Source: Pseudanabaena frigida (lineage in GTDB: Bacteria > Cyanobacteriota > Cyanobacteriia > Pseudanabaenales > Pseudanabaenaceae). From it: a stretch of 64,000 nucleotides of DNA. The notes under the pieces were generated by a model that saw nothing but the letters and a program-made list of their open reading frames with translations, made no database searches and was not told where the DNA came from. Where the stretch lies: the NCBI GenBank assembly GCA_003242085.1, contig QBML01000026.1, positions 1-64,000 on the forward strand. The letters run 5' to 3'. Of this stretch, positions 1 to 64,000 are shown in pieces. Each line of letters begins with the position of its first letter. Positions within the stretch are counted from its first letter, which is position 1. The position numbers were made by a program, and so were the translations under genes.

Positions 1-128
1 TAAAAAGTTCGATAATCACATTGCTATGATTTGGCTTTTTGTCCATCACTACAATACTCTCATCCAATCTATGATTCTTATCATTCCCTCTTGATCACTA
101 CCTAAATTTTAAGTTCAAACTGGAATAC

Positions 129-173
129 TATAACGGGTTTCATTTCGCTTATAGCAAACTGAAACCCGTTATA
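129..173 (-). terminator. Perfect 14-bp hairpin terminator
   Basis: TATAACGGGTTTCA (129-142) is exactly complementary to 160-173, with a 17-nt loop. It lies just after the stop of the small secreted-protein gene on the minus strand and probably ends that transcript. There is no long T tract, as is common for cyanobacterial hairpin terminators. Nothing else is recognisable in positions 1-186. Confidence 0.7.
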
Positions 174-186
174 AGTTTAAATTAAA

Positions 187-564
187 TTATTTAACTTCGC
201 TTGGAGCAAAATTGACGATTAAACCTTTCTTAATTGCAACTACTACATCATAAGTCGTGCAGAGTGAGATTGTAGTGTCATCTTTCTTGCTGTAAAGGTT
301 AACTACCATTCCAGCCCCACCAACTTGAATACCAATCGGCGTTAGGTCTTTTGCATACAATTTACGAAGCAAATCACCACTGCCTGGCTTCCCCTTAATT
401 GGAGTAATTTGATCGATTTTTTCTTGACTTGTTAAAGCTTGGGCAATCTTAACTTCTTGGACTGAGGCTTGGGCAGCACTAGGGCTGAATGCTTGTAATG
501 GAACTGTGGATACTGCAACCATTCCAGCGATCGCAGTTGTAGCTAATAAAGACGTAAGTTTCAT
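187..564 (-). CDS. Small secreted protein, unknown function
   Basis: 125 residues starting at ATG. The N-terminus (MKLTSLLATTAIAGMVAV...) is a clear Sec signal peptide with probable cleavage after an A-x-A-like stretch around residues 25-35. The mature part of about 90 residues has no motif I recognise; it contains a Gly-rich GGAG turn near the middle and a single cysteine in SLCTTYD. The gene is monocistronic: it has its own hairpin terminator and a 300-bp upstream gap. The likely location is periplasmic or extracellular. Function is not assignable from sequence. Confidence 0.75.
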   Translation of the reverse strand: MKLTSLLATTAIAGMVAVSTVPLQAFSPSAAQASVQEVKIAQALTSQEKIDQITPIKGKPGSGDLLRKLYAKDLTPIGIQVGGAGMVVNLYSKKDDTTISLCTTYDVVVAIKKGLIVNFAPSEVK

Positions 565-850
565 AATAATGAGTTCCTTCTATGGTGTGGGAGTTCTACG
601 AACAAAGCTTGGAGATGATTTGATTTGCCTCATTTCATCATTTCATCCTTATCATTACCGATCGCCATGAAACGAAGCTTAAACCAACTTATGGGTTATC
701 TAAGTTTAGAATTAAATATAACTAGGCTAAAACTCAGCTTACACTCAGTTATAGCTGCCCTAACCCATCTATGAGAAAAATAGGGCTTTGACTTCGCTCA
801 GCCATCGAGATGCTTTGGCTGAGCGAATTCGAAGCCTCTTTCAAATCATT
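565..850. other. Intergenic region with one hairpin
   Basis: No gene is visible here. The part next to 565 should hold the promoter of the minus-strand secreted-protein gene. An 11-bp inverted repeat, TTCGCTCAGCC (793-803) with GGCTGAGCGAA (817-827), lies downstream of the minus-strand operon ending at 879. It is likely a second terminator hairpin. Confidence 0.5.
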
Positions 851-894
851 GAGACTCAATAAATAGCTAAATCTTTAGCTATTTATTGAGTCTC
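851..894 (-). terminator. 21-bp perfect hairpin overlapping a stop codon
   Basis: Positions 851-871 are perfectly complementary to 874-894 with only two bases between. The right arm contains the last codons and the TAG stop of the minus-strand response-regulator fragment. This is a strong intrinsic terminator for the RarA-fragment transcript. Confidence 0.7.
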
Positions 895-1193
895 AAGACG
901 TAACCAACACCCCGAACTGTTTGGATTAATCGGCTAAAATTATCAACTTCCAACTTCTGGCGCAAAGTACGAACGTAAACTTCAATGGCGACGAGACTGC
1001 GATAGATGGCAACTTCGGCTCCGTCGGGTAGTCCTGTAAAACTGACTTCTACTTCTTGCAGTTGATTGTGAGGTTGAGCGATACTAATAGGGCTGTAAAT
1101 GCCTCCTGTAGCTACTTCTTGCCATTCACTTTGCTGGAAGTCTCGCAGACGTTTGGCGACTAATAAATAATTATTGTCGCTGAACTTGCCCAA
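879..1193 (-). pseudogene. Truncated OmpR/PhoB-type response regulator tail
   Basis: 104 codons from a TTG, with an in-frame stop 12 bases upstream, so it cannot be extended. Only the last ~35 residues match the winged-helix effector domain of OmpR/PhoB regulators: the recognition helix [11 protein letters not shown] and the C-terminal hairpin [12 protein letters not shown]. The receiver domain and the first helices of the winged helix are missing. The preceding ~65 residues are unrecognised. It overlaps the 3' end of rarA by 34 bases in another frame and shares its terminator. Most likely a gene remnant; translation as a small DNA-binding-like peptide cannot be excluded. Confidence 0.6.
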
Positions 1194-3349
1194 TCTACTG
1201 TTTTATTTAATAGCTTATTGGTCAGCAATTGTTGAGCGATCGCGATTTCATCATCAGTGAGAAGGTTGGCTAGATGGCTGACATAGGATGGCTTTGTCTG
1301 AGACTTGCTAAACCAACGGTTTAATAAAGCCGTAGAAATTTGCATCGGCGTGGTGATGCGTTCTACTTCTATTTCAACAGTTAAACCCACTTTCTCAAAA
1401 GCCGAACGCAGATCGTTAATATCCCAATTTGTCATTGAGTCATCTGGATTAGCATAGATAGCTTCTTCTGCTTGCATCCAGCGATCGCCAAATTCATCGG
1501 GTAAATCGATCAATCGATAAATGCGCTGTGTGTGTTTGGGTATTGATTCATAGAGAGCGATTTTGCCATGAGATTGTAAGAGATTTGCTAATTGCTGAAC
1601 ACAGGCTAATTTGTCAGGTTCCCGCATTAGAGCGTTATAGCCAACAATCGCTTCAAAACGGATAGAGGAGATCACATCAGGAATCTCTATCAAGGAACCA
1701 TGCATGACAATTGGGCGCAAAAGTTCGGGCAAACTTGCTGCTTGTTCTTGCAAAGCGATCGCTTCAGATTCCTGATAAGTCAGTGCATAGACTCCGCCTT
1801 CTGGAACTGACCGCAATGCTTCCCATGTTAATAAGCCTGTGGCGGCATTTAAGTTGAGAACCACATGATGACGTTGTAGCGATAACTTGGAGAATAGGCG
1901 ATCGCGTATTTGGGCTAATCTCTCACCCGCCTGTCCGATGGTGCGTTGTAACCAGCGATCGCTTTTGGTATCAGTAGGACTAAAGGTAAGTATTTCTGGT
2001 AATTCTATGACTATACCGCTTACCATTGCTGCTAATTGTGCTTCTCGTCTACGTTCTACTTGTAACTTAATCTCAGCTTCTGCGCCTTGATCCGATGGTT
2101 GATAGAATACTTGTCCTTGTAAACTACTGGGTAAATATTGCTGCTCGATCCAATGGTCGCGATAGGCGTGGGGATAGAGATAGCCTGCTCCATGACCGAA
2201 TCCTTTTTTATCGCGACTGCTATCTTTGAGGGGATTGGGAACATCGGATTGACGTTCCTGCTCAACGGCGGAGATCGCATCGAAGAAGCCCATGAGACTA
2301 TTCGATTTGGGAGCATTGGCAAGATAGAGTGTTGCTTGGGCTAAATGATAGCGACCTTCAGGTAAGCCAATGCGGTCAAAGGCTTCAGCACAGGCATTCA
2401 CGATTACTACGGCTTGTGGGTCGGCAAGTCCGATATCTTCACTCGCTAAAATCAGTAATCGTCGCAAAATAAAACGGGAATCTTCACCTGCATAGACCAT
2501 TTTGGCTAGCCAATAGAGCGCTGCATCAGGGTCGGAACCACGCACGCTCTTGATAAATGCGCTAATCGTATCGAAGTGAGCATCTCCTTCTTTGTCGTAG
2601 AGAACCGCTCTTTGTTGAATCGATTCTTCGGCTACGGATAAAGTGATGGCGATCGCGCCATCTGTATTTGATTCTGTTGTTTCTACGGCTAGTTCCAATG
2701 CATTCAGCAATGATCTTGCATCACCGTTGGCGACATTGGCTAAATGGGCGATCGCTTCTTCGGTAACATTTACTTTGAGGTTGCCGTAACCTCTTTGGCG
2801 ATCGCTAATTGCCTGTTCTAATACTCGCCGCAAATCCTCTTCGGTTAATGGCTTTAATTGGAATAATCGCGATCGGCTGACTAGCGCCTTATTTACTTCA
2901 AAGAAGGGATTTTCGGTAGTCGCTCCGATAAGAACGATCGTGCCGTTCTCTACCCAAGGCAGTAATGCGTCCTGTTGGGATTTGTTGAAGCGATGCACTT
3001 CATCGACAAAGAGGATCGTGCGCTGATTGTGATAGCCACGTTGAGTTTGGGCGGTTTCGATCGCTTCTCTGATTTCTTTTACGCCTGCGAGGACGGCATT
3101 GATGGCGATGAAGTGGGCGTTGGTGGTGTTGGCGATAATCCTTGCTAGGGTTGTTTTGCCTGTGCCAGGAGGTCCATAAAAGATGAGTGATGATAGGCGA
3201 TCGGCTTGAATGGCGCGGCGGAGCAGTCTTCCTTGTCCGAGGATATGTTCTTGTCCGATGAATTCATCAAGGTGGCGCGGACGTAGGCGATCGGCGAGGG
3301 GAGCTTCTGATGCAGTGATTTGCTGGCGATGGTTCTCGAATAGGTTCAT
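1160..3349 (-). CDS. rarA: RarA/MgsA-type AAA+ ATPase fused to a methyltransferase-like domain
   Basis: 729 residues from ATG. The N-terminal ~420 residues are a replication-associated recombination protein A (clamp-loader-like AAA+ acting at stalled forks): PLADRLRP start, Walker [10 protein letters not shown], Walker [11 protein letters not shown], sensor GATTENP, then the MgsA C-terminal region with [10 protein letters not shown]. The C-terminal ~280 residues look like a class I SAM methyltransferase fold ([12 protein letters not shown] as motif I). E. coli RarA is about 450 residues, so the tail is an extra module; I believe this fusion is common in cyanobacteria. The gene has no close partner except the downstream regulator fragment. 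The methyltransferase substrate is unknown. Confidence 0.9.
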
Positions 3350-3516
3350 GTTGGCGTGGCGATCGCGCTTTTTAAAAGATATTTGGATAATATTTGGATA
3401 ACGAATTGTTAGGAGTTGAGAGCTAGAGATGAGAATTATTGTATTGGAATTAACTCAAAGTATTCACTATAAAAGCTTTAGCCTTTTCTGACTGCTATAT
3501 CTTAAGTGCTTTTTCC

Positions 3517-3972
3517 CTAGAATCTGGTAATTTGCGATTTCTGCCAAACTGCTTTGAAAGTTCCTTGCTTGCGTTCCCCTTCAGGAGTCACAAAATTAAA
3601 GTTGCCTTCCACTGGGACATCTCTCTTTATCATGTTAAAAACAATTTCTCCAGTAAGGGGCTTAAAGTTTAGTTTTCTCTGTTGCATTAGCAGTTCAGCG
3701 TTTGGTAGCAGTAACCGTGCGTACCCAGTTTGTGAGGTTGCAGGAAAAGTGAATTTAACTAAATTATCAAATTGGGGTGCTTTATAAATATCAACGATGA
3801 TATTGTCAGCAATAGAAACTTGAAAGGCTGCACCATCAAAAGGCGCACAACTATCAATAATTTTGGCAGGTATTTTTTGAGTTTGAAGAGTTGGTTCGCT
3901 TTGGGTGGAAATGGGTTGACATCCAAAGGTTAAGAGTAAACTCAGTGCTATTAAGTTAAGTTGTGCTTTCAT
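3517..3972 (-). CDS. Putative lipoprotein, unknown function
   Basis: 151 residues from ATG. The N-terminus has a short hydrophobic segment ending in a lipobox, LTFGC, with Cys18 as the probable lipidation site. The rest is about 130 residues with alternating hydrophobic residues (for example LVKFTFPAT and YARLLLPNAELL) suggesting a beta-rich fold. No known family is recognised. It stands alone between rarA and the divergent YbjQ-like gene, with about 130 bp before that gene. Likely membrane-anchored on the periplasmic side. Confidence 0.7.
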   Translation of the reverse strand: MKAQLNLIALSLLLTFGCQPISTQSEPTLQTQKIPAKIIDSCAPFDGAAFQVSIADNIIVDIYKAPQFDNLVKFTFPATSQTGYARLLLPNAELLMQQRKLNFKPLTGEIVFNMIKRDVPVEGNFNFVTPEGERKQGTFKAVWQKSQITRF

Positions 3973-4103
3973 AGATTTACTTTCTAACTACTAACCTGAG
4001 ATATTAGCCTTGTAACGCTAATCGATCCTGTTGGTATCAGAATTTGTAACAGCACCCGATCCAAAAATCAGAAAGATTCATTCAATTCACACAGGATATA
4101 ACT

Positions 4104-5324
4104 ATGGTGGTGATTACAGGGTTATCTGGTAACGAGATTTTCTGTTTGCGAAAGGATGGGCTATCCGCAGGCAATCTAGTGATTGGCAACAGTGTGATCT
4201 CACTTGGATTGATTAACAGCATAGGCTCTGGACTGAAAACTCTAGTTGGTGGTGAGGTTCATCAAATTACAAATATTATTCATGAAGGCAGACATCGCGC
4301 CTATGCAAGAATGCTCGAAGAAGCCAAACATCACGGCGGCGTAGGAATTACGGGAGTTTCCAATGAACTAATTTTTCACGGTACAAACGTGGAGTTTTTG
4401 GCGATCGGTTCTTGTGTGCATCGTGAAGGGGAAAAAACAAAACATTTTGAATTTTCGACATCAGCCGATGGACAAGCTCTATACTGCCAAGTCGAATGTG
4501 GATTTACGCCCAAACAATTTGTATTTGGCAATGTCGCTTATTCAATTGGAGTTGGTGGTGGTCTTTTAGGGAGTTTAAAAAGTCTTGCAAGGGGAGAGAT
4601 TAAAGAATTTTCACGCATTTTTAATGAAACCCGTCATCTTGCCCTTCAGCGTATTAAATCAGAGGCAAGGGAAGTAGGAGCCAATGCAGTTGTCGGTATC
4701 AAGACATCGATTTTGCCACTGGGGTCAATGCAAGAAATGGTGATGATTGGCACTGCCTCGCATCATCCACTATTACCAGAGGTTTATCTCCAAAATCCGA
4801 TCGCTAGCGATCTCACCAATGAAGAAATGTGGAACCTGATTAATCAAGGATATATGCCTGTGCAGCTAGTCTTAGGGGTTTCAGTTTACTCTTTAGGATT
4901 GCTAGGCGGTATAAGCTCATTTTTCAAGTCTTTTGTACGCGGTGAAATTAGAGAGTTGACAACGCTGATTTATGAAGCTAGAGAAGAAGCATTAAAGCAC
5001 ATTGCCGAAGATGCCCGTCGCTGTGGTGCAGATCAAGTAGTTGGTATCAAGACCTATGTTTACAATTTAGGTGGTGGCATTATCGAGTTTTTAGCCATTG
5101 GTACTGCTGTGAAGCAAATGCCAGATGTTAGGACTGAATCGGAGAATCTGATACCACAGGCGATCATTCGCGACCAAGATACCTTCATTAATACTGCAGA
5201 TACTACTTCGGCTGTGTCGTTGAATCAGCCCACAAACTCATCTAGCATTCTTGGCATAATTGCGGGATTAGTCATATTTTCATTCTGGATGATATTTTTT
5301 CTACTGCGATTTGTTCACCGTTAA
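4104..5324 (+). CDS. Three-repeat YbjQ-like (heavy-metal-binding-type) protein with C-terminal membrane anchor
   Basis: 406 residues from ATG. Three similar blocks occur at about residues 10-105, 118-220 and 238-335. Each carries a GN/GVSVYSLG-type strand, a GE(I/V)-x-(E/Q) segment, a helix with R and A positions (for example EARREALKH-like), a GA(N/D)-x-VVGI strand and a final IGTA strand. This is the signature of the YbjQ/UPF0145 family, often annotated as heavy-metal-binding, though direct metal-binding evidence for the family is thin. YbjQ itself is one ~107-residue unit that oligomerises, so this is a covalent trimer of domains. One membrane helix lies near residues 376-398 and leaves most of the protein in the cytosol. 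Confidence 0.8.
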   Translation: MVVITGLSGNEIFCLRKDGLSAGNLVIGNSVISLGLINSIGSGLKTLVGGEVHQITNIIHEGRHRAYARMLEEAKHHGGVGITGVSNELIFHGTNVEFLAIGSCVHREGEKTKHFEFSTSADGQALYCQVECGFTPKQFVFGNVAYSIGVGGGLLGSLKSLARGEIKEFSRIFNETRHLALQRIKSEAREVGANAVVGIKTSILPLGSMQEMVMIGTASHHPLLPEVYLQNPIASDLTNEEMWNLINQGYMPVQLVLGVSVYSLGLLGGISSFFKSFVRGEIRELTTLIYEAREEALKHIAEDARRCGADQVVGIKTYVYNLGGGIIEFLAIGTAVKQMPDVRTESENLIPQAIIRDQDTFINTADTTSAVSLNQPTNSSSILGIIAGLVIFSFWMIFFLLRFVHR

Positions 5325-5408
5325 TAATCCTTTACATAATTTCTGTTGCTGGTTTTTTACTGACGATTCGCGTTCAATTCAAGAAGTTTAAAAGGAACTA
5401 TTTTTACC

Positions 5409-6476
5409 ATGAAAGCATCCCGTCGCCAATTTTTAGCTAGTGCTTCTGGGGCGATCGCTCTAACGACAAGTCTCATTACTGCGAAAGAATCTTCTGCCCA
5501 GTTGTCAGAAAATTCCGATCGCAAAATTATCAAACCCGCAGCATTGAAGAAAGGCGATAAAGTGGGACTGGTAGCCCCCGCAAGTTATAGTTTTGAGCCA
5601 GAGGACATCAAAATTGCTAAAGAAATTGTGGAGCAGTATGGCTTTCAAGTGGAACTGGGTTCGCATATTACTTCTCAATATGGATATTTTGCTGGAAAAG
5701 ATTCGGAACGCGCATCGGATATTAATGAGATGTTTCGCCGTCCTGATATTCGCGGTATTTTTACCTTTTCGGGCGGTTATGGCAGCACTAGATTGCTAGA
5801 TTTATTAGATTACGAAATGATTCGCCAAAATCCTAAAGTATTTATCGGACATAGCGATATCACGGCTTTAGTATTGGCAATTTATCAAAAAACAGGACTA
5901 GTTACCTTTCACGGATCGTCAGGGTTAAGTGCCGTTGGTGCTTATGCGATCGCCCATTTTCGTCGCGCTGTGATGTCCAATCAAATCGTTGGTGAAATTG
6001 CCAAGTCTCCCTACAAAGGAACAGATGATGAAGCTCGCAAACATCGCCTAGTCACTATTGTTTCAGGAAGAGCCACAGGTCAACTTGTTGGCGGTAATCT
6101 CAGTCTGGTGGTGAGCCTTTTGGGAACTCCCTATGAAATCGACACGAGGGAAAAAATTCTTTTTTTAGAAGATATTGGCGAAGAACCCTATCGGATCGAT
6201 CGCATGTTAACGCAACTATTTCTCGCTGGAAAACTACAAGCAGCATCAGGTTTTGCCTTGGGACATTTCTCGGACTGTCAAGCGAAGGACGGTGGATTAA
6301 GAAGCTTTAGTCTAGAAGAAGTCCTACGTGATCGCTTTGAACCCTTGGGAAAACCAACTTTATACAATCTGATGTTCGGTCATATTCTGGAAAATGCGGT
6401 GTTACCTCTTGGTGTCAATGCAATGCTCGATGCTACAGGCAAAAAATTAGCGATTGGCGAAAATGCTACTGTTTAA
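5409..6476 (+). CDS. LD-carboxypeptidase (S66 family, LdcA/MccF-like), exported
   Basis: 355 residues. The N-terminus has a twin-arginine-type signal, SRRQFLASASGAIALT, so a folded protein is probably exported to the periplasm. The S66 landmarks follow in order: VGLVAPAS near residue 58, FSGGYGSTRLL, the nucleophile-elbow region IGHSDITAL (Ser), LFLEDIGEEPYRIDRML (Glu) and GHFSDC (His). S66 enzymes remove the terminal D-alanine from muropeptide tetrapeptides in peptidoglycan recycling or, as MccF, inactivate microcin C-type peptides. A Tat-exported S66 enzyme favours a wall-recycling role. It follows the YbjQ-like gene by 84 bp. Confidence 0.85.
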   Translation: MKASRRQFLASASGAIALTTSLITAKESSAQLSENSDRKIIKPAALKKGDKVGLVAPASYSFEPEDIKIAKEIVEQYGFQVELGSHITSQYGYFAGKDSERASDINEMFRRPDIRGIFTFSGGYGSTRLLDLLDYEMIRQNPKVFIGHSDITALVLAIYQKTGLVTFHGSSGLSAVGAYAIAHFRRAVMSNQIVGEIAKSPYKGTDDEARKHRLVTIVSGRATGQLVGGNLSLVVSLLGTPYEIDTREKILFLEDIGEEPYRIDRMLTQLFLAGKLQAASGFALGHFSDCQAKDGGLRSFSLEEVLRDRFEPLGKPTLYNLMFGHILENAVLPLGVNAMLDATGKKLAIGENATV

Positions 6477-6567
6477 AATCCCATAAATCAATGTGCTAAA
6501 TATTTGCGATCGCATCTTGTAACGCATAGCTATCCATTTGATTTATAGTTGCTGTTATATATTGGTA

Positions 6568-6978
6568 ATGGATAGTATGACTAATATTACTGGCACATGG
6601 CTTGGCACTTACTGGCAAATGGGCAAGCCAACACGCTTTGAGGTAACCTTTGTCCAGAATGGAAATGCGCTTTGCGGCAATATTTTAGATGACGGCTATT
6701 TGGGAGAGGCGACATTACAAGGTGAAGTGGTGGGGCGTAATATCAGCTTTGTCAAAAGCTACATATCGATTACTAAAAAACGCGCCTCAGTCAACTACAA
6801 CGGCACAATCTCAGAAGATGGAAATTCTATGCAGGGCAAATGGGATTTCTTTGAAATGCTTGGCTTTCAAAATTGGGAGGCGCACCGTAATGAAGAAAAT
6901 CTAGAAGATGAATTGAGAAAATATATAACGGTACAATTGCCTAACAATGTTAGGGAGTTGGAGCCGATAACGATTTGA
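6568..6978 (+). CDS. Conserved-looking small beta-rich protein, unknown
   Basis: 136 residues if translation starts at the ATG at 6568; a second ATG at 6577 and an upstream one at 6538 are possible. The sequence NITGTWLGTYWQMG...FEVTFVQNGNALCGNILDD...GKWDF resembles small lipocalin/calycin-like or TIGR03067-type barrels, in which a G-x-W strand is followed by repeated beta hairpins and a closing QGKW motif. That assignment is a guess from pattern. No signal peptide or membrane segment is seen. The gene is tail-to-tail with the receptor gene downstream. Confidence 0.6.
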   Translation: MDSMTNITGTWLGTYWQMGKPTRFEVTFVQNGNALCGNILDDGYLGEATLQGEVVGRNISFVKSYISITKKRASVNYNGTISEDGNSMQGKWDFFEMLGFQNWEAHRNEENLEDELRKYITVQLPNNVRELEPITI

Positions 6979-7120
6979 GATCTGCTGGAGCCTTTACCAT
7001 TATTTAATGATTTATCAAATAGTTATCAAAGCCAGATATGAGAATGCGATCGCTTTTGCATGATGATTTTCTACTAGAAAGGATTGAGGGTGAGTTCACT
7101 GTTAGACTACATCCATTCAT

Positions 7121-8344
7121 TTATTTATTACTAAACCACTTGTCGTATATATCTTGATAAGTTCCTTTTTCCTCAAGTGACAACAGCGCATTATTAATTT
7201 GTTTACGATACGGACTATCATTTGGTAGAGCGATCGCATAGCTCTCTTTCCTAAAAATACTGCCAACCACTTGCACTTTCCCCTTACCGTCATGAGCGGC
7301 GTAATAGAGCAAAATCGGCGCATCAAAAACCACTGCATCCACATCAGCATTATTTAAAGCACTGTAAAGTTCATCAACCTGTGTAAATTCTTTGGTATCA
7401 ATCTTTTGTTGTTTGAGATAGCTTGCCGAAGTACTACCTGCTATTGTTGCCACCTGTTTACCAGCAAGATCTTGAATTCCTTTAATATTATTCTGAAGCC
7501 GTTCGACAGTAAGTGACGTAGTAACCGTCGCCGTAAAATAAGCAATAAATACCACGCTTATAAACATCCAAATCACTGCCATCATTCTCCCCCAAGGGCT
7601 TTTTGGCATTTCCTCTGCTTGAGTTGCCAAGGTAGCTGCTGCCCACCAACAGGCTTTAAAAACACCTGGGAAATAGGCACTATTTTCTAAGAATCCTCCC
7701 TTATGATTGCGCTCTACAAACCAGACAACATGAGCGGGAATTAGAATTATTAGCACCATAATTCCTAATAATTGGAATAACGTCGGTGTGAAAATAGAAC
7801 CCAGCAATCGCCCGATTGAACTTTGAGAGCCTTGATTGCGAACTAAAATTTGTAAGCCCGAATCGAAAATCGGTTGTGAAAAATCAACATCTTGTTCTCG
7901 TTGTGCTGTGACTGAAATTGCTGCAACAGCGATATCAGCTTGCTTCGATTGGACGGCAGTCAAGAGATCTGAGATGCTTTCAGTCTTTTTGAAATCTGAT
8001 ATAACATTTAATTCTTGGGCGATATTTTTCCATAATTCGATACTAAACCCACCTAACTCTCCATTTTCTTCAATCACAAAAGGTGAAACAATTCGGGTTG
8101 CTATTTTAATAGTTTTACCGCTAATTTCTGGCGAGGTGTTTTTAGTTGTAGGTAAGGCTGTAACTACTGGTGTCGTTTTGATTTGAGCGTTAGCAGGTAA
8201 TTCTCCAAAAGAGTTTCCTTGAAAAAAATTTAGTATATTGATACTAAAGAAGATTGTGAGTGTAGTGATAGTAATTACTAAAAAAATAATCAGCTTGCTC
8301 GACCATCTTTGGATATATCCTAAAAAAGATCTGTTGTGTTTCAT
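7121..8344 (-). CDS. GluR0-like ionotropic glutamate receptor homologue with atypical pore
   Basis: 407 residues from the ATG at 8344 (a GTG at 8404 would add 20). Order: N-terminal membrane anchor, ligand-binding lobe S1 (IKIATRIVSPFVI ... DIAVAAISVTAQREQDVDFSQP), membrane helix LLGIMVLIILIPAHVVWF, re-entrant pore loop ACWWAAATLATQAEEMPKSP, second pore helix MMAVIWMFISVVFIAYFTA, then lobe S2 (VERLQNNIKGIQDLAGKQVA ... YDKWF). This is the topology of prokaryotic glutamate receptors such as Synechocystis GluR0. The potassium filter TVGYGD is replaced by TQAEEMP near residues 239-247, so selectivity cannot be inferred to be K+. It acts at the plasma membrane. It could also be a non-conducting amino-acid sensor. 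Confidence 0.85.
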   Translation of the reverse strand: MKHNRSFLGYIQRWSSKLIIFLVITITTLTIFFSINILNFFQGNSFGELPANAQIKTTPVVTALPTTKNTSPEISGKTIKIATRIVSPFVIEENGELGGFSIELWKNIAQELNVISDFKKTESISDLLTAVQSKQADIAVAAISVTAQREQDVDFSQPIFDSGLQILVRNQGSQSSIGRLLGSIFTPTLFQLLGIMVLIILIPAHVVWFVERNHKGGFLENSAYFPGVFKACWWAAATLATQAEEMPKSPWGRMMAVIWMFISVVFIAYFTATVTTSLTVERLQNNIKGIQDLAGKQVATIAGSTSASYLKQQKIDTKEFTQVDELYSALNNADVDAVVFDAPILLYYAAHDGKGKVQVVGSIFRKESYAIALPNDSPYRKQINNALLSLEEKGTYQDIYDKWFSNK

Positions 8345-8596
8345 TGGCTTATTGACTTGTAAGTGCTGGCTATTATGATAGCGCTCAAAGTTTTTTATAA
8401 TCACAAAAAGTCTTGTAATTAAGTCTATGTAAAAGTTTGAAGAATTTAGCAGAGTATCTTGAAATCTAGTCTATGTAAGAATTTAGCGATTTTACTCACT
8501 ATTTCCTAACAGGTCTGTTACGTGGCTGTCTCAGTAGATCTCAAGACTTAAGTTTCGTAAAATGAAAGAAAAACTTAGTAAGTTTTTACAATCCTA

Positions 8597-9178
8597 ATGA
8601 CTACTTATCTAACTAAACGTCTAGCAGTAGATCGTGCTGCTCTGAGTCAACCTGATGGTTGTACCTGTCAAAGTGCTGCTATTTGTGAAGCTCTTGGAAA
8701 AAACGCTTCAGATATTCCTGCAATCAGAGCAACTCTATTATCTCTAGGTACACCAGGCGATCCTGCAACCATAGGAAAGTACCTAAAAAGTGTCATCGGT
8801 AATAAATATTACTACAACGGTAATGCAAGCCTGATGGATATGCTTATTGCGATTAGGGACTCTGGAGCTTTTCTAATCGTTCACACCAGCCTAACCGTTA
8901 GCGGTCATGTTATCGCTATCAATGGAGTAGATGTTGACGCTTCAGGTATCATTCAAGCTTTTCACGTCTTCGATTCTTGGAGCGAGTTTGATGGAGCTAG
9001 CTTCTCCTATCCCAACTCAGACAACGAAAATAGCTTTGTCGGATTGTATTCAAAAAACCTCGTCTATTCGGCATGTGTTGCTGATGGCGGTAGCTTTGAC
9101 ACTGCAAAAGCTCAGTATTTTCTAAATGCTCCTGATAGTGCTCGGAAAGGTGCATGGCTACATATCATTCTTCCATAG
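8597..9178 (+). CDS. Papain-fold C39-like cysteine peptidase, cytosolic, stand-alone
   Basis: 193 residues from ATG. Catalytic elements in C39/papain order: Gln18 with a Cys pair in QPDGCTCQSAA (Cys24 the likelier nucleophile, at the start of a helix), a His strand SGHVIAINGVDVD near residue 103, and an Asp in HVFDSW. There is no signal peptide, membrane segment or ABC module. C39 peptidases cut leader peptides after Gly-Gly, while C39_2-type stand-alone members have mostly unknown substrates. The gene is preceded by 190 bp of probable promoter and has its own terminator, so it is monocistronic. It could also be a toxin-type peptidase. Confidence 0.55.
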   Translation: MTTYLTKRLAVDRAALSQPDGCTCQSAAICEALGKNASDIPAIRATLLSLGTPGDPATIGKYLKSVIGNKYYYNGNASLMDMLIAIRDSGAFLIVHTSLTVSGHVIAINGVDVDASGIIQAFHVFDSWSEFDGASFSYPNSDNENSFVGLYSKNLVYSACVADGGSFDTAKAQYFLNAPDSARKGAWLHIILP

Positions 9179-9202
9179 TTTTTCAATGTCTCTTTTTAAA
9201 AC

Positions 9203-9242
9203 ATTTAAAGCACCCTAGCCAATCGGCTAAGGTGCTTTAAAT
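9203..9242 (+). terminator. 18-bp hairpin terminator
   Basis: ATTTAAAGCACCCTAGCC (9203-9220) pairs with 9225-9242 with one wobble position and a 4-nt loop. It lies 24 bp after the C39-like peptidase stop and is strong enough to isolate that gene. Confidence 0.75.
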
Positions 9243-9365
9243 TTGTGACAGCGATCGCATATTCCCACATTCAACATCACAGAAGCATAGATTTGAGATC
9301 GCAGTGCAAACCTTGATAGAACGAGATACTAAACCCATAGAGAAAACGTTCACAGGGCAAAGACA

Positions 9366-9611
9366 ATGATTCTTAATTCACTAAACCAAGTTCGCTTGAT
9401 TGTTATCAACACCATTGCTGGCACTGAAAAAGCGATCGTGTTTCTAGGCAAAACCTTTGTCGTCGATAAAGCTTATAACTCTCTAACTGATGCGATCGCA
9501 GGATGTCGAAGCGATCTAGATTTGGGCTTTGCCGTATTAATCACACCTGAAGCAAACCAGTTTAAGGTTTGGGTATCAATACCTAACGAAATGATTTTGC
9601 AAGCTGTCTAA
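9366..9611 (+). CDS. Small protein of unknown function
   Basis: 81 residues from ATG. The sequence contains KTFVVDKAYNSLTDAIAGCRSDLDLGFAVLI, which looks like an alpha-beta unit, with no signal peptide, membrane helix or recognised motif. HIP1 sites inside the gene match genome style. Its last four bases overlap the end of the broken umuC gene, which is convergent. Whether it is expressed is uncertain, but the reading frame has natural composition and a plausible start. Confidence 0.5.
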   Translation: MILNSLNQVRLIVINTIAGTEKAIVFLGKTFVVDKAYNSLTDAIAGCRSDLDLGFAVLITPEANQFKVWVSIPNEMILQAV

Positions 9612-10873
9612 CTCTTGACCACCAGTAATTCATCCCAACAACTCGTATATCTAGGCGATCGCATATCAGTTCTCATTTTCCAATCTTGCCTCATCCCCTC
9701 ACTGGCAAATCGAATCGTGCCATTTCCATAGCGCCTATTTAGCGAGTCAATTACAGACATTAACTTTTCATCATGGCGATCGACTGCGGGTGATAGCAAA
9801 TCCAACTGCACTGCATCAACCGAGCTTAGATCGTTAAGACTAACGCCACATTTTTTATAACTGAATCCTTCTCGAAAAATATTGGTCATACAGAGCTTGG
9901 CAAACCGAATCAATACCTGAGAACTATTCGTCGCCGTCGGGAGAGATACGGATATCGAATTGCTGTATTGCAAGTCATTAGGTTTGAATCGGTTAGTCGT
10001 CAGAAATACGCCTAGAACCGAAGCTCTTAATTTTCTATGTCTTAACTTAGCCGCCGCCCTTGCTGCATGGTGGGCAATCGCTTCGTGCATTTGTGCGAGC
10101 GTAGTTACGGGTTGACCGAACGAACGAGAACAAATCATATTCTTTTGCGGTGGCGCGATCGCTTCCAGTGGCAGACAGGATAAACCGCGCAGCTCGTGCA
10201 CGATCCTGACACCGACAATGCCCATGATTTGTTTGATAAGCGATTCATTCGCATCTCTTAACTGCGCCGCTGTAGCGATGCCATAGGATCTTAGTCTTAC
10301 CCCTAAGCGTCGATTTATGCCCCAGATATCTTCGATCGCGAGATTAGCTAATAGGTGATCGCGCAGCTCGTCGGTTATTAGTTCCGCTACGCCGCTTGCA
10401 GATTTTTTAGCTACATGGTTGGCAATCTTTGATAGAACCTTTGTTTTCCCGATACCGATACCCGTTGGAATACCAGTCCATTTAAGTATTTTCTCTCGCA
10501 ATCTCGTGCAAAACTCCTTTACTCCATCGGTTCCCAAATGTGCGAGACCCGATAAATCTAAAAAGCATTCGTCAATCGAATAAATCTCAACTTCTGGCAC
10601 TGAATCGTAAAGCACCTGATAAACGCGATGGCTCAGATCTCCGTACAGTTCGTAATTAGACGACAGAGCGATCGCTCATGCGTTTTGAAGCTGATTTTTA
10701 TATTTGTGGTAGGGCACGCCCATCGGAATACCTAGTGCTTTTGCTTCGGGCGATCGCGCGACGATACAGCCATCGTTATTAGAAAGTACGACCACAGGCT
10801 TGCCCTCAAGCGATGGGCTAAACACTCGCTCACAGCTAACATAGAAACAATTACAGTCAACTAGAGCAAACAT
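9608..10873 (-). pseudogene. umuC: UmuC-type Y-family DNA polymerase interrupted by one in-frame TGA
   Basis: 421 codons from ATG, close to the 422 of E. coli UmuC. Codons 1-65 ([18 protein letters not shown] ... [20 protein letters not shown]) and codons 67-421 (SSNYELYGDLS, EVYSIDE-like VEIYSIDECF, PTGIGIGKTK) lie in the same frame and are separated only by a TGA at 10676-10678. The spacing between the PY and SSNYELYGD landmarks looks normal with the stop counted as one residue, so this is a point nonsense change (for example CGA to TGA), not a frameshift. No umuD is adjacent. Translation would give a catalytically dead fragment unless read through. The C-terminal part looks otherwise intact, suggesting a recent event or a sequencing error. 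Confidence 0.85.
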
Positions 10874-10996
10874 TTTTGATATTTGTACGTTAATCTCATT
10901 CTAGCAGGTTGATTTTTGAGTTAGGTACGAATAATTGCTTATATCGATCAAGTGATTTTTTTAAGGTCTGATTCAGTACATATTCAGGCAAACACA

Positions 10997-13813
10997 TTAT
11001 TCTCTTAGTGACATTTGGGCAAAATGTTCTAGCAACAAGCGATGGATAAAGATATAACCGCCACCAACTTTTTGCAAGAAGATGAGTTTTGTAGCATAGT
11101 TAAGGAAACGCTCTAAGTTCCAAGGGATATAACTATTTTGATAAAGAACTAAACGTAATACAAAATGCTGGAGACACGCCAATCCAGCAGGTGAAAAAGT
11201 TCCGAACAATATTCCAATTAGTATGCCAAATGTAGGTGAACGGAAACCTACTTGAAGAGCGACAAGCCCCAAGGTAATTGCCCCGATGATAGTAAACAAT
11301 AGAGAGTTTTGAAGAGATCTCCAAATCCCTTGATTTGGTGCTGTATTAGTTTCAATTGTGGAACCTGCAAGACCTTGTAGCAGGATAAAGATTAAACCAG
11401 TCCCCAAACCACCTAAACCATAGCTTAAGTTCTGCATCAGAGTAGGGATAGCCCAATGAAGACTAAAACTAGCAAAATTAATTCCTAAAACCAAAAGTAT
11501 GCCGACACTTAGTCCCACCTGTCCTCCGACAAGAATGGTATTTTTAGCCTTGTCAAAAGACCATTTGAGGGTTTCTACGGTATGGATCTCAGTTTGAACT
11601 AGTCCTAAAATAACTCCAGCAATTAGACCGCCTCCAATTCCCAAGAAAATCCCGCCAACTAATCCAGTTTGTATGTCAAATACCAACCCTAAATTTACAC
11701 CAGTAACCAGACCAATAGAAGCTGCCCCAAACAAGCCTAAGCATATGGAATAAATCCACTTTTTGTGAATTGAATTCAACCAATCAGGTTGAATTCGTTC
11801 GATCAGAAATACAGTTTGAGATCTAAGTAATAATTGCTTAGCAAGCCAAGACAGCCAAAATATAGTTTTTTCTTTGCTATATTCTCTTTGCAGGATCTGG
11901 CGATCGAACATTCTTTGAATATAAGTATCAAACAAGTGCTTTCTGCGCTCGTCAATAGACTCTTGGGCTTGTAGTAATATTTCAGAATTTAGATCTTGAT
12001 AGGCTAAAGTCATAATACTTAGTAGAAGCGGCGATCGAACCAATTCCTGCAAGGTTTCATCGGTACGAATGGCAGTTGATACTCCTTCTAGATTTGAACC
12101 TGTACTAATTAGATATCGATCCACTTGTTCAAAGGTAAGCGGTTGAATACAAATAGCTCCTTGTACCCTGAGACGATGAGAGAGAGATTTATAGTCTTCA
12201 ATACGACTGCAAACAACAAGTTCGGTTTGACCCTTGGACTGCGTAAATTGATTCAAGGCTTGGAGGCATATATCTCGTCTTTTGATGCTGACTTCATCTA
12301 AACCATCTAATAACAGAAATAGCTGCTGTGTCTCAATCCAGCTTTTACCAATCTCCTTAGCAACTTGATACTTAATATGTAATTCCTGTATCAGCCAATC
12401 CGCAATACTCTGCTTTTCGTTTGTCCATGATGATAGATTAAATACGACTGGAATTAACTTATTGACATCTTTTTCAGCTTCAGCTATCAAATCGCGAGCA
12501 AGCTCAAGTAAGGTAGTAGTCTTTCCCGAACCGGGATTGCCTAATATCAAGAGAGAGCGTCCTGCGCCCATTTCATTCAGTTTGTCTAGGATTTTAGTTC
12601 CTAATGGCAATGCTTGAGCAAGCCGTTCTTCAGACTGCCAAACTACTGACCAAGGACGCTCTACCGCAAAGGATTGGTCTTCTAGCCCCAACTCAATCAG
12701 TACTTTGCTATGTAAAGAAGTTTCTAAAACGCCTTTAACCCAGAAGTTTTTTACCTTATTAAGTAGAATTTGGCGATTGCGATATTCTTGTCGATCAATT
12801 TGGTGATTGGAAAACTTTTCTTTCTTTTGTAGAGATAATTCTTTTGATCCGAGAATTGAAGTAGGTTGTTGTGATTGATGATTGGAATTATCTTGAGGTT
12901 TACCAATCGAAAGAATAGTTGATTGATTGGCAATATCACTATCAGTCTGACTAATTAGCTTCTCTAAAGTTTCTAGAGCATCGCTTGCATTCTCGTAGCG
13001 CTGGCGATAGTCGTAGCGCACCAAGCGATCAAGAATATTGGCAAACCCTGTACTAATCGTTACCGATCCCAGACCATTCTCTGCTAATACCCTGCTGCAT
13101 AAACTCCAACTGTATTCGCCCGTCTGGGTATCTCTGGGCAACTGTTTTGGTAGTAGCCCCGTCAGGACTTGGAAGCAGAGCATCCCTACTGCATAAATAT
13201 CGCTGCTAAAATGCGGCTGTCCCGAAATCTGTTCGCTCGGCATATACCCAGGAGAACCCACTGCTACAGTATTACTGCTGGTTTGGCTAGAGGGATTGCC
13301 TGTTTGGACGTTGACTTTTTTTACTGCGCCAAAATCAATTAAGACAATCTTACGATCTCGATCTCGCCTAATCAGATTTGATGGCTTGATATCGCGATGA
13401 ATTACATTTTGCTGATGTATAAAGGAAAGCACATGTAAGACATCTAGTAAAAGTTCGATCGCTTCTACTTCACTCATGCGCTTACCCCCTGCAAGTTCGT
13501 CTTCTAAAGTTATTCCTTCGATCAATTCTTGTACTAGATAGAATTCGCTATCTTGCTCGAAGTGTGCCATCAGTCGAGGGATCTGGTCGTGCCGATCGCC
13601 TAATTTATAAAGAGTTTCTGCTTCTTGGTTAAATAAGCGCTTGGCAATTTCGAGCGTACCTGAGTCGTCAATTTTTGGCTTTAGCTGCTTGACAACGCAG
13701 AGAGAATTACTTGGTAAATGTAGATCTCTAGCTAGAAATGTCTGACCAAACCCGCCACTGCCTAAATGGTTTACGATTTGGTAATGTCCTGCGAGGATTG
13801 TCGGAATTTCCAT
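10997..13813 (-). CDS. Ser/Thr protein kinase fused to NACHT NTPase and polytopic membrane domain
   Basis: 938 residues from the ATG at 13813 (an upstream TTG would add 11). The N-terminal kinase (about residues 10-280) has the glycine loop LGSGGFGQTF, catalytic HRDIKPSN and DFGAVKK. A linker follows, then a NACHT module with Walker A GNPGSGKTT near residue 430 and Walker B LFLLLDGLDEV near 505, followed by a winged-helix-like region. The last ~240 residues hold about six Gly-rich membrane helices. Such STAND-type kinase fusions occur in cyanobacteria. NACHT proteins include signalling ATPases and antiphage sensors, so defence is a possibility but is not shown. The next gene, umuC, is 123 bp away. 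Confidence 0.85.
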   Translation of the reverse strand: MEIPTILAGHYQIVNHLGSGGFGQTFLARDLHLPSNSLCVVKQLKPKIDDSGTLEIAKRLFNQEAETLYKLGDRHDQIPRLMAHFEQDSEFYLVQELIEGITLEDELAGGKRMSEVEAIELLLDVLHVLSFIHQQNVIHRDIKPSNLIRRDRDRKIVLIDFGAVKKVNVQTGNPSSQTSSNTVAVGSPGYMPSEQISGQPHFSSDIYAVGMLCFQVLTGLLPKQLPRDTQTGEYSWSLCSRVLAENGLGSVTISTGFANILDRLVRYDYRQRYENASDALETLEKLISQTDSDIANQSTILSIGKPQDNSNHQSQQPTSILGSKELSLQKKEKFSNHQIDRQEYRNRQILLNKVKNFWVKGVLETSLHSKVLIELGLEDQSFAVERPWSVVWQSEERLAQALPLGTKILDKLNEMGAGRSLLILGNPGSGKTTTLLELARDLIAEAEKDVNKLIPVVFNLSSWTNEKQSIADWLIQELHIKYQVAKEIGKSWIETQQLFLLLDGLDEVSIKRRDICLQALNQFTQSKGQTELVVCSRIEDYKSLSHRLRVQGAICIQPLTFEQVDRYLISTGSNLEGVSTAIRTDETLQELVRSPLLLSIMTLAYQDLNSEILLQAQESIDERRKHLFDTYIQRMFDRQILQREYSKEKTIFWLSWLAKQLLLRSQTVFLIERIQPDWLNSIHKKWIYSICLGLFGAASIGLVTGVNLGLVFDIQTGLVGGIFLGIGGGLIAGVILGLVQTEIHTVETLKWSFDKAKNTILVGGQVGLSVGILLVLGINFASFSLHWAIPTLMQNLSYGLGGLGTGLIFILLQGLAGSTIETNTAPNQGIWRSLQNSLLFTIIGAITLGLVALQVGFRSPTFGILIGILFGTFSPAGLACLQHFVLRLVLYQNSYIPWNLERFLNYATKLIFLQKVGGGYIFIHRLLLEHFAQMSLRE

Positions 13814-14024
13814 ATAATGTGTTTTGTGTGCTTCAGGTGTCTGCAAATCGTTACTGTCACTTTGAGCAGTTACAAAAGTAAATCTGTTGGTAAAAACCTA
13901 AAAGCCCATTTCCATCATATGCAACCAAGTAGAAACACGGAGCCATAACACCACCTTTGAGGCTACTTCAAAATTTTAGCAAGTTAATGATGGAGTCACA
14001 CGAGAAAAAGGAGGAAATCGCGCG

Positions 14025-14237
14025 CTAAGGCATAGAAGAGGCGGGAATCCAAAGATGCAATGTAGGAACAGACACGCCGAGATTCTTGGCTACAAGTCTA
14101 AGGAAAATACCACTAAAGAGAAGAGCCTTAGCAGTTTCAATAATCTGGCTCACGATCTTTATACCCCCATCTGTACCTTTAATTGGCTTCTTATTAAGTT
14201 GATATTTAATTACCCAGATCGAACTACGGTAACCCAA
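14025..14237 (-). pseudogene. C-terminal remnant of a serine recombinase (resolvase/invertase)
   Basis: The 70-codon frame ends with IETAKALLFSG, then LVAKNLGVSVPTLHLWIPAS. That matches the helix-turn-helix tail of Hin/Tn3-type resolvases (pattern: A-x-x-L-x-x-G, V-A-K-x-L-G-V-S-x-x-T-L-Y-x-x-x-P-A). The catalytic N-terminal domain with its serine is absent. Residues before it do not look like a recombinase. Probably the relic of a mobile element; an inverted-repeat operator overlaps its start side. Confidence 0.45.
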
Positions 14238-14253
14238 TCTAAATAGCGTAGTT
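14222..14253. promoter_or_regulatory. Inverted repeat AACTACG-N18-CGTAGTT, copy 1
   Basis: AACTACG at 14222-14228 and CGTAGTT at 14247-14253 are separated by exactly 18 bases. The same geometry recurs at 14441-14472 and, with shorter matches, at 20761-20792. A dimeric or tetrameric regulator-binding site is inferred. This copy lies about 380 bp before ssuD and may be accessory or looping. Confidence 0.55.
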
Positions 14254-14633
14254 TAAAGGTTAGACGTTAGTATTTCAAAAATACAGAAGCAAGCTTTTAA
14301 CTTTGTCAGTTGTGATTTTTTGACGACCTCATCAGGCTGTAAATTCCTTGAAAATAATGGCTCAGAGTTAAAATACTTAATAGTCACGAACAAACCGTAG
14401 ATTTGTTGATCTTATGCAATCATCTATGTAATACTAACTAAACTACGGTTTTATCAAGTATTTGCCGTAGTTTAACCGTAATATAGACCTCAAAAACTAT
14501 CAGTTTGATTTTGCATATAGTGTTTCCCAGTCTAGTGAAGTAGAGTTTTTCCGTTGAAGGCAGAAGAACCTCAGTACCTTACTTGAAAAGAGCTATATCT
14601 GAATTGAGTAGATAAAAAGAATAGGAGTGCATT
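14254..14633 (+). other. ssu upstream region, no gene
   Basis: This 380-bp stretch carries no plausible coding frame. It holds the second inverted repeat (14441-14472), an isolated half-site CCGTAG at 14395-14400, another near-half-site AACCGTAAT just after copy 2, and an AGGAG ribosome-binding site at about 14623 that supports the GTG start of ssuD. It probably contains the regulated promoter of the ssu operon. Confidence 0.6.
14441..14472. promoter_or_regulatory. Inverted repeat AACTACG-N18-CGTAGTT, copy 2
   Basis: AAACTACGG (14440-14448) and CCGTAGTTT (14465-14473) form perfect 9-bp arms; measured on the 7-bp core the spacer is again 18. It lies 160-195 bp before ssuD and is the best candidate operator for the ssu operon. 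The cognate regulator is unknown and is not evident in the window. Confidence 0.65.
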
Positions 14634-15830
14634 GTGCAGATTTTTTGGTTTATTCCCACCCACGGCGATGGACGCTATCTCGGTACGAGCATTGGTGGAC
14701 GGGCAACCAATCTAGGCTATCTTCAGCAAATTGCTCAAGCTGTTGATCGCCTTGGTTACGTGGGCGCGTTATTACCAACTGGGCGATCGTGTGATGATGC
14801 TTGGGTAGTGGCTTCTACATTAGTTTCCGTTACGCAACGCATGAAATTTCTTGTAGCTATTCGCCCTGGTTTAATGTCTCCTGGGGTGGCAGCGAGAATG
14901 GCGGCGACATTCGATCGTCTATCGGGTGGTCGTTTGTTGATTAATGTCGTCACTGGGGGCGATCCAGTGGAGCTCGCTGGCGATGGGTTGCACTTAGATC
15001 ACACTGCACGCTACGAATTGACTGATGAGTTTTTGACAGCTTGGCGTGAGATTTGCTCTGGTTCTTCCAATTTTAAAGGCGAATATCTCGATATTCGCGA
15101 TGGTAAACTTCTATTTACTCCTGTACAAAAGCCTCATCCTCCACTATGGTTTGGTGGATCTTCTCCGATCGCGCAACAAATAGCTGGTAAACATATTGAT
15201 ACTTATTTGACTTGGGGAGAGCCACCTGCACAAGTCGCTGAAAAAATTGAGGTCGTTAAAAAGCTATCAGAAAAAGAAGGAAGACAAATTAAATTTGGGA
15301 TTCGGATGCATGTAATTGTGCGTGAAACCAAGAGCGAAGCATGGGAGGCAGCCAATAATCTTATTCGCTATGTTGATGAGCAATCAATTGTGAAAGCTCA
15401 ACAGGTCTATGCTCGCATGGACTCCGTTGGACAACAACGAATGTCTCAACTTCATGGTGGTAAGAAAGACAACCTAGAAATTAGTCCCGATCTATGGGCG
15501 GGTGTTGGCTTAATTCGTGGTGGTGCAGGTACAGCTCTAGTTGGAGATCCTGATACTGTTGCAAAGCGCCTATTAGAATACAGTGATCTTGGAGTGGAGA
15601 GTTTCATTCTTTCTGGTTATCCCCATTTAGAAGAAGCCTATCGAGTTGCGGAATTGCTATTCCCACGGTTACCCTTAGAGAATTTGCCATCGATTGATCG
15701 CCAATTAATGACTGGTCCTTTTGGGGAAATTTTGGCAAATGAAGATTTACCTAAAGGACAAACAGAAAATATTTCTGAAAAAGTTTCTGACAACTTCTCT
15801 GTAAGAGAGCCTCAACCAACGGTGGACTAA
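14634..15830 (+). CDS. ssuD: FMNH2-dependent alkanesulfonate monooxygenase
   Basis: 398 residues from a GTG preceded by AGGAG. It is a flavin-dependent TIM-barrel (bacterial luciferase-like) enzyme that oxygenates alkanesulfonates to aldehyde plus sulfite. Landmarks: [17 protein letters not shown] at the N-terminus, [39 protein letters not shown]-type segment, NVVTGGDP, and [12 protein letters not shown]. The last ~30 residues are an acidic extension beyond the usual end of SsuD (about 380). It heads the operon ssuD-ssuC-ssuB-ssuE; ssuC begins at the base after its stop. Reduced flavin is expected from SsuE. Assimilated sulfite feeds cysteine synthesis. Confidence 0.95.
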
Positions 15831-16670
15831 ATGGAACAGTCTTTTGGTAATTCTATTAATAAGCCTAAGCCAAAGTCTCTAAAGCAGAAGTCTGGAAATG
15901 CTTTGTATCGTTTTTGGCGCGGATTTTTGCCTTGGGTAGTGCCAATTGTATCGATCCTTCTATGGCAAATCTCTTCCCAAAATGGTTGGCTCTCGACAAA
16001 GATTTTGCCCGCACCACTGGATGTTTTAAAAGTTGGTATTAAGCTTGCTCAGTCTGGCGAGCTCCTCAAACATCTGACTATTAGCGGTACAAGAGCCTTG
16101 ATTGGGTTTGTGATCGGTGGTGGCATTGGGTTTCTGTTTGGACTAATCAATGGCACTTTTGCGATCGCCGAAACTCTACTCGATACATCCCTCCAGATGC
16201 TTCGCAATATTCCACATCTTGCCCTAATTCCCCTTGTGATTTTGTGGTTTGGTATTGGCGAAGAGGCGAAAATATTTCTAGTAGTGATCGGGGTAATGTT
16301 CCCCATCTATCTCAATACCTATCATGGTATCCGTACTGTTGATTCGGGACTAATTGAGATGGGCAAGGTCTATGGATTAAATGCTTTGGGCGTATTTTGG
16401 CAAATAGTTTTACCAGGAGCCTTACCCTCGATTCTAGTTGGTGTGCGCTTTGCACTCGGGATCATGTGGCTGACCTTGATTGTCTCAGAAACGATCGCGG
16501 CTGATTCAGGTATTGGCTATCTCGCTATGAATGCAAGGGAATTTCTCCAAACTGATGTGGTGGTATTTGCCATTTTGCTCTATGCCTTGCTAGGGAAATT
16601 AGCAGATACGATCGCGCGTTATTTAGAGTCTGTATTGCTGAAATGGCATCCAGCCTATAGCGGAAAATAG
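15831..16670 (+). CDS. ssuC: Sulfonate ABC transporter permease
   Basis: 279 residues from an ATG that abuts the ssuD stop. It is a BPD-type inner-membrane permease of the SsuC/TauC/NrtB group with about six membrane helices. The cytoplasmic EAA loop, which docks the ATPase, is visible as MGKVYGLNALGVFWQIVLP near residues 180-200. The N-terminal ~35 residues are polar and cytosolic. The operon supplies the ATPase (ssuB) but no binding protein; the SsuA-type proteins encoded at 20918 or 31895 may serve it. Confidence 0.92.
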   Translation: MEQSFGNSINKPKPKSLKQKSGNALYRFWRGFLPWVVPIVSILLWQISSQNGWLSTKILPAPLDVLKVGIKLAQSGELLKHLTISGTRALIGFVIGGGIGFLFGLINGTFAIAETLLDTSLQMLRNIPHLALIPLVILWFGIGEEAKIFLVVIGVMFPIYLNTYHGIRTVDSGLIEMGKVYGLNALGVFWQIVLPGALPSILVGVRFALGIMWLTLIVSETIAADSGIGYLAMNAREFLQTDVVVFAILLYALLGKLADTIARYLESVLLKWHPAYSGK

Positions 16671-16709
16671 TCAAAATTGTATTACGCAGTCATCTCAGGA
16701 GATGAAATC

Positions 16710-17486
16710 ATGAGCCAACTTATATCTATCGAAAATGGTATCGACCTCAAAATTGAGAATCTAGCCAAAAAATTTGGTGATCATACGGTATTACAAGACC
16801 TCAATTTGGAAATAAACTCAGGCGAATTTGTCACCATTGTCGGTAGAAGTGGCTGCGGTAAAACAACTTTACTAAGACTAATTGCAGGATTAGAAAGAAT
16901 TTCCAAAGGCAAAATCAATCTTGATCACCAAACAGTAAATTCTTTGCATCCACAAATCAAAGTTATGTTTCAAGATTCGCGTCTACTACCTTGGCAAAAG
17001 GTATTAGATAACGTGCGTCTAGGCTTACCAAAAGATTCCCGCTCTAAAGCAATGGAAGTTCTACATCAAGTAGGTTTAGCGACTAAAGCTAAAGAATTTC
17101 CTTCTACGCTTTCTGGTGGACAAAAGCAAAGAGTGGCTTTGGCTAGAGCTTTGGTGAGTAATCCTCGTTTGTTATTGCTAGATGAGCCTTTGGGTGCTCT
17201 AGATGCTTTGACGAGAATTGAGATGCAGCGCTTGCTAGAGGATCTCTGGCTAGATCAAAAATTTACAGCTTTCTTGATTACTCACGATGTTGAAGAAGCG
17301 ATCGCTTTAGGGGATCGGGTGATTTTGCTTGAAGAAGGAAAAATTGTGATGGATGTCAAGATCGATCTCCCTCGTCCAAGGGCACGAGGTACTGCGGAAT
17401 TCGCAACGCTAGTCGATCGCATTCGTAGCCGTGTTATGAACCAAAACTCTTTTTTCGATTCTGAACTTCATGCCAATGCTGCTTAG
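16710..17486 (+). CDS. ssuB: Sulfonate ABC transporter ATP-binding protein
   Basis: 258 residues from the ATG at 16710, chosen because an AGGAG lies just before it; a TTG at 16677 lacks this. It has Walker A GRSGCGKTT, Q-loop FQDSRLLPWQK, signature LSGGQKQR, Walker B LLLLDEPLGALD and the switch His in ITHDVEEA. It powers sulfonate uptake with SsuC. FQDSRLLPW is typical of the nitrate/sulfonate/taurine importer subgroup. Substrate specificity is set by the binding protein, so sulfonate is inferred from ssuD and ssuE. Confidence 0.93.
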   Translation: MSQLISIENGIDLKIENLAKKFGDHTVLQDLNLEINSGEFVTIVGRSGCGKTTLLRLIAGLERISKGKINLDHQTVNSLHPQIKVMFQDSRLLPWQKVLDNVRLGLPKDSRSKAMEVLHQVGLATKAKEFPSTLSGGQKQRVALARALVSNPRLLLLDEPLGALDALTRIEMQRLLEDLWLDQKFTAFLITHDVEEAIALGDRVILLEEGKIVMDVKIDLPRPRARGTAEFATLVDRIRSRVMNQNSFFDSELHANAA

Positions 17487-17618
17487 GGTTCCGCGATTTA
17501 AAAAATCGGTTCTTTACTTTACTGCACAATGCTTAATTTTTACGGAATGGATGATCCTTAACAGCAATCATCTTCTATTCCCAACAATTTATTCTATTAA
17601 TTCAATTCAAAACTAACT

Positions 17619-18149
17619 ATGACTAAGATTCTTCTAATTAACGGCAGTCCATCTGCTCCTTCACGTTCGCAGGGTATTTTGGAATATGCGATCGCCTTAC
17701 TCACAGAGCAAGGGGTAAAGACAGATCTGATCTCTGTACGCGATCTCCCTGCGGAGGATTTAGTATTTGGCAAGTACAACAGCCCTAACTTAGAACAGCC
17801 TAAAGCTCTGCTTGCAGAGGCTGATGGGGTGATTATTTCAACTCCAATTTACAAAGCTTCCTACACAGGTTTACTCAAAACGTTTCTAGATTTGCTACCT
17901 CAAAAAGCCCTCAGTGATAAGGTTATATTACCGATCGCTACAGGTGGTTCAATTGCTCATTTATTAGCGATCGACTTCACGCTCAAGCCTGTCCTCAGTG
18001 AGTTAGGAGCAAGACATATTCTTGGTGTTTTGTATGCTGTGGATAAGCAAGTAACTTGGAGTGAAAACCAAACAGTAATTTTAGAAGAAGAGATCGATCT
18101 AAGGTTGAAGGAATCTTTGGACGCACTGCTCAAAGCCGTAAAACGTTAA
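17619..18149 (+). CDS. ssuE: NAD(P)H-dependent FMN reductase
   Basis: 176 residues from ATG. Flavodoxin-like fold with the phosphate-binding loop INGSPSAPSRS near residue 7 and the ISTPIYKASYTGLLKTFLD segment typical of SsuE. It reduces FMN for SsuD and perhaps for the DszC/SfnB-like enzyme at the far end of the island. A 132-bp gap separates it from ssuB with no obvious terminator, so co-transcription is likely. A 20-bp hairpin that includes its stop codon ends the operon. Confidence 0.93.
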   Translation: MTKILLINGSPSAPSRSQGILEYAIALLTEQGVKTDLISVRDLPAEDLVFGKYNSPNLEQPKALLAEADGVIISTPIYKASYTGLLKTFLDLLPQKALSDKVILPIATGGSIAHLLAIDFTLKPVLSELGARHILGVLYAVDKQVTWSENQTVILEEEIDLRLKESLDALLKAVKR

Positions 18150-18187
18150 GAAAGAATCGGTGAAAAGCACCGATTCTTTCTTAACGT
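18143..18187 (+). terminator. 20-bp perfect hairpin ending the ssu operon
   Basis: Positions 18143-18162 pair perfectly with 18168-18187 around an AAAAG loop. The left arm contains the last codons and TAA stop of ssuE. This should separate the ssu operon from the downstream fusion gene. Confidence 0.8.
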
Positions 18188-18396
18188 AAACCACTCTTTG
18201 AAACAGTGATTTAAAGAGTTATTTTTAGCATTTGGTAACTTAATCAGGAAACTAAAACTTTTCAAGCTTTTTTGCAGATTTTAGCTAAATAGATGACTTT
18301 TAAACCTTAGCCAAGAGGTTAATTTATAAGCAAATTCACAAAACTTTATCGAATTGCAAAAACTCCTAACCTTAAATCATCGATTAGTTAACTGAT

Positions 18397-20706
18397 ATGG
18401 CTCAAAACAATATTCAAAAAGCCACAAATGAATCTAAATCTGCAACGATCGCAATTATTGGTGGCGGATTTAGCGGTACACTTGTGGCGGTAAATCTATT
18501 AAAAACTGCAACGCAACCATTAGCGATTAAACTTATTGAGCGTCGCGAACAGATTGCCAAGGGTATTGCCTACAGCACAGATACAAATTGTCATTTACTA
18601 AATGTCTCGGCGGGAAACATGACTGCTTTCCCCAATGATTCAGGACATTTTTTGCGATGGCTCTATTACAATTACAGCGAGTTGGCTGATTTCCTTCCTA
18701 ATGAAATTACGGCAAGCACCTTCATCCCTCGCAAGGTTTATGGATTATATATCCAATCAATTTTAGAGGAAGCCCTTGCTACGGCTCCTAACCATGTCAA
18801 GCTGGAACGGGTAAACGATGAAGTAATTGCCGTTGAGAAAATTCAAACAGCTAGTTCAGAACGAGCGCGGGTTTTCTTAAAGCATCAAGGGGCGATCGCT
18901 GCGGATAAAGTTGTCTTAGCTTTAGGGAATTCGCCCAATGCTTTACCCCAAGACTCTGGCAATATTCGTAACGCTTGGTCTATCGATGCGCTGGAAAGTC
19001 TTAATCCCGATGATGATGTGTTGCTGATTGGTACTGGCTTAACGATGGTGGATATGGTGCTATCGTTGCATGAACGTAACCATAAGGGCAAAATTTATGC
19101 GGTATCACGACGGGGATTGTCACCACAAAGACACCAAGCTACCAAGCCTTACCCTGCTTTTTTGACAGTGGAGAATGCACCCAAAACAACATTGGGACTA
19201 TGGCGGCGACTACGTGCGGAACTCAAAAAAGCTGAAGGAGATGGGTATGACTGGCGAGCAGTGATTGATTCTTTACGTCCAATTACCCAGAAGCTTTGGC
19301 AACAATTATCAATTGAGGAACAGCAAAGATTTTTACGTCATGCTACGCCCTATTGGGATGTGCATCGTCATCGCATCGCGCAGCAGGTTGCCGAAGCTCT
19401 CGATCGGCTTTTGGCTTCAGGACAATTAGAAATCGCGGCAGGACGGATTCAGGGACAGAATCTAAACGAGAATGGTGTAATTGTCACAATTCAACCAAGG
19501 AATAATAAAGCTCAAAGCCAGTCTAGCTATAGTTTACAAGCAAGTCGAATCGTTAACTGCACAGGTGTAGCTGCTGATTACCGAAAATCATCTCATCCTC
19601 TAGTGGAAAGTTTGCGATCGCAACATTTAATTAGCCCAAATCCCATTGGCTTAGGTATTGCATCGGCGGCTAATGGGGCTTTATTTAATGGCACAAATAA
19701 ACCTTCAAATCTGCTCTATACTATTGGCACACCCAGCAAAGGCGATCTCTGGGAAACGATCGCGGTTCCTGAATTGCGTGGACAGGCTCAGGCCTTAGCC
19801 GAAACATTATTGCGATCGCTCCCTTTACGAGTGCGTTCCATTCCCACCACACCGCTACTGATTGGCGATATTCTCCAGCAAGTAAATTCAACGCTGCTAA
19901 TCTTTCGTCAATTCTTCGATCCTGAAACCAGCAGCTACACCTATCTTATCGCCGATCGCCAGACCAGAGAAGCGGTACTTGTTGATCCTGTTTTAGAACA
20001 AGTGGAGCGCGATTTACAGGCGATCGATGATTTGGGGTTAACTTTGCGCTATTCCTTAGAAACCCATATTCACGCCGATCATGTCACAGGCGCTGGTAAA
20101 TTGCGACAACAACGTGGTGCTCAAATCCTAGTTCCCGAAAATGCCGCCGTTCTCAAAGCTGACCTATTTCTTGCTGATGGGGAGATTTTGACGATTGGCT
20201 CAGTCACAATTGAGGCAATTTCCACCAATGGACATACCAACGCCCATTTGTCTTATTTGATAAATGATACGCATTTGTTAACGGGTGACGCGCTCTTTAT
20301 TCGCGGTTGTGGGCGTACCGATTTCCAAGGTGGTGATGCTGGTAGGCTCTACGATGCGGTTACAAAGAAATTATTTACACTTCCCGATGAAACATTTGTC
20401 TATCCCGCCCATGATTATAAAGGTCGTACTGTCTCCACGATTGGCGAAGAGAAGCGACTGAATCCAAGATTTAGCGATCGCTCTCGCAGTCAGTTCATTA
20501 CGATTATGAATAATCTCAATCTAGCATTTCCCAAAAAGATGAACGAAGCGGTTCCTGCTAATGAATATTGTGGCGATTTCATTCCTCAAGATGGCGTAGA
20601 GAATTTAGCGATTAATTTAGGAATTAATCAAGATGAAAAAGAAATAGAACTCACCATTTTGAAAAACACCGAAATCTACAACGACTATTTCGCCATGTAT
20701 ATCTAG
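18397..20706 (+). CDS. FAD/NAD(P)-binding oxidoreductase fused to ETHE1-like persulfide dioxygenase
   Basis: 769 residues from ATG. Residues ~17-480 form an FAD/NAD(P)-binding module (GGGFSGTLVAVNLL dinucleotide loop; YSTDTNCHLLNVSAG and LIGTGLTMVDMV typical of the HI0933/COG4529-like group). Residues ~500-735 are a metallo-beta-lactamase-fold domain of the ETHE1 type: iron ligands in HIHADH (His557, His559, Asp561, His562), GHTNAH, LTGDALFIRGCGRTDFQ-type segment and PAHDY. ETHE1 enzymes oxidise glutathione persulfide to sulfite. The fusion, between two sulfur operons, suggests coupling of flavin redox chemistry to sulfane-sulfur oxidation. The FAD domain's substrate is unknown. The preceding ssuE terminator suggests its own promoter. 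Confidence 0.88.
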   Translation: MAQNNIQKATNESKSATIAIIGGGFSGTLVAVNLLKTATQPLAIKLIERREQIAKGIAYSTDTNCHLLNVSAGNMTAFPNDSGHFLRWLYYNYSELADFLPNEITASTFIPRKVYGLYIQSILEEALATAPNHVKLERVNDEVIAVEKIQTASSERARVFLKHQGAIAADKVVLALGNSPNALPQDSGNIRNAWSIDALESLNPDDDVLLIGTGLTMVDMVLSLHERNHKGKIYAVSRRGLSPQRHQATKPYPAFLTVENAPKTTLGLWRRLRAELKKAEGDGYDWRAVIDSLRPITQKLWQQLSIEEQQRFLRHATPYWDVHRHRIAQQVAEALDRLLASGQLEIAAGRIQGQNLNENGVIVTIQPRNNKAQSQSSYSLQASRIVNCTGVAADYRKSSHPLVESLRSQHLISPNPIGLGIASAANGALFNGTNKPSNLLYTIGTPSKGDLWETIAVPELRGQAQALAETLLRSLPLRVRSIPTTPLLIGDILQQVNSTLLIFRQFFDPETSSYTYLIADRQTREAVLVDPVLEQVERDLQAIDDLGLTLRYSLETHIHADHVTGAGKLRQQRGAQILVPENAAVLKADLFLADGEILTIGSVTIEAISTNGHTNAHLSYLINDTHLLTGDALFIRGCGRTDFQGGDAGRLYDAVTKKLFTLPDETFVYPAHDYKGRTVSTIGEEKRLNPRFSDRSRSQFITIMNNLNLAFPKKMNEAVPANEYCGDFIPQDGVENLAINLGINQDEKEIELTILKNTEIYNDYFAMYI

Positions 20707-20760
20707 AAAAAGAAGTTTTACGAAATAACCTTTTTCTTAGCTATAGCTAGCTTTTTAGTA

Positions 20761-20792
20761 TTCTACGGTATATACTTGTAATTACCGTATTT
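20761..20792. promoter_or_regulatory. Inverted repeat CTACG-N18-CGTAT, copy 3
   Basis: CTACGG (20763-20768) and CCGTA (20785-20789) keep the same 18-base core spacing as the two sites before ssuD; arms can also be read TACGGTA/TACCGTA. It lies about 130-155 bp before the sulfonate-binding protein gene that heads the next run of sulfur genes, and is probably an operator of the same regulon. Confidence 0.6.
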
Positions 20793-20917
20793 TTTGATCT
20801 AAAAATATTAAATTTCAATGAAAGCTACGCCCTGAAATGGGTGAAGGATTTCTGTATCTTGATTTTGCCCTAATTGATTTTGATTTAAGCCTTTCTGTAA
20901 TGCCGTGAGGAGTCTCG

Positions 20918-21997
20918 ATGTTCAAAACTATTCTCTTTAAACAATCTCAGCGATCGCCCATCGCCGCTCTTGCCAAGCTCTCAGCATTGGCAGTTAGCGC
21001 CACTTTATTTATCTCTTGCGCCCCTCAGACTAGCAATACTAGCAACACGGCTACATCTCCCGCCGCTACATCTAATACCGCCAGCAGTCCTAGCGCTGCT
21101 CCGAATACTGATAAGCCAGCTAGTGGCAAAGTAAACCTGAGAATTGGATTCCAAAAAGCAGGAACAGTTCTATTTTCTATAAAAGGTAAAGGAACCTTAG
21201 AAAACACTTTTAAAGCAGCAGGTGGAACCGTTACATGGTCAGAATTTCCTGCGGGCTTACCGATGGTGGAAGCTCTGAACGCTGGAGCGATCGACATTGC
21301 CTATGTGGGTGAAGCACCGCCTGTATTTGCCCAAGCTGCCACAGGTTCTACAGTGCGTTATGTTGCTTACGATCCCTTTGGTGCAGAGGGTGAGGGAATT
21401 GTGGTTCATAAGGATTCTTCTATCAAAACAATTGCCGATCTCAAGGGTAAGAAACTGGCTGTCCAAAAGGGTTCCAATACCCATTATCTGGTAGTCAGTG
21501 CTTTGGCATCCGCAGGATTGCAAGTGAGTGATGTGGAATTTTCTTTCGTCAAACCATCTGATGCTCGCGCCGCATTTGAGAAGAAAAATGTTGATGCTTG
21601 GTCGATTTGGGACCCCTATCTAGCAGCGATCGAAGTTGATACTGAGGCAAGAATCCTGACGAGTGCCAAAGGCTTAGCCCCCAATCGTGGTTACTATCTT
21701 GCTTCTAAGGAGTTTATTGAGAAGAATCCTGAAGCCTTAAAACAGCTTTTGAATGAGATTAAGAAGGAAAGTGAGTATGTAAAGAAAAATCCTGCCGAAA
21801 TTTCTAAAGTTCTCTCTCCTGCCCTCGGTCTAGATGCTGCCATTATCGAAAAAGCAGAAAAGCGTCGCGATCATGATGTGTTGCCTATAACCGATGAGGT
21901 GGTTGCTAAACAGCAGGAAATTGCGGACACTTTCTCTAAACTCCAACTTATTCCTAAATCTATTGTGGTGAAGGAAGCTGTTTGGAATTGGAAGTAA
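20918..21997 (+). CDS. ssuA: Sulfonate-type ABC substrate-binding lipoprotein (1)
   Basis: 359 residues from ATG with an upstream GAGGAG. Lipoprotein signal LFISC puts lipidated Cys34 at the mature N-terminus, followed by a Thr/Ser/Ala-rich linker to residue ~65. The body is SsuA/TauA-like: VNLRIGFQKAG, EFPAGLPMVEALNAGAIDIA, GEAPPVFAQA, IKTIADLKGKKLAVQKGS, WSIWDPY. It is periplasmic or membrane-anchored and delivers substrate to the SsuC-type permeases. It is closely related to the protein at 31895-32950. It heads a co-directional run reaching 32950. Exact ligand unknown. Confidence 0.9.
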   Translation: MFKTILFKQSQRSPIAALAKLSALAVSATLFISCAPQTSNTSNTATSPAATSNTASSPSAAPNTDKPASGKVNLRIGFQKAGTVLFSIKGKGTLENTFKAAGGTVTWSEFPAGLPMVEALNAGAIDIAYVGEAPPVFAQAATGSTVRYVAYDPFGAEGEGIVVHKDSSIKTIADLKGKKLAVQKGSNTHYLVVSALASAGLQVSDVEFSFVKPSDARAAFEKKNVDAWSIWDPYLAAIEVDTEARILTSAKGLAPNRGYYLASKEFIEKNPEALKQLLNEIKKESEYVKKNPAEISKVLSPALGLDAAIIEKAEKRRDHDVLPITDEVVAKQQEIADTFSKLQLIPKSIVVKEAVWNWK

Positions 21998-22084
21998 ATA
22001 AATTCCTCAGCTCTAGCTCCTAGTCCCTCTCCCCTAATGGGAGAGCGAAACAAGAAATTATAGAATCTAATTTAAATCTCTAAC

Positions 22085-23809
22085 ATGACTATCTCTGATC
22101 TCAACATCAAAACCCAACGCCTAATCACTGATGTCCTCGTCATTGGTGGCGGTACGGCTGGCACTATGGCAGGAATTAAGGCAAAACAAGCAAATCCCGA
22201 TCGCGATGTCTTGATCCTTGAAAAAGCAAATATTCGTCGTAGCGGTGCGATCGCTATGGGTATGGATGGTGTCAATACCGCAGTCATCCCCGGAAACTCC
22301 ACGCCAGAGCAGTATGTGCGCGAAGTCACGATCGCTAACGATGGCATTGTCGAGCAGAAGACAGTTTATCAGACGGGTAAACTGGGTTTTGAAGTGATTC
22401 AAGAATTAGAAAGTTGGGGTGTAAAGTTCCAAAAGGACGCGCAAGGGGAATATGACCTCAAACAAGTGCATCGCATTGGTAAATATGTGTTGCCGATGCC
22501 TGAAGGTAAAGACCTGAAAACGATTTTGGCGCGGCATGTAAAGCGACATAAAGTGCGGGTTACCAATCGGGTGATGGCAACGCGGGTCTTAGTGGAAAAT
22601 GGTCGAGCGATCGGCGCAGTTGGTTTTGATGTTCGTAACGGTGATTTTGTCGTCATTCAAGCGAAAGCTGTAATCCTCTGTACGGGCGCGGCTGGGCGTT
22701 TAGGACTACCCGCATCTGGCTATCTCTACGGAACCTACGAAAATCCCACCAACGCTGGCGATGGCTACTCAATGGCTTACCATGCAGGGGCAGAACTCTC
22801 GAATATTGAATGCTTCCAAATTAATCCTCTAATCAAAGATTACAATGGTCCCGCCTGTGCCTATGTCGCGGGACCTTTCGGAGCGCATACCGTTAATGCA
22901 GAAGGGCATCGCTTCATCAACTGCGACTATTGGAGTGGTCAGATGATGCTAGAGGTCTGGAAAGAACTCAACTCTGGCAAGGGTCCTGTACAGCTAAAAA
23001 TGACCCATCTCGATCCAGATACGATTTCGGAAATCGAATCGATCATGTGGTCAAATGAGCGCCCTAGTCGTGAGCGCTTCCATGCGGGACGAGGTGAGGA
23101 CTATCGCACTCATGGTGTGGAAATGAACATTTCCGAAATTGGATTATGTAGCGGTCACAGCGCATCGGGCGTATGGGTGAACGAACGCGCAGAAACTACG
23201 GTAGCAGGGCTATACGCGGCAGGTGACATGGCGAGTGTGCCGCACAATTATATGATCGGTGCATTTGTATTTGGTAGAATCGCAGGAATTGAAGGGATGA
23301 AGTACAGCGAGGATTTGGAACACATTGAACCAAATGCTGAATTTCTAGAAGCAGAGAGAGACAGAATTTATGCGCCATTAACTCGTCCTAATGGTGTTCC
23401 CCATACGCAAGTGGAATACAAACTGCGTCGTTTTGTGAATGATTATCTGCAACCACCGAAGTCTACAAACAAGATGGAGATTGGCTTGGGTCTGTTCGAT
23501 CGCTATCAAGAGACTCTTGATATTATGGGCGCTCAAGATCCCCACGAATTAATGCGTTGTATGGAGGTGCATTTCATTCGCGATTGTGCAGAGATGGCAG
23601 CAAGAGCTTCGTTGTTCCGTAAAGAAACAAGATGGGGGCTTTATCATTATCGATTGGATTATCCAGAGAAGAATAATGATGAGTGGTTTTGTCATGTCAA
23701 TTTGAAGAAAGATGAGTCGGGGCAAATGACTCTCTTTAAACGAGAGGTTTCTCCTTACATTATTCCTGTTGATGTAAGTCAAGAAGTTTACGATGTCGCG
23801 GTGAGGTAG
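22085..23809 (+). CDS. AprA-like FAD oxidoreductase (fumarate reductase/APS reductase superfamily)
   Basis: 574 residues from ATG. FAD-binding GGGTAGTMAGIKA near residue 20, EKANIRRSGAIAMGMDGVN, CTGAAGRLGLPASGYLYG, and C-terminal VAGLYAAGDMASVPHNYMIGA follow the fumarate reductase/succinate dehydrogenase flavoprotein layout. RRSG and the MGMDGVN segment resemble the alpha subunit of adenylylsulfate reductase more than succinate dehydrogenase. The small 2x[4Fe-4S] ferredoxin gene two genes on is the likely electron-transfer partner (AprB-like). A cytosolic two-subunit enzyme acting on a sulfur compound is inferred from the neighbours. Dissimilatory APS reduction itself is not expected in a cyanobacterium. 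Confidence 0.82.
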   Translation: MTISDLNIKTQRLITDVLVIGGGTAGTMAGIKAKQANPDRDVLILEKANIRRSGAIAMGMDGVNTAVIPGNSTPEQYVREVTIANDGIVEQKTVYQTGKLGFEVIQELESWGVKFQKDAQGEYDLKQVHRIGKYVLPMPEGKDLKTILARHVKRHKVRVTNRVMATRVLVENGRAIGAVGFDVRNGDFVVIQAKAVILCTGAAGRLGLPASGYLYGTYENPTNAGDGYSMAYHAGAELSNIECFQINPLIKDYNGPACAYVAGPFGAHTVNAEGHRFINCDYWSGQMMLEVWKELNSGKGPVQLKMTHLDPDTISEIESIMWSNERPSRERFHAGRGEDYRTHGVEMNISEIGLCSGHSASGVWVNERAETTVAGLYAAGDMASVPHNYMIGAFVFGRIAGIEGMKYSEDLEHIEPNAEFLEAERDRIYAPLTRPNGVPHTQVEYKLRRFVNDYLQPPKSTNKMEIGLGLFDRYQETLDIMGAQDPHELMRCMEVHFIRDCAEMAARASLFRKETRWGLYHYRLDYPEKNNDEWFCHVNLKKDESGQMTLFKREVSPYIIPVDVSQEVYDVAVR

Positions 23810-23817
23810 GTAGTTAT

Positions 23818-24282
23818 ATGGCAAGTAAAGTTTCTATAAACAATCAAGTTATAATTAGAGCAGCAGAAATTAAAGATGCTGAAAGAATTGCTATTCTCGC
23901 TGATCAGCTTGGATATGTTGTAACTAATCAACAAGCACAAGAACGTATTTATAAAATCCAAAATAATGACAATCATGTTTTATATATAGCAACTTTAAAT
24001 AATGAAAATATGATTGGTTGGGTACACGCTTGTATTTATGATTCGATAGTAATTCAAACTCCTGCATTGCTTTTAGGGTTGGTTGTTGATCAAGATCATC
24101 GATTTCAAGGAATTGGACGTTTATTGATGGAGCAAATTGAAAATTGGACTTCCCAATCTGGTGGTGAAGGTGTTTTATTACGTTCAAATATTAAGCGAAA
24201 AGAAGCACATTTGTTTTACGAAAAAATTGGTTATACCAATATCAAACAATCATTAACTTTTTATAAATCTTTGGTGGTTTGA
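23818..24282 (+). CDS. GNAT-family N-acetyltransferase
   Basis: 154 residues from ATG, 8 bp after the AprA-like gene. GNAT fold: VIIRAAEIKDAERIAILADQLGY, beta-4 strand LLGLVVDQDHRFQGIGRLLM with the acetyl-CoA pyrophosphate loop (R-F-Q-G-I-G-R), then AHLFYEKIGY. These enzymes acetylate amines using acetyl-CoA. In an organosulfur operon it might acetylate an aminosulfonate or thiol compound, but the substrate is unknown. Base composition is more AT-rich than its neighbours, hinting at later insertion into the operon. Confidence 0.88.
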   Translation: MASKVSINNQVIIRAAEIKDAERIAILADQLGYVVTNQQAQERIYKIQNNDNHVLYIATLNNENMIGWVHACIYDSIVIQTPALLLGLVVDQDHRFQGIGRLLMEQIENWTSQSGGEGVLLRSNIKRKEAHLFYEKIGYTNIKQSLTFYKSLVV

Positions 24283-24286
24283 ATTT

Positions 24287-24514
24287 ATGGCTTTAATTAA
24301 ACAACGTATTGATGTTCCTGTGATTGTCGATGAATCGAAATGCCTAGAAAAATGTGTCGCTTGCATTGAAGTTTGTCCCCTTGATGTATTAGCTAAAAAC
24401 CCCGAAACGGGTAAGGCATATATGAAATATGACGAGTGCTGGTTCTGCTTGCCTTGCGAGAAAGAATGTCCAACTGGTGCGATTACTGTACAAATTCCCT
24501 TTTTATTGCGATAG
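24287..24514 (+). CDS. Small 2x[4Fe-4S] ferredoxin, probable partner of the AprA-like flavoprotein
   Basis: 75 residues from ATG, 4 bp after the GNAT gene. Two cysteine sets: C-x3-C-x2-C-x3-CP in KCLEKCVACIEVCPLD, where the first gap is three instead of the classical two, and C-x2-C-x2-C-x3-CP in CWFCLPCEKECPTG. Both clusters should be [4Fe-4S]. It is annotated from context as the beta subunit or electron donor of the AprA-like enzyme. The next gene begins 7 bp after its stop, so translation is likely coupled. Confidence 0.88.
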   Translation: MALIKQRIDVPVIVDESKCLEKCVACIEVCPLDVLAKNPETGKAYMKYDECWFCLPCEKECPTGAITVQIPFLLR

Positions 24515-24521
24515 AAAATCT

Positions 24522-25523
24522 ATGACAACGACAACAGATCCCGAATTACAAGAATGGATAGAGTTATTACAGTCAGGAGATCTTAGCGATCGCCTAGTTG
24601 CTATCAAAAGTTTACAACATCTTGGCGATGAAGAAGCACTTGATGTGGTGGTACTCGCCCTTAACGATGAAAGCCCTACTGTCCAAAAAATCGCGATCGC
24701 TACTCTCTGGGAATTTGCCAATCCGAAAGTAATTCCTAACTTAATCCCCAGTCTTGGCTCACCTGATGAAGAAATTCGCGCTGTGGCTCTATCGGCTTTA
24801 GGTGAATTGGTTTCTCAAGATTCACTCTTATTATTGCTGGATGCATTGCACCAAGAGAATCTTCATCTTCAGCGCAATATTTTAATCCTGTTACGCAAAA
24901 TCCATGACGCGCAATCTTTACCCTATTTATTGCCGTTTCTGGAATCAGAACATCCCGAATTGAGAGAAGCAGCAATTACAACTTTGCGCTATCTCAATCA
25001 AGTTAAAACTAGCCCTACAGCTTTAGCACTGCTGCAAGATCCCGTTGATTTTGTGCGCCGTGAAGCGGCTCTGACCTTGGGACATCTCGCTGATGCGGAA
25101 GTCATTCCTAGCTTGAGTAAATCCCTCCGAGAAGATCCCGACTGGCAAGTGCGGCGCAATATCACCAAAGCATTGGCGATTCATGGGGTTGGGGTAGCGA
25201 TTCCAGTACTCATTGAAGCGATCGCCGATGAGCATTGGCAAGTCAGGCGCTTTGCAGTTCAGGCTTTGCAGAAGATTTTCCAAACTGCCAAAAGTGATGG
25301 GGCAATTCCTGCTCTAGTTAAAGCGCTTACTGATGAATATGCCGATGTGCGAAAAGATGCAGCGATCGCCCTTGGGGATCTGGCTAGTCCTGATGCGCTG
25401 CAAGCCCTGCGCCAAGCCCTAGACGATCCCGATCGCGAAGTTAGCATTCGGGCGGAACGCTCGATTAGCAAGATTGAGCAAATTGTGGCGACTGCTCAGG
25501 AATCTAATCAACCTGCAATCTAG
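24522..25523 (+). CDS. HEAT-repeat protein (PBS lyase-type repeats)
   Basis: 333 residues from the ATG at 24522; a frame extending to 24429 would overlap the ferredoxin gene and is not needed. Nearly the whole protein is a helical HEAT solenoid of about nine to ten ~31-residue units, such as DEEIRAVALSALGEL, VDFVRREAALTLGHLAD, WQVRRFAVQALQKI and ADVRKDAAIALGDLA. Such repeats occur in phycobilisome lyases and in protein-binding scaffolds. No bilin-lyase-specific feature is seen. In this operon a scaffold or maturation role for the flavoprotein-ferredoxin pair is plausible but inferred. Confidence 0.9.
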   Translation: MTTTTDPELQEWIELLQSGDLSDRLVAIKSLQHLGDEEALDVVVLALNDESPTVQKIAIATLWEFANPKVIPNLIPSLGSPDEEIRAVALSALGELVSQDSLLLLLDALHQENLHLQRNILILLRKIHDAQSLPYLLPFLESEHPELREAAITTLRYLNQVKTSPTALALLQDPVDFVRREAALTLGHLADAEVIPSLSKSLREDPDWQVRRNITKALAIHGVGVAIPVLIEAIADEHWQVRRFAVQALQKIFQTAKSDGAIPALVKALTDEYADVRKDAAIALGDLASPDALQALRQALDDPDREVSIRAERSISKIEQIVATAQESNQPAI

Positions 25524-25540
25524 AATTATCTCAAAGAATT

Positions 25541-26695
25541 ATGTCAAAGCATCTACCTGAAAAACCAATTTTTGTGATTGGACCTGAGCGATCGGGAACT
25601 ACTCTGCTGATGACCATGCTGGGCTGTCATCCTCGCATTGCGGTTCCAGAAGTAGCTTGGTTCTATCCACGGTTCCATCCCTACCTTGCCACCTACGGCG
25701 ACTTGACCAAAGAGGCAAATTTTCGCACCCTTGTCGAAGAGATGATTTTTGGCTTAAAGACTCCATTCTGGGGGATAGCCGCCAATCCGCGAACAATTGT
25801 TGATGAGGTGCTTAACTTGGCGAGTGATCGCAGTTTTGCAGGGATTTATGCCGCGATTTTAGAATGGTACACCAAACATCAAAACAAGCCACGTTGGGGA
25901 GAGAAAACTCCCTATAATCTATTCTTTATCGAAGCAATTCTTCAGGATTTTCCCAACGCACAGTTCATTTATCTATTGCGAGATGGGCGTGATGCTAGTG
26001 CAGAATATCTCGAATCCGCCTTTGGCCCTACAAATATTTATACGGCAGCTACGGTCTGGCAACTTTGTCAGAATGCCGTGAAACCTTGGCGCGAAAAATT
26101 ACCGCGATCGCAATGGTTGGATGTCAAATATGAGGCGCTCGTCCAGCAACCAGAACCGATTTTGCGAGAAGTTACAGACTTCTTAGGAGAAGAATATGAT
26201 GTGGAAATGCTCAACTTCCATCAGTCGGAAATCGCTCAACGCCGCGCTACTACCAAGGATCATAAACCCCTAGGACATCCAGTTAGTGATCGCTACATTG
26301 GTATTTATAAGGAGCTTTTGAGTCTCCGCGATCAGAAAATCTTTGCCGCGATCGCAGGATCGGAATTAACCGAATTAGGCTATAGCGTTGAAGTGGAGCC
26401 ACTGCATTTATCTCAAAAACAAAAGGATTTATACGAAGACCTCGATGGACGGATTCGCGCCGCTACCCTCACCGCACCAGAAGGGCATATTGTCTACGAG
26501 AGCTACAACGACTGGCTAAGAGATCAGCGAGAAGCAAGACAGAGAAATGGATTGGGAACAAATTTACAACTACCATCTCTATTCACTCAAGGTGAATTTT
26601 ATGAGGAATTGATTACGGGGCAAAGAGCTTGGCAGAAATGGAAAAGCCATTTTGGAGTGAAACGCCAATATACAACTAGAGAGGTGGTTTTATGA
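25541..26695 (+). CDS. Sulfotransferase-family protein
   Basis: 384 residues from ATG. The PAPS-binding motifs are visible: 5'-phosphosulfate loop PERSGTTLLMTMLGCHP near residue 15 and 3'-phosphate motif LLRDGRDASAEYLES near residue 150. KTPYN is also family-typical. Sulfotransferases transfer sulfate from PAPS to hydroxyl or amine groups; a few homologues may act in other directions or be inactive. In a scavenging operon this is unexpected, because it would consume activated sulfate. The C-terminal ~100 residues (after LGYSVEVEP) extend beyond the core. It is spaced 17 bp from the HEAT gene. Confidence 0.88.
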   Translation: MSKHLPEKPIFVIGPERSGTTLLMTMLGCHPRIAVPEVAWFYPRFHPYLATYGDLTKEANFRTLVEEMIFGLKTPFWGIAANPRTIVDEVLNLASDRSFAGIYAAILEWYTKHQNKPRWGEKTPYNLFFIEAILQDFPNAQFIYLLRDGRDASAEYLESAFGPTNIYTAATVWQLCQNAVKPWREKLPRSQWLDVKYEALVQQPEPILREVTDFLGEEYDVEMLNFHQSEIAQRRATTKDHKPLGHPVSDRYIGIYKELLSLRDQKIFAAIAGSELTELGYSVEVEPLHLSQKQKDLYEDLDGRIRAATLTAPEGHIVYESYNDWLRDQREARQRNGLGTNLQLPSLFTQGEFYEELITGQRAWQKWKSHFGVKRQYTTREVVL

Positions 26696-26738
26696 AAATA
26701 TTGACGATCTAGCACTCAAATCTCAACCTAACACAGCC

Positions 26739-27140
26739 ATGATTGAAGGTATTAGTCACATTACTTTTATAGTTAGCGATTTAGAAAGGATGTCTATCTT
26801 TTTATCAACTATTTTCGATGCTGAAGTGGTCTATGCCAGTGGTGATGAGACATTTTCGATTTCCCAAGAAAAGTTTTTTCTAATTAATGGTATTTGGATT
26901 GCAATTATGGAAGGAAAATCACTAATCGAGAAAACCTACAATCATGTCGCTTTTAAAATAAGCGATCGCGATTTTGAAAAATATCGGTTGCGAATAAATT
27001 CTCTAGGTTTAGAAGTGCGCGAAAGCCGCAGTCGTATCGAATGTGAAGGTAACTCTCTATATTTCTACGACTATGACAACCATCTTTTCGAGTTGCATAC
27101 AGGTACTCTCGATCAACGTTTAGAGGTATATAACTCATGA
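26739..27140 (+). CDS. fosX: FosX-like Mn-dependent epoxide hydrolase (VOC fold)
   Basis: 133 residues from ATG, the same length as Listeria FosX, and very similar by eye. Key residues fall at the FosX numbering as I recall it: metal ligands His7, His69 and Glu118, and general base Glu44 (SISQEKFF). The YFYDYDNHLFELHTGTL end is diagnostic. FosX opens the epoxide of fosfomycin with water. In a sulfur operon the physiological substrate could be another small epoxide or sulfo-compound. Its stop overlaps the next start (ATGA at 27137-27140), so it is translationally coupled to the Mrp-type gene. Confidence 0.85.
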   Translation: MIEGISHITFIVSDLERMSIFLSTIFDAEVVYASGDETFSISQEKFFLINGIWIAIMEGKSLIEKTYNHVAFKISDRDFEKYRLRINSLGLEVRESRSRIECEGNSLYFYDYDNHLFELHTGTLDQRLEVYNS

Positions 27141-28237
27141 TTGAAACTTCTCCAAATATTTCATCTACTGATTTAGCTGACCTTCGCAAAGCGGAGGTTA
27201 CTCAATTATTGAAACAGATAATCGTACCGATTCTCAACAATGACATCGTTAGTTTAGGCATGGTACGAAACCTGCGAATCGTTGATGATTATGTCTATTT
27301 ACGCCTCTATGTCGGTTCCCATCAACTTGAATTAAAAGAGAAAGTAATCGCAATTCTCTCTAATTTAGGATGGTGCAAAAAAACTTATGCGGAACTATGC
27401 ACGATCCCCCAAGTTCGGACGACCTTAGCAGTTTCGAGTGGTAAAGGTGGTGTGGGTAAATCGACAGTTGCCGTCAACCTAGCTGCCGCTTTGAGTCTCA
27501 CAGGAGCAAAAGTTGGTTTACTTGATGCCGATGTTTATGGTCCCAATGTCCCGCAAATGTTGGGATTAGGACATTCCGATATTCAAGTGATTGAAACTGC
27601 CGATGGTCAGCGCTTCATTCCCTTAGAGGCACATAGCATCAAAGTGATGTCTGTCGGTTTATTAGCAGAACCCGATCATCCCCTTGCTTGGCGGGGCCCA
27701 GTCTTACACAAAATCATCACCCAATTCATTCATCAGGTGGAATGGGGAGAATTAGATTATCTACTTATCGATCTGCCCCCTGGTACTGGCGACGCACAAA
27801 TTACGATTGTACAGGAAAGTCCGATCTGTGGTGTGATCCTTGTGACGACACCGCAACGGGTGGCGATCGCGGATGTGCGCCGCAGTGTGCATATGTTCCG
27901 TCAGGTGGGAGTGCCCGTATTGGGCATTGTCGAGAATATGAGCTATTTGCTTACGGAAGATGGAAAGGATTCACAATTTATTTTCGGTAAGGGAGGCGGT
28001 CAGCAATTATCGACTGAGTTACAAGCGCCTTTGCTGGGAAATATTCCTATTCATTCCCGTATTTGTGAAGGTGGCGATCGCGGATTGCCTATAACTTTAA
28101 GCGATCGCAATTTCCCCGCTAGTCAAGTTTTTACGGAAATTGCCAAATCCTTGACAGCAACATTTACCTCTAGGGGCGAGCCTCCTGTGGTTTCCCTTGT
28201 CAATACGATCGATTTCCAAATTTCACAATCTATTTAG
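27137..28237 (+). CDS. Mrp/ApbC-type P-loop ATPase, Fe-S carrier family
   Basis: 366 residues from the ATG overlapping fosX. Residues ~18-90 are a MIP18/DUF59 domain; the P-loop is SSGKGGVGKST near residue 100, followed by LLDADVYGPNVPQMLG and LLIDLPPGTGDAQIT. Mrp proteins deliver Fe-S clusters. The bacterial CxxC after ENMSY is missing (ENMSYLLTEDGKDSQ), as I recall also for cyanobacterial/HCF101-type members. In this operon it is a natural maturation factor for the 2x[4Fe-4S] ferredoxin and could be a dedicated paralogue of a housekeeping Mrp elsewhere. Confidence 0.88.
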   Translation: MIETSPNISSTDLADLRKAEVTQLLKQIIVPILNNDIVSLGMVRNLRIVDDYVYLRLYVGSHQLELKEKVIAILSNLGWCKKTYAELCTIPQVRTTLAVSSGKGGVGKSTVAVNLAAALSLTGAKVGLLDADVYGPNVPQMLGLGHSDIQVIETADGQRFIPLEAHSIKVMSVGLLAEPDHPLAWRGPVLHKIITQFIHQVEWGELDYLLIDLPPGTGDAQITIVQESPICGVILVTTPQRVAIADVRRSVHMFRQVGVPVLGIVENMSYLLTEDGKDSQFIFGKGGGQQLSTELQAPLLGNIPIHSRICEGGDRGLPITLSDRNFPASQVFTEIAKSLTATFTSRGEPPVVSLVNTIDFQISQSI

Positions 28238-28250
28238 AGGAGTATAAACA

Positions 28251-29336
28251 ATGTTTAATAGAAGACTTCAAACTCGCAGAAAGAAATCGGGATTGCTTAG
28301 TCGTAAGCGATTCACAGGTTGGTTGCTGTCGTTTATGGCAGTGTTTGCTGTTTTCGCTCTCAACAGTTGCAGCAATTCCCAACAGACAGCTACACCTAGC
28401 GACCAACCCAAGGCAGCCAATCCACCTGCTCAAGTAAGCAAGCCTGCGGTAATCAAGCTCGACTATGCCTACTACAACCCTGTTAGTTTGGTGATTAAAG
28501 AGAAAGGCTGGTTAGAAGAAGACCTAAGCAAAGATAATGTGAAAGTGGAATGGGTTTTGAGCCAAGGCAGTAACAAGGCTTTGGAATTTCTCAATGGCAG
28601 TAGCCTCGACTTCGGTTCTACGGCTGGTGCGGCGGCGTTGATTGGTAAAGCAAATGGCAACCCGATTAAGTCGATTTATGTCTATTCCAAACCCGAATGG
28701 GCAGCGCTCGTAGTTGGCGCAAATTCCACAATTAAATCTGTGCCTGAACTCAAGGGTAAGAAAATCGCGGCAACTCGTGGAACCGATCCCTTTATCTTCT
28801 TACTTCGCGCTTTAGATAAGTTTGGTTTAACCGATAAAGATGTGGAAATTGTGCCATTGCAACATGCTGATGGTCGTGCAGCTCTCGAAAAAGGCGATGT
28901 CGATGCATGGGCTGGACTCGATCCTCACATGGCAAAATCCGAGGTGGAGCTAGGTTCTAAGCTAATCTTCCGCGAGACTTCCTTTAACAGCTACGGTGTA
29001 CTGAATGTACGTGAAGCCTTTGCGAAGGAATATCCTGAATATATTACAAGAGTTCTAAAAATCTATGAGAAAGGAAGAGTTTGGGCGATTAAGAATCCTG
29101 CGGAATTTAAGCAGATTTTGATTAAGGCTTCCAAGTTGACCGATGCGGTAGCGGCTAAGCAGTTGGAGCGGACCGATCTCACTAATTCAACGATCGGTGA
29201 AGAACAGAAGACTGTGATTTTAGCAGCAGGTGATGTTCTTAAAAAGAGCGGTGTCATCAAAGCCGATACGGACGTGACAAAAGTTGTGGGCGATCTCGTC
29301 GATCCCCAGTTTTCTACAAAGTTGGCAAAACAATAG
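28251..29336 (+). CDS. SsuA/TauA-type ABC substrate-binding lipoprotein (2)
   Basis: 361 residues from ATG with AGAGGAG upstream. Lipobox FALNSC gives lipidated Cys40, then a Pro/Ala-rich linker. The body reads KLDYAYYNPVSLVIKEKGWLE, SNKALEFLNGSSLDFGS, SVPELKGKKIAATRG, EKGDVDAWAGLDPHM, matching nitrate/sulfonate/taurine binding proteins. It is less similar to the proteins at 20918 and 31895 than those are to each other, so it may bind a different ligand. Directly followed by its permease (30 bp) and ATPase, it forms a complete importer. Confidence 0.9.
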   Translation: MFNRRLQTRRKKSGLLSRKRFTGWLLSFMAVFAVFALNSCSNSQQTATPSDQPKAANPPAQVSKPAVIKLDYAYYNPVSLVIKEKGWLEEDLSKDNVKVEWVLSQGSNKALEFLNGSSLDFGSTAGAAALIGKANGNPIKSIYVYSKPEWAALVVGANSTIKSVPELKGKKIAATRGTDPFIFLLRALDKFGLTDKDVEIVPLQHADGRAALEKGDVDAWAGLDPHMAKSEVELGSKLIFRETSFNSYGVLNVREAFAKEYPEYITRVLKIYEKGRVWAIKNPAEFKQILIKASKLTDAVAAKQLERTDLTNSTIGEEQKTVILAAGDVLKKSGVIKADTDVTKVVGDLVDPQFSTKLAKQ

Positions 29337-29365
29337 GAAATACAAAAAAATATCGGAGTGATGCC

Positions 29366-30220
29366 ATGAGTAGTTCTCTATCGCCTAATCAATTGGCTGG
29401 AAACTTGAGAGATAAACGATCGCATAATTTACTAACCCAAATAGAGCGATCGCTCAATCGGCTGGGATGGTTCAAAGGGTTAATCGTCCCTGTAATCCTC
29501 TTAATCATTTGGGAAATTGCTTCAAAATCTGGATGGATTGCACCAAATCTTCTGCCAGCACCTTCAACGGTACTCAGCACAATTGGCGACCTAGCGAAAG
29601 CGGGCGATCTTTGGAAACATATTGGCATTACTCTTTATCGAGTATTTCTTGGCTTTGCGATCGGTGTGGGAGTTGCGACTATTTTTGGGGCAATCACAGG
29701 ATATTCACGCTTAATTCACGATCTTATCGATCCACTTCTACAATCACTCCGTAGTATTCCCTCCCTAGCATGGGTTCCCTTGTTTCTACTCTGGATGGGT
29801 ATTCAAGAAACTCCCAAAATCGCTTTGATTGCTGTTGGAGTGTTTTTCCCAGTCTATTTGAGCTTGATGAGCGGCATTCAGTCCGTCGATCGCAAGCTAG
29901 TAGAAGTTGGCAAAATCTATCGCTTAAATGGATTGCAACTAATTCAACGTGTATTTTTGCCTGCGACTATTCCCTGCTATGTTGTTGGGTTGCGGAGTGG
30001 TCTGGGATTGGGTTGGATGTTTGTGGTTGCAGCCGAGCTAATGGGCGCGAGTCAAGGTTTGGGATTTTTACTCGTAGATGGACAAACGACAGGTCGTCCC
30101 GAATTAACCCTAGCAAGCATTCTCTTGTTTGCCGTGTTAGGCAAGTTGACAGATGGGGCGATCTCATTTTTATCAAAACGTTTTCTACATTGGCAAGATG
30201 TTTATTCCTCACACACATAG
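29366..30220 (+). CDS. SsuC/TauC-type ABC permease (second system)
   Basis: 284 residues from ATG. About six membrane helices; IWEIASKSGWIAPNLLPAPS near residue 50 is the conserved start of this permease group, and the EAA loop reads VGKIYRLNGLQLIQRVFLP. It forms the membrane channel of the importer encoded with the flanking binding protein and ATPase. It is a diverged paralogue of the permease at 15831-16670. Confidence 0.92.
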   Translation: MSSSLSPNQLAGNLRDKRSHNLLTQIERSLNRLGWFKGLIVPVILLIIWEIASKSGWIAPNLLPAPSTVLSTIGDLAKAGDLWKHIGITLYRVFLGFAIGVGVATIFGAITGYSRLIHDLIDPLLQSLRSIPSLAWVPLFLLWMGIQETPKIALIAVGVFFPVYLSLMSGIQSVDRKLVEVGKIYRLNGLQLIQRVFLPATIPCYVVGLRSGLGLGWMFVVAAELMGASQGLGFLLVDGQTTGRPELTLASILLFAVLGKLTDGAISFLSKRFLHWQDVYSSHT

Positions 30221-30234
30221 ATTGGGAGTTCAAA

Positions 30235-30987
30235 ATGCTATTACTTGAAGGATTACACAAGCGATTTAGTAACGGGTTTGTTGGCTTAGAGTCGGTCGAT
30301 CTCGCGGTCAATAAAACCGAAATAGTTAGCTTGATCGGTACTAGTGGCTGTGGCAAAAGTACGCTCCTACGAATTATTGCAGGATTGGATTTCCCCACTT
30401 ATGGCACGGTACGCATTGATGAAGAAATAATTACTAAGCCCCATCCCGATATTAGTATTATTTTCCAAGAGGCTCGGCTGATGCCTTGGCTCACAGTTTG
30501 GGAAAATATTCAATTTGGGTTGCAAGATTTGCCGCGATCGCGTCGCAATCTTTTAACTGGCGAAATTATCGCCAAGGTGGGATTAACAGAATTCGCACAA
30601 CTATTACCGAGGCAGTTATCGGGAGGGATGGCGCAAAGAGTAGCGATCGCCCGCGCTCTTGTTACGCATCCTTCAATTTTACTTTTGGATGAACCATTTA
30701 GCGCTTTAGATGCCTTTACGCGATTGAGTTTACAAGATCATCTTCTTCAAATTTGGAGCTATTCCCAGCCAACGATGATTCTCGTAACTCATGATGTTGA
30801 AGAAGCTTTAATGCTTAGCGATCGCGTCATTGTGATGCGTGGTAACCCTGGGCGGATTCATCAGAAATTTGTAATTGATTTACCACGTCCGCGCCGACGC
30901 ACAGATCTACATCTTCAATATTGGAAAGAGAAGCTTTTAGACGCTTTAGATCTATCCATAGGCGATCGCCTGCCAGTTGAAGCTTAA
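30235..30987 (+). CDS. SsuB/TauB-type ABC ATPase (second system)
   Basis: 250 residues from the ATG at 30235. A longer open frame reaching back to 29770 runs through the permease gene in another frame and is not real. Walker A GTSGCGKST, Q-loop FQEARLMPWL, signature LSGGMAQR, Walker B ILLLDEPFSALD and switch THDVEEA are all intact. It begins 14 bp after the permease stop. It energises import of the ligand held by the 28251-29336 protein. Confidence 0.92.
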   Translation: MLLLEGLHKRFSNGFVGLESVDLAVNKTEIVSLIGTSGCGKSTLLRIIAGLDFPTYGTVRIDEEIITKPHPDISIIFQEARLMPWLTVWENIQFGLQDLPRSRRNLLTGEIIAKVGLTEFAQLLPRQLSGGMAQRVAIARALVTHPSILLLDEPFSALDAFTRLSLQDHLLQIWSYSQPTMILVTHDVEEALMLSDRVIVMRGNPGRIHQKFVIDLPRPRRRTDLHLQYWKEKLLDALDLSIGDRLPVEA

Positions 30988-31063
30988 ATAGCTCTTACTC
31001 CCCAGCGATGCTCCTGCAGAAGAGGAAATAAATTAAGCAAAAATCTTAACGGAAATATTAACC

Positions 31064-31876
31064 ATGACAGTAACTTCAAATTACGATCCCACTTTATTCG
31101 CTGGTGTAGCGCAATATTATCGAAAATATCGCCCCCGCTATACTGATGAACTTTATCAATTGCTCATCAAAGAATTTAAACTTGATGGTCGAGGTCGATT
31201 GCTCGATCTTGGGACAGGGACGGGTTTAATCGCGATCTCTCTAAGCACTCAATTTACAGAAGTAATTGGACTCGATCCCGATCGCGAAATGTTGCAAGAA
31301 GCCCTTCAAGAGGCAGAACTTAACAATATCAAAAATATTCGTTGGATTCATGATATGGCTGAGAATATCTCTACTGTATTGGGTGAATTTCACCTAGCGA
31401 CGATTGGTCGAGCCTACCACTGGATGGACAAAGCAAAAGTCTTACAACTCGTAAATGATCGCTTAGTTCCTAACGGTGGCATTGCCATCACCTATACCTA
31501 TGAAGATATTTGGCATAGTTCTGAACCTTGGAAACAAAAGGTTTTAGCTGTGGTCAAAAAATATCTAGGGGAAAAGAGACGGACAGGTGCAGGGACTATC
31601 GAAAATCTCGATGCCACTTACGCCGATCTTCCAGAACTACTCCAAAGGTCTGGGTTTACGGCTCCAGTCATCCATAAGATCGCGATTGAAAAGACTTGGA
31701 CGATTGATAGCTGGATTGGCTATCTCTATTCCACAGCTTTCTGCCGTCCTGACTATTTCGGCGATCGCATTACTCAGTTTGAGCAAGAAATGCGCGATAC
31801 CCTTTTAGCGATCGCGCCGACTGGCGAGTTTATAGAACGTATTCCTGTAGATGTCTATCTAGCCCATAAAAACTAA
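31064..31876 (+). CDS. Class I SAM-dependent methyltransferase
   Basis: 270 residues from ATG. Methyltransferase motif I LLDLGTGTGLIAISL near residue 47, motif II VIGLDPDREML, then HDMAENI and TIGRAYHWMDKAKVL, typical of the UbiE/Methyltransf_11 group. It is 76 bp after the ATPase gene and 18 bp before the third binding protein, with no terminator between, so it belongs to the operon. Substrate unknown; S-methylation or thiol disposal would suit the context but is only inferred. Confidence 0.87.
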   Translation: MTVTSNYDPTLFAGVAQYYRKYRPRYTDELYQLLIKEFKLDGRGRLLDLGTGTGLIAISLSTQFTEVIGLDPDREMLQEALQEAELNNIKNIRWIHDMAENISTVLGEFHLATIGRAYHWMDKAKVLQLVNDRLVPNGGIAITYTYEDIWHSSEPWKQKVLAVVKKYLGEKRRTGAGTIENLDATYADLPELLQRSGFTAPVIHKIAIEKTWTIDSWIGYLYSTAFCRPDYFGDRITQFEQEMRDTLLAIAPTGEFIERIPVDVYLAHKN

Positions 31877-31894
31877 ACCCATATCAAAAACAAT

Positions 31895-32950
31895 ATGCTG
31901 AAAAATTTTATACGTTCTTACCAAAAACTAGATGTTCTCAAAAGCACTAGTGTGTGGTTTGCCAGTGGATTAACCCTAAGCATAGCAGTAGCTTGCACAC
32001 CTACGATTACAACCACGACAACAGGTAGTCCGATCGCGAATACTTCCGCAACTGCACCAACTACAACTCCGCCCCAAACCTTAGTACTAAGGATTGGGCA
32101 TCAGAAATTCGATCCTCTGACTTTGGTTAAAAACAAGGGCAAACTGGAAGCCCGCCTCAAGCCTCTGGGTGTCACCGAAGTTAAATGGACAGAATTTCCT
32201 TCGGGGCCTCCTCAAATGGAAGCACTAGCTGCGGGTAGTATTGACATTGCACGTACAGGTGATGCCCCGCCCGTTTCGGCACAAGCCGCAGGTTCTAACT
32301 TTGTCTATGTGGGAACTAGCGCCCCTAAAGATAGTAGCTCGGCTTTACTAGTCAAAGAAGATTCCCCAATCAAAACAATTGCGGATCTTAAGGGTAAAAA
32401 AGTCGCCTTTGCAAAAGGTTCTAGCGCCAATTACTTGATCGTCAGAATCCTCGAATCAGAAGGCTTGAAATGGGAAGATATCACTCCCGTTTATCTCTCT
32501 CCTGCCGATGCCAGAGCCGCCTTTGAGCAGGATAATGTCGATGCTTGGGTGATTTGGGATCCCTTCTATGCCTTGGTACAGTCTAAAACCCCTGTGCGTG
32601 TAATCCGTGACAGTAAAGGCTTGGTCACCAATCGTGATTTTTATCTTGCACCTAAGTCTTTTGCCGATAAGAATGCCAAAATTATCGATGCAATTCGTGC
32701 GGAAACCGAAGAAGTAGCTACTTGGGCAAAGGCAAACCCCGAGCAAGTTGCTGATTTCTTGTCACCTCTCCTCAAAATTGATAAACCCGTTCTCCTCACT
32801 GTCACCAATCGCCGTACCTATGGCTTTGAGACAATTTCTCCTCAAGTTATTGCCGAACAACAGGCGATCGCCGATTCTTTCTATAAACTAAAACTGATTC
32901 CTAAGGAAATCAAAGTCTCTGAAGTAATCTGGCAAGCACCTAGCAAATAA
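31895..32950 (+). CDS. Sulfonate-type ABC substrate-binding lipoprotein (3)
   Basis: 351 residues from ATG. Lipobox IAVAC gives Cys34, then a Thr-rich linker. The body parallels the protein at 20918: LRIGHQKFDPLTLVKNKG, EFPSGPPQMEALAAGSIDIA, DAPPVSAQAAG, IKTIADLKGKKVAFAKGS, VDAWVIWDPFY. The two are clearly paralogues bracketing the operon. It has no permease of its own and may feed the SsuBC pair at 15831-17486 or the second importer. A hairpin terminator follows 3 bp after the stop. Confidence 0.9.
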   Translation: MLKNFIRSYQKLDVLKSTSVWFASGLTLSIAVACTPTITTTTTGSPIANTSATAPTTTPPQTLVLRIGHQKFDPLTLVKNKGKLEARLKPLGVTEVKWTEFPSGPPQMEALAAGSIDIARTGDAPPVSAQAAGSNFVYVGTSAPKDSSSALLVKEDSPIKTIADLKGKKVAFAKGSSANYLIVRILESEGLKWEDITPVYLSPADARAAFEQDNVDAWVIWDPFYALVQSKTPVRVIRDSKGLVTNRDFYLAPKSFADKNAKIIDAIRAETEEVATWAKANPEQVADFLSPLLKIDKPVLLTVTNRRTYGFETISPQVIAEQQAIADSFYKLKLIPKEIKVSEVIWQAPSK

Positions 32951-32953
32951 TCA

Positions 32954-32982
32954 AAAAAAGCCTTGCTAATCAAGGCTTTTTT
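32954..32982 (+). terminator. Rho-independent terminator
   Basis: AAAAAAGCCTTG (32954-32965) pairs with CAAGGCTTTTTT (32971-32982) around a 5-nt loop, with a real T run. It ends the long sulfur operon after the third binding protein. Confidence 0.9.
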
Positions 32983-33017
32983 GGTTATTTCAATAGCATT
33001 TATCTAGAAATTCTAAT

Positions 33018-34193
33018 ATGACCCAAAACTATTTAGCGATCGCCACGGAATCAGTCAAAAAATTAGCTGCCGAGTTTGCGACATCTGCTATAGAGCGCGA
33101 TAAAACTGGTGGCACACCAAAACATGAACGCGATCGCCTTCGTGAAAGTGGCTTACTAAAAATTGCGATACCGAAAATCTATGGCGGTTGGGAATTACCT
33201 TGGCATGAAGTTTTTCATATCAGTCGTGAATTTGCCAAAGTAGATAGCGCGATCGCCCATGTATTCTCCTATCACCACCTCGGAGTTACTATTCCGCACA
33301 TTTTCGGCTCTGAGGAACAGAAAGAAAAGTTCTACACCGAAACAATTAAAAACAACTGGTTTTGGTGTAATGCTCTCAATCCTCTGGATCGGCGCGCAAC
33401 CTTAACTAGCGATGGTGAAATCTGGCGCTTAAATGGCATTAAAAGTTTCTGTTCAGGTTCAAAAGATTCCGATATCTTGCCAATCACCGCTATCAATCAA
33501 GAAACTTCAGAATTAACTGTCTTAGCAATTTATACAAAGCGCGAAGGTGTAACTATCCACGACGATTGGGATAATATCGGGCAACGTCAAACCGATAGCG
33601 GCAGCATTAGCTTTAATCAAGTAGAAGTATTTCCTCAAGAAATATTTGGGAATAGAACGCAGAGCGATCGCCCCTTCAAAACATTTCGCGCTTGTTTGAC
33701 GCAATTAAATCTTGCAAATATTTACCTCGGCATTGCGATTGGCGCTTTTGAAGCGGCAAGGGAATATACCCAAACCCAAACTCGACCATTTCTAAATTCA
33801 GGAATAGATAGTGCAACCCAAGATCCCTATATTCTCGAAAAATATGGTGATATGTGGGTAAATCTCCAAGCAACGGAAGCTCTAACCGATCGTGCAGGAT
33901 TAACATTACAAGCCGCATGGGAGCAAGAATGGAATCTCACAGAGAAACAACGTGGCGAAACAGCGATCGCGATCGCGACAGCCAAAGTTGCTGCTCACAA
34001 AGTCGGTTTAGATGTTACCAGCCGTATTTTTGAAGTCATGGGCGCAAGATCTACCTCTGCGAAGTATGGCTTTGACCGCTATTGGCGCAATCTGCGAACT
34101 TTTACACTTCACGATCCAGTGGAATACAAAATTAAGGCGATCGGCGATTGGGCATTAAACAATCAAATTCCTAAACCAGATTTCTATATTTAA
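33018..34193 (+). CDS. DszC/SfnB-like flavin-dependent monooxygenase (acyl-CoA dehydrogenase fold)
   Basis: 391 residues from ATG. Acyl-CoA dehydrogenase fold: N-terminal helices with RLRESGLLKIAIPKIYGGWE, the FMN-binding middle domain LNGIKSFCSGSKDSD, and the C-terminal helix bundle ending in YGFDRYWRNLRTFTLHDPVEYK. That ending is characteristic of DszC, SfnB and SfnC-type monooxygenases, which use reduced flavin from a separate reductase to oxygenate sulfur compounds. The usual catalytic Glu of dehydrogenases is not obvious. SsuE could supply FMNH2. It follows a terminator, so it may have its own promoter or depend on readthrough. Confidence 0.85.
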   Translation: MTQNYLAIATESVKKLAAEFATSAIERDKTGGTPKHERDRLRESGLLKIAIPKIYGGWELPWHEVFHISREFAKVDSAIAHVFSYHHLGVTIPHIFGSEEQKEKFYTETIKNNWFWCNALNPLDRRATLTSDGEIWRLNGIKSFCSGSKDSDILPITAINQETSELTVLAIYTKREGVTIHDDWDNIGQRQTDSGSISFNQVEVFPQEIFGNRTQSDRPFKTFRACLTQLNLANIYLGIAIGAFEAAREYTQTQTRPFLNSGIDSATQDPYILEKYGDMWVNLQATEALTDRAGLTLQAAWEQEWNLTEKQRGETAIAIATAKVAAHKVGLDVTSRIFEVMGARSTSAKYGFDRYWRNLRTFTLHDPVEYKIKAIGDWALNNQIPKPDFYI

Positions 34194-34230
34194 AAAGAGG
34201 CGCTTAGCATCCCTTTTTAAATATAGAAAT
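34180..34230 (+). terminator. 18-bp perfect hairpin overlapping the monooxygenase stop
   Basis: Positions 34180-34197 are exactly complementary to 34213-34230; the left arm holds the last codons and the stop of the DszC-like gene. It is the first of two consecutive hairpins between convergent genes. Confidence 0.7.
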
Positions 34231-34247
34231 TACCGATCAAACGAAAT

Positions 34248-34300
34248 ACAAGAAAAAATTTAAAAGCATTGCTTTGCAATGCTTTTAAATTTTTTCTTGT
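34248..34300. terminator. 25-bp perfect hairpin, bidirectional
   Basis: Positions 34248-34272 pair perfectly with 34276-34300 around a TTT loop; A and T runs flank both sides, so it can end transcripts from the sulfur gene on the left and the porin gene on the right. Confidence 0.85.
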
Positions 34301-34324
34301 GAGAGCAAAGCTCTGAAGGATTAG

Positions 34325-36004
34325 TTAGAACGTGAAAGTGGTGCGAATTACACCAACTGTTGCCGTACCATTAGTGCTGCTGCTTCCTTGATTAAATACA
34401 AAGAAAACACCTGGGGTAATACTGATGTTTTTGGTAACTCGGAAGCGATAAAAAGCTTCCAGTTGATAAGGAGTATTGGGGCTACCAGTGGCATTACTAA
34501 CACTACTTCTATAAAGAGGTTGACCAAACGCGAGTACTGCAAGGTCACCTTCAGAGAATAAATCCTTTCCAGAGATAGCAGCTAACCAACTAGTAAAAGT
34601 TGTAGATGCAGTTACACCTGTAGTATCCGCAAATGTCCAAGAACCCCAAGTGTTGAAAGTAAATTTCTTGGTGATATCCCAAATCAAGCTACCGACAACT
34701 GTGTTGCTCTTAATTCCAGTGATCCCATTGGCAACACCAATAGACTCAACATTTAGACCCGATCCAAGGCTATTGCCAACGGTATAAGCATTGGCGTAAC
34801 CAACACCAAGAGTCAACGCTTCCGAAGGCTTGTAAACCAACTGAGCAGCAATTTTGGTGCTTTCGCCAGTTACACCACCTTGCCCAGTAGCACCCGCAGC
34901 GTTAGACGCGCTATAGGTAAATTGGAGGTTGGCATCCTTCGTAAATTTCCAGTCAAAACCAGCTACGGCAAGACCACTAGCACCACCACCCGATGCAATC
35001 CGATTTAAAGGACTATAGCGACCAAAGCGAGAGATTGCACCTTGGCTATCACTATCAAAGGGATTGAGTGGACTGATCACATCTTCTGTTTGTCCGATTG
35101 GAGCGATGTAGGCTGTGAAGCTATCACCAATAGGAAAGCGATAGTACAAGCGATTAATTTCAAAGGTGTTGGCTGTAACTCCAGTCTCATAGGATAGGCG
35201 ACTGGCATTAGCCACACCGATCGCTGTGTCAATTCTTCCACCAGCAGCAGCGTTGGCATTAGTAGCCTGTAAGCGCGTTCTTAATAAGTCCTTACCAGTA
35301 AAACTAGTGTCAAAGTTAAGACGGGCACGATATTGAAAGACAACATTAGTTTTATCAGTTCCAGTAGCTGATCCAACTCCATCAGAAGCAGCCGCAAGCC
35401 CGAAGATTGCTTCACCTCGTAGCTTGGTAGTAGTAGAAAACTGTTGCGCTTCGAGCTTGGCTGTCTTTGCGTCAAGGGCATCGACCCGTCCTCTTAGCGT
35501 TGCTAGTTCTGCTGCAAATTCCTCTTGGAGCTTTTGTAATGTCGCGAGGTCTTCTTTACTAACTTTGTCAGCTAAACCTGCGGAAATGATTTCGTTAATT
35601 TTATCTAAAGCAGAGTTTAAACCTGCTGCAAATTCATAGCGAGAAAGCGCTTGCTTACCTCGAAAAGTGCGATCGGGATAGCCTGCGATTACGCCATAAC
35701 GTTCTACTAATGATTGTAATGCCGTAAAAGCCCAATCTGTCGATTTAACATCACTAAGTTGAGATACAGAAGTGACGTTTTGCGAAATTGCGCTGGGACG
35801 TAATTGAGAGCTTTCGACAAGGCTATCAGCATTTACCGTACGCACAGTTTCTACTTCTCTAACTGTGCGATCACCTTCTACATTAACTTTATTATCAGCA
35901 TTAGCATTGCTAACAAAAAATGTTGACGCAGCAATAGTCGCAGTAAATAATATTGGGGTGAGAAAGCTACTTTTTTGAGCTTTCTTTCTATTAAATTTAG
36001 ACAT
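34325..36004 (-). CDS. SLH-domain OprB-type outer-membrane porin
   Basis: 559 residues from the ATG at 36004, preceded by GAGGAAG; a GTG at 36022 would add six residues. Signal peptide to about residue 37, then an SLH domain (LSDVKSTDWAFTALQSLVERYG ... GYPDRTFRGKQALSRYEFA) that anchors to peptidoglycan-linked polymer. A coiled coil (LATLQKLQEEFAAELATLRG) follows, and a long beta-barrel ends in VGVIRTTFTF with the terminal Phe typical of porins. It matches cyanobacterial SomA/iron-uptake porins of carbohydrate porin family OprB. It forms an ion channel across the outer membrane. Its placement beside the sulfur island may be coincidental. Confidence 0.93.
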   Translation of the reverse strand: MSKFNRKKAQKSSFLTPILFTATIAASTFFVSNANADNKVNVEGDRTVREVETVRTVNADSLVESSQLRPSAISQNVTSVSQLSDVKSTDWAFTALQSLVERYGVIAGYPDRTFRGKQALSRYEFAAGLNSALDKINEIISAGLADKVSKEDLATLQKLQEEFAAELATLRGRVDALDAKTAKLEAQQFSTTTKLRGEAIFGLAAASDGVGSATGTDKTNVVFQYRARLNFDTSFTGKDLLRTRLQATNANAAAGGRIDTAIGVANASRLSYETGVTANTFEINRLYYRFPIGDSFTAYIAPIGQTEDVISPLNPFDSDSQGAISRFGRYSPLNRIASGGGASGLAVAGFDWKFTKDANLQFTYSASNAAGATGQGGVTGESTKIAAQLVYKPSEALTLGVGYANAYTVGNSLGSGLNVESIGVANGITGIKSNTVVGSLIWDITKKFTFNTWGSWTFADTTGVTASTTFTSWLAAISGKDLFSEGDLAVLAFGQPLYRSSVSNATGSPNTPYQLEAFYRFRVTKNISITPGVFFVFNQGSSSTNGTATVGVIRTTFTF

Positions 36005-36170
36005 TATAAATTTCTTCCTCACACAGTGGCAATCACATATCCACTTGATTCCACAGTAGCAATAAGGATAGTAAAAATGTAAGTATACTGTGTGACATTA
36101 GCAATATTTTTTTTGGCAGCGATCTAGAGATTAGAAGAGGCAGTAAAAAGGAAGAAAATGAGAACGAGAA

Positions 36171-36311
36171 ATGAAATGCCCTAGATGTGAGAGTGAGAAT
36201 ATCGTGCTTAATGGCTTAACTCGTTATGGTAAGCAAAATCATAAATGCCGTGATTGTGATCGTCAATTTAGTTTAGAACCAAAGAATAAGCCAATCTCAG
36301 ATCTTCCTTAA
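36171..36311 (+). pseudogene. IS1-family InsA-like zinc-ribbon remnant
   Basis: A 46-codon frame beginning ATG AAA TGC encodes MKCPRCESENIVLNGLTRYG followed by KQNHKCRDCDRQF. This CPxC ... CxxC zinc ribbon with NG and GKQ is the N-terminus of IS1-type transposases (InsA). The DDE catalytic part is missing and the frame stops 17 bp before the receiver gene. Terminal inverted repeats were not found. Either an IS1 relic or a domesticated short zinc-ribbon protein. Confidence 0.6.
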
Positions 36312-36327
36312 CCTCTTTAACACTACC

Positions 36328-36768
36328 ATGTCACAATATAATGCGATCGCTTCCGTACCAACTTCGACCACTGCATCTTCACAGGACGTAAATCCTGACA
36401 ATCCGCCACTTATCTTATTAGCTGAAGATAATGAGACAAATATCCAAACCTTCAGTTCCTATCTGACCGCTATCAATTACCGTATCATCCTTGCCCGAAA
36501 TGGATTAGAAGCTATTGCTCAAGCTAAAGCAAACTTGCCCGATATCATCCTCATGGATATTCAAATGCCTACTATGGATGGACTAGAACCAACTAGGCAA
36601 ATTCGTCTCGATCCTAACTTGATTAGCACCCCAATCGTAGCCCTAACTGCTCTAGCGATGGAAGGCGATCGGGATAGATGTTTAGCAGCAGGTATGAATG
36701 GATATATCAGCAAACCACTCAAGCTCAAGCAACTAGCTAGACAAATTGCGGAATTATTAGTTACCTAA
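36328..36768 (+). CDS. Stand-alone response-regulator receiver (CheY-like)
   Basis: 146 residues from ATG. About 30 polar residues precede one receiver domain: acidic pocket LLAEDNETN, phospho-acceptor Asp77 in ILMDIQMPTMDG, VALTALA and the conserved Lys in GYISKPLK. There is no output domain, so it acts by protein contact or in a phosphorelay. It closely resembles the last receiver domains of hybrid kinases such as the one at 54122-58210, which is a possible partner; no kinase is adjacent. Confidence 0.92.
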   Translation: MSQYNAIASVPTSTTASSQDVNPDNPPLILLAEDNETNIQTFSSYLTAINYRIILARNGLEAIAQAKANLPDIILMDIQMPTMDGLEPTRQIRLDPNLISTPIVALTALAMEGDRDRCLAAGMNGYISKPLKLKQLARQIAELLVT

Positions 36769-36870
36769 TGATTAAAGAATTAAAAGAAATTTAGAGGTAA
36801 TTCATGACTTGCCCCTACGCCAAAATAATGTTTTAGGTCATTTTTCTTCCTCTCTTTTCCTCTATTCCTT

Positions 36871-36895
36871 AGATGCGGCGCTTCGCGCCGCATCT
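36871..36895. repeat. GC-rich palindrome (AGATGCGGCGC-TTC-GCGCCGCATCT)
   Basis: An 11-bp perfect stem with a TTC loop lies between the receiver gene and the barrel-gene remnant. It may act as a terminator for the receiver gene or be a dispersed palindromic repeat; no second copy was seen in the window. Confidence 0.6.
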
Positions 36896-36933
36896 CATCT
36901 TTTGGGTTTTGATTTGTACTAATACAATTGGCG

Positions 36934-37127
36934 ACAGTTATCAAGCAAAATGTACTGCCAAAGTTTCGCCTAGTATTGAAGCAGATTTAGGATACTCTTA
37001 CAGTAATGTTTGTAAACCTGATACGAGTGTTATAGCTGTCGCCATTCTCTTCTTGGATAATACACTTGGCAACAGCTATAGTTCTAGCAGTGAAACTATC
37101 TCTGGATAGATAAGAATGAAATTCTAA
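36934..37127 (+). pseudogene. 3'-end remnant of the outer-membrane barrel gene (copy of 44511-44656)
   Basis: From ACAGTTATCAAGC onward this segment is nearly identical to the last ~145 bp of the gene at 43466-44656: both encode SYQAKCT(A/V)KVSPSIEADLG, then YSYSNV and the SSSSETISG tail. The remnant lacks the first ~350 codons, is split by a 48-bp insertion (37032-37079) and ends in a premature stop. It sits just upstream of a DUF3131 gene, as its intact relative sits upstream of the triple DUF3131 gene. Confidence 0.85.
37032..37079. mobile_element. 48-bp MITE-like insertion with 13-bp terminal inverted repeats
   Basis: Comparison with the intact copy at 44511-44656 shows 48 extra bases between GTGTT and AGTTC. 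The insert begins ATAGCTGTCGCCA and ends TGGCAACAGCTAT, inverted repeats with one mismatch. A sequence like its right end (AATACAATTGGCGACAGTTAT with one internal base changed here and there) also abuts the left edge of the remnant at 36921-36941. No coding capacity. Confidence 0.6.
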
Positions 37128-37250
37128 ATTATGGTAACGCCAGTATTAAAGCTGGTGTAATCGAGGTATATTTTAAATTATGATGTAAAGGCTAGAGAAT
37201 CTTTTATTCGTAACGAGATTGAAAGAGCTTCTGTACTTGAGAGAAAATAT

Positions 37251-38744
37251 ATGAATTTTGATTTTGAGCCGCCATCCTTTAAATGGGTCTTTTTGGTAAC
37301 TTGTGGGGGAGTTGCTACCGCGATCGCCATCATTTTAGGAATGGAACAACTATCGAGTAATCTAAAACAGTCTTACTCATTAACAGCCAGCGCTACACCA
37401 ATTCAAAAATCGCCATCACCAATATCTGAGTCAACTCAAAAGGTTACTACTGCGGCTAAGCCATTGTCAAAACAAGAAATTCAGGCGATCGCTAAGCTTG
37501 ATGCTGAATCTATTAAACTAGTAGGGCAAGCCGTGCCTTTAGAACAGCAAAGTATTAGTAACTCACCCTACATCGCTCCTCAAGTGGGTCAACTTACCCC
37601 TGTAGAATTAGCAACTGCAAAACAAGCATGGCGATACTTTGAGAAGAATTGGAATGAAGACACGGGCTTAGTAAATTCTGCCGATGGATTTCCCGCTGTG
37701 ACGTTATGGGATCAAGCGGCGGCGATCGCGGCTTTGGTCAGTGCGAAAGAACTTGGTTTGGTAACTGAAATAGACTTTGAGAAGAAGATGCGAAAGTCAT
37801 TGCAAACTCTAGCCAAGTTGCAATTATATAAAGGGGAACTGCCGAATAAAGTCTATAATTCTAAGACTTTGATTCCTGTTAATTATGGAAAGTTAGACAA
37901 TCGAGAGGAAATCGGCTGGTCAGCCCTAGATATTGGCAGAATGGCGATTTGGCTCAAAATTGTGGCTACGAAGTATCCTAATCTTACAGAAGATGCGAAT
38001 AACGTCTGGAAAAGCTGGAAAGTGGAACGCCTCACAAAAGACGGACAAATGTATGGAACTAGTGTTATTAAAGGGAAAGAATCCTATAACCAAGAAGGAA
38101 GATTAGGTTATGAGAACTATGCAGCTTATGGTCTTAAGCTTTGGGGGCTTGATGTAACTAGGGCGCTAGATGTGAGGTCTCAAGTTGCCTTTGTCGATCT
38201 CTACGGACAGGGAATTCCCTACGACAAGCGCGACTTCCAAAACTCGGAAGCAAATAACTATGTATTGAGTGAGCCATTTATTCTTGATGGTATTGAAACA
38301 GGCTTCCAGTCTTTGCCGAAAGTCTATGCCGATCGCGTATTAGCCGCACAGGAAGGACGATATAAAGCTACGAATCAACTTACCGCAGTTACCGAAGACA
38401 ACTTAGATCGCGCACCCTATTTTGTATACAGTACCTTGTTTGTGAATGGGAATGCATGGGCAACAATTACAGATACTCGCGAAACCCGTAACGATTTACG
38501 CTTTCTTAGTACTAAAGCAGCGATCGGTTGGTATGTGCTGTATAACAACGATTACACCCAAAAGCTGTTTGGTTTTGTGACGAATAACCTGAAAGCTGAT
38601 TTAGGCTGGTATAACGGTTTTTATGAGGCATTGGGTGAACCGAATAAGTCGCTGACAGCAAATAATAACGGTGTAATTTTAGAAAGTTTACTTTATAAAA
38701 AAGTAGGACAGCCTTTAACTATATGGGCAGGAGTTTCACCTTAG
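37251..38744 (+). CDS. Membrane-anchored DUF3131 protein
   Basis: 497 residues from ATG. One N-terminal membrane helix (VFLVTCGGVATAIAIILG), a Pro/Ser/Thr-rich linker to about residue 110, then one DUF3131 module to the end. Module landmarks: AKQAWRYFEKNW, FPAVTLWDQ, GELPNKVYNSKTL, IGWSALDIGRM, QEGRLGYENYAAYG, SEPFILDGIETGF, QLTAVTEDNLDRAPYFVY, STKAAIGWYVLY and NNNGVILESLLYKK. The module is probably an all-helical (alpha/alpha) toroid of the kind seen in glycan-active enzymes, located in the periplasm. Conserved acidic pair in TEDN may be catalytic; no activity is established that I know of. A 26-bp hairpin follows. Confidence 0.88.
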   Translation: MNFDFEPPSFKWVFLVTCGGVATAIAIILGMEQLSSNLKQSYSLTASATPIQKSPSPISESTQKVTTAAKPLSKQEIQAIAKLDAESIKLVGQAVPLEQQSISNSPYIAPQVGQLTPVELATAKQAWRYFEKNWNEDTGLVNSADGFPAVTLWDQAAAIAALVSAKELGLVTEIDFEKKMRKSLQTLAKLQLYKGELPNKVYNSKTLIPVNYGKLDNREEIGWSALDIGRMAIWLKIVATKYPNLTEDANNVWKSWKVERLTKDGQMYGTSVIKGKESYNQEGRLGYENYAAYGLKLWGLDVTRALDVRSQVAFVDLYGQGIPYDKRDFQNSEANNYVLSEPFILDGIETGFQSLPKVYADRVLAAQEGRYKATNQLTAVTEDNLDRAPYFVYSTLFVNGNAWATITDTRETRNDLRFLSTKAAIGWYVLYNNDYTQKLFGFVTNNLKADLGWYNGFYEALGEPNKSLTANNNGVILESLLYKKVGQPLTIWAGVSP

Positions 38745-38757
38745 AGACTCGCAGTAA

Positions 38758-38818
38758 AATCAAGAACCAATTTTTTGTGGCACGGCGAAGCTGTGCCACA
38801 AAAAATTGGTTCTTGATT
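38758..38818. terminator. 26-bp perfect hairpin, bidirectional
   Basis: Positions 38758-38783 pair exactly with 38793-38818; the inner GGCGAAGCT adds two more pairs. It lies between the convergent DUF3131 and SGNH genes and probably ends both transcripts. Confidence 0.85.
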
Positions 38819-38832
38819 AAATCGTAGAATCC

Positions 38833-40113
38833 TTAAGCATCGATCCACACCGCTAGTTTATGGGAATCAAAACTAGCGGTATTAGGCATAACATCAGGAA
38901 GCGTCACATCTCCCTGTAACTTTATTGCTAGATGGTAAGCCTTATTCCCATCATTAGACTGAGAACCCAAACAACTACTATCAGTCCATACTGCTAAGCG
39001 ATCTCCATCCAGTACCCACCAACGCGGAACTTTGGTTTCCATGACTCCTGAAGTTACATCAAAAATGGGAGTGCGATAAACCACCTCATAGCCTCCCCGC
39101 CCATCAGGACGCATCACCGCAAATCTTGCTCGACCAGAAGTGACCCACCGCGCCGAAATTGTGTGAATCTCACCAAAGGAGAGGGGGCGATCGCCATCTA
39201 TTCGCAAAAATCCACCCGATAGAGCCTCTGTTGCTTCGAGTAATTTATTACCACCTTGGGCAATAGGCGGCGGAGTGGCGATTCCCATGTCTACCAGTTT
39301 CCCTGCTATGTAAGAAGCCAAAGCCGCATGTCCTAAATTATTTAAGTGCAGTCCATCAGCAGAATAATTGGGAAGTTCTTCGATCGCAAAGGCTTTATTG
39401 CCTGCATTTATGAAATAAGCACCGACTTTCTTAGAACCTTCTTGCAATGCAAGATCATAAGCCGATCGCCGATCTAGGGTGGCTTGATTGGGTTGCGGAG
39501 TAAGGACAACTAAGCGATCGGGCGGAAACACTTTCGTCATCCCTGTGAGCATGGTTTCTAGATCACCGCGAAAAGTAGCTGGTTTGGGGTTAACGGTATC
39601 TCCTAAGGGTAATTTCCAATAGGCATCATTGGCTCCGTATAACATCAAAACTAGATCGGGATGTCGCGGCACGATCGCATCACGCCAACGCTGCACGGCG
39701 GCGGGGGGAAGAGATTTGCCATCACGCGGTGCTTTTGACAGAGTAGAACCTGAAAGGCTCTCATTGATCTCTTGCCAACCCAGATAACGAGAAAGTAATG
39801 TACTCCAACGGCGATCGCCTCTAGAAGCCCATAGTCCCACGGTTGTACTAGAGCCAAAAAATACTACTTTAGGATGTGTAGAAATCTGGCTAACAGAGTT
39901 GGATTTGCTCAATGCTGGAGAGTTTAAAGAAGAATTTAGAATAGGGTTAGAAATTCCTGTTCCGACAATTCCTGACCAGCAAGCTAGACCAATAAATAGT
40001 CCCAATATCAAGATTCTGATCGCACTTTGCACCGAAGTATCGAGACTTTTAGAATGACTACTTCGCAATCCTTTTAAAGGTCTAGAAACCTGTAACCCTT
40101 TAACGTGACGCAT
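38833..40113 (-). CDS. SGNH/GDSL hydrolase (putative polysaccharide O-acyl esterase or transferase)
   Basis: 426 residues from ATG, overlapping the upstream DUF3131 gene by 14 bp. An N-terminal membrane anchor is near residues 30-55. SGNH blocks: FFGSSTTVGLWASRG (nucleophile Ser), LMLYGANDAYW (Asn) and DGLHLNNLGHAAL (Asp-His). Roughly residues 280-426 form an extra beta-rich domain of unknown type. SGNH enzymes in glycan loci add or remove acetyl or succinyl groups, which fits the neighbouring OpgC-type acyltransferase. It is exported or membrane-bound, facing the periplasm. Transcribed as the last gene of a minus-strand operon with OpgC and DUF3131. Confidence 0.85.
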   Translation of the reverse strand: MRHVKGLQVSRPLKGLRSSHSKSLDTSVQSAIRILILGLFIGLACWSGIVGTGISNPILNSSLNSPALSKSNSVSQISTHPKVVFFGSSTTVGLWASRGDRRWSTLLSRYLGWQEINESLSGSTLSKAPRDGKSLPPAAVQRWRDAIVPRHPDLVLMLYGANDAYWKLPLGDTVNPKPATFRGDLETMLTGMTKVFPPDRLVVLTPQPNQATLDRRSAYDLALQEGSKKVGAYFINAGNKAFAIEELPNYSADGLHLNNLGHAALASYIAGKLVDMGIATPPPIAQGGNKLLEATEALSGGFLRIDGDRPLSFGEIHTISARWVTSGRARFAVMRPDGRGGYEVVYRTPIFDVTSGVMETKVPRWWVLDGDRLAVWTDSSCLGSQSNDGNKAYHLAIKLQGDVTLPDVMPNTASFDSHKLAVWIDA

Positions 40114-41380
40114 TAGCCCATTCCTCTAATGGTTTACCAACATGACTATAGAGCAGAGCTTCGAGAATAATACCATTCGTATTTAAAGTAAGCGCTCGAT
40201 TTGGTTCTTGGGTTTCTTCGTAGTAGCCAGCAAACACACCCCGTTCTGGATCGGCTAACCCTCGCAGCCCTTTATATACTCGCTCAGTATAGCTAGTGCG
40301 GAATAGCATATTCCAACCGACCGCCGCTTTGGTGCTACTGCCACGAAAAGCGGAAGCATCTTTGCCTGAAGAATCGAGAGTCTTCCAAGGCTGACCATCG
40401 ACGAATATGCTGTTATAGACAAACCAAGGAGCGCGATCGAGATTGTCTTCTGACCATGCTGTAAGCTGTTTAGTTTCCCAGTAACGACGCTGTTGTACTT
40501 GCAGGACGCGAGCGGCAAACTCGGCTGGTAGAGCCTTAAAGCCACTTTCTAAGCCGTCTAAAATATAAGGCTCGCTAGTCACATAATTATGATAAGTTGT
40601 GCGGCGATCGACTGGAACAGCCACACCGAGAATATCAAATGTAGTCATTTCTGCGTTCGGGTTGAGAGCTACTGTTGGTTGCAGTCCTAACTTCGTTAAA
40701 CCATAGGCTCCATATTGCTCATAGCCGAGCCTTCCCTCCTGCTGCCATTCTTCTTTTCCACTACGCGCATCAGTACCCATCAGTTGTCCGCGATCGCTAA
40801 GTCGGGTGAGATTCCAACGGGCGGTAACTGTTTTGATCGCATCCTTATGTTGGGGATAGCGTGCGGAAATCAAGTCTAGCCACATTCCTAATCGACCAAT
40901 ATCTAAAGCGGAAAATCCAATTTCCTGATAAGCATCGAGTTTGCCATAGTTAACAGGTTGGAGAGTTGCCGCGTTGTAGGCTTTATTCGGAAGTTCGTTG
41001 TTGTAGAGCTTTATTTTCGATAAGGACGTTAAGGACTGCGCCATCCAACGATCAAATTCATCGGCGGGCAGCATTCCCAACTCACGCGCCGCCGTCATTC
41101 CCGCGAACTGACTGGCGATATCCCACATTGTTGTTGCAGGGAAAAATGCGGCTGAGGAGACTAGCCCTGTCGGTTGGCGATTTAGTTCAAAATAACGCCA
41201 TGCACTCCGCGCTAATTGACGATCATCTTCACTTAAGGGAATGCGTCGAACCACAGGTGCGGGTATGGCTGTACTTTGATGCCAAAGCAAAATTTGGTGA
41301 GTTCCCCAAGCTGTCAAAAAAATCAAGCCGCAGAGGATATATAACCAAAACCGTTGACTTTGAGAAGTTAAAATTTTCAT
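40100..41380 (-). CDS. Membrane-anchored DUF3131 protein
   Basis: 426 residues from the ATG at 41380; an upstream start within the OpgC gene would give an unlikely N-terminus. One membrane helix (FWLYILCGLIFLTAWGT), then a single DUF3131 module: ARSAWRYFELN, FFPATTMWDIASQ, NELPNKAYNAATLQ, IGFSALDIGRLG, QEGRLGYEQYGAYG, SEPYILDGLESGF, QLTAWSEDNLDRAPWFVY, STKAAVGWNMLF, NTNGIILEALLY. It shares the acidic TED/SEDN site with the 37251 gene. It starts 2 bp after the OpgC stop and overlaps the SGNH gene, so the three are translationally linked. Confidence 0.88.
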   Translation of the reverse strand: MKILTSQSQRFWLYILCGLIFLTAWGTHQILLWHQSTAIPAPVVRRIPLSEDDRQLARSAWRYFELNRQPTGLVSSAAFFPATTMWDIASQFAGMTAARELGMLPADEFDRWMAQSLTSLSKIKLYNNELPNKAYNAATLQPVNYGKLDAYQEIGFSALDIGRLGMWLDLISARYPQHKDAIKTVTARWNLTRLSDRGQLMGTDARSGKEEWQQEGRLGYEQYGAYGLTKLGLQPTVALNPNAEMTTFDILGVAVPVDRRTTYHNYVTSEPYILDGLESGFKALPAEFAARVLQVQQRRYWETKQLTAWSEDNLDRAPWFVYNSIFVDGQPWKTLDSSGKDASAFRGSSTKAAVGWNMLFRTSYTERVYKGLRGLADPERGVFAGYYEETQEPNRALTLNTNGIILEALLYSHVGKPLEEWANASR

Positions 41381-41382
41381 GA

Positions 41383-42546
41383 TTAGCGAGGAACCACATT
41401 GAATAGGACTTTGTATTTGACGGCAAACCAGAAACCTGCGATCGCGATCGCTTGTAATAAAGTGGTTAACCAAGCACTTCCTTGAACTAGTCCAGGAATC
41501 AGGAACCAAATCACGGTAATGGGAACATGCGTAATGTAGATGTAAAGAGAGTTTTGACCTAAGGGAATTAGTAAATTGCCGAGGGTTTTATAAAGTGGTT
41601 GCCAACAGGCATCAATGAAGGAAAACATTAGCGAAAATAATGCTAAGAGCGTAACTAAGCGCACAGGCCCGTTAATACTGCGATCGGTTAAATTTAGCCA
41701 TAGAGCGCGATCGCTAACGTTGGCTGGCCATGTACCCAATTGCAAATCATATTGAGCGGCGACAATTGCAGCAATGGCAATCGCCCCCATTAGTAACAAA
41801 AATGGAATTTTGGGAATGCGATTCCAAATCTTACCTACAGATTCTTTGTAATAGCCCATCACCAACCCATGCACATAAAGAAGCTGCCAAGTTGCAAAGG
41901 TAAAGTAAGGATGATCGCGATCGAGTGGGTGAAAACTAAACACATGGGGATGTAATTGGTTAAGTCCCCACAATGACCAAGAAATCGCCAGTAAAGGTAG
42001 CCAAAGCCCTCGTCTCATCAGCCAAAACATCATCGGAGAGGCAAGTAAACAGAGAACATAAAGTTGCAAAATATCAATTACAGGCGGAGCTAAATGGAAA
42101 GTTGCCGCAGCTATTAAAATTTGCCACCAAGCCCCTGGAGCCTGATCAAAACAAGGCAAAGTCCATTGTGGCGCAACAATACTCAGTAGTCCTAAGCTGG
42201 TCATGAGGATAAAGCTAGTTATATAGAGTACTCCCGATCGCTCTAATAATTTCTTCATCGCATCGATTAGCCCCACCTTAGCAATCCGTTTAAGCGTGAC
42301 CATTCCCAAGACAAAGCCAGACAGAAATACAAACCCCTCAGCAGCACTGGCATAAATATGCCCTTGAGTCACGTTATTAAAATAAGAACGACTCTCTAAA
42401 TGGTTAACCACCATAAAGACAATCGCAATTCCCCGTAAAAAATCGAGCCGAAAATCACGCTTTTCATCGATGGTTGGTTCATAGCGCCAAGAACCACGCA
42501 AAAAATCAAAGGATATTTTAGGAAAGTTAATCATTAGATTAATCAT
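41383..42546 (-). CDS. opgC: OpgC-family membrane acyltransferase
   Basis: 387 residues from ATG (a second ATG lies four codons on). About ten membrane helices; the N-terminal DFRLDFLRGIAIVFMVVNHLES-type segment contains the conserved Arg and His of the acyltransferase-3/OpgC superfamily, followed by GFVFLSGFVLGMVTLKR. OpgC in proteobacteria succinylates osmoregulated periplasmic glucans. Here a cellulose-synthase-like GT2 and DUF3131 proteins are nearby, so it probably acylates a beta-glucan-type or related surface polymer. First gene of the minus-strand operon opgC-DUF3131-SGNH. Confidence 0.85.
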   Translation of the reverse strand: MINLMINFPKISFDFLRGSWRYEPTIDEKRDFRLDFLRGIAIVFMVVNHLESRSYFNNVTQGHIYASAAEGFVFLSGFVLGMVTLKRIAKVGLIDAMKKLLERSGVLYITSFILMTSLGLLSIVAPQWTLPCFDQAPGAWWQILIAAATFHLAPPVIDILQLYVLCLLASPMMFWLMRRGLWLPLLAISWSLWGLNQLHPHVFSFHPLDRDHPYFTFATWQLLYVHGLVMGYYKESVGKIWNRIPKIPFLLLMGAIAIAAIVAAQYDLQLGTWPANVSDRALWLNLTDRSINGPVRLVTLLALFSLMFSFIDACWQPLYKTLGNLLIPLGQNSLYIYITHVPITVIWFLIPGLVQGSAWLTTLLQAIAIAGFWFAVKYKVLFNVVPR

Positions 42547-42566
42547 TAGAATCAGCTCAAACTAAT

Positions 42567-43187
42567 TTAGATTGTTAAACCTTTGGTTCCAGTTAGATCG
42601 CAATCTTGCAAATTTGCATTATCTAATTTGGCTCCGCGTAAATTTGCGCCACTCAGGTTTGCATGGCTAAGGTTGGCTCCATTTAAGTTTGCCTCGCTTA
42701 AATTAGCTCCACTTAGGTTTGCTCCTTGTAAATTACTTCCACTTAGAACTGCTCCACATAAGTTAGCTTCACTCAAATTTGCTTCGACTAAAACTGTTCC
42801 TAGCAAAAGTGAACACCCCTTTAAATTAACCCTGCTTAAGTTGGCTTTAGTAAGGTTTGACATGCTAAGGTTAATCCCCACTAAAATTGCTTCACAAAAA
42901 TTTACTTCTGTTAGATTTGAGTCTACAAAGGTTGATCCGCTCAAATCAGCTTTGCTGAAATCAGTGCCCTTAAAATCGGATTGCATTGCAGCAGATGCAA
43001 TTAATTGAGCTTCCGATAGATTTACTTTACAAAACTCGACATTATTAAGTTTTGCCCCCATAAGATTGGAACTTGATAAATTTATATTATTAAAACGAGT
43101 ATCTGACAGGTTAATTCCTACTAAATTTATGCCTACAAATTGTCTTTCTCCCCTCTTATAGCGTTCTCGAACTTCTTGGCTATTCAT
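42567..43187 (-). CDS. Pentapeptide-repeat protein
   Basis: 206 residues from ATG. From about residue 20 the protein is built of A(N/D)LSx-type five-residue repeats, for example ANLSEANLCGAVLSGSNLQG, which fold into a right-handed quadrilateral beta-helix. No signal peptide or membrane helix is evident. Such proteins are abundant in cyanobacteria and mostly uncharacterised. The repeats also keep the antisense strand open over 42583-43008, which I regard as an artefact. It lies 20 bp upstream of opgC on the same strand and could be its operon leader. Confidence 0.9.
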   Translation of the reverse strand: MNSQEVRERYKRGERQFVGINLVGINLSDTRFNNINLSSSNLMGAKLNNVEFCKVNLSEAQLIASAAMQSDFKGTDFSKADLSGSTFVDSNLTEVNFCEAILVGINLSMSNLTKANLSRVNLKGCSLLLGTVLVEANLSEANLCGAVLSGSNLQGANLSGANLSEANLNGANLSHANLSGANLRGAKLDNANLQDCDLTGTKGLTI

Positions 43188-43465
43188 AATTATTTTATCA
43201 ATTTAATATCTGTTTCTCATAAGCATAACAAGATTTTTTAAATCTGAATCTTAAGAAACCTCTTGTATAAAAAGAAATAAAATGAATATTGGAAATCACG
43301 GTTTTTATTGTCAAGTGAAATATTTTATTTTTACGCCAAAAGTATTAACTTTAGTTTGATAGAAATATTTAGAAGCCGTGACACCAAACGTAAATATGTG
43401 TAGTTATTTGTAAATATTAAACACTGGGCTTAAAATATTGTGATATGTGGTTTTACTTCAAATGA
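43188..43465. other. Divergent intergenic region
   Basis: AT-rich 278 bp between the divergent pentapeptide and outer-membrane genes. It should contain both promoters. No repeats or clear operators were seen. Confidence 0.5.
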
Positions 43466-44656
43466 ATGCGATTGTATACTTTCTTTAAGTTTCTAGCTCT
43501 TTTATTTACAGTTTGCTTTCCCATAATAAATGCCACAACTTCTTCAGTGAAGGCTCAGCAGTCGCCAGTTAAGATAAAAATCTTGCAGGAAAATGATAGT
43601 CAGAAAAAATATCTTTCTATTAAAGAGGATTTACAGTTTTTGCCATTACAAGAGATTGAGAAATTATTAAATAGAGAACAGAATGTTATTTTAGCCTCGC
43701 CTAATCAATTTAATCCTAGTTTGCGAATTCTCGATCCAGAACCTTTACCTGTTGAGAAATTTATTGTAATGCCAAAACAATCGCCAGTAATGACAGATTA
43801 TGCTGTGCTTGATAGTATGACCACAAATTTTCAAGGTGATGATGATAAAAGTGGACAACGCAATCAAATTATTGAACCAACTTGGAAATGGCGCTTTCGA
43901 GATGATACTGTCATTAGTTTTCAAACAGGATTTAACTCATTTAACCTAGCAAAAAAACAATCTATATACAACGTTCCACTACAGTTTGGAGTTGAGAAAA
44001 AATTAGGTTCAGTGAATCTTAGTGTAAGAGCAGGTATCGATATCTACGATCGCTTACCAACAACGGCAAATATAGAAGTTAATGCGAGTGTACCTGTTTT
44101 AAATGGTGTAACTTTATTTGGATTTTTTGAACAAAGACCATATAAATCCAATGTAAATACGCTGGAAAATCAAATTAAAATTCGTAGATTTGGTCCAAAT
44201 ATTTATTGGCAAATCGATCCCTATACAACTTTATTCTCTCTATATCGGTGGGGTGATTACAATGACGGCAATACAGATCAACAGTCTTTTAGTCGTTTAG
44301 AACGCAAGTTAGGTCAATTTGCGATCGCTGCAAATTTATTTACTTGGTTTTATGAGCGCGAAGCTCAACCCAATACTTACTTTGCTCCAAGAGATTTTCT
44401 CGTATACACTGGTGAAGTGTCTTGGCAAGGAGATATATTCAATTTTTTAAACTGTAGATTAGCGTTTAATGCAGGAGAACAGAGAGGAGCAGGTAGTTTT
44501 TCGCCCGCAAACAGTTATCAAGCAAAATGTACTGTCAAAGTTTCGCCTAGTATTGAAGCAGATTTAGGATACTCGTACAGTAATGTTCGTAAACCTGACA
44601 CGGGTGTTAGTTCCAGCAGTGAAACTATCTCTGGACAATTACGAGTGAAATTTTAA
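43466..44656 (+). CDS. Probable outer-membrane beta-barrel protein
   Basis: 396 residues from ATG. A signal peptide (FFKFLALLFTVCFPIINA) precedes a polar ~110-residue region. The rest shows alternating short amphipathic strands separated by turns (SVNLSVRAGIDIYDRL, NIEVNASVPVLNGVTLFGFF, EADLGYSYSNVRK) and ends in LRVKF with a C-terminal aromatic, as in outer-membrane barrels. It may export or anchor the polysaccharide made by this locus; no AlgE/BcsC match is claimed. A truncated copy of its 3' end lies at 36934-37127. It is followed by a DUF3131 tail remnant and then the triple DUF3131 gene. Confidence 0.7.
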   Translation: MRLYTFFKFLALLFTVCFPIINATTSSVKAQQSPVKIKILQENDSQKKYLSIKEDLQFLPLQEIEKLLNREQNVILASPNQFNPSLRILDPEPLPVEKFIVMPKQSPVMTDYAVLDSMTTNFQGDDDKSGQRNQIIEPTWKWRFRDDTVISFQTGFNSFNLAKKQSIYNVPLQFGVEKKLGSVNLSVRAGIDIYDRLPTTANIEVNASVPVLNGVTLFGFFEQRPYKSNVNTLENQIKIRRFGPNIYWQIDPYTTLFSLYRWGDYNDGNTDQQSFSRLERKLGQFAIAANLFTWFYEREAQPNTYFAPRDFLVYTGEVSWQGDIFNFLNCRLAFNAGEQRGAGSFSPANSYQAKCTVKVSPSIEADLGYSYSNVRKPDTGVSSSSETISGQLRVKF

Positions 44657-44659
44657 AAA

Positions 44660-44719
44660 AGTTTGCTTTATAAGAAAGTAGGATAACCTTTGATTGTATG
44701 AGCAGGAATTTCTCCTTAA
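44660..44719 (+). pseudogene. 3'-end remnant of a DUF3131 gene
   Basis: This 60-bp stretch is about 80% identical to the last 60 bp of the DUF3131 gene ending at 38744 (there encoding SLLYKKVGQPL-TIWAGVSP and stop). Here it reads LLYKKVG, stop, PLIV, stop, AGISP, stop. The ATG used by the next gene lies inside it, in another frame. It is the reciprocal counterpart of the barrel-gene remnant at 36934-37127. Confidence 0.75.
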
Positions 44720-47700
44720 GCATCTATCCAAAATGGATTAGGGTCGTATCTGGTTTTATTATCGGCGTAATGTTAGCGATCTTATGTTCGCAAGTACAAA
44801 TTGAGATAGCGATCGCTCAAAATCAACGGAACCGCGATCGCACGATCCCTAGTAGTACAGGCAATTCCTGTGCAGTTCTGACAGCTCCACTCAATAGTGA
44901 AGAGAAAGAATATGCTAGAGCTGCTTGGCAATATTTCGCGAAGAACTATCAGCCTGCCACGGGTTTTGTAAATGCTACGGGGGGATATCCATCGGCAACG
45001 CTCTGGGATATCGGCAATTATTTAGTTGCCCTAAATACAGCCCGTTGGTTAGATCTAATTACTCAAAAAGAATTTGACGAAAAGTTCAATAAGTTTCTGG
45101 GATCTTTAGGTTCTCTCAAACTATTTGATGGGGCTTTACCTAACAAGGTTTATAACACCGCAAATATTGCGATGGTGGACTATGGTAATAAGCCGACACC
45201 TCGCGGAATCGGTTGGTCTGCCCTAGATATCGGCAGAATCTTGGCAGCATTCCATATTATTCGCACCTGTCATCCTAAATATGGTGACTGGATGAAGGGG
45301 ATTTTAGGTAATTGGCAATTAGCGCGATCGCTCCAAAACGATCAAATCTATGGTGCAACCCTCGCCCCTGACGGCAAAACTATGTTAGTGCAAGAGGGAA
45401 GACTTGGCTATGAAGAGTATGCAGTGCGAGGTTACGAGCTTTGGGGATTTAAAGCTGACAAAGCTAAGTCTTTTCAACCATTTAAATTTGTGGATATTTA
45501 TGGCGTACAAATTCCCGTGGATTTACGCGATTACCAAAGCACAAATGCCAATAACTATGTAGTTAGTGAATCTTATATTCTCGATGGGATTGAGTTTGGT
45601 TGGGAGCCTGAACTTGCCGATTATGCAGGTCGAGTATTGGAAGTACAACGCCGCCGCTATTCCAATACAGGGCAGTTAACCGCCGTAACTGAAGACAACA
45701 TTGATGCACCCCCATACTTTATTTACAATACTGTCTATTCTAATGGGGTGAATTTTGCAGCGATTACCGATGAGAATAAGCCGATTCCACAATTTCGTAG
45801 TATCAGTACTAAAGCTGCGTTTGGTTGGCGCTATCTCTACCCCACTAATGCCTATGCAAAAAAGGTATTTGATGCCATCAAAGGACTACGCAGCCCTAAA
45901 GATGAAGGTTTTTATACTGGACTCTATGAGGAGTCGAAGAAGCCTAATAAATCTCTGACAGGGAATACAAATGGACTAATTCTAGAAATTCTCTATTACA
46001 AAGCAAGGGGTAATCGTCCAATTGTCGAACATTCTGGAGTAAGAGCTACTTCAACTAGTACTAGCTCCACGGACAATTCAACATCTGGAGACAAACCAGC
46101 GATCGCCGCTTCTATTACCACTCCAGCACCGATCGCGCCAGTTCCTGCGGAATCTAGTCCATGTCCTAAGCTCAGTCAGCCGCTTTCCATCGCCGAACGC
46201 CGCTATGCCCTCGCTGCTTGGCAATATTTTCGGACTAATTCCCAAGCGACGGGTTTAATTAACGATCGCAGTGATTTTAAGGGGGTGACGCTTTGGGGCT
46301 TAGGTGACTATCTCGCGGCGTTGCGATCGGCAAAAGTTCTAGAAATTATTCCTCAGGATGAATTCGATCGCTATGTCCGTCAACTCCTTGGTACGGTACG
46401 ACAACTGCCATTAGTTGGCGGCGAATTACCCAATCGCGCCTACGACCCTTGGTCATTGCAACCTGTGGACTATGGCGGCAATCCTACTGATGGCACTGGT
46501 TGGTCGGCTGCCGATCTTGGTCGTTTTCTATCGGCTTTGTATGGATTAAAGTCCTGTTATCCCGAATATACCGATGCGGTCGATCGCACCTTGCTGGATT
46601 GGTCGTATTTGCGAGTGGTTCGCGATCGCGCTCTGGTTAGCGGTACTGTCACTAAAGATAGTGCAGGAAGGAGTTTATCTCGTGCTGTTCCTGAAACCCG
46701 ATTGGGTTACAGTGAATATGCTGCCAGAGCGTTTCAACTATGGGGTTTTGATGTCGATCGCACGGTAGTCGGCAATCAATATACGAAAACAAATGTTGAA
46801 GGATTTGAAATTCCTATCAAGCGTAATGATGCCCCTAAGACAAAAGACAAAGATAACGAGCCTGTAATTACGGTCAGCGAACCATTTTTGCTCTATGGCT
46901 TAGAGTTTGGTTTCGATCCAAAGATGAGAGCTTTAGCAGAACCGATTTTCAAAGCCCAAGCTGAGCGCTATCGGCGTACTAAGTTATTTACAGCAGCAAG
47001 TACTGGGGCAATTAACACGCCTCCCTTTGTCTTGCACAGCAGTATTGTGGGCAATGGTCAAGCATGGGCAAACCTTGACGATCGCGGACAATCGATTAAG
47101 AGCGATCGCCTTGTGAGTACGGCTGTAGCTTTTGCGATGTATGCCTTATTCCCTGACGATCTCTATACGCGAGAACTTTGGCAATCTGTAACGGATCTGT
47201 ATAATCCACAGCTTGGATTTTATGAAGGTTTTTATGAGAATTCAGGAGATCGCGAAAACAATCAAACTGCGAACACCAATAGCTTGATTTTGCAGGCGAT
47301 GCTCTATCGGGCAACCAATCACCAGCCTTTGCTCCGCCCTACATCAACTAACTCTCCTTGGTGGCAAGCGATCGCTTCTGAAGATTTCAGCAGAGGTCTA
47401 CCAAGCAACAAAAATCAAACTGCGAAACTAGTTACCAATGGTACAGATACCTATTGGGAGTCTCTAAATACCGAAGTTGCTGTTATTCCAAACATACTAG
47501 AGAAACCTCTAGCTATTCCCAATAAGGTCAAACCTGTCCCAGAACAACAAACACAGACTGTTGCATCACAGCCACTAAAAGCCAAACCGATCACTTTATC
47601 CGAAACCGATGAGCTTGCCGCAAGACTGGCGTGGAGATATTTTGAGAATAATTTCAATCCACAGACAGGAATGATCAATGCTGTGGATCGCTATGAATGG

Positions 47701-48744
47701 ACAACTCTATGGGATCAAGGTAGCGCATTATTCGGTCTACATGCATCTCAACAGCTAGGGATTATTTCGACTGAGATTTTCCAACAGCGTCTCTCCAAGT
47801 TCCTTAGCACTCTCGAAAATTTGCCCTTACCTAAACATGGCTTGCCGAACAAGGCTTATAGCACTGTAAATGCCACCATGTATCAGCTTAATAATACTCC
47901 TGACCCCAATGGTATCAGCGGTTGGTCTGCCCTAGATACTGCACGTTTTTTGATGGCTCTCCACGTCATAAGAGTTCATCATCCTGTCTATGGCGATCGC
48001 ATTAACAATATCGTTAAGCGATGGGAATTAGCCAAACTGGTCAAGGATGGCTGGCTCTATGGAGGACATCCAGATTCTAGCGATCGCCTACAATATCTCC
48101 AAGAAGGAAGATTGGGCTACGAGCAATATGCCGCTAATTGCTTAAAGTTATGGAATCTAGAGGCAACTAATGCACTGTTTAAGCCTCCAGTGCAAAACAT
48201 CAAAATTGACGACATTTCTATTGACGTCGATCGTCGAGATCTCGCAAATTCCGATGCTAGCAACCATCTCACCAGTGACCCTTATGTTCTATGGGGACTG
48301 GAAATAGGTTGGGATGAGAAGGGAAAACAACAAGCTGATGCTCTCTTCCATTTGCAGGCTCAGCGATTTGAGAATAGCAAAGTTATAACCTGTATTAATG
48401 AGGACTCCATCGATCGTTCTCCTTACTTTCTCTATTACAGCGTTTATGTGAACGGAAAACCTTGGCAAGCGATCGATAGTCAAGGCAAATCCTATCCCGA
48501 ACTTAAGTTTGTGAGTACCAAAGCCGCTTTTGGTTGGAGTGTACTGATGGCAAAATATCCCTATGCTCTCAAGTTGCGAGATACCGTAAATAATTTAGCC
48601 GATAGCGATCGTGGCTATTTTTCGGGGCAATATGAGAATCCCGAACTAGGCAAAAATAGTGTGAGGGATGTCAATACAAACGGAATTATTCTAGAAAGCT
48701 TACTTTATAAATCACGGGGCTATGTTCCGCTAACTGTTATATAA
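44698..48744 (+). CDS. Exported protein with three tandem DUF3131 modules
   Basis: 1348 residues from ATG. Signal peptide or anchor at residues 14-40 (VVSGFIIGVMLAILCSQ). Module 1 about 60-440, module 2 about 486-877, module 3 about 960-1348, joined by Ser/Thr/Pro-rich linkers. Modules 1 and 3 keep LPNK-x-Y, GWSALD, QEGRLGYE and the TED/NED site (TAVTEDNID, CINEDSID). Module 2 has lost the last two (PETRLGYS; TAASTGAIN), so it is probably a binding or spacer module. The start codon falls within a remnant of another DUF3131 gene, so the first ~7 residues are of secondary origin. Periplasmic or surface glycan processing is inferred from the locus. Confidence 0.88.
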   Translation: MSRNFSLSIYPKWIRVVSGFIIGVMLAILCSQVQIEIAIAQNQRNRDRTIPSSTGNSCAVLTAPLNSEEKEYARAAWQYFAKNYQPATGFVNATGGYPSATLWDIGNYLVALNTARWLDLITQKEFDEKFNKFLGSLGSLKLFDGALPNKVYNTANIAMVDYGNKPTPRGIGWSALDIGRILAAFHIIRTCHPKYGDWMKGILGNWQLARSLQNDQIYGATLAPDGKTMLVQEGRLGYEEYAVRGYELWGFKADKAKSFQPFKFVDIYGVQIPVDLRDYQSTNANNYVVSESYILDGIEFGWEPELADYAGRVLEVQRRRYSNTGQLTAVTEDNIDAPPYFIYNTVYSNGVNFAAITDENKPIPQFRSISTKAAFGWRYLYPTNAYAKKVFDAIKGLRSPKDEGFYTGLYEESKKPNKSLTGNTNGLILEILYYKARGNRPIVEHSGVRATSTSTSSTDNSTSGDKPAIAASITTPAPIAPVPAESSPCPKLSQPLSIAERRYALAAWQYFRTNSQATGLINDRSDFKGVTLWGLGDYLAALRSAKVLEIIPQDEFDRYVRQLLGTVRQLPLVGGELPNRAYDPWSLQPVDYGGNPTDGTGWSAADLGRFLSALYGLKSCYPEYTDAVDRTLLDWSYLRVVRDRALVSGTVTKDSAGRSLSRAVPETRLGYSEYAARAFQLWGFDVDRTVVGNQYTKTNVEGFEIPIKRNDAPKTKDKDNEPVITVSEPFLLYGLEFGFDPKMRALAEPIFKAQAERYRRTKLFTAASTGAINTPPFVLHSSIVGNGQAWANLDDRGQSIKSDRLVSTAVAFAMYALFPDDLYTRELWQSVTDLYNPQLGFYEGFYENSGDRENNQTANTNSLILQAMLYRATNHQPLLRPTSTNSPWWQAIASEDFSRGLPSNKNQTAKLVTNGTDTYWESLNTEVAVIPNILEKPLAIPNKVKPVPEQQTQTVASQPLKAKPITLSETDELAARLAWRYFENNFNPQTGMINAVDRYEWTTLWDQGSALFGLHASQQLGIISTEIFQQRLSKFLSTLENLPLPKHGLPNKAYSTVNATMYQLNNTPDPNGISGWSALDTARFLMALHVIRVHHPVYGDRINNIVKRWELAKLVKDGWLYGGHPDSSDRLQYLQEGRLGYEQYAANCLKLWNLEATNALFKPPVQNIKIDDISIDVDRRDLANSDASNHLTSDPYVLWGLEIGWDEKGKQQADALFHLQAQRFENSKVITCINEDSIDRSPYFLYYSVYVNGKPWQAIDSQGKSYPELKFVSTKAAFGWSVLMAKYPYALKLRDTVNNLADSDRGYFSGQYENPELGKNSVRDVNTNGIILESLLYKSRGYVPLTVI

Positions 48745-48752
48745 AAAACAAT

Positions 48753-49958
48753 ATGAAAAACAAAAATCCATTTTTTATGTATAGATTTAGATTGCAAAAC
48801 TTTATAAAAAAGCAGACTTTGTTTTGGGTGGGAATGCTAACTTTGGGGATTTTATCTTATCTGATGATAGTAAGCACCAGTAGCTTGTGGGCAGTTCCTA
48901 CTATCCAGAATAGTCAATCATCGGAAAATCTAGATCGAGTTCAACCAAAACCTGCCGCGATCGGAAAGCCACCCGTATTACTTGGTTTGTATACCAATGG
49001 TTATGCAGGAGCGCAAAATATTATCGATCGCGAATTGCATCAAGTGGATGAATGGGCGACGAAAAAACATGCAATTGTCGGCATGTTTATGGATATCCAA
49101 GGTGATAACCCTAGCTACAATATTGGACATCGTTTAGAGATCTTGCGAGACAACGGTTATACAGCTTTTATCAATCTCAAATCCACGCGCTTAGCTTCTG
49201 AAATTGCTAGAGGAGATTTAGACAACGACTTAAGAAAAGTTGCTAGTGCCGTAGCGGATTGGACAAAAAAAGGCGAGGGACGGATGATGTTTATTGCTCC
49301 CCTCCAAGAAATGAATATTGCTGGAGAAAGTTACAGCCTCGATCCAGAAAATTTTAAACTTTCATATAAACGAATCCAACAGATATTTTCTGAATTTGAT
49401 ATGCCAACTAAGTCAGTCCGTTGGGTATTTTCGCCCAATGGGTTTAGTCGAGTTCGCAATCAAGATTTTGAGAACTATTATCCCCAAGATGCTCAAGTGG
49501 ATATCCTTGGATTTAGTGGCTATAACTGGGGTTATTGTTCAAGTCCACTCAATCAAAGAAACCTTTGGGATCGACCTGAATCAGCCTATGGTGTTTATAT
49601 CAAGCGGATGCAAAAACTAGCACCTAACAAGCCAATCTTTATTACGCAAATTGCATCTAGTAGCTACAATAAGCCTCATAATTCTAGTGGTGCGGCCAAA
49701 CAAAAATGGCTATATGACTCTTACCAATATCTAGCTGCTGCTCCTTCTGTGCAAGCAATTATCTATTTTAATATTGAGAAAGAATGTGATTGGGCTTTGG
49801 ATACAGAAAACCAGAACTTAACCGAAAGCTATCCATCCATAGTTGCAAATCAAGTATTTGGATATGTAGCGCCTAGAGACATGTTAGAGGTCGTAAATTC
49901 ATTGACGGACGTAAGTGAATCTAGACCCAATAAACCAATCCAAAAAGTTGTTAACTAA
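48753..49958 (+). CDS. GH26-like exported glycoside-hydrolase-fold protein, nucleophile apparently replaced
   Basis: 401 residues from ATG (a second ATG nine codons on), 8 bp after the triple DUF3131 gene. N-terminal membrane anchor LFWVGMLTLGILSYLMIV, then a (beta/alpha)8-type domain: VLLGLYTNGYAG, HAIVGMFMDIQGDNPSY, PLQEMN with the presumed acid/base Glu186, VDILGFSGYNWG, and KPIFITQIASSSY. In GH26 mannanases the last strand carries the nucleophile Glu; here Gln299 is at that place. It may be an inactive glycan-binding relative or my strand alignment may be off by a position. Acts outside the cytoplasm on the polymer of this locus. Confidence 0.7.
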   Translation: MKNKNPFFMYRFRLQNFIKKQTLFWVGMLTLGILSYLMIVSTSSLWAVPTIQNSQSSENLDRVQPKPAAIGKPPVLLGLYTNGYAGAQNIIDRELHQVDEWATKKHAIVGMFMDIQGDNPSYNIGHRLEILRDNGYTAFINLKSTRLASEIARGDLDNDLRKVASAVADWTKKGEGRMMFIAPLQEMNIAGESYSLDPENFKLSYKRIQQIFSEFDMPTKSVRWVFSPNGFSRVRNQDFENYYPQDAQVDILGFSGYNWGYCSSPLNQRNLWDRPESAYGVYIKRMQKLAPNKPIFITQIASSSYNKPHNSSGAAKQKWLYDSYQYLAAAPSVQAIIYFNIEKECDWALDTENQNLTESYPSIVANQVFGYVAPRDMLEVVNSLTDVSESRPNKPIQKVVN

Positions 49959-50030
49959 TCGTTTCAGTTTTTCATGAGCTTGAACGTCCAAATTTTTCAC
50001 TCCAAATTTGTAACGCTGTGCAGGTAGTTT

Positions 50031-52013
50031 ATGACTTCATCCACCAATATTCTTGAAAATGCTCCTAGCTTCATTGGAAATATGCGATCGCGCCTCAAAA
50101 AGCGTACTCTTCTATTTCGCTATCTTGCCGAAATCAACTTAATTCTAGGTGCATGGTACTTAATCTGGCGGATCAACAATTCTATAAACATTGATGCACT
50201 GTGGCTAGCGATTCCACTACTACTTGCCGAAATTTATAGTTTTGTTGGTGGTGCGATGTTTACGGTGGGACTGTGGCGACCGCTAGAACGGGAAGTGCGA
50301 TCGCTGGATCAAATGCGCCCAGTTTTGACTGTAAGTGACTATCCAACTGTCGATATATTTGTCACCTGCTATAACGAACCTGTCGAGATGGTGGAAGAAA
50401 CGGCAAGAGCAGCTCTGGCAATTGAATATCCAGCAAATAAGCTGTGCGTATATATTCTCGACGATGGTAGTTCTGACCAAATGCGCTCAATGTCACAAAG
50501 ACTAGCCATTGAAGATTTGCGATCGCCAAATATCCAAGCAGAAGCGGCGCGAATTGAAAATGAACGGGCGGAATTAGAGACAAGATTAAAACAGTTACAA
50601 GAACTTCTCCCTATAACTAAAGAAGCTGATGACTTTCTAAAAAATGTAACAGAATCTCATCCTGCGGTTAACTTTTTACAAACCCTCCGTGATGCCTTTG
50701 TAATTATTGGCGGCAAGGCAAAAACAGGAATTAGCGTCAGCGATCGACTTCTCGATGAGCATGAACGTCTCGAAAACGAGATTCGCAAAAAGGAGCGAGA
50801 ATCTAGTGCTCTACTCCGTTGTCGATATATTGCCCGCACTAAAATTGCGGGTAAGCCTCACCATGCTAAGGCTGGCAATATCAATCATGCCATCTTCTCA
50901 GGTGATACCAACGGTTCGTTTATTCTGACCCTAGATGCCGATCACATTCCTAAACCACAATTTCTCAAGCGAGTTCTACCCTATTTCTTTAGCTATAACC
51001 AATGGACAGGGAAGTATGAGGGCAATCGCATTGCTTTTGTGCAAACACCTCAGGACTTTTACAATCTTCCTGAAGGTGATCCCTATGGACATTCTGCCCA
51101 TCTATTCTATGGTCCTATTCAACAGGGCAAAGATGGTTTAAATTCTGCTTTTTACACTGGCACCAATGCAGTGCTACGACGCGAAGCATTGCTCAACGTT
51201 GGCTTGCAGTACTTCTCCGATGCTTTAGATAAAGATGCTACAAGGATTTTTGAGTTTGATTTGATTGGGGGAATGTCAAGTAGCAGTATTACGGAGGATA
51301 TGAATACGGCGATGCGGTTGCATGGTGCAGGCTGGCAATCTGCCTATCACAATGAACTTTTAGCTGAAGGGCTTGCTCCTGACGATTTGGTTTCTACGCT
51401 CAAGCAACGCTTACGGTGGGCGCAGGGAACGATTCAGGTACTAGTGCAGGAGAATCCCTTAACTAAGGCTGGCTTGAGCTTTTGGCAGCGTTTGCAATAC
51501 TTTCAGACTATGTATAGCTATTTCTCTGGCTTTTTTACATTGATATTTATCCTCTGTCCAATTATCTTTTTCTTCACAGGGATTATTCCAGTCAAAGCCT
51601 TTGGTGCTGACTTCGCAATTCATTTCTTCCCCGCCTTTATCATTAATCGCATAACTTTTCTAGCGGCAACATGGGGTATCCCTGCTGGCGAGCTTTGGCG
51701 CTCAGAGCAATATGCGATCGCCTTATTTCCCCTCTTCATTCAAGCCGTTTGGAGTGTATTCTCCCGCACTCCTCTCAACTTTCAAGTTACTTCCAAGCAA
51801 AGGCTGTCAGGGAAATATCTTAATCTAGTGATTCCTCAATTAACGATTGTGATCCTTACCCTTGTGGGCATGACATGGTGTCTAATTCGTTTTATGATGG
51901 CAATGCTCCCAGATCCTTGGATATATTTAATTAACGGTAGCTGGGCAATTTATAATATTTGCTTACTATCGGTCATCATTCGAGCTGCGGTATGGCAACC
52001 AAAAGAATCTTAA
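50031..52013 (+). CDS. Cellulose-synthase-like family 2 glycosyltransferase
   Basis: 660 residues from ATG, 72 bp after the GH26-like gene. Two N-terminal membrane helices, then the processive GT2 catalytic core with Asp144-Asp145 (ILDDGSSD), DxD Asp302/Asp304 (TLDADH), TED Glu422-Asp423 and QRLRW (459-463), then about four to five C-terminal helices. The first Asp and DxD are ~158 residues apart versus ~66 in BcsA; the extra ~90 residues are charged and helical (coiled-coil-like). No PilZ domain is present, so direct c-di-GMP gating is not expected. It should polymerise and translocate a beta-glucan-type chain across the inner membrane. Confidence 0.88.
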   Translation: MTSSTNILENAPSFIGNMRSRLKKRTLLFRYLAEINLILGAWYLIWRINNSINIDALWLAIPLLLAEIYSFVGGAMFTVGLWRPLEREVRSLDQMRPVLTVSDYPTVDIFVTCYNEPVEMVEETARAALAIEYPANKLCVYILDDGSSDQMRSMSQRLAIEDLRSPNIQAEAARIENERAELETRLKQLQELLPITKEADDFLKNVTESHPAVNFLQTLRDAFVIIGGKAKTGISVSDRLLDEHERLENEIRKKERESSALLRCRYIARTKIAGKPHHAKAGNINHAIFSGDTNGSFILTLDADHIPKPQFLKRVLPYFFSYNQWTGKYEGNRIAFVQTPQDFYNLPEGDPYGHSAHLFYGPIQQGKDGLNSAFYTGTNAVLRREALLNVGLQYFSDALDKDATRIFEFDLIGGMSSSSITEDMNTAMRLHGAGWQSAYHNELLAEGLAPDDLVSTLKQRLRWAQGTIQVLVQENPLTKAGLSFWQRLQYFQTMYSYFSGFFTLIFILCPIIFFFTGIIPVKAFGADFAIHFFPAFIINRITFLAATWGIPAGELWRSEQYAIALFPLFIQAVWSVFSRTPLNFQVTSKQRLSGKYLNLVIPQLTIVILTLVGMTWCLIRFMMAMLPDPWIYLINGSWAIYNICLLSVIIRAAVWQPKES

Positions 52014-52040
52014 AAACTAACTAATGATGTGCAGTTGAAC

Positions 52041-52141
52041 CCTCATCCCCCAACCCCTTCTCCCGCAGGAGAAGGGGAGCAAAAAAAACATATTATTTCT
52101 TGTTCTTCTCTCCTACGGGAGAGGGGCTAGGGGTGAGGGCT
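52041..52141. repeat. Imperfect inverted repeat of CT/GA-rich palindromic type
   Basis: CCCTCATCCCCCAACCCC near 52041 is complementary to GGGGCTAGGGGTGAGGG near 52122-52139, and each half contains an inner hairpin (CTTCTCC/GGAGAAG and CTCTCC/GGGAGAG). A short relative, CTCTCCCCTAATGGGAGAG, occurs at about 22027-22045. This looks like a dispersed REP-type repeat and can serve as terminator for the GT2 gene. Confidence 0.6.
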
Positions 52142-52209
52142 TTATAGACTTTCACGTAACATCAGTCATTAATGAATGATAATTAATCATCAAATCACAG
52201 GAAATAATC

Positions 52210-52530
52210 ATGAGTAATTCTTCAAACGTATTAGCACCCGAAGGCTTGATTGATAATGCAGGTGGCACTCAACTTCGCCGAGAAGTCAGTGACCTAATTG
52301 ATGCAGGTATCGAGACAGTTTTGATTGACTTTACAAATATTACCTTTATGGATAGTTCTGGGCTGGGAGCAATGGTGGCAACATTGCAAAGGGTTAGAAC
52401 CAAGGGTGCAAATCTATACTTATGCTCTCTCAATGATCAGGTCAAAATGATTATGGAATTGACAAAAATGGATAAAGTTTTTGATGTTTTGACCGATCGC
52501 GCCGCCTTTGATATTACTATGGAAAATTAA
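52210..52530 (+). CDS. STAS-domain anti-sigma factor antagonist
   Basis: 106 residues from ATG preceded by CAGGAAA. SpoIIAA/RsbV-type STAS fold with the phosphorylation loop ITFMDSSGLGAM; Ser49 corresponds to Ser58 of B. subtilis SpoIIAA. The N-terminus is slightly short but contains the first strands. Unphosphorylated, it would bind the anti-sigma kinase encoded at 53718 and free its target; the phosphatase at 52517 would reactivate it. Its 3' end overlaps the convergent phosphatase gene by 14 bp. Confidence 0.93.
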   Translation: MSNSSNVLAPEGLIDNAGGTQLRREVSDLIDAGIETVLIDFTNITFMDSSGLGAMVATLQRVRTKGANLYLCSLNDQVKMIMELTKMDKVFDVLTDRAAFDITMEN

Positions 52531-53653
52531 TTTGTAATAGCGAAACATCATCACCAAATTTGGCATTTGGAGTTTCGCTATGGATCTTTTGTAGAACTGA
52601 ACTTGCATTGATTTCTTCGTTCAATGAAAATTGTTCTACTAAGTAATTGAAGAATTTGGGCATTCCCCAGATTCTGCCATCTTTCTGCATGACTTCAAAA
52701 ATACCATCACTAAAGATGTAGAGTTTACTATCTGGCGCGATCAATATCTCCGAGCTACTGTACTCAATATCTGGGAAAAATCCTATAGGCATATCTAAGC
52801 TAGGAAGTTCTTGTATCTGCGGACTTTCATGGCTCCCCGCAATCAAAACTCCCTGCGGATGTCCAGCATTCGCATAGATAAGCTTACTTTGTGAGAGATT
52901 AAATACTCCATACCACATTGTAAAATATCGCCCATTATGCTGACTCATCTGAAAAGCTCGATTGAGTTCGGTCATGATTGTACTAGGTTCGTAAAACTTT
53001 TCTTTACCAAAAGACTGCGATCGCAAAAGATTTAAAATCGAAATTGATAACAATGCTGAACCGACACCATGTCCAGAAGTATCGATAAGATAGATCGCCA
53101 GATGATCGGGATCAAGCCAATAAAAATCATAACAATCCCCACCCAGTTGACTAGAAGGAATAAACTCGGCTGTAATGTTCACATTTCCTAGCAAAGCCTT
53201 TGGAAGCAAAGATCGTATATAGTCACTAGCTTCTGCCAGTTCTGCCTCTAATAACTGCTTCTGTAATTGTAAATCTTTATTAAGTTGATAGATTCGCAAT
53301 CCTGCTCTGACACTAGCAATTAATTCAGTTTTGTCGATTGGTTTAGATAAAAAATCATCAGCTCCATTATCTAAAGCCTGAACCTTGTCCTCTACGGCTC
53401 CTTTTGAAGTTAATAAAATAAAGATCGTGGAGTTAAGACTGTGATCTAATTTAATCTGGCGACAGACTTCCAAACCATCAATGTCTGGCATCATCCAATC
53501 ACAGATGACTAGGGCTGGTTGATGCTGCTTAGCTAGTGATATCCCTTCCCTCGCATTTTTAGCTACGATAACTTCATATTTTTGTGCTAGCAGAGTATTC
53601 TTTAAAATCATTTGCATGACAAGGTCGTCATCAATTACTAGAATCTGCTGCAT
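52517..53653 (-). CDS. REC-PP2C (SpoIIE/RsbU-like) protein serine phosphatase
   Basis: 378 residues from the ATG at 53653 (a GTG three codons earlier is possible). A receiver domain comes first (VIDDDLVMQ, phospho-Asp52 in VICDWMMPDIDG, Lys in FLSKPIDK), then a short coiled coil (LQKQLLEAELAEAS). The PP2C-type phosphatase domain has metal-binding LGGDCYDFYWLD and LIDTSGHGVGSALLS. It links a two-component signal to dephosphorylation of the neighbouring STAS protein. Divergent from the anti-sigma gene (about 65 bp between starts), with which it probably shares a regulatory region. Confidence 0.93.
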   Translation of the reverse strand: MQQILVIDDDLVMQMILKNTLLAQKYEVIVAKNAREGISLAKQHQPALVICDWMMPDIDGLEVCRQIKLDHSLNSTIFILLTSKGAVEDKVQALDNGADDFLSKPIDKTELIASVRAGLRIYQLNKDLQLQKQLLEAELAEASDYIRSLLPKALLGNVNITAEFIPSSQLGGDCYDFYWLDPDHLAIYLIDTSGHGVGSALLSISILNLLRSQSFGKEKFYEPSTIMTELNRAFQMSQHNGRYFTMWYGVFNLSQSKLIYANAGHPQGVLIAGSHESPQIQELPSLDMPIGFFPDIEYSSSEILIAPDSKLYIFSDGIFEVMQKDGRIWGMPKFFNYLVEQFSLNEEINASSVLQKIHSETPNAKFGDDVSLLQINFP

Positions 53654-53717
53654 CACGATCACTTTAGGGAATATATTTAGATAAGTTTATCGCAAAAATC
53701 ATCTTGGAAGATTATCT

Positions 53718-54140
53718 GTGTCACAAACCATTCTATTACAAGTAAACACCGATCTTAATGAACTGACCAATGTATTGAATTGGTTTGAAAAACTTCCTCA
53801 TCACTCAGTACCGAATCCTGATTGGTTACGTTGTAAAACTGCGTTCGCGGAAGTCTTTACCAATGCTGTACGTCACGCTCACAGAAATATGCCGACGGAA
53901 ACCCCAATCAGTTTAGAAGCAACTCTTTCTAGAGATACGATCGAAATTAAAGTTTTTGATTATGGCTCTGGTTTCGATTTGTCTGAAAAGCTATCAAATT
54001 TGGACGATGTTGATGTAAATGCTTTAGGTGGTCGAGGATTAGATTTAATTAGCCAAATGGTTGACGTTTTTACCTATACGAAAACTTCAGACGGGCGAAA
54101 TTGTATGTTAATCGGCAAAAATTATATATCTGTTGATTGA
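53718..54140 (+). CDS. HATPase_c anti-sigma factor / serine kinase (RsbW-like)
   Basis: 140 residues from a GTG. GHKL ATP-binding fold: N-box [15 protein letters not shown] near residue 48, G1 box [13 protein letters not shown], and G2 [14 protein letters not shown]. It would phosphorylate the STAS protein at 52210 or sequester a target such as a sigma factor or diguanylate cyclase. Its last 19 bases overlap the convergent hybrid-kinase gene. Together with the STAS and REC-PP2C genes it forms a complete partner-switching module. Confidence 0.92.
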
Positions 54141-57100
54141 ACTAATCTTTGAATTTGTTCTATACCGTTGATAATTTCTTCTAATAGAAATTTGGCATTT
54201 GCAGGTAATTCTCCATTTTTACTAGTTTCTTCCAATATGCTAACTGGTCTAGCAATGCCGATAATACCGAGCGCTGCGCTCGAGCCTTTGATGAAATGAG
54301 CTTCACGTTCAACATCATGATATTGCTGTTGAGTAATAGCGATCTCTAATGATTCTATATGTTCGGGTAATGAGCTGATAAAAGCTTGTAATAGTTCTTG
54401 TTTAAAAGCCTCATTTCCACCGGACATTTCCTCAAGATATTGCCAATCTATTTCCACGGGAGTTTCAAGATTGCTTGTGTCCTGACAAATATTACCAGAT
54501 GTATCAATATCCAGATTCGGTGGAGAATTTTTAGGTTCTGCATCAGACTGAGTTGAACTATTATTAGCGAGAATCTGTGTCCAATGCGATAACTTTTTAG
54601 CTAGTTCCTCTTTACGCACTGGTTTACTTAGGTAGTCATCCATGCCTGATGCTAAACAGCGATTGCGATCTTCCTGCATGGCGTTAGCCGTAAGCGCAAT
54701 AATAGTAACTTTCGGCTTTGTATAGCCATTTTCTGCTTCGAGAACACGAATTTTGTTGCTAGTGCTATAGCCATCCAAAATTGGCATTTGACAATCCATT
54801 AAAATAATATCGTAATGAATTTGTGCAAACAATTCTAATACTTCCTTCCCATTTGCTGCAATATCAGTATGATATCCCAAGCTCTGAAGTTGATTGACGG
54901 CAACTTTTTGATTGACTAAACTGTCTTCTGCTAACAGAATTTTAAGGCTAGAAGGCGAAACTGGTGGAAGAATACATACTGGATAAATAGGCGATTCAAT
55001 AACTAATTTTTGCGTAATTCCAGAAATGATTTCAATCAAACAATTTAAAAGGCGCATCTTGCGGACAGGCTTGCGGAGATACTCAGTAAAACCAATCTCG
55101 ATCATACGAGTAGCATCTCCACCTTGATCGAGAGATGTCAACATAACCAAGTGAATATCCTTCAGCTTTGCCGAACTTTTAATTTGCATCCCTAGTTGCT
55201 CTCCGTCAAGTTCGGGCATTTGCATATCAAGGATCGCGATTTGATATGGATCGGTTTCAGCGATCGCCCTTTCTAAATAAGATAAAGTCAGATTGGATTG
55301 CTGAGTCGTATCAACGCGCATCCCAAAGCCAGTGAGTTGATGATAAAGAATATTGCAATTAGTAATACTGTCATCAACTACAAGTGCTCTCACCCCTTCT
55401 AGAATATCAACACCAGCATCCATGCGAGGACATTCAAGCTGTTTTTGAAAGGGAACCATAAACCAAAATGTCGATCCCTTACTCTCTTTGCTTTCTAGAT
55501 GGATTTCACCACCCATTAACTCTACAATTTGCTTGCAGATCGCTAAGCCTAAGCCAGTACCACCATATTGGCGAGTTGTAGAGGCATCAACTTGAGTGAA
55601 GGGCTGAAACAATTTTGCTTGGGCAGCTAAGGGAATACCAATCCCAGTGTCAATGATCGCAAATTTCAAAACTGCGTCGTTCTCAACTTCAGATTGGATC
55701 GTAACTTCAATTGTAACCTCACCTTTGGATGTAAACTTGATGGCATTGTTTGTCAAGTTTAATAAAACTTGGCGGAGACGACTAACATCACCTCGCAAAC
55801 ATTTGGGCACATTGGGATGAATAAATGAGGCTAATTCTATCCCTTTGAAATAAGCTGATGGAGCGAGGATTTCCGTAATTTCTTCAATGCTGACATCTAA
55901 ATCAAAGTCAAGATTCTCTAATTGCATTTCACCTGCTTCTAATTTGGAGAAATCAAGAATTTCATTAATAAGATTTAAGAGATGATCGCCGCTAGAGCGG
56001 ATTGTATTGGCAAAGTCTCGCTGACGGGCATCTAGATCTGTATCCAGCAATAGTCCTGTCATACCGATAACGGCGTTCATAGGAGTGCGTATCTCATGAC
56101 TCATTGTTGCTAAAAAAGAGCTTTTGGCTACTGTGGCTTGTTCGGCTTCGGCGCGGGCGATCTCTAGAGCCACGTTCTGCTCTTGTAAAAGTTTAAGTTG
56201 TTCTTTTTCTTGAGCAAGCAATCGTGACTGGGCGATCGCAATCCCAATTTGATCGGCAAGCTGGCTCAGTAGATTGACTTCAAAGGATTCCCAATGTCTT
56301 GGGACCGAACATTGATGGGCGATCAATAGTCCCCACAACTGCTCATTTTCGAGAATGGGAACAACGAGATTTGCTTGCACTTGGAAACCTGTCAAAAGTT
56401 CCTTGTGACATCCACTGAGATCTGACTCAGCGACATTATCAATCGTTAGCTTTTGTCCATTTTGATAGACTTGCCAATACCCTGATTGAAAACAAGTATC
56501 TTGGATATCAGCATTCAGCGAAGATCGCCATTTAGGGTTGAGCGATTCTACTTCTACTGTGCCACTCCAATCGGGATGAAATCTATAAATTAGGACGCGA
56601 TCGGCTCTAATAAATTTGCGGATTTCGCTTACAGATGTATTCAGGATTTCCTTGAGATTTAGGGACTGACGAATACGCAGAGCAATGTCAGAAAGCAATA
56701 GCGATCGCCAGTTCTGCTTGTGCAAATCTCTCTCGATTTTGCGCTTTTCCATGAATTGACCGATCTGTCTACCGATCGCTGACACTACGCTGAGTAGTTC
56801 GGGACTAGAATTCTGACACTGACGGCTAAACATCGTAATCACTGCCAAAACTGCCTCATTCTCACCATATATTGGAAAACTTAACGCATAGTTGACACCT
56901 ACTTTTTTGACAACTTCTGATTTATAAAAATTAGGATATTGGTCAATCTCTACATATTTAGCAGTTCCTTCCGCCCAAACTGAACCAATCAACCCAGAAC
57001 CATATTGAACAGTCATCATTTGGTGAGTGCGAATTATTTCTACTGCGTCAATTGTTGGTTTAGCATAGTTTGTCATGAGGGTTAAGTTGCGAGGATAGCT

Positions 57101-58210
57101 ACTAGTCAGCCATAGCTCCGCGATATCCCAAGACAATTGCTCGCAGAGTGTCCGTAAAATCCTGATGGCAGCACTACGAAAGCTAGATGATTCGGCAAGA
57201 GCTAGGGCGATTTGATTTTGGGCAATTACCAATTTGTCGGTCTGGCGACGGCGCAGGCGATCGCGTTCTGCCTCCTTTTGAGAAGTAATATCTTTAGCAA
57301 CACCTAGAAATCCTGTAAGCTCTTTTCGCTCATTGCGAATGGCTGTAATCGATAACAAGACGGGAATGCGATCGCCATTTTTACAAATGTAAGTCCATTC
57401 TCTCTCAAATACTTCCCCTAACTTTGCCTTAGCTACAAACACCTCAAAGCCAACTTCAATAGTTTGGTTTAATTCTGCTGATAATTGATGTGAACTCTCA
57501 ATGATTTCATTAATGTCATGGAAGATAGCAGGATTTTGACCGATTACTTCCGATGCTTCATATCCCAACATTGCTTCTGCGCCTGAGTTGAAGGATTGAA
57601 TAACACCTTGCAAGTCAGTAGAAATAACTGATAAGTCAACACTATCCAAAATTGCCTTTTGAAGTATTGCAGCTTGACTGGAAGATTCGAGCACTGACAC
57701 AAGGAGTGTGGCTGCTTCGTTGTTTCGTCGTAACTCTAACTGGCTCATTACTAAACGACTAAGCGCTTCGAGTTGTTGAATCTGCGTAGGTGTCAAGTCT
57801 CGTGGGTGGCGATCGATGACGCATAAAGTCCCTAAGGTAAAATTATCGGAAGTCCGTAAAGGCACTCCAGCATAAAAGCGAATATTAGGCTCGTTAACTA
57901 CTAAGGGATTATCAGCAAAACGAGAATCTTTGAGTACGTCAGGAACATTTAACATTGCCTCATTAGCAACTGCATGACCACAGAAAGAAATATCGCGTAC
58001 TGTCTCTGAGGCTTCGATGCCAACTTTCGACTTAAACCACTGGCGATCGCGATCGATTAAAGATATCAAGGCGATCGGTGTGCAGCAGATACTTGCAGCT
58101 AGTTGGGTTAAGTCATCATATTCCTGCTCTGGCAATGTATCGAGAATGTTATATCGTTCGAGAGCAGCTTGGCGATCGCTTTCATTTAACGGTATTTGAG
58201 GCTTCTGCAT
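54122..58210 (-). CDS. Hybrid histidine kinase with a DXCF-type cyanobacteriochrome GAF
   Basis: 1362 residues from ATG. Order: GAF1 (~22-165), PAS (~185-315), GAF2 (~330-480), GAF3 (~500-670), HisKA with His705 ([10 protein letters not shown]), HATPase, receiver 1 (Asp995, [12 protein letters not shown]), receiver 2 (Asp1139, [11 protein letters not shown]) and HPt (His1305, [13 protein letters not shown]). GAF3 carries the canonical bilin-binding Cys601-His602 (SGCHKELL) and a DXCF motif (DTCF, Cys573). The 28-residue spacing equals that of TePixJ, so a two-cysteine, blue-absorbing phycoviolobilin/phycocyanobilin photosensor is predicted. Signal should pass through the complete phosphorelay, perhaps to the adjacent REC-PP2C protein or the receiver at 36328. 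Confidence 0.9.
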
Positions 58211-58780
58211 AAAATTAAACCGAATAAACCGAGTAGATAAATAAAATAAAAATTAAATTAGAAGAAAGAGAACCAAGAATGTAAGATTCTAACCGTATTT
58301 CAGAGAAAGAATTAGTTTAACCGAAAACAAAAAGCGAGAACCGCAGACACGTTTTGGTTAGATATGTCTATTACCTACTGTAATTATTATGGACGATCTA
58401 ATGTTTGCTTGTTGTTATCCTATTACTAACTGACGTTATGTGGATGGAATTCCTGCGATCATTTAAGTCTAGGGCTGTCACAGGGGCGTAGTCCCTACAT
58501 AATCTAAATTATTGGTAAGAGCAATCCCCCCGTAGTTGTCCTGCGTTGCTAGCTGCAAGAGATCTATCCCCGTAACAATAGTTACTATTACTTAGCATTA
58601 AACTTAAGAACATGTTTAAGAATTCTATAATACATAGAATTTAGTTTGAAATTCTAGAAATCTAGCCCCCTAAGTCGCCTAATTTTGAAGGTGTAAGTCT
58701 AGTTCCCTCGCAATTGGCGCACAAAAATTACAATTCTTAAATAGGCTCTAGGATAAGAGAAATAAATCAGCTTGTGTTTT
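58211..58780. other. Long intergenic region, no gene seen
   Basis: 570 bp, AT-rich with several stops in all frames. It contains the promoter side of the hybrid-kinase gene and the 3' flank of the small minus-strand gene at 58781. A loose set of short repeats (CATAGAATTTAG, GAAATTCTAG) occurs near 58635-58665 but forms no convincing structure. No tRNA or known RNA shape was recognised. Confidence 0.45.
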
Positions 58781-59158
58781 TTATGGGGATTGACAGGAAA
58801 GTAGCTTGGGTTGTGAATAGCTTGCCTGTAGCTGTTTTTGTCGCTCCTGATTAAAGCGCCCATAGGTATTGAGCGATCGCACAGTATCGGGAGAAGGAAT
58901 TGTCGATAAAACTTCTTGTCCAATATCGCTAAAGGTAATCACTTCCTTAATTTGCAGATCGCGGTTTTGGTGTTGTTGGTAAAGATCGTTGTAAGCAGAG
59001 GCGATCGCTAGCCATTTATCTTGAGGACAAAAACTGCGATCGATGAGAATGGTAATTTGTGTAGGTGGCAAAGCAAAGGCGATCGCACTGCCCACAATGC
59101 CAAATCCTAACCATCCCAAACCAAGAGTAGTTATCAGTTTACGATCGAGTTTATTCAT
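58781..59158 (-). CDS. Small exported or membrane-anchored protein, unknown
   Basis: 125 residues from ATG. One hydrophobic segment near the N-terminus (LGLGWLGFGIVGSAIAFAL) acts as signal or anchor. The following ITILIDRSFCPQDKWLAIASAYNDLYQQ resembles the first strand and helix of a solute-binding or VWA-associated protein, but no family is recognised. It lies 15 bp downstream of the VWA lipoprotein gene and is probably co-transcribed and functionally linked with it. Confidence 0.7.
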   Translation of the reverse strand: MNKLDRKLITTLGLGWLGFGIVGSAIAFALPPTQITILIDRSFCPQDKWLAIASAYNDLYQQHQNRDLQIKEVITFSDIGQEVLSTIPSPDTVRSLNTYGRFNQERQKQLQASYSQPKLLSCQSP

Positions 59159-59173
59159 AGGTTTTTGATGGGT

Positions 59174-60937
59174 TTATAGATTAGTTTGAAAGATTTCCTT
59201 GAGAAGGTTCTGCACGTTCTGCGGTGTACCGACTTGAACTGTAGACTCGCGTAGGGCAGCGATCGCCTTTAGTTCTTGTTGATTGACTTCGCCATAGGCG
59301 ATCGGATAAATCCGCACATCGCTAAACTTCATCAGATCCTTGACTTCCTCAAATTTTAATCCTGAAGTTACTTCACCATCAGTTAATAACAGCAAGCGAA
59401 AGACTCCTGTAGGATCGGCTTTGCGGCGTTCCATGAGTGGGGCTAAACCTGCGATCGCACCATCATACAGGGCAGTATTCCCGTCAGCTTCGAGAACATC
59501 GATCGCTGCTAGTAAGCGCTTGTGTTGCAGAGCGTCGAAGGGAGATAGGTTGACTATATTTTTGACGCGATCGCTAAAAGTGATTAAACCAACCTGATTT
59601 CCAGCATTGATTTCTTTAGTCGCAATGCGTAATCCTTCCTTCACTGCTTGCATTCTCGCACCAGCCATCGAGCCACTGGTATCAATCACCAACATCATAT
59701 AAACAGTACGCCCACCATCTTTGCGCTGCTTCCAAAAAGTGAGTGCAGTTTTCAGGACTTCTCCAGAAGGATTAACAGGTAAGTCTTTACGTTTGAGATG
59801 CTCTAGAATTTCAGGAGTTGCTAAAGCTAGCTTTTGCATTGGTTCAGAAGTTGCAAACTCAGAAAACTTTTGTAATGCTTCCTGTTGTTCGGGAGTATTC
59901 CAATCAAATCCGACCAAAGGCGCATTATGAGGCAAGCCAAAGGGAACATAGGCAACTTGCTCAAAACCAGGTAACTTCTTCAGTGAGTTAAAGGCAACTC
60001 CATCAAGTGGAAAGGCTTGCATCTTTTGTTGATCGCGTATAAAGATATCTTTTAGCTCTAGAGTTGTAACCGATGTAACGATAACTTGCTTCTGGAAAGC
60101 ATCAAATACAGAACTAACTTGGGGAACCTTTAAGTCTTGGACTGTTAGAGGTTGCTTGTCGCGATCGTGTCCTGCGGCTCTCCAGAGAATTGTATAAAGG
60201 AGGTTTAAAGCAGTCGAACTGGAATAGGGGTTGGGGTAGCCAATCGAGACTTTGCCTGTGGTGATGGCATCTAGCAATCTCTCGAATGTTACCTCTCCGC
60301 CTTTAGCTAGTTCTTGATAGGTATCTCCTCTCACGGCAAAACCTGTGCCGTTAGGCTGTAGTACTGATGCGATCGGGGTTGGGGTAATTCCATCGCTTTT
60401 GAGAATGTCAATCCACAGATCGCTAGATGGGCTAAAGGCGGCAGGCTTGACAGTTTTAGAAGCAATCAACCGTTCGCCTAAGCCAGAGGGAGCATTCCGA
60501 ATGCCGACTCGGATCGCTTGTCCCGATTGTGTTGTAACATTTTTAGCATTGAAAGCTTCGGCAACATCAACGAGCCAGCGTTCATCTTGTTTCTGAGCAT
60601 TAGCTTTTTCCGCAGAGCTAAAAATCTCGACGTAAACCTGTTTAGTATCTTTGGTCGGCTGAGCACCATACAATGGAAAATCTTCTATTTTTGGCAGAGG
60701 TTCTTTAATGCTATCAGTGGAATATCGCGCCGCCAACGCATCAGGTATTAATGCTTGTTCGATTTTAATCTTGGGTAGAAAATCCTTTTGTATCGATTGG
60801 AGCGCTGACTCAAAATCTACAGGTGGTTTCGGACTACAAGCTACAAGTAACGTCAGGCTAAGCCCGATCGCAAACCAAAGCGATCTTAGAGTTTTGAGCC
60901 TTTTGAATAGGCGATCGCGAAATATAATTTTCATCAT
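59174..60937 (-). CDS. Lipoprotein with solute-binding-like and VWA domains
   Basis: 587 residues from the double ATG at 60937/60934 (an ATG at 60958 would add seven residues and is less like a signal peptide). Lipobox LLVAC places Cys34 at the mature end. Residues ~95-385 resemble an extracellular solute-binding protein (family 11-like: SSDLWIDILKSDG, KVSIGYPNPYSSSTALNLL). Residues ~405-587 are a von Willebrand A domain with MIDAS VIDTSGSMAG and LLLLTDGEVTSG. This architecture is known as substrate-binding and VWA-domain protein. It is periplasmic, lipid-anchored; ligand and role are unknown. Its 5' end is partly duplicated at 62239-62297. Confidence 0.87.
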   Translation of the reverse strand: MMKIIFRDRLFKRLKTLRSLWFAIGLSLTLLVACSPKPPVDFESALQSIQKDFLPKIKIEQALIPDALAARYSTDSIKEPLPKIEDFPLYGAQPTKDTKQVYVEIFSSAEKANAQKQDERWLVDVAEAFNAKNVTTQSGQAIRVGIRNAPSGLGERLIASKTVKPAAFSPSSDLWIDILKSDGITPTPIASVLQPNGTGFAVRGDTYQELAKGGEVTFERLLDAITTGKVSIGYPNPYSSSTALNLLYTILWRAAGHDRDKQPLTVQDLKVPQVSSVFDAFQKQVIVTSVTTLELKDIFIRDQQKMQAFPLDGVAFNSLKKLPGFEQVAYVPFGLPHNAPLVGFDWNTPEQQEALQKFSEFATSEPMQKLALATPEILEHLKRKDLPVNPSGEVLKTALTFWKQRKDGGRTVYMMLVIDTSGSMAGARMQAVKEGLRIATKEINAGNQVGLITFSDRVKNIVNLSPFDALQHKRLLAAIDVLEADGNTALYDGAIAGLAPLMERRKADPTGVFRLLLLTDGEVTSGLKFEEVKDLMKFSDVRIYPIAYGEVNQQELKAIAALRESTVQVGTPQNVQNLLKEIFQTNL

Positions 60938-61025
60938 GTTTGTTGTTTTAGTATACATAAACTTTTTCTCTTAAGATTTGATTGTTTAATAAAGTGATTA
61001 GATAACAACTTATGATGATTTTTTA

Positions 61026-62065
61026 TCAATCATGGGTTTTTTCGACTATTTCTTTAATTAATTGATAAGAGTCAAGTTGTAGAAAGCAACTTATTAAATC
61101 AGCTAATTTATGAGCTTCAATATCACAAAATTGATAATAGTCATTTAAAGAAAGAATCAAGGGTTCTAAACTAACTTTCTTATGTACTAGTCTGTTTATA
61201 TCTACTGAAACTAATTCAGCGTTAATTTTACTGTAAAGCTTGATTTTATATTGTGAGTTTACATGGAAACTTTTCATCAACTCTTCACTATTAATCTCTA
61301 CTAAATAAACTTGTTTTATTTCATGTAGTGGTATTTCAAGTAAAATTCTTTTTTTGTAATTACTTAAAACTCTAAGCTTGTCATTTTCTTTATCGAAAAC
61401 ATAACCATAGATGGATTTTTTAGATGCATATATAGAGATAAATGTCCATATAATTATTGTAATTACAAACGCATATGCCAATGAAGTAAAGAAATATCTA
61501 AGGGATGAGTAACCAGATATGCATAAAAAATTAAAAAAGATGATTTATTGGTTTGGATGTATATTTTCGACTGTTTTTTATCTTGCAAAAAATCGTTTAG
61601 TTTATATATTTGTCCTTCTAGTAAATCAGGGGCAGTATAAATATAAATTTTTTCATTTTTAGTAGCAAGCACTAATAGATCATTTCTATATACGGAGCTA
61701 TCTTTAGTTGATAGGATCTCAACATATTTCTTGGTACCCTCAATCAAATTTTGATGTTTAGAATCGATGGCTTTTTCTAAAGATCCAAATAAAGACGATC
61801 CAGTTAATGAACATGTAACGTGAGAGTCAATACGACTACAATTTAATTTTGAATAATTTAAAGCTGTTGGCATCATAATAAATTCGTCAATTACTGAAAT
61901 CGTTAGAAAAAATGGAACATTAATTCCCAAAAAAATTTCTAAAGTAATTAAAACAATAATAACAATAATAACATCCTTAACAAGTAAAAAAGGATTGGGA
62001 AATTCCTCAAGAACGAGTTTTGTATCGCTATAGCTAATACCTTTATATTTCAATGGTGATGACAT
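61026..62065 (-). pseudogene. Frameshifted two-helix membrane protein, paralogue of 62410-63237
   Basis: Two frames (62065-61463, 200 codons, and 61481-61026, 151 codons) together match the intact 275-residue neighbour. The first gives LNCSRIDSHVTCSLTGSSLFG and QIYKLNDFLQDK (neighbour: LNCSRDKSEISCSLTGTNSYG and QIYRLDSFLNNP). The second gives YVFDKENDKLRVL and IPLHEIKQVYLV (neighbour: YIFDKENNRITI and IGFKKIKQVNLV). The frame changes near 61487-61510; the second frame stays open upstream as YFFTSLAYAFVIT. Either a pseudogene, a sequencing error, or a split two-gene form with a TTG start. Function unknown. Confidence 0.7.
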
Positions 62066-62082
62066 AGCAATTTTCTCCCTGT

Positions 62083-62245
62083 TTAGTTCTTGTTTGCTTG
62101 CAAAGTGATTTTATTTGTATCGATCGCTAGTCTCAACTGAGCAGGAAGCTCCATTTTGAGATTAGAACTATTGCGATCTAGTGAAAGTAATAGAACTTGA
62201 TCTTGTAAATTTTGTAGAAGTTCATGAGTTTCTTGGATGCGATCG
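62083..62245 (-). pseudogene. Duplicated 3' end of the 63255-63989 gene
   Basis: On the minus strand this encodes HELLQNLQDQVLLLSLDRNS and, after ~15 more residues, NKITLQANKN and stop. It differs from the end of the intact gene at only a few positions. It starts abruptly at a GCGATCGC octamer (62239-62246) and lacks the first ~190 codons, so it is a duplication scar with no start of its own. Confidence 0.85.
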
Positions 62246-62297
62246 CAAACCAAAGCGATCGCAGAGTTTTGAGCTTTTTGAATAGGCGATCGTTTAA
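62239..62297 (-). pseudogene. Duplicated 5' end of the VWA lipoprotein gene
   Basis: The minus strand encodes NDRLFKKLKTLRSLWFAIA, nearly the same as FRDRLFKRLKTLRSLWFAIG at the start of the lipoprotein gene (60865-60920). It is joined at GCGATCGC (62239-62246) to the 3' end of the neighbouring membrane-protein gene. The resulting short chimeric frame (62178-62405) is unlikely to be functional. Confidence 0.8.
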
Positions 62298-62409
62298 TTC
62301 TCTTAGTCTTTTGTTTAGCGTATTGGCAAACATAATATTGTTCTCATTGGTTGTCAAACTAATCTTTTTCTTAAAAAAAGAACATTCTATAGGATTCCTT
62401 AACAAATAT

Positions 62410-63237
62410 TTAAAGCCGAACTTCTATCGTTTGATAAGGTTCAAGGTGCAAGAACGAGCAAATTGAGTCAGCGATTTTCGAACCAGATGTGTAATGGAGA
62501 TCTATCGATAGCAAATCAGAATCATCATTACCAATAAGAAGTATTTTCTCACTCATATTTTCATCACTTTTTATTACAAGTACCAAATTGACTTGTTTGA
62601 TTTTTTTAAACCCAATCTCAAGGGATAAATCTTTTCTCAAAACTCTTTTAATCGTAATTCTATTGTTTTCTTTGTCAAAAATATATTTTTTAGAATCGAC
62701 TATGCTTTTAACAATATATATAATAGGTATTACAAAACAAAGATCCCGATAAATCACGTAAAATGGTGACATTGATAAAATTTTACGTTCATTCGATCTT
62801 CTTGTCTCTATCTTGACTGCATTCTGTGTTGGATTATTTAAAAAACTATCTAATCGATATATCTGATCTGCAATAACAGATTTATGGGTAAAAAGAAAGA
62901 TCTCTTTTTTGTTTGTTACCAAGACTATCCAATTATCTACTCCATTATCTTCACGAGAAATTTCCATTCGTACTCCAAGCAATTTCTCGTTTCTAGAAGA
63001 AAGAACTTGCTCTATATTTCCATACGAATTTGTACCAGTAAGCGAGCAAGATATTTCACTTTTATCTCGGCTACAATTTAAGCTTGCTTTATTCAATCGA
63101 CTAAGAGAGATTATTAGATCTCCAAATGTAAGATATAGCGCAAACAAAATAAAAGGTGAAGAAACAAGGATTATGCATAAAATGTGTACTATTGAAGTGT
63201 TTAGAAACACAAGTTTATTTGGAGGATTGCTAATCAT
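62410..63237 (-). CDS. Membrane protein, two predicted helices, unknown family
   Basis: 275 residues from ATG. Membrane segments near residues 14-40 (IVHILCIILVSSPFILFALYL) and near 160-180 (DLCFVIPIIYIVKSIV) flank an extra-cytoplasmic loop with a Cys pair (LNCSRDKSEISC) likely to form a disulfide. The C-terminal ~95 residues (KYIFDKENNRITI ... KKIKQVNLV) look like a PH-like or bPH beta domain in the cytosol. The family was not recognised. It is the intact member of a duplicated pair; the other copy at 61026-62065 is frameshifted. AT-rich compared with neighbours. Confidence 0.75.
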   Translation of the reverse strand: MISNPPNKLVFLNTSIVHILCIILVSSPFILFALYLTFGDLIISLSRLNKASLNCSRDKSEISCSLTGTNSYGNIEQVLSSRNEKLLGVRMEISREDNGVDNWIVLVTNKKEIFLFTHKSVIADQIYRLDSFLNNPTQNAVKIETRRSNERKILSMSPFYVIYRDLCFVIPIIYIVKSIVDSKKYIFDKENNRITIKRVLRKDLSLEIGFKKIKQVNLVLVIKSDENMSEKILLIGNDDSDLLSIDLHYTSGSKIADSICSFLHLEPYQTIEVRL

Positions 63238-63254
63238 GATTTTCTCGTTCTTAA

Positions 63255-63989
63255 CTAATTTTCGTTTGCTTGCAAAGTAATTTTGTTTGTGTCGATCGCT
63301 AGTCTCAACTGAGCGGGAATCTCCATTTTGAAGTTAGAACTATTGCGATCTAGCGAAAGCAATAGAACTTGATCTTGTAAGTTTTGTAAAAGTTCGTGAG
63401 TCGCTTGGAGGCGATCGTAGCTGGCTTGTAAACGTCGCTGCGCCACCACACGATAGTTCTCAGACTTCACCTGACCAATAGTCGTGATCGCATCAGCAAC
63501 CTGCTCAGCTAAAGCCAAAACAGTGATCAAAGTCTCTAAAATATCCACCGTCATATCTGACTCCTTCTCAACTATTTTTTCAGCATAAGCATGAATCTCT
63601 CTCGTCCATGCCTTCGCCCTGCGCCACTGCATCCCAGTAGCTAGAGATTTGCGTTCCAATGCTTCCACTTTTGAGGCAAATACATAGCGATCGAGCAAAT
63701 TATTTTCATTCAGCCAAGCAAATTCTTTCTTTACCTGCCACGCCCACGCACCAAATACAATCGCCGCGATCGCACCACCACTAGCAATCACAATCGGACG
63801 CGGACGCAGTACTGCTACAAAACAAGCCAAACCCAAAGCCGTTCCTGCCAAAAGCATATAGGTTTGTGGTAATTGGAATAGCTTTGTCCTTTTATTACTC
63901 CGACTAAGCGATTTTTGAGGTGATACTTCTATCATTGGTGTTACTACTGGCATTGTTGTTTTGGTTGGTGCTGGTAGAGGTATTGTCAC
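63255..63989 (-). CDS. Membrane protein with C-terminal coiled coil, unknown
   Basis: 244 residues from ATG near the window edge. A Pro/Thr-rich start precedes two adjacent membrane helices (MLLAGTALGLACFVAVL and IVIASGGAIAAIVFGAWAW, about residues 45-85). A long helical region follows (residues ~130-210) with heptad-like LQASYDRLQATHELLQNLQDQVLLL. Its position near the VWA lipoprotein suggests a shared envelope function, but no family is recognised; further genes of the cluster probably lie outside the window. The 3' end is duplicated at 62083-62245. Confidence 0.75.
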   Translation of the reverse strand: MTIPLPAPTKTTMPVVTPMIEVSPQKSLSRSNKRTKLFQLPQTYMLLAGTALGLACFVAVLRPRPIVIASGGAIAAIVFGAWAWQVKKEFAWLNENNLLDRYVFASKVEALERKSLATGMQWRRAKAWTREIHAYAEKIVEKESDMTVDILETLITVLALAEQVADAITTIGQVKSENYRVVAQRRLQASYDRLQATHELLQNLQDQVLLLSLDRNSSNFKMEIPAQLRLAIDTNKITLQANEN

Positions 63990-64000
63990 TTTCTCATTCT

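Follow-up and report, generated by a model that had tools for sequence, protein, structure and literature searches.

Three sites in the window (the whole 64,000-nucleotide stretch analyzed here) were found to be copies of a single palindrome of ~36 bp, TAAWCTACGGTAAntCSATSGAntTTACCGTAGWTTA, located ahead of ssu-type genes (Table 1). Judging from sequence comparison, these sites are most probably sulfur operators that belong to a conserved cyanobacterial sulfur regulon (probability about 0.93). A literature search (titles and abstract openings, with most subscription journals outside its coverage) yielded no description of this motif. Most of what is known about cyanobacterial sulfur control concerns the CysR protein of a single species. 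An operator of this kind, found in many genomes ahead of genes for sulfate, sulfonate, taurine, and cysteine, provides a target list together with three testable candidate proteins, and it would account for the entry of sulfonate gene clusters into pre-existing sulfur control.

Table 1. Palindromic sites and neighboring genes in the window
Feature	Position	Strand	Sequence	Remarks
Site A	14224..14251	.	CTACGGTAACCCAATCTAAATAGCGTAG	ends 382 bp before ssuD start codon
Degenerate fourth site	14373..14400	.	ATACTTAATAGTCACGAACAAACCGTAG	contains half-site at 14395
Site B	14443..14470	.	CTACGGTTTTATCAAGTATTTGCCGTAG	ends 163 bp before ssuD start codon
Site C	20763..20790	.	CTACGGTATATACTTGTAATTACCGTAT	ends 127 bp before ssuA-type gene
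ssuD, FMNH2-dependent alkanesulfonate monooxygenase	14634..15830	+		TIGR03565 597 bits, above cut-off; presumed regulated gene
ssuC-type sulfonate permease	15831..16670	+		NF008470 370 bits, above cut-off
ssuB-type ATPase	16677..17486	+		best match NF008420 338 bits, below cut-off 395
ssuE-type FMN reductase	17619..18149	+		TIGR03567 239 bits, above cut-off
ssuA-type sulfonate-binding protein	20918..21997	+		first gene after site C; TIGR01728 239 bits, above cut-off

The two AACTACG-N18-CGTAGTT repeats that a preliminary description had placed at 14222-14253 and 14441-14472 were read directly at these coordinates; conserved A/T flanks widen site A to ~14220-14255. The third copy, CTACG-N18-CGTAT, is present as described, and the range of 20761-20792 given for it includes two flanking bases per side beyond site C. 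The pattern TACGGTA-N12-TACCGTA, with up to two mismatches, matched the window at three places, exactly sites A, B, and C, against 0.09 expected, and none of 100 shuffles reached three. Sites A, B, and C were also the top three places in the window (27.8, 34.8, and 37.6 bits, respectively) under a 38-bp matrix derived from 16 sites, none of them from the same genome; next came the weak fourth site (20.3 bits, rank 4) and then a place with 7.9 bits. All 16 training sites belong to genomes of this genus, some of them in orthologs of the window promoters, so that common descent is not removed from this ranking. The profile, trained, as was the matrix used outside this window test, on sites of this genome and genus, matched A, B, and C with E values of 3.8e-8, 4.8e-9, and 9.6e-9, all three being training sites of that model, and the fourth site with an E value of 0.0016. 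The half-site noted earlier at 14395 corresponds to the right arm of this fourth site, which was found also in a homologous promoter copy. The half-site suggested just after copy 2 gained no support, being absent from the eight best places in the window by the matrix. A second pair of sites with the 219-bp distance of copies 1 and 2 is present at G000:C19:39712/39931; this pair was rejected as independent support because the surrounding sequence is homologous to the window promoter and represents a copy of it.

The short pattern proposed originally was a poor search tool. With two mismatches allowed, it matched the window 17 times against 11.2 expected, which is not significant (7 of 100 shuffles reached 17), and the suggested genome scan for CTACG-N18-CGTAG with one mismatch gave 65 matches, fewer than the reversed control (158). 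There are seven exact matches in the genome, one of which (C66:106674) is inside an ORF. Given this lack of enrichment and the exact match within an ORF, the one-mismatch scan is poorly specific; the longer element is free of this problem.

In the same genome, the profile identified 18 places clear of background (17 at E ≤ 2.4e-4 and one at 0.0043; the next had 0.129), 15 of which are training sites. These places adjoin ssu, SsuA-type, tauD-like, sulfate-binding-protein/SulP, cysA, sbpA-cysTW, cysK, sulfurtransferase-like, and TauE-type genes, and some adjoin genes of unclear role. As expected for operators of one regulon, the same long motif lies ahead of functionally related genes in several genomes: in this and other cyanobacteria, the element precedes ssu, tauD-like, sbpA, cysA, cysK, TauE-type, and regulator genes. 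Profile matches were detected at E ≤ 1 in 48 of the 58 genomes (own genome included) and at E ≤ 0.01 in 23 of 24 named genomes; matches were counted on both strands, with stricter filters in the 58-genome set. A site was present upstream of cysA in 36 of the 44 genomes scored, a site being accepted if its score was reached by no more than 2 of 500 shuffled matrices (47 genomes were taken, with one cysA copy each, and G047, G052, and G053 were dropped as no cysA was found). Five of these 36 sites reach only 6-13 bits (G028, G031, G034, G040, and G041), and within the genus, the arms of the cysA site are altered systematically. The long palindrome before sulfur genes, in this genome and in other cyanobacteria, supports the sulfur regulon put forward in the preliminary description, as well as its view that the transcription factor lies outside the window: no window ORF of at least 90 amino acids matched any of the three candidate regulators discussed below at E ≤ 1e-5.

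Many sites lie close to genes. In the site-to-gene counts, which come from loci often chosen for having a site and hence a nonrandom sample, 91 of 172 intergenic sites overlap a start codon or end <50 bp before it, and 15 of 21 sbpA sites end 17-26 bp upstream of the start codon, with distances shortened by taking the first possible start of each ORF; the reference gene families for neighbor counts were drawn from the same site-chosen loci. Such short distances imply that the sites probably overlie or follow the promoter, and the many start-proximal sites probably suit a repressor. The window sites themselves are not close, ending 127-382 bp from start codons. Of the 11 best-scoring sites that precede LysR genes, 9 have TATAAT or TACAAT directly after the right arm, as judged by eye. 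Promoter scans of the window gave nothing above shuffles (3 vs 2.0 and 1 vs 1.5), and 107 nonredundant sites, likewise a nonrandom sample, displayed no general -10 element beyond the A/T flanks. That the repeats arose by chance or form an RNA hairpin in the leader has a negligible probability. The short pattern is indeed common and many sites are near start codons, but the enrichment of the long pattern, the matrix ranking, the conservation at cysA, and the sites in LysR flanks, compared with shuffles, all argue against chance. Covariation of arm pairs showed no excess of compensatory changes over shuffles, so the hairpin idea gained no support; furthermore, many sites are far upstream or between divergent genes.

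The likeliest candidate for the reader of the sites appears to be a CymR-like Rrf2 repressor, to which, on comparative sequence evidence, we give somewhat less than even odds. A match to the Rrf2 family (E ≤ 1e-15) was found in 54 of the 58 genomes, including all 36 genomes with a cysA site; the four genomes without such a match have no profile match either, and in the two of these with a scored cysA promoter, that promoter carries no site. Because Rrf2 is nearly universal, its presence says little. Six genomes have an Rrf2 match but no profile match (G030, G031, G039, G044, G048, and G050), and six have an Rrf2 match but no cysA site reaching the threshold (G027, G029, G036, G050, G054, and G055); in G027 and G029, sites are located near the other cysA copy, one copy per genome having been scored. 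Of the 17 loci read, 13 have rrf2 beside cysK (exceptions, L160 and L164-L166), as do L412, L417 (the G049 locus L151, already counted), L419, and L422. The second rrf2 copy of the genome analyzed here, at C12:18627-19058, adjoins cysK too; another Rrf2 protein of this genome is encoded at G000:C8:56768-57208. The universal copy of the genus lies away from cysK (L415, L416, L418, L420, and L421), and in L413, rrf2 is not beside cysK. Sites adjoin rrf2 genes in G040 (L414) and G049 (L087); no site of at least 6 bits was detected near rrf2 in 15 of the 17 loci read.

The Rrf2 protein belongs to the Rrf2 superfamily (TIGR00738, 121.9 bits; cut-off 73.3), and its best specific NCBIfam model is CymR (NF047409, 110.3 bits, compared with 86 for IscR). 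It scores below the CymR equivalog cut-off of 195 bits, and we therefore denote it CymR-like rather than CymR. Its PDB relatives include CymR (2y75), with another Rrf2 protein (4cic) as the best match. An Rrf2 regulator of psaAB has reportedly been studied in Synechocystis. Published lengths are 23 bp for the NsrR site and 29 bp for an IscR operator fragment (PMC9338935). The ~36-bp palindrome exceeds both in length, and its arms can be read also as TNA-N7-TNA; both features count against the Rrf2 reading. TNA-N7-TNA is a LysR-type box.

Next in likelihood, though on balance unlikely, is a YeiE-related LysR-type protein (G000:C12:267-1178) that would bind two half-boxes as a tetramer and repress or activate sulfur genes. 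It contains the DNA-binding and substrate domains of the family (PF00126 and PF03466). Within the genus, the 12 genomes with this protein have 17-53 matches and the 14 without it have 3-16 (one-sided p 8.4e-6, uncorrected for kinship). A close Rrf2 copy is associated with the number of sites as well (p 4.2e-5), as is the CRP-type gene (p 6.6e-4), both likewise uncorrected for kinship; in a joint fit, LysR is the strongest (t 4.6 vs 1.2 and 1.6, respectively). Outside the genus, the association of LysR has a p value of 0.001, again uncorrected. The flanks of 59 cyanobacterial loci encoding relatives hold 39 sites of at least 18 bits compared with a mean of 0.03 for 30 shuffled matrices, 10 of the 59 loci have a site of at least 12 bits no more than 300 bp upstream of the gene (shuffled mean, 0.025), and in G029, a site precedes a cysK-LysR gene pair. 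In a Nostoc clade of the LysR tree, the flanks carry no site, yet the six searched genomes have 4 to 34 matches elsewhere, so that siteless flanks do not mean absence.

A sole LysR reader would have to be present wherever the operator is kept, but the cysA site is retained in 21 of the 27 genomes without an ortholog (counting among these G022, with only a 55% relative) and in 15 of the 17 with one, which argues against LysR as the sole reader. Moreover, among the 13 genus members that have no relative of 55% identity, 12 retain an sbpA site, and the association with site number may reflect gene content because sulfonate clusters are more numerous in LysR-bearing genomes. By eye, the recognition-helix letters of this protein are missing from ten other LysR genes that were read among 30 places found in eight genomes, and the promoter of the LysR gene of the genus contains a different palindrome.

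A third kind of regulator is encoded next to the sites. CysR is a member of the CRP family, and the CRP-type genes beside the sites are presumably cysR-like; one in the genome analyzed here lies at C12:20194-20787. Their products contain the CRP-type helix-turn-helix (HTH_Crp_2 above the cut-off in three of three proteins), a weak cNMP domain below the cut-off, and PtrA, also below the cut-off, as the nearest NCBIfam model. We regard a CysR-like reader as very improbable: a CRP-type gene neighbors 19 sites, in loci often chosen for having a site, but arms spaced 22-23 bp apart are not what a CRP dimer would fit. A sole reader of this type would be expected wherever the operator is kept; however, G020 has 27 matches without a close CRP-type copy, and in several genus members lacking such a copy, sites persist at cysA and sbpA (for example, G010, G013, and G024). 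CysR of Synechococcus elongatus has been described as the regulator of sulfate-assimilation genes (PMC12016511).

The three regulators could also share or compete for one element, with core types differing by factor. There are at least three core types under the same arms, genes of all three regulator kinds adjoin sites, and the changed arms of the genus cysA site fit this scheme as well. Nevertheless, the core types may reflect the common descent of each promoter, and no case was found of one core needing one factor; such sharing is rather unlikely. Still less likely is a regulator outside the named candidates. The reader must be widespread in cyanobacteria, as many families are, but no other regulator kind was noticed repeatedly beside sites in the loci read.

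If the cyanobacterial CymR-like Rrf2 protein, whose gene mostly adjoins cysK outside this genus, is the reader, it would bind both arms as a dimer or tetramer. With ample cysteine or sulfide, the regulator would shut the promoters; under sulfur shortage, it would be released, turning on the genes for sulfate, sulfonate, and taurine uptake and for desulfonation. Like CymR in Bacillus, the Rrf2 protein may report the cysteine state jointly with CysK, and the LysR and CRP-type proteins encoded beside other sites could be regulated members or co-regulators. More broadly, but tentatively, as a possibility short of probable, we propose that the master switch of sulfur supply across the cyanobacterial phylum is a CymR-like repressor that senses cysteine and acts through one long operator. 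It would cover the ancestral sulfate transporter along with sulfonate and taurine islands wired in by carrying the operator, the LysR co-regulator having been added in site-rich lineages.

Among known systems, the site-adjacent LysR protein is most similar to the selenium-associated LysR regulators (best model) and YeiE (second), but it falls below both cut-offs (164.1 bits for the YeiE equivalog vs 480) and is absent from many site-keeping genomes. For YeiE, binding to sulfite and to the promoter of its own gene has been described (PMC12880088). As for CysR of Synechococcus elongatus, the resemblance lies in the CRP-type gene that adjoins many sites; the accessible part of PMC12016511 contains no binding motif for comparison. 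The CymR-CysK system of Bacillus and Staphylococcus differs in that the cyanobacterial Rrf2 protein does not reach the CymR model cut-off, the operator is long, and the universal rrf2 copy of this genus is away from cysK. Like that system, the cyanobacterial one would combine an Rrf2 protein with sulfur-uptake targets and many start-proximal sites that suit a repressor; in many cyanobacteria, though not at all loci read, the rrf2 gene is beside cysK.

Direct reading of the sequence bore out the positions that the preliminary description had given for the first two copies of its CTACG-N18-CGTAG-type repeat; the third copy was also present, but its interval, given as 20761-20792, was off (see the table). 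As a search pattern, this short motif proved insufficient: allowing two mismatches, it matched the window 17 times against 11.2 expected, and allowing one, it was rarer in the genome (65 matches) than its reversed control (158). Unlike it, the longer element, a ~36-bp palindrome searched for as TACGGTA-N12-TACCGTA with up to two mismatches, is specific, with 3 matches in the window against 0.09 expected, equaled in none of 100 shuffles. A matrix built from 16 sites, all from other genomes of the same genus and including orthologous promoters, gave the three sites the window's top three scores, followed by the degenerate weak site; all other places scored at most 7.9.

The genome holds a second ssuD promoter region in which sites A and B, their 219-bp spacing, and the weak site are all preserved; downstream of it, a phage-integrase-matching ORF and a thioredoxin-like gene are found in place of ssuD. 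We regard this stretch as a copied promoter, not as independent confirmation of the site arrangement. The 769-aa ORF that separates the ssu genes from site C contains an FAD/NAD(P)-binding part fused to a metallo-beta-lactamase part resembling Blh, a sulfur transferase/dioxygenase, with matches below cut-offs. The flavoprotein encoded in the sulfonate cluster strongly matched PRK08275 (1004 bits; cut-off 587), which is of the fumarate reductase/succinate dehydrogenase type, and showed weaker similarity to adenylyl-sulfate reductase alpha.

Locations of the sites and associated features; plain positions are those of the window (G000:C18:1-64000 of the 5.39-Mb P. frigida genome), and L numbers denote fetched loci
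Feature	Location	Remark
ssuD promoter region	~14141-14497	
Second ssuD promoter region	G000:C19 ~39640-39987 (L020 ~640-987)	homologous to the above
Site A (copy 1)	14224-14251	
Weak site	14373-14400	
Site B (copy 2)	14443-14470	ends 163 bp before ssuD start
ssuD start	14634	
769-aa ORF	18397-20706	
Site C (copy 3)	20763-20790	ends 127 bp before ssuA-type gene start
ssuA-type gene start	20918	
Flavoprotein ORF	22085-23809	
Related flavoprotein	L021:2026-3645	near other operator sites
Genus cysA operator	L380-L405	
Genus LysR promoter	L107:1-266; L108, L109, L111-L118	upstream regions in L108 onward
GAATCAAATG	L218-L220, L224, L226, others	Nostoc-type relatives
rrf2 adjoining cysK	L150-L159, L161, L162, L412, L417, L419, L422	

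The proposed sulfur regulon holds, as the element recurs beside sulfur genes in this genome and in other cyanobacteria. A profile found 17 places in the genome at E ≤ 2.4e-4 and one at 0.0043 (15 of these 18 being its own training sites), with the next only at 0.129. The neighbors are the window ssu genes, cysA, sbpA-cysT-cysW, cysK, genes for SsuA-type proteins and for a sulfate-binding protein together with a SulP-type permease, and tauD-like, sulfurtransferase-like, and TauE-type genes, along with some genes of unclear role. Profile matches at E ≤ 1 were found in 48 of 58 genomes, this one included, and at E ≤ 0.01 in 23 of 24 named cyanobacteria, all bearing a LysR relative; the sole miss was a Microcystis. 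Neighbors in the named cyanobacteria include ssuD, ssuE, ssuB, SsuA-type, TauE, tauD-like, CRP-type, and cysA genes, again with genes of unclear role. Among 172 intergenic sites no more than 500 bp from a start codon, 117 had a sulfur-labeled neighbor; the 27 reference families used were drawn from such loci, which makes the count a description and not a test. Of 189 sites, 5 were ORF-internal.

The consensus of 107 non-redundant oriented sites, from loci mostly picked because they had sites, is approximately TAAWCTACGGTAAntCSATSGAntTTACCGTAGWTTA. The outer arms (TAC..GTA) are almost invariant, the flanks are A/T, and the palindromic core is conserved in part, the same arms enclosing several core types. 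Compensatory arm changes showed no excess over shuffles, which fits protein-DNA binding rather than a hairpin.

We chose cysA as a cleaner test because it is found in many genomes irrespective of sulfonate genes. Among 44 genomes (47 less 3 without detected cysA; one copy per genome), 36, including 26/26 of the genus, had an upstream site with a score reached by at most 2/500 shuffled matrices. The operator therefore probably has a long history in cyanobacteria and is not confined to sulfonate islands. No site passed this threshold in G026, G027, G029 (5/500), G033, G036, G050, G054, and G055 (17/500), and sites in G028, G031, G034, G040, and G041 were weak (6-13 bits). The genus cysA operator, which may be weaker or read in another way, has consistently altered arms (left CAACGG, 23/26; right CTGTGG, 14/26) at positions nearly invariant elsewhere.

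Sites end <50 bp before a start codon or overlap it in 91/172 cases, and those of sbpA end 17-26 bp ahead of it in 15/21. By eye, TATAAT or TACAAT directly abuts nine LysR-gene sites; taken together, the sites showed no general -10 element. Given these placements, the simplest reading is repression: when sulfur is ample, sites near start codons would block RNA polymerase, and starvation would lift the block. The window sites lie farther upstream than the close-set sites elsewhere and might instead act by activation or by looping among site A, the weak site, and site B.

Judged from sequence, we have here a new operator belonging to a system of known type. We found no published description in the literature searched, which covered few subscription journals; which protein binds this candidate operator is a directly testable question. 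As suggested, the regulator appears to lie outside the window: no window ORF of at least 90 aa matched a candidate. Three regulator kinds recur beside sites (LysR, CRP-type, and Rrf2), and on balance we favor Rrf2, followed by LysR and then by a scheme in which regulators share the sites.

The LysR protein has kinship with YeiE and selenium-associated LysR proteins, its closest named relatives being from Pseudanabaena (89-90% identity). Its presence splits the genus into site-rich and site-poor members, flanks of its relatives are rich in sites, and its own gene is preceded by sites in 10/59 cases; however, gene content can account for the difference in site count. The cysA site is kept in 21/27 genomes without LysR and the sbpA site in 12/13 LysR-less genus members, which rules out LysR as the sole reader. 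By eye, the genus LysR promoter bears a different palindrome (CAAATAACG-N9-CGTTATTTG in this genome), and in many Nostoc-type relatives GAATCAAATG is found ~90 bp before the LysR start; these may be LysR autoregulatory boxes. Reading by the CRP-type, CysR-like protein is disfavored by several site-keeping genomes in which no close copy was found.

The CymR-like Rrf2 protein, our top-ranked candidate, was matched in 54/58 genomes; the four others all lack a profile match, and the cysA site is absent from both scored Rrf2-less genomes. This evidence is weak because Rrf2 is nearly universal, and the profile matched nothing in six genomes where Rrf2 was matched. The universal rrf2 copy of the genus is not beside cysK (five genus loci), but P. 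frigida and relatives have a second, cysK-linked copy, and cysK adjoins rrf2 in 13/17 loci of one set read. This adjacency may be the cyanobacterial equivalent of the CymR-CysK pair.
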